From an uncultured Bacillota bacterium (GTDB lineage Bacteria > Bacillota > Clostridia > Christensenellales > UBA1242), in assembly GCA_945921365.1 (NCBI GenBank), contig CAMEKL010000007.1:1-11641 (forward strand): a DNA stretch of 11,641 bases, given 5' to 3'. Numbering within the stretch: the first letter of the stretch is position 1; the number at the start of each line of letters is the position of its first letter. Both the position numbers and the translations under genes were made by a program. A model generated the notes under the pieces. It had not been told where the DNA came from and searched no databases. It saw only the letters and a list, made by a program, of their open reading frames with translations. Positions 1 to 11,641 of this stretch are shown here, one piece after another.

Positions 1-293
1 GCATTTTCTGCATCAATAAATGCAGCTGTTCCACCATTTTTTTGTGCTTCTGCCAAGATTTGAAGTGAAACTGTTGTTTTACCAGAAGATTCTGGGCCAT
101 ATATTTCAATTATTCTTCCTTTTGGAACTCCACCAATGCCAAGAGCAATATCAAGAGACAAGCAACCTGTGCTTATAACATCAACTTTTTGAATTGGATT
201 ATCTCCAAGTTTCATAATTGCACCTTTTCCAAATTGTTTCTCAATTTGTGCAAGTGCTGCTTCAAGTGAATTTATTTTACTTTTATCTGCCAT
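1..293 (-). CDS. recA: RecA recombinase, N-terminal part (runs off the window edge)
   Basis: RecA forms the ATP-dependent filament on single-stranded DNA that drives homologous recombination. Only the first 97 codons are inside the window; the 3' end is cut off at base 1. The translation begins [20 protein letters not shown], continues with the family's [10 protein letters not shown] segment, and has the Walker A motif GPESSGKT at residues 66-73 followed by AFIDAEN. ATG is at 293-291, with an AAAAGGA ribosome binding site about 8 bases upstream. It follows cinA by 43 bases in the same direction, the usual cinA-recA order in Firmicutes. A -10 box lies in that spacer, so it may be transcribed both from the upstream operon and on its own. 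No LexA-type CGAAC-N4-GTTCG operator is visible in the spacer. Identification is secure. Confidence 0.96.
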
Positions 294-319
294 AACTTTT
301 TCCTTTTAAATATAGATTT

Positions 320-347
320 ATTATACTAAATTATTTTCACAAAGCAA
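320..347 (-). promoter_or_regulatory. Candidate promoter for recA
   Basis: Read on the minus strand there is a perfect TATAAT at 325-320, with a weak -35 candidate TTGCTT 16 bases upstream, inside the last codons of cinA. The predicted start of transcription, near 313, leaves a leader of about 20 bases that contains the recA ribosome binding site. The spacer has no hairpin, so read-through from cinA is also likely. Confidence 0.45.
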
Positions 348-1038
348 AATCTTTTTTGCGAAGTTTTTTAATAAGATAAAACATTGATGCCATGGTCACA
401 ATTTCAATTATTTCGCTTCTTGAGCCAACAAAATTGTTTTTGTAAACATCAATTTTGTTTCTATCTCCAATGGCAATATAGCATAGACCATTGTCTGGGT
501 TATTATCACCTCCAGCATAACCAGTTGTTGCAATAACAAGATTTGCTTCAGATTTATTTAAAAGCCCCTTTGCCATGTCATAGGTTGTTTGAGCACTAAC
601 CGCAGTGTTTGCTTTTAGAACTTCTTCACTGACATCAAGCATACGCATTTTTGCACTTTCAGTATACACAACATCTCCTTCAACAAGAACTTCGCTTGCA
701 CCAGGATTGTTTTTAACAAATGTTGCACATATATTTCCGGCAGTGATGGATTCTGCAACAGCAAGTTTAAGACCATTAAATTTTAGAAGTTGAAAAAGTG
801 CCTCAGAAAGTGATATATTTTCTTCTGCATATATAAAATTGCTCAATCTTTCAAAAATAGTGCTGGATAATCTATCAAAATTTAAATTTGAATCTTCTGC
901 TTCAAGTTTTAAAGAAGAATCACCTTGCCCTTCTGTTATTGTTATAAGCACACCATCGCTTTCAAGAAAAAGGTCTGAAAGAATAACTTTCATATCTTTT
1001 TCTCCTATTCCAAAAAGTTTAAATATGCTATTTTTCAT
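337..1038 (-). CDS. cinA: CinA-type nicotinamide-nucleotide amidase lacking the N-terminal COG1058 domain
   Basis: The C-terminal domain (about residues 75-233) is the PncC/CinA-C family, which hydrolyses NMN to nicotinate mononucleotide plus ammonia in pyridine-nucleotide salvage. Visible signatures are AESITAG (family AESxTGG, with the proposed nucleophilic Ser), NPGASE, VVYTESAK with a candidate catalytic Lys, AVSAQT and ATTGYAGGDN. Full CinA is roughly 410 residues; this one is 233. The first 70 or so residues (FKLFGIGEKDMK, then a VLITITEG stretch) match the FGIGES...L middle domain of full CinA, but the MoCF-like pyrophosphatase domain that normally precedes it is absent. ATG at 1038-1036 is chosen, with AGAAAGG 9 bases upstream; GTG at 1041 is possible. 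The start overlaps the pgsA stop by 11 bases, implying translational coupling. The stop is TGA. Confidence 0.88.
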   Translation of the reverse strand: MKNSIFKLFGIGEKDMKVILSDLFLESDGVLITITEGQGDSSLKLEAEDSNLNFDRLSSTIFERLSNFIYAEENISLSEALFQLLKFNGLKLAVAESITAGNICATFVKNNPGASEVLVEGDVVYTESAKMRMLDVSEEVLKANTAVSAQTTYDMAKGLLNKSEANLVIATTGYAGGDNNPDNGLCYIAIGDRNKIDVYKNNFVGSRSEIIEIVTMASMFYLIKKLRKKDFAL

Positions 1039-1612
1039 CACTTAAAACCTTTCTATTTTTAATTATATAGTTAACTCCAGAGGCAATTGTTAGCCCAACT
1101 GTTATTCCAAGAAGAACCCAGTTAAAAATTGAAAAGATTTCCATTCCAATGCCATTATAATCGGTGTTAAAAATAAGGAATGAAAGAAGCATCAAACATC
1201 CAAAGGAAACAAATTGAAAGTTTGTTTTAATTTTTCCAAACATATCGGCAGCAATAACATAGTTTTTTGTTGCAGCAATTTGCCTAAGTGCTGAAACAGC
1301 AAATTCTCTTGCCAGAATTATAATAGCGGCAATTGCTCCATATGGCATTGGAACAGTTCCATCACAAACAACAAGAATAAGCACAGTTGTTGTTAAAAGT
1401 TTGTCTGCAATTGGGTCCAAGAATTTACCAAGATTTGTTGTTAAGTTATATTTTCTTGCAATGTAACCATCAAAAAAATCTGTTATCGCGCAAATAACGA
1501 ACAAGCAAAGTGCAATAATTTTCCCAAATGGAACAAAAGATGCAAGATAGAAAAAAATTATAAGTGGAATTAAAATTATTCTAGAAAGTGTGATTTTATT
1601 TGGAAGATTCAT
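1028..1612 (-). CDS. pgsA: CDP-diacylglycerol-glycerol-3-phosphate 3-phosphatidyltransferase
   Basis: This inner-membrane enzyme makes phosphatidylglycerophosphate from CDP-diacylglycerol and glycerol 3-phosphate, the committed step to phosphatidylglycerol and cardiolipin. The 194-residue product has the usual family length. The CDP-alcohol phosphotransferase signature D-x2-DG-x2-AR-x8-G-x3-D-x3-D is complete: D45, D48-G49, A52-R53, G62, D66 and D70. The later PgsA-type blocks AREFAVSALRQIAA and FGKIKTNFQ are also present. Hydrophobic segments lie near residues 10-43, 72-102, 134-148 and 160-184. ATG at 1612-1610 has AAGGAG 7 bases upstream. It starts 10 bases after the rimO stop and runs into cinA, so it is an internal operon gene. 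Confidence 0.96.
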   Translation of the reverse strand: MNLPNKITLSRIILIPLIIFFYLASFVPFGKIIALCLFVICAITDFFDGYIARKYNLTTNLGKFLDPIADKLLTTTVLILVVCDGTVPMPYGAIAAIIILAREFAVSALRQIAATKNYVIAADMFGKIKTNFQFVSFGCLMLLSFLIFNTDYNGIGMEIFSIFNWVLLGITVGLTIASGVNYIIKNRKVLSDEK

Positions 1613-1622
1613 ATTTTTCTCC

Positions 1623-2966
1623 TTATCCCTTTATATTTGTTGTAGCAAAAAATGTATAATTTTTAAAGTCTAAAATCCTAACATCATAAAATTCACCAAC
1701 TTTAACATTTTCAGTGCAATCAATAAGAACACAAAAATCAACATTTGGACTCTGAAAGTTTGTTCTTGCAACAAACACTCCATTTTCTTCGTCAAACTCA
1801 TCAATCAAAACTTTATGTATTTCACCAATAAGACTTTCGTTGTTAGTTTTTGCAATCTCATTTTGAATTTTTTCAATTTTTTTAACTCTGCGCTTCTTAA
1901 TGAATTCTGGCACTTGCCCTTTTTGATAAAAAGCTTTTGTTCCTTCTTCCTTTGAGTAAGCAAAGAATCCAACTTGATGAAGTTTTGCTTCTTTTAAAAA
2001 CTTTACCAGTTTTTTAAATCTAGAAGATGTTTCCTCTGGATAACCAATGATAAACGTTGAACGAATCGTTAGTTTTGGATAGTTAGTTTTGATGTTCTCA
2101 ATAAGTTTTCTTGTTCTTTCTTCATCAATTCTTCTATTCATGCTTTTAAGAATTTTGTCATCAATATGTTGAAGTGGAATATCAAGATATTTACAAACTT
2201 TTGGGTTATTATTGATCTCATCAAGAAGTTCATCAGAAGCAAGCTCTGGATATAAATAGTGAAGCCTAATCCAAGAGATATTTTTAATTTTTGACAGTTC
2301 TTTAATAAGTTCAACAAGTCTATATTTTTTATAAAGGTCAATTCCGTATCTTGTTACATCTTGTGCAACCAAAATTAGTTCTTTTGCTCCACCGCAAGCA
2401 AGTTCCTTTGCTCTTTTTATAATCTGCTCAAAAGGAGTTGACTTATATCTTCCTCTAATTCTTGGAATTGTGCAATAAGAGCATCCATTATTGCAACCAT
2501 CTGCTATTTTAATGTATGCATAGTGTTTTGGCAAAAGAGTTTTTTGTGAAACCTCAATTTGTTTGCAGTTATATTCAACGCCATAGCATGAACAAATTTT
2601 GCTTACAATTTTAGTGTTATCTTTAATTTGAACAAAACAGTCAACTTCTGGAAGATAACTTTGAAGTTCTTCAAGATATCTTGAATTTAAACAGCCAGTA
2701 ACAATAATTTTTTCAAGTTTTTCTGCTTTTTTTAGGCTTATCATTTCAATTATGTTGTCTATTGACTCTTTTCTGGCAGGCAAAATAAAGGCACAAGTGT
2801 TGATTATAACAATGTTTGCATCTTCAATGCTTGTGTGTTTAATGCCAAATTTTTCAATCAGATACATCATCTCTTCAAGGTCAACGCGATTTTTATCGCA
2901 CCCCAAAGAAATGTATGCAATTTTTTTATTTTTCACATCTTCAAGTGTTATATTTTCTCTATCCAT
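1623..2966 (-). CDS. rimO: Ribosomal protein S12 methylthiotransferase RimO
   Basis: This radical-SAM methylthiotransferase adds a methylthio group to the conserved Asp of ribosomal protein S12. From the ATG at 2966 it has 447 residues. Domains in order: an N-terminal UPF0004 domain with three cluster cysteines (C23 in ISLGCDKNRVD, C58 in NTCAF, C92 in TGCLNS); the radical-SAM motif CNNGCSYC (C158, C162, C165); and a C-terminal TRAM domain from about residue 380. The SLGCxKNxVD block and CxIPRIRG after the SAM cysteines favour RimO over the tRNA enzyme MiaB. An upstream in-frame TTG at 2978 overlaps the Shine-Dalgarno itself, so the ATG is the better start. It overlaps the ftsK stop by 8 bases, with coupled translation. 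Confidence 0.94.
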   Translation of the reverse strand: MDRENITLEDVKNKKIAYISLGCDKNRVDLEEMMYLIEKFGIKHTSIEDANIVIINTCAFILPARKESIDNIIEMISLKKAEKLEKIIVTGCLNSRYLEELQSYLPEVDCFVQIKDNTKIVSKICSCYGVEYNCKQIEVSQKTLLPKHYAYIKIADGCNNGCSYCTIPRIRGRYKSTPFEQIIKRAKELACGGAKELILVAQDVTRYGIDLYKKYRLVELIKELSKIKNISWIRLHYLYPELASDELLDEINNNPKVCKYLDIPLQHIDDKILKSMNRRIDEERTRKLIENIKTNYPKLTIRSTFIIGYPEETSSRFKKLVKFLKEAKLHQVGFFAYSKEEGTKAFYQKGQVPEFIKKRRVKKIEKIQNEIAKTNNESLIGEIHKVLIDEFDEENGVFVARTNFQSPNVDFCVLIDCTENVKVGEFYDVRILDFKNYTFFATTNIKG

Positions 2967-5730
2967 TCGCTCCTCCAAAGAGTTCTTCCCATTGCTCCAT
3001 TGTTATATATACAGAACGTGGCTTACTTCCAACAGAAACATAACCTGCTTCAACCATTTGGTCTAATATTCTTGCTGCACGTGGATATCCAACTTCAAAT
3101 TTTCTTTGAATCATAGTTATTGAGGCTTGTCCATTTTCAATGATATATTTAAGAGCAAGTGGCAATAATTCATCAAAATTTGAAGAACCAGAGCCATCTA
3201 AATTCATATTTTGCTTGCCAGAAGCAGAAAGAGCCTTGCCAATTTCTGCATCATATTCACTTGGATTGTTTGCTTTAACAAATTCAACAACTTGTTCAAC
3301 TTCTTTTGTTGAAACAAAGCATCCTTGAATTCTTGTTGGTTCTGGCCTATCATTAGGGAAATAAAGCATATCCCCCTTTCCCAAAAGTTTTTCAGCGCCA
3401 GCTTGGTCTAAAATTGTTTTAGAATCAACATAACTCATAACGGCAAAAGCTATTCTTGATGGGAAATTTGCCTTAATTGTTCCAGTTATAACATTAACAG
3501 AAGGTCTTTGTGTTGCCAAAATTAAGTGAATTCCACATGCTCTAGCCTTTGCAGCAAGCCTTGCAATTTTATCTTCCAAATCTTTTTTTGCTTGAAGCAT
3601 AAAATCAGCAAGCTCATCAATAATAATAACAATAAGTGGAAGTTTGTCATTTTCACCTGAAAGAACGACTTCGCTGTTGTTATATTCTTCCAAATTTCTT
3701 GCTCTAACATCTTGGAAAAGAGAAAATCTTCTTTCCATTTCAACTATAGCCCAATTAAGTGCATTGATTGCCTTATCTATTTCAGAAATAATTCTCGGTT
3801 GCAAAAGGTGTGGAAGTCCATCATAAATTGAAAATTCAACACGTTTAGGGTCAATTAAAATAAGCCTTAAATCTTCTGGAGACATTCTGTATATAAGCGA
3901 AATAATAATAGAATTTAAGCAAACGCTTTTACCACTTCCGGTTGTTCCTGCAACGAGAAGATGAGGCATTTTTGCAAGGTTACAGAGTTTTACATCACCA
4001 TTTATATCTTTTCCAAGTGCGAAAGTTAGTGGTGCTTTTGCTTCCGCAAACTCTTTTGAAGAGATGATTTCTTTAAGCCCAATTGTTGTGATTTCTTCAT
4101 TTGGAACTTCGATTCCAACTGCACTACGTCCTAAAATTGGCGCTTCAATTCTTATATTTCCATTTGAAGCAATTGAATATGCTATATCATCTTGATGGTT
4201 TAAAATTTTCTTAACAGAAACACCAACAGGCATTTCAAGTTCATATCTAGTAACTGCTGGACCAATAACAATTCTAACAACTTTTGCTGGAATGTTAAAG
4301 TTTAGAAGGCTTTCTTCAAGTTTTTGTGCAGATTCTTGAACTGTTGATTGAATGTTTGTGTTGTTTGTTGGGTAAAACTTAAGAAAATCGACTGGTGGTT
4401 TAACATAAGTTGGTGGTTTTTTATAAAAGTTTTTTTGACTTTTAATTTGTTCCTCATGTTTCTTTTCTGCTCCTGCAATCTCAAGTTGAACAGGAGTTTT
4501 TTCTTGTTTTGTTGTATTTATGTTTATATCCAGATTTGAATTTGCTTTTGCACCTTCGATAATTTTGTCAATAAACAAATCATTTTCTTCTGAATCGTCT
4601 TTTTCGAGATCAACAAAATCTTGTGAATGTTTTTCATCTTTAACATTTTTGTTATTCTCTGTTCTGTTTTTAAACAGCATAAAGTTTGAGGTTTCATCAT
4701 GAATGACCTTCTCTGGTTGTTTAATTTCATTAGATTCGTTCTTTATTTCGAGAATTTTTTTATTAACATCGTCTAAAAAGTCACTATTTTCATCTTTAAA
4801 AGATGAAACTCTTGAACTATTAACAACATCTAAGAATTTTGGTGGAGTTAGAATATAGTCTTTTCTTGAAATTTCATTATTTAAAAGTTTTTTTTCAAGT
4901 GGATCTCTAGATTCTTGCATATTATTTTTTAATTTAAAGTTTTCACTGCTTTCAACTACACCGCTGCTTTTAACAAGGCCAAGCTTTTTCTTTGCGGAAA
5001 TATTTTTTTCATCTAATTCTTCTTCAATTTTGCCATCTAAAACAATTTTAGCTTTTTCTTTATGTTTTGGTTTTTCTTCGTTTTTGACAAAAGTTACTTC
5101 CTCGCCCTCTCTTCCAATTAAATTGCCTTCAGAATCAATAAGCCATTCGCCCTTTTTTTCTTTCGCTTTTTCTTGTTTAATATGAACAGTGTCAATTTCT
5201 TCTTTTTTTTGTTTTTTTGTTATAACAACACCATTTTCAGCACTCTTTTTAACAAAAATCAAATAATCTATAATCAACCAAGAAAAAGTTATAAGCGTAA
5301 TTGAAAAAACAACATAAACTCCAATATTATTTAAAGTGTATTTAATTGGTGAAATAAATATTCCAACAATAATTCCACCTGGTGTTAACTGCCTTGTGTA
5401 GCAAGATGCAAGAAACTCAAAAAATCCACCCTGAAAATTATGCATTATTGCCATTTGAATTATTGCAAGCAAACTAATAATTGCACACGTAATTAAAACA
5501 AGATATTTTGCAGGTAAAATATATTTACGCTTGTTTAAAAGTGCAATCCCAATAATGAAAGTTAAAATAAAAAGTGGATAAGAAAAAAGGCCAAAAGTTC
5601 CAAGCAAAAAATGCTTTAAAAACCCTATAAGCCCTGTAAAAAGCGGAATAAAACATATTGTTGAAATTGTAATTAAAATAATTCCAACAAGTTTTTTTAT
5701 ATTTTTTCTGTTAAATTTATATTTGGCCAC
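2959..5730 (-). CDS. ftsK: FtsK/SpoIIIE-family DNA translocase
   Basis: This membrane-anchored hexameric ATPase pumps chromosomal DNA through the closing septum, or into the forespore in spore formers. About 923 residues from the GTG at 5730. N-terminal hydrophobic segments (about residues 12-165) can form four or so membrane spans. A long charged linker rich in Lys, Glu and Asn follows (about 170-440). The motor then has Walker A GTTGSGKS (about 595-602) and Walker B LIVIIIDELADF (about 699-710). The C-terminal gamma winged-helix domain (about 850-919) contains EVGYPRAARILDQMVEAGYV, as in SpoIIIE/FtsK members that read oriented DNA motifs. The TTG at 5751 is rejected because it sits next to the promoter and lacks an RBS. 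FtsK versus SpoIIIE cannot be settled from the sequence alone. It heads the rimO-pgsA-cinA-recA run. Confidence 0.95.
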   Translation of the reverse strand: MAKYKFNRKNIKKLVGIILITISTICFIPLFTGLIGFLKHFLLGTFGLFSYPLFILTFIIGIALLNKRKYILPAKYLVLITCAIISLLAIIQMAIMHNFQGGFFEFLASCYTRQLTPGGIIVGIFISPIKYTLNNIGVYVVFSITLITFSWLIIDYLIFVKKSAENGVVITKKQKKEEIDTVHIKQEKAKEKKGEWLIDSEGNLIGREGEEVTFVKNEEKPKHKEKAKIVLDGKIEEELDEKNISAKKKLGLVKSSGVVESSENFKLKNNMQESRDPLEKKLLNNEISRKDYILTPPKFLDVVNSSRVSSFKDENSDFLDDVNKKILEIKNESNEIKQPEKVIHDETSNFMLFKNRTENNKNVKDEKHSQDFVDLEKDDSEENDLFIDKIIEGAKANSNLDININTTKQEKTPVQLEIAGAEKKHEEQIKSQKNFYKKPPTYVKPPVDFLKFYPTNNTNIQSTVQESAQKLEESLLNFNIPAKVVRIVIGPAVTRYELEMPVGVSVKKILNHQDDIAYSIASNGNIRIEAPILGRSAVGIEVPNEEITTIGLKEIISSKEFAEAKAPLTFALGKDINGDVKLCNLAKMPHLLVAGTTGSGKSVCLNSIIISLIYRMSPEDLRLILIDPKRVEFSIYDGLPHLLQPRIISEIDKAINALNWAIVEMERRFSLFQDVRARNLEEYNNSEVVLSGENDKLPLIVIIIDELADFMLQAKKDLEDKIARLAAKARACGIHLILATQRPSVNVITGTIKANFPSRIAFAVMSYVDSKTILDQAGAEKLLGKGDMLYFPNDRPEPTRIQGCFVSTKEVEQVVEFVKANNPSEYDAEIGKALSASGKQNMNLDGSGSSNFDELLPLALKYIIENGQASITMIQRKFEVGYPRAARILDQMVEAGYVSVGSKPRSVYITMEQWEELFGGANG
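2967..2976 (-). promoter_or_regulatory. Ribosome binding site that sets the rimO start
   Basis: GGAGGA at 2976-2971 (minus strand) lies 4 bases from the ATG at 2966. It is contained in the last codons of ftsK. An alternative TTG start at 2978 would include this site in its own first codons, which argues against that start. Confidence 0.75.
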
Positions 5731-5741
5731 AAAATCCCCTT
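5731..5741 (-). promoter_or_regulatory. Ribosome binding site that sets the GTG start of ftsK
   Basis: AAGGGG at 5741-5736 on the minus strand stands 5 bases before GTG 5730-5728. The same AAGGGG element precedes trxA and the first YugP gene at similar spacing, which supports this start over the TTG at 5751. Confidence 0.7.
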
Positions 5742-5755
5742 TTATAAACAAGAGA

Positions 5756-5764
5756 ATTATAGCA
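5756..5764 (-). promoter_or_regulatory. Extended -10 promoter for ftsK operon
   Basis: The minus strand reads TGC-TATAAT at 5764-5756, a perfect -10 hexamer with the TGn extension. No good -35 is seen at 16-18 bases, as is common for extended -10 promoters. Transcription would start near 5749, about 19 bases before the GTG, leaving room for the AAGGGG site. The spacer 5765-5837 is almost pure A/T, with no clear intrinsic terminator after the upstream gene. Confidence 0.6.
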
Positions 5765-5837
5765 CAAATATATTAAAAATAAAATAGATATTTGTAAATT
5801 TTTAATAAAATATTTTTTTTGTTCAATTTAAATTAAA

Positions 5838-6529
5838 TTAAGAGAAAAATGCTTCATTAACTTTCGCAATTTCAACAGCTTGCGTTAAAAGAGTTATATC
5901 CAAATCTATAATTGGAAAATGCTCTATATCTTCTTTAAAAGAAAGAGTTTGATATGTGAAGTTAATGTTATTCTCACTGTATGTTTCAACAGCTAAGAAA
6001 CTGACAACATCATTTTTTGAAACAACTTTCAAGTCTTCTGCATTTGCTGTTTCACTACTATTTGTCCATGCATTTAAGCTTCCAACATAATATGCCCATT
6101 CGCCGTCAAAAAGCCAATTTTCATTAAAAACAATTGGAGTTCTTGTGTTAAATGTTTTATCAAGTTCTTCATCTGTTAAAACAGCGTTCGTGCTTGCATG
6201 TTTTAATATGATTTTTGCTCTAATATAAAATTCGTCTGTTGTTAAAGATTCAAAAGTTGGATTAACAACAAAAATCTTTTCATGGCTTCCAAAATTTGTT
6301 TCATTGATTCTGCTTTTTGTTGGAATAGACATAACATCATCAAGGGCTGAAATATCATGTTTCAAAAGCCAAAATTCATTAGTTATTCCATCTTGTTCAA
6401 CCGTTTCACCAAAATCAACCAAAATTCCTGGAGTTAGATTAACCCTACCAGTTAGTTTTCTTCTTGTTCCAAAATAAGCAAAGCAGAAATTAAGCTTAAA
6501 AATAAGGTTTTCTTGTTTTCTTTCATCAT
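5838..6529 (-). pseudogene. TasA/CalY-like exported protein (SipW-type signal peptide), frameshifted
   Basis: The coding sequence is split between two frames. The start ATG (6529, or the adjacent 6526) follows AGGGGA and encodes a typical signal peptide, MMKENKKTLFLSLISAL, that hits TAA at 6454-6452. From about 6479 the other frame reads AYFGTRRKLTGRVNLTPG and stays open to 5838. One missing base near 6479 would join them into a 230-residue protein. Signal peptide, AYF, then GxVxLTPGIxVDF is the pattern of TasA/camelysin-type proteins processed by SipW. So is the body: VNPTFESLTTDEFYIRAKI, DGEWAYYVG and a C-terminal LDITLLTQAVE segment. Such proteins form biofilm fibres or surface proteins. 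No good start exists in the long frame; a TTG at 6422 with a weak AGGA would give a cytoplasmic 194-residue fragment. It could be a real pseudogene, phase variation, or a base error. No SipW gene is in the window. Confidence 0.65.
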
Positions 6530-6550
6530 ATTCCCCTATTACGATTTTAG

Positions 6551-6578
6551 TTTATCAATTTTTAGTTAAAATTGTCAA
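6551..6578 (-). promoter_or_regulatory. Promoter for the TasA-like gene
   Basis: A perfect -35 TTGACA lies at 6578-6573 on the minus strand, with a GATAAA -10 (4 of 6) 16 bases downstream at 6556-6551. It sits just after the terminator of the preceding unit and about 20 bases before the first ATG, so this gene forms its own transcription unit. Confidence 0.5.
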
Positions 6579-6614
6579 ACAAAAGAAGAAAAAATCTTGC
6601 AAATTTGCAAGATT
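6579..6614 (-). terminator. Intrinsic terminator after the DivIVA-like gene
   Basis: A perfect 22-base palindrome at 6593-6614 (arms AATCTTGCAAA and TTTGCAAGATT) overlaps the stop codon of the DivIVA-like gene. In the minus-strand transcript it forms a stem of 8 or more pairs, followed by a T-rich tract (TTTTTTCTTCTTTT) at 6592-6579. This is a classical Rho-independent terminator. Confidence 0.85.
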
Positions 6615-7434
6615 ATTGATTGTTGATAAAAAAATCAAATGATTTCATAATAACTTCTAGGTCATCTTTTGGATTTATACAGTCTTCTAAATCAAATCCA
6701 CTATCTTCTTTTTTTGCTGATGAGAAATTAAATGTGGTGTTGTCTGATTCCATATTGTCACTATTAAGAAACTTGTCAACAAGGTTTTCATATTTATCAT
6801 CTTTTTCTAAGTTCATATTTACAATTGGCTTGATTTTTATTGTTTTTTCTTCAAGTTTACTTAATTCAGTTTTATCTGACGATTTAAATTTTGCTTTTCT
6901 TTCTATAATCAATTTATCATCACTTTCATCAATAAAATTTGCATTTTCAAGCTCTTTTTGCTTTTTAATTTCATTTCTTTTTCCAGTTAGTTTATCAAGA
7001 AGCGACCTAATTGGATCTGTTGCAGGATTTGTTTTCATAATCTCAACATTAAATTCATCTTTAAGTGCTTTTTGAATAGAAAGTTTTAATGAATCAATGT
7101 CTTCTCTAACACTTGGAATCTTAATCATGGGATATTTTTTTGTCATTTCATTGAGAAGCATTTCCCATTTCATATACAAAATGTTCATCTGTTCAATTTT
7201 AAGTTTATATATATTTTTTGAACTTTCTTCTATCTCTTTTGCTTTATCAACAGCTGCAGTGAGAGCAAGAGCAATTGAATTACTGCTTGACTGAAGTTTT
7301 GCAATTTGAATTTTAAGTTCGTCAATTTGCTTGTTTTTTTCTTCAATTTTCTCAGCATTATCTCTTTCTATTTTTGATAAATATTCATCAACTTCAACTG
7401 TATTATATCCATTTTTCTGATTTGAAAAGTTCAT
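6613..7434 (-). CDS. DivIVA-domain coiled-coil protein
   Basis: DivIVA/GpsB-type proteins are polar or septal scaffolds built from an N-terminal DivIVA motif and coiled coil. This 273-residue protein opens MNFSNQKNGYNTVEVDEYLSKI, which matches the GYxxxEVDxFL core, then has a Lys/Glu-rich coiled coil to about residue 80. A second helical region (about 80-130) and a charged, probably disordered tail follow, ending in a short hydrophobic patch (LEVIMKSFDFF). The Phe-Arg that precedes GYD in B. subtilis DivIVA and inserts into the membrane is replaced here by Lys-Asn. ATG at 7434 has GAGGA 4 bases upstream inside the previous gene, and overlaps that gene's TGA as ATGA, so the two are translationally coupled. 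An upstream TTG or other start is not needed. The exact role is unknown. Confidence 0.72.
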   Translation of the reverse strand: MNFSNQKNGYNTVEVDEYLSKIERDNAEKIEEKNKQIDELKIQIAKLQSSSNSIALALTAAVDKAKEIEESSKNIYKLKIEQMNILYMKWEMLLNEMTKKYPMIKIPSVREDIDSLKLSIQKALKDEFNVEIMKTNPATDPIRSLLDKLTGKRNEIKKQKELENANFIDESDDKLIIERKAKFKSSDKTELSKLEEKTIKIKPIVNMNLEKDDKYENLVDKFLNSDNMESDNTTFNFSSAKKEDSGFDLEDCINPKDDLEVIMKSFDFFINNQ

Positions 7435-7928
7435 ATCTTCCTCATATTTTTTAATATTGTGTTTACAGCACTTATTATAACAACAACGAACAAAAAAGAA
7501 ATGCAAGTTATTGCTAGCCACAGTGAAATATATCCACTAATATAAACAAATATGATTATAGCAAACAAAGTTAAAGTTGTAAATAATTTAAAGTGAAAAA
7601 TTTGTCGAAAAAAAACGAACATGATAAATGAGGACAAAGAAAAGCACATCAGAAATCCAGAAATGCAATAAAATGTTGTTAAATTGTAGTTTGAAATTAA
7701 AAAAGAAAACACTCCACAAAGCATCAAAAGTGTTCCAATCCAAAGGTTTGTGTTAATTCCATAAGAAACAAATCTTGGAAAAACAAGAAGCGATAAAAGA
7801 ATTAAGGCAAAAGAGAACCAATTTTCATAAAATGGGAATATAAAATTAAAGCATGATAAAATTATGAGAGTAAAATAAATTATTGGAAGAATTACATAAT
7901 ATAACCTAAGCCAAATAGATGTTTTCAT
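7431..7928 (-). CDS. Small multi-pass membrane protein, not recognised
   Basis: I do not recognise the family. From the ATG at 7928 it encodes 165 residues, mostly hydrophobic, with about six predicted membrane helices at roughly residues 8-33, 37-57, 62-80, 86-108, 114-132 and 135-155, and short polar loops. It has no obvious catalytic motif. A TTG at 7946 would add six residues, but that start falls in the terminator's T tract. No Shine-Dalgarno precedes the ATG; the leader is A/T only and begins right after the preceding terminator stem. A possible -10 (CATAAT, 7963-7958) lies within that stem with a poor -35, so expression may come from it or from read-through. The TGA stop overlaps the next ATG (ATGA), tying it to the DivIVA-domain protein and suggesting the two products work together at the membrane. 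Confidence 0.7.
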   Translation of the reverse strand: MKTSIWLRLYYVILPIIYFTLIILSCFNFIFPFYENWFSFALILLSLLVFPRFVSYGINTNLWIGTLLMLCGVFSFLISNYNLTTFYCISGFLMCFSLSSFIMFVFFRQIFHFKLFTTLTLFAIIIFVYISGYISLWLAITCISFLFVVVIISAVNTILKNMRKI

Positions 7929-7943
7929 GTTTAATATTTTTAA

Positions 7944-7978
7944 CAAAAAAATAAAACATTATGCCTATCATAATGTTT
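7944..7978 (-). terminator. Intrinsic terminator after the Rho-like gene
   Basis: A perfect 10-base inverted repeat (AAACATTATG at 7954-7963, CATAATGTTT at 7969-7978) with a 5-base loop lies 3 bases past the TAA of the Rho-like gene. In the minus-strand transcript it is followed by TATTTTTTTG at 7953-7944. The plus-strand side (ATTTTAA) is poorer in T, so it mainly serves the minus strand. Confidence 0.82.
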
Positions 7979-7981
7979 ATT

Positions 7982-9082
7982 TTAACCTAATTCTTTTTTT
8001 AGCATTTCTGATTCAGTGCTTTCTTCACCAATTTCAACGTATTCAACATTTAAATACGTTTCATCTGAAATTGCCCTTGCACTTCCTAATATTCTTTTTA
8101 AAAGCTGAATTGAGTTTGGAGATCTTGAAATGCTTGTTTTTTCCTTAAAGCAAAAATACATATCGAGATTTTTTACTAAACTTAAAGGATTCAAAATATA
8201 AATAACAACCTTTTTGCCATCTTTAAGCATGCTTTCAGAAAAATTTAATGTGTTAACAACATTATTATAAATCAGCCTTAAATCTTCGCCATATCTTGCA
8301 ACAAAACAGTTCAAATTTGTTGAACCTTGAATAATAAACAAATCTTTTGGCATAAGTTCACCACCAACAATAATGTTCAAATATTCACTGCTTGCATTAA
8401 CAATATTGTCAACAAATTCACTTTCTGTTTTAAAATTAAATTTGTTTACGCTTCCAATAATGACATCTCTTCCAAAAATATTTATTTTCTTATCTGTTAA
8501 AATTGCTTTGTCTATGTCAAGTTTTTTTCTTTCTTCTGGAAGATTTTCAATTTTAATGTTATTTATTGTTAAAACTTTCTTAACAACATAGTTGTCAACG
8601 TTTGAGTTGTCGCATATTGCAACAATCTTATCTCCTTGCCTAAGTTCATATATTGCAACATATTCTGGTGGCATTTCAATGAGAGTTAAATTATCTAAAC
8701 TTAGATGATTGTTGTAAAAATATAATTTATTATTAATTTCAATTAAGCATCCTTCAACACTAACTTGGTTAGAGAAAAAATTTGGAAGGATTGTTTGATT
8801 GAGCGTATCTAGTTTATTAACCTTAAATGCTGAAATATTATATGCATCATTTTCATTTTGAACTGTTAAAGACTTTCCTAAAGATTTTGGAGGTCTTCCT
8901 TTCCTTAGATTTGCAACATTAGGCTGTATTTCTCCAGATTTTATCTTTAAAATTGTATCACAAAGCTCAGACCTTAGTTTTGTGGTTGGAGATTTAACAC
9001 CAACTTGCCTTGCAAGTTCTCTAAGCTCATATATTCCTAAATTTGAAAGAGTTTCTTTGGAAATTTTTGAAATTTTAAACAT
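7982..9082 (-). CDS. Rho-like protein with degenerate ATPase domain
   Basis: 366 residues from the ATG at 9082; true Rho is about 420 or longer. Residues 10-55 match the Rho N-terminal SAP-like domain (YELRELARQVGVKSPTTKL, then ILKIKSGE), followed by an AT-hook-like KGRPPKS. Residues about 107-175 resemble Rho's RNA-binding cold-shock fold (EGCLIEINN, YELRQGDKIVAI, KKVLTINN, ending LPEERKKLD). The rest aligns by eye with Rho's motor: LKDGKKVVIYILNPLSL against VExGKDVVILLDSITRL, and LLKRILGSARAI against PKRFFGAARNI. The P-loop is gone (IIGSVNKFNFKTE where Rho has VAPPKAGKTTL), the Walker B Asp is Asn, and the arginine-finger region is missing. It should not hydrolyse ATP, and may be an RNA-binding regulator or a partner of a true Rho. 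It is monocistronic, with its own promoter and terminator. No ribosome binding site precedes the ATG; a GTG at 9100 lies upstream of the -10 box and so is unlikely. Confidence 0.7.
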   Translation of the reverse strand: MFKISKISKETLSNLGIYELRELARQVGVKSPTTKLRSELCDTILKIKSGEIQPNVANLRKGRPPKSLGKSLTVQNENDAYNISAFKVNKLDTLNQTILPNFFSNQVSVEGCLIEINNKLYFYNNHLSLDNLTLIEMPPEYVAIYELRQGDKIVAICDNSNVDNYVVKKVLTINNIKIENLPEERKKLDIDKAILTDKKINIFGRDVIIGSVNKFNFKTESEFVDNIVNASSEYLNIIVGGELMPKDLFIIQGSTNLNCFVARYGEDLRLIYNNVVNTLNFSESMLKDGKKVVIYILNPLSLVKNLDMYFCFKEKTSISRSPNSIQLLKRILGSARAISDETYLNVEYVEIGEESTESEMLKKELG

Positions 9083-9091
9083 AACAATGTT

Positions 9092-9119
9092 ATTATACAC
9101 AATTTTTTACAAAATTCAA
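9092..9119 (-). promoter_or_regulatory. Promoter of the Rho-like gene, giving a near-leaderless mRNA
   Basis: A perfect TATAAT at 9097-9092 (minus strand) has a -35 TTGAAT (4 of 6) 16 bases upstream at 9119-9114. Transcription should start near 9085, only about 3 bases before the ATG at 9082. A/T tracts immediately upstream (9123-9146) could act as an UP element. Confidence 0.6.
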
Positions 9120-9122
9120 ACA

Positions 9123-9145
9123 TTTTTTTAAAATATTTAAAAAAA
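9123..9145. repeat. All-A/T inverted repeat upstream of the Rho-like promoter
   Basis: TTTTTTTAAA at 9123-9132 and TTTAAAAAAA at 9136-9145 are perfect inverted arms with a 3-base centre. They lie between the first YugP gene's stop and the Rho-like promoter. With no G/C pairs it would be a weak terminator in either direction. It may instead serve as promoter A-tract (UP element) sequence. Confidence 0.35.
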
Positions 9146-9164
9146 ATAGACAAATTTAGACATT

Positions 9165-9884
9165 TTAATCCCTTCTTCTAGCGAAAACAAGAATAAATCT
9201 AAGCAAATTTAAAATTGAAACGATAAGTGCGGCAACATAAGTTAAAGCAGCTGCGGTTAAAACTTTTTTGCAACCTTCAAGTTCTGATTCGTCAAGTATA
9301 TTTAACTCACGAAGAATTTTAACAGACCTTTTTGAAGCATTAAATTCAACTGGAAGCGTTGCAAGATTAACTAAAACTGCTACGCCAAAAAATGCAATTC
9401 CCGCCCAAATAAAAATTTGTCCTAGTGTTCCATCAAGATAAACAAAATTGAATATTATGCCAATTATAACAAGTGGCCAAAGAAAAATTGAGGTTACATT
9501 AGAAAAATGGATTGCTAAAGTTCTAAGTTTTGATGGAAAATATCCTTTATTGTGTTGAAGTGCGTGCCCCACTTCATGCATAGCAATGCCAAGTGCAGCA
9601 ACTGAAGTTGAATTTGCAATTTCGCTTGACAATCTAACAACATTTCTTGTTGGGTCATAATGATCTGTTAGTTTTCCAGAGATTTCTTCCAGTTTAACAT
9701 TTGAAAGTCCTGCACCATCAAGAACTTGTTTAACTGCATCTTTTGCATAAATATTTTTTCTTGAACTAATTTTGCTGTATTCATTATAAGTTTGATTTAC
9801 CTTATACTGTGCATATACAGCAAAAATGATGCCAGGAAGCAAAATTATTCCCATCAATATATATTCAAAATATGCAAACGACAT
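9165..9884 (-). CDS. YugP-type membrane zinc metallopeptidase, copy 1
   Basis: 239 residues of the YugP family (neutral zinc metallopeptidase, Zn_peptidase_2), membrane proteins whose substrates are not known. An N-terminal membrane helix (about 5-27) is followed by the family block GLSNVKLEEISGKLTDHYDP. The zinc motif HEVGHALQH lies at about 103-111: two His ligands and the catalytic Glu. Two hydrophobic segments (about 130-150 and 155-178) come next, then PVEFNASKRS, whose Glu is a plausible third ligand. A last hydrophobic segment follows (about 210-233). The length is typical. ATG at 9884 has AAGGGG 6 bases upstream and starts 15 bases after the stop of the second YugP gene, so the pair is one transcription unit. 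All motif residues look intact, so it is probably active. Confidence 0.9.
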   Translation of the reverse strand: MSFAYFEYILMGIILLPGIIFAVYAQYKVNQTYNEYSKISSRKNIYAKDAVKQVLDGAGLSNVKLEEISGKLTDHYDPTRNVVRLSSEIANSTSVAALGIAMHEVGHALQHNKGYFPSKLRTLAIHFSNVTSIFLWPLVIIGIIFNFVYLDGTLGQIFIWAGIAFFGVAVLVNLATLPVEFNASKRSVKILRELNILDESELEGCKKVLTAAALTYVAALIVSILNLLRFILVFARRRD

Positions 9885-9899
9885 AAATTTCCCCTTTTA

Positions 9900-10610
9900 T
9901 TAAAATAGTTTAGTTTTTTTGGAGAGAAACGTCCACCAAAGAAGTGCTCTAAAAAAATCTCCAACATAAGTTAGGAGCGCGGCATTTAAAAGATCTTTTG
10001 CAATTTTATATTCTTCATCATCTACAATCTGCATGTCTGTTAAAATTTTAAGCCCACGTTTTGACGCATCTTTTTCAACTGGGATTAAAAGAAGTTTAAA
10101 CAGAATTGAAATAAAGAGAATTATAGCGCTCACACCAATAAAGATAAATCCAACAAAAGTTAAACTTGGAATAACAAAAACAAGAAACAAGCCAACAAGA
10201 ATGATTGGCATAATGAAATATCCAAGAATTCTTGTTATTTTTGCGAGCCTTAAATTGAATTTAAACTTAGAAAAATTGCTTAAGTGTTGCATTGCATGAC
10301 CAAATTCATGTGCAACAACAGCAAGAGATGCAACAGAGGCAGAATCACAAGTCTCATCAGAGAGAACAACTGTTTTTGCTCTTGAACTATATGCATCGGT
10401 TAAGTAACCAGCAGTTCTTGCAACAGCAATTCTTCCACCAGTGATTTCATTCGATACTTTTAATGCAAATTGTCCCCCTGTAAGTTTTGCATAACAAGGG
10501 ATTTTGCTATATTTTTCATATGTTTCCAAAAGTTGTGAACCAGAATAGTTTGCAATTGGAAGACCAATCAACAAAAAAACCACAACAATTGCAACAACAA
10601 CCCATATCAT
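9900..10610 (-). CDS. YugP-type membrane zinc metallopeptidase, copy 2
   Basis: 236 residues, a divergent paralogue of its downstream neighbour and in the same family. It has an N-terminal membrane helix (about 1-23), YEKYSKIPC (the equivalent of YNEYSKISS in copy 1), then GRIAVARTAGYLTDAY. The zinc motif HEFGHAMQH follows at about 101-109, then two hydrophobic segments (about 130-150 and 152-175) and PVEKDASKRGLKIL with the likely third ligand Glu. The two copies share these blocks but little else at a glance, so the duplication is old. It is first in a two-gene unit. No Shine-Dalgarno precedes the ATG at 10610. A TATATT -10 ends 8 bases before the ATG, so the mRNA may be leaderless. Confidence 0.9.
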   Translation of the reverse strand: MIWVVVAIVVVFLLIGLPIANYSGSQLLETYEKYSKIPCYAKLTGGQFALKVSNEITGGRIAVARTAGYLTDAYSSRAKTVVLSDETCDSASVASLAVVAHEFGHAMQHLSNFSKFKFNLRLAKITRILGYFIMPIILVGLFLVFVIPSLTFVGFIFIGVSAIILFISILFKLLLIPVEKDASKRGLKILTDMQIVDDEEYKIAKDLLNAALLTYVGDFFRALLWWTFLSKKTKLF

Positions 10611-10617
10611 AACTATG

Positions 10618-10645
10618 AATATAACTCAATTTTAAAAAAACTCAA
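10618..10645 (-). promoter_or_regulatory. Candidate promoter of the YugP pair, predicting a leaderless mRNA
   Basis: TATATT (5 of 6) at 10623-10618 with TTGAGT (4 of 6) 16 bases upstream at 10645-10640. The predicted transcription start, near 10611, falls one base before the ATG at 10610. The -35 overlaps the possible terminator of trxA. Confidence 0.4.
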
Positions 10646-10658
10646 ACTAAATTAGTTT
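10634..10658 (-). terminator. Weak intrinsic terminator candidate after trxA
   Basis: Inverted arms AAACTAA and TTAGTTT (10644-10658) overlap the trxA stop and are followed on the minus strand by GAG and seven Ts (10640-10634). The stem has only one G-C pair per arm and almost no loop unless the inner pairs open, so it is weak. Confidence 0.3.
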
Positions 10659-10966
10659 AAATTTGAAAGAACAAAATTCAAAATTTCGCTTTTCTGCCTT
10701 AATCCAACAATTTTTTCCTTTTCTTTTCCATTAGCAAACAAAATCATTGTTGGAACACTCATGATTCCAAATTTTTTAGCAAGGTCATAATTTTCATCAA
10801 TATCAACTTTTGCAACTTCAAATTTTCCCTCGCCACTTTTTTCAACTTCTTCTAAAATTGGAGAAAGCATTCTGCATGGTCCGCACCAAGTTGCAAAAAA
10901 ATCAACAAGAACAGGTTTTTCGCCACTAATAAGTTCATTAAATTCATTTTCATTTAAAATTTTCAT
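10652..10966 (-). CDS. trxA: Thioredoxin
   Basis: A small cytoplasmic dithiol oxidoreductase that reduces protein disulfides and is itself reduced by thioredoxin reductase, which is not in this window. It has 104 residues from the ATG at 10966, the standard thioredoxin length. The active site is FFATWCGPCRML (WCGPC near residues 27-31). The buried Asp is in VLVDFF, the DIDEN strand-turn is present, and the cis-Pro motif is SVPTMILF. The start has AAGGGG 5 bases upstream; starts further upstream, in frame to 11014, overlap the previous gene and add a non-family extension. It begins 16 bases after the RseC-like gene, in the same unit, which fits a redox role for both. Confidence 0.95.
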   Translation of the reverse strand: MKILNENEFNELISGEKPVLVDFFATWCGPCRMLSPILEEVEKSGEGKFEVAKVDIDENYDLAKKFGIMSVPTMILFANGKEKEKIVGLRQKSEILNFVLSNLN

Positions 10967-10982
10967 ATTTTCCCCTTTAATA

Positions 10983-11333
10983 TTATTCAGCATAGAGTAT
11001 AGTTTTATTATCAATTTTGTTTATATAGAACAATTTAACAAAAATAACAGCCAAAAGTGTTCCAACCCCCATACAAGAAGCAATCAAATAATGATAAAGA
11101 GACGCTCTAAAAACAAAACCAATGCCAAATCCAATTAAAAACATAACAAGTGGAAGAAGAAACATAACAATTTGAATTAAGTTTGTGTTAATATTTTTTG
11201 AAAAAACAACAGCTGTATCCCCTTCAACTTTTGTTGATTTAAGTTTAACAACTCTTTTTTTATTCTCAAATTCTACAAGTGCATTTTTTTTATAAATTTC
11301 TTTAATAATTGCATTATCACTTATTTTTTCCAT
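10983..11333 (-). CDS. RseC/MucC-like two-helix membrane protein
   Basis: 116 residues in the layout of the RseC/MucC (SoxR-reducing/sigma-E regulator) family: an N-terminal soluble part of about 55 residues, rich in beta strands (NALVEFENKKRVVKL, then KVEGDTAVV), followed by two membrane helices (about 57-77 and 84-105). The segment NLIQIVMFLLPLVMFLIGFG is the typical LLPLxxLLxG first helix. The cysteine cluster usual in the cytoplasmic domain of RseC is absent; the only Cys is in the second helix. Family members in Clostridia are often near Rnf or redox genes; here the neighbour is thioredoxin. ATG at 11333 has GGGAG 5 bases upstream. A GTG at 11345 lies before this site and is rejected. 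The function here is uncertain, and the assignment rests on architecture and the GD-V...LLPL pattern. Confidence 0.62.
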   Translation of the reverse strand: MEKISDNAIIKEIYKKNALVEFENKKRVVKLKSTKVEGDTAVVFSKNINTNLIQIVMFLLPLVMFLIGFGIGFVFRASLYHYLIASCMGVGTLLAVIFVKLFYINKIDNKTILYAE

Positions 11334-11349
11334 TTTATCTCCCACTAAT

Positions 11350-11377
11350 AATCTAACACAAAACTAATTTTTATCAA
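11350..11377 (-). promoter_or_regulatory. Candidate promoter for the RseC-like/trxA pair
   Basis: The minus strand has TTGATA (5 of 6) at 11377-11372, a 16-base gap, then TGT-TAGATT (extended -10, hexamer 4 of 6) at 11355-11350. It overlaps the last codons of tcdA. Read-through from tcdA across the 30-base spacer is equally possible. Confidence 0.35.
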
Positions 11378-11641
11378 AACAAATTAACTTATTTACAACA
11401 AATGCAGAAATCAAACATGCACTCATTGCTGGATAGTAGGCAATTGAACCAATTTGCCTTTCATTTGACACATTTTCAATGTTTAAACTTTTAACAGGAA
11501 TATTCTCACAAACACAAACATCAAGAAAATCAACATTTTTTTCTCTTAATTTTTTTCTAAGCACCCTCGCAAGCCCATCATTATTTGTTCTGTATATTTC
11601 TGTAATCTTAAAGGAACGCATCTCAAATCTCTTTCCAGCTC
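11364..11641 (-). CDS. tcdA: tRNA threonylcarbamoyladenosine dehydratase TcdA, C-terminal part (runs off the window edge)
   Basis: TcdA (CsdL/YgdL, YrvM in Bacillus) is an E1-like ThiF-family ATPase that dehydrates t6A37 in tRNAs to the cyclic form ct6A. The window holds the last 92 residues; the frame is open to base 11641, and the Met at 11621 is internal. The segment AGKRFEMRSFKITEIYRT matches the family block GxxxDPxxFxVxDIxxT. It is followed by ARVLRKKLREKNVD (family DPLARxLRxxLRKxGI) and the C-terminal GSIAYYPAMSACLISAFVVNKL, corresponding to GSxxFVPxxxGLxxAxxVI. The ATP-binding N-terminal domain is outside the window, so its integrity is unknown. The stop is TAG, 30 bases before the RseC-like gene. 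Confidence 0.82.
   Translation of the reverse strand, partial: AGKRFEMRSFKITEIYRTNNDGLARVLRKKLREKNVDFLDVCVCENIPVKSLNIENVSNERQIGSIAYYPAMSACLISAFVVNKLICFDKN

Follow-up and report, generated by a model that had tools for sequence, protein, structure and literature searches.

Rho is an ATP-driven hexameric helicase whose N-terminal part docks on RNA polymerase and NusG; in the textbook view, it is either present in a genome or lost. A motor-free architecture, with no known RecA core, is found in RHON1. This protein of plant chloroplasts is called an RNA-binding protein in a title cited by PMC13289151. For Rho-less Bacilli, PMC13323073 reports that rho was lost and predicts that its loss relaxes the purine bias of genes. 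Among open-licence PMC articles, judged by title and the start of the abstract, we recognised no report of a Rho without a P-loop.

We analysed an 11,641-nucleotide stretch of DNA from an uncultured Bacillota bacterium (the window), which encodes a Rho-derived protein. Its lineage and these Rho-less Bacilli are both Bacillota without a canonical Rho, but rho is reported lost in the latter, whereas the window's lineage keeps a Rho-derived gene and no relaxation of the purine bias was seen in it. RHON1, as described, differs from the window protein in being a plant protein. Sequence and structure-model comparisons lead us to favour, with some reserve, the reading that the window protein is the lineage's Rho orthologue turned into an ATP-independent nucleic-acid-binding protein.

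Domain organisation and lost motor parts

The open reading frame noted earlier is present, lies on the minus strand, and is counted here from an ATG at 9082, with an in-frame GTG further out at 9100. It was divided as follows, with the basis of each assignment in brackets:

7982..9082, minus strand: Rho orthologue, almost certainly motor-less, 366 aa
8885..9067, minus strand: N-terminal SAP-like (Rho_N-type) domain, aa 6-66 (weak Rho_N match, high conservation, pI)
8774..8884, minus strand: variable linker, aa 67-103, probably disordered (low pLDDT, low identity)
8555..8773, minus strand: cold-shock-type domain, the Rho primary-site fold, aa 104-176 (predicted beta strands, Rho alignment)
7985..8554, minus strand: RecA-like core without P-loop, DERPEE and Walker B Asp, aa 177-366 (motif table, structure alignment, dN/dS)

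The N-terminal SAP-like domain proposed in the earlier note is a weak match in profile searches. In the Pfam scan of the single window protein, Rho_N was found with an E-value of 0.036, below cut-off and ranked behind DUF7440 (E 0.013, also below), and the NCBIfam Rho models matched residues 9-192 with E-values of 5.8e-4 and 0.0042, far below cut-off (TIGR00767 scores 16 bits, against a curated cut-off of 509.45 bits). The computed pI of residues 1-66 is 10.2, and the domain is closed by a basic, AT-hook-like KGRPPK motif, which corresponds to the basic linker of the RGRPPK type named in the earlier note. In the linker, the predicted structure has pLDDT values below 50 at residues 65-84 and 86-101. 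A phmmer search of the PDB with the single window sequence gave no match, and a profile search was needed instead. By profile and predicted structure, the protein has a cold-shock and a RecA-like fold in the Rho arrangement, as had been proposed, and the two earlier alignments by eye (GKKVVIYILNPLSL; KRILGSARAI) are consistent with the multiple alignment. Its best structure and profile match is Rho (TIGR00767; E. coli, T. maritima, T. thermophilus, M. tuberculosis), with which it shares the domain order SAP-like, cold-shock, RecA-like, and the predicted structure aligns to E. coli Rho as far as residue 336. F1/V-type ATPase subunits, which are not known to have a Rho-type N-terminal part, have lower Z values against the window protein than all 24 Rho rows listed.

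Unlike Rho, the window protein lacks the P-loop, the DERPEE motif, the Walker B Asp and the last ~83 residues, and carries a GRP motif after the first domain. In an alignment of 185 sequences, from which the motifs were read, IIGSV is found where canonical Rho has GKGQR, and the Walker A P-loop GK[S/T] is absent at the aligned position; the acidic motif DERPEE is replaced by ELMPKD, and the Walker B Asp by Asn (VVIYILN; position 298). Past the SLTI-equivalent position the tail has 25 residues, whereas the canonical reference G208 has 112 there, and the RecA-like core ends before the part of Rho in which the R-loop and the arginine finger lie. The motif table and the shortened tail bear out the losses read by eye, and the description of a Rho-derived protein that is ATPase-dead by motif loss is supported. 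We are nearly certain that the ATPase motor is lost in the window protein.

Distribution and orthology

No Rho over the NCBIfam cut-off was found in any of the 147 genomes of the window's GTDB family. Several of these genomes are listed as 99-100% complete (G034, G059, G118 and G021 as 100%); the window's own assembly is only 61% complete. A Rho-derived open frame could be extracted and aligned from 137 of these genomes, some of the frames being fragments at contig ends, and ten gave no aligned protein (G012, G014, G015, G025, G045, G079, G086, G109, G139, G140). The cut-off was reached in 144 of 248 genomes in a sample of the order (0/17 in the window's family) and in 82 of 98 in a sample of the class. 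Of the 93 class-sample genomes outside the order, 81 were over the cut-off, 10 had weak matches, 2 had no match and none was intermediate; the weak matches (E 4.7e-19 or worse) were taken as a group, and not singly, for probable ATPase relatives. Because no intermediate scores occur among these 93 genomes, a graded, eroded Rho looks like a feature of this order, within the samples searched. In a motif scan, the 60 named relatives were all uncultured MAGs (titled Clostridia, Clostridiales, Firmicutes, Bacillota or Christensenella), with deer colon or caecum named in three of the titles.

The window protein had initially been taken for a paralogue that could compete with a true Rho or join its ring, and a search for a canonical rho had been suggested; the absence of any Rho over the cut-off from the 147 genomes speaks against the paralogue. 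The place beside YpeB is common to P-loop-bearing (G041, G065, G085) and P-loop-less (G001, G033) forms, which supports orthology. Since no second Rho was found, the Rho and RpoB trees agree in their main groups, and the genomic place is shared with P-loop forms, the window protein is, judged from sequence, the Rho orthologue of its lineage itself and not a paralogue. Vertical descent from a canonical Rho, with no second Rho, is what the trees and the cut-off search indicate.

Graded and repeated loss of the P-loop

Orthologues with an intact GKT motif, which the earlier note named as evidence against its reading, exist in one distant genus: GK[S/T] is kept in only 3 of the 137 family proteins (G041, G065, G085), all from genus g2, where five other extracted members have lost it, and it is absent in 5/5 sampled members of the window's own genus. 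Loss of the P-loop outside the family was seen in G284 (family f15), G174 (f29), five genomes of f32 and three of f4/g45; f15 also holds canonical Rhos, and forms with GK[S/T] kept but DERPEE altered. In genus g41, all six extracted members (L135, L136, L137, L152, L156, L213) have SGQ[T/N] in the P-loop, the lysine being replaced by Gln, and keep the Walker B Asp; by sequence, these proteins perhaps bind nucleotide without hydrolysing it.

If the P-loop lysine was never regained, an RpoB tree implies 11 losses of it, a count that stays the same with forks of less than 80% support collapsed, while unordered parsimony gives at least 7 changes; these counts rest on one marker gene with the root set among six canonical genomes, on a P-loop assumed from the Rho score for 11 canonical rows (two of them, G165 and G222, below cut-off), and on a tree without G033 (a fragment) and G085 (no match), both relevant to the loss count. 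All 58 rows of this tree were obtained by phmmer extraction, three being partial (G065, G345, G000). The Rho tree has long branches, and 12 of its 38 inner branches have less than 80% support. Given the agreement of the two trees in their main groups, horizontal transfer is unnecessary to explain the pattern of loss.

A proposed motor-free role for Rho

As the motor was lost several times and the protein was kept and conserved, Rho may have a useful motor-free job. A nucleic-acid-binding role that needs no ATP is, from sequence and models, quite probable for the Rho-derived protein, and we consider the chances even that RNA, rather than DNA, is its main target. The cold-shock domain would still bind nascent RNA, aided by the basic SAP-like domain and KGRPPK, and the RecA-type scaffold would be retained for folding or self-association. 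The protein would act by staying bound instead of pulling RNA, with RNA polymerase pausing as the outcome; alternatively, it could coat and silence untranslated or antisense RNA. The N-terminal part possibly docks on RNA polymerase and NusG, and 56 of the 58 family genomes searched have NusG, 57 of the 58 having been picked for ≥95% completeness; the misses are the window's own incomplete genome and G136. From the earlier interpretation, the dead, Rho-derived and maintained protein is supported and the paralogue is not, and a regulator in a lineage without Rho activity fits best.

More broadly, we lean slightly towards the proposition that Rho has a selectable motor-free function, its P-loop having been lost independently 7-11 times while the protein stayed under purifying selection (within one order of mostly uncultured Clostridia, on the RpoB tree of 58 genomes), and that these proteins constitute a new class of nucleic-acid-binding factors, Rho-derived and independent of ATP, which in most of the window's family carry an AT-hook-like motif. 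A motor-less family whose catalytic sites range in graded steps from intact to fully eroded opens a long-standing question to testing, namely what Rho does before translocation driven by ATP, or in its absence (binding of RNA polymerase, coating of RNA, silencing). It also means that presence or absence calls of rho by homology can score a motor-dead protein as Rho.

The protein could instead be mainly DNA-binding and of the nucleoid type, in which case the SAP-like domain and its GRP core would grip the A/T-rich minor groove and the rest would serve as a scaffold; we consider this unlikely. In AT-hooks, a basic GRP core binds the A/T minor groove. GRP is found within the first 150 residues of 114 of the 137 family proteins, and GRPx[KR] in 104, as opposed to RGAPxK at this site in 7 of 9 f15 proteins (G330 has only GAPPK, and G308 RGAHPK); the strongly basic N-terminal domain points the same way. 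However, GRP is missing in 23/137 family proteins, including 5/5 of genus g7 and 7/8 of g14, and certain canonical Rhos from other families have it too (G188 three times), so that the motif is no proof of a new function. The AT-hook function is putative, and the cold-shock and RecA-like parts are likewise under selection. The DNA-binding reading also draws on four genomes that, besides the full-length Rho-derived gene, carry a short open reading frame (108-195 aa, stop to stop) with the SAP-like domain and a motif of the GRP, GRK or GRC type, but without a Rho core:

L229:4630-4953: short SAP-like open reading frame (G009)
L230:3914-4276: short SAP-like open reading frame (G031)
L231:3953-4303: short SAP-like open reading frame (G091)
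L232:3689-4273: short SAP-like open reading frame (G102)

Purine bias and residual catalytic residues

A weaker purine bias, as reported for Rho-less Bacilli (PMC13323073), was not seen in the coding sequences of the family, which differ in the opposite direction. Mean purine content is 0.551 across the family (132 genomes), as against 0.532 for canonical genomes (n = 43) and 0.536 for other degenerate genomes (n = 16; family versus canonical, Mann-Whitney p 1.5e-6), in a test that is confounded by GC content (0.34, 0.53 and 0.49, respectively) and that uses short stretches, with genes called by ORF length, rho-like and rpoB genes included, and genomes with <2,500 bases of ORFs left out. Inside f15 the ranges overlap (canonical 0.514-0.548, degenerate 0.535-0.543). 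As the bias is not weaker, there is no sign of a vanished Rho-type pressure, and the result speaks against a loss of Rho-type selection, or at the least lends it no support.

The unrelaxed bias would suit a protein that is still an ATP-driven terminator, binding or hydrolysing nucleotide through an unrecognised site, as would the Glu kept at the fifth DERPEE position in 84/137 family proteins, the Asp at the Walker B position in 50/137, and the Asp at window position 298 in 85% of 55 aligned relatives. We nevertheless regard this as improbable, since the P-loop and the C-terminal arginine-finger region are absent and the window protein itself has Asn, not Asp, at position 298.

Conservation and selection

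In nine within-genus pairs of the family, dN/dS is 0.05-0.13 for the whole gene; taken separately, the N-terminal part gives 0.01-0.12 and the dead motor part 0.05-0.18. Some pairs share a member, several have dS >1 or saturated, and one (G061/G036) comes from the window's genus, the window gene itself being in none. These sequence comparisons point to strong purifying selection on the gene among family relatives. P0002 and P0006 are 79% and 73% identical to the window protein overall; by part, their identity goes from 95/93% (N-terminal domain) through 92/84% (cold-shock domain) and 75/65% (RecA-like core) to 49/59% (linker). Across 55 relatives, the N-terminal domain is the most conserved part, with a mean pairwise identity of 0.59 (0.29-0.32 in the other parts, 0.29 in the linker) and 24 of 61 columns at ≥90%; in the cold-shock domain G111, G150 and D151 are invariant, and Y121 is at 93%. 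Genera g4, g7 and g42 have Rho-derived open reading frames of 290-325 aa (L169, L171, L174, L175, L182, L183, L189) in which no SAP-like domain was seen by eye; it seems to be lost there, so this domain is not universal.

It is very improbable that the gene is a relic on its way out, decaying and functionless. The motor motifs are eroded, some members have only ~300 aa (a few cut by contig ends), and the Rho branches of degenerate f15 members are long (0.53-0.94, versus 0.19-0.21 for the canonical sister pair G160/G379; two more distant canonical f15 rows have 0.45 and 0.56, and on the RpoB tree these seven genomes have branches of 0.04-0.10). Against this stand the open frames extracted from most family genomes and the low dN/dS, and the earlier view of a maintained gene is upheld by these pairs and by the constraint domain by domain. 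Both the dN/dS and the domain-wise constraint contradict a functionless relic for the family.

The least probable reading of all is a dominant-negative modulator of a true Rho encoded elsewhere, to which the kept RecA-like fold and the incompleteness of the window's own assembly would lend themselves, and against which stands the lack of a Rho over the cut-off even in family genomes listed as 99-100% complete.

Genomic neighbourhood and RNA polymerase

The gene had been described as stand-alone, with its own promoter and terminator. It sits in a run of same-strand open reading frames with gaps of 82 and 35 bases; between 7300 and 9400 no terminator-like site was found, and promoter-like sites are near the shuffle level (15, versus 12.2 ± 3.6), so this description does not hold. 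Downstream lie:

7431..7946, minus strand: membrane-protein-like open reading frame, next downstream of the window gene (G061 counterpart)
6613..7521, minus strand: DivIVA-domain open reading frame, downstream of the gene in the genus (Pfam and TIGR matches below cut-off)

The first is 36% identical over 151 positions to the same-place open reading frame in G061, and 165-aa frames occur at this place in G036, G081 and G101 (matched by position). The second has sub-threshold matches to DivIVA in Pfam (E 2.6e-4) and to TIGR03544 (E 0.0011), and the same BLAST cluster is found in the four other members of the genus. The two overlap by 91 bases as listed, and the GTG start of the DivIVA-domain frame is probably placed too far upstream. 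Upstream of the window gene are two tandem Zn_peptidase_2 (PF04298) open reading frames (window 9165-9884 and 9900-10610).

In the window's family (f1), the Rho-derived gene lies in many genera, with small genomes, beside the sporulation and germination genes ypeB, sleB and spoIIR. With neighbours annotated from one representative per cluster, a YpeB homologue is near it in 49 genomes of 16 genera (directly upstream and on the same strand in 46), SpoIIR genes in 40 genomes and a SleB-type hydrolase in 30. The window's genus has a different place, where a membrane open reading frame of 165-171 aa and the DivIVA-domain frame follow the gene. In other Bacillota an aldolase gene is found near rho, and in G061 (L017) the genes upstream of the Rho-derived one include those for S30AE-type ribosome hibernation and for a class II fructose-bisphosphate aldolase.

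RpoB open frames have 1224-1296 aa in the window's family (L276-L290, L314, L316-L321) and 1352-1374 aa in f15 (L266, L267, L269-L275); because of these shorter frames, the RNA polymerase of the window's family may lack an insert.
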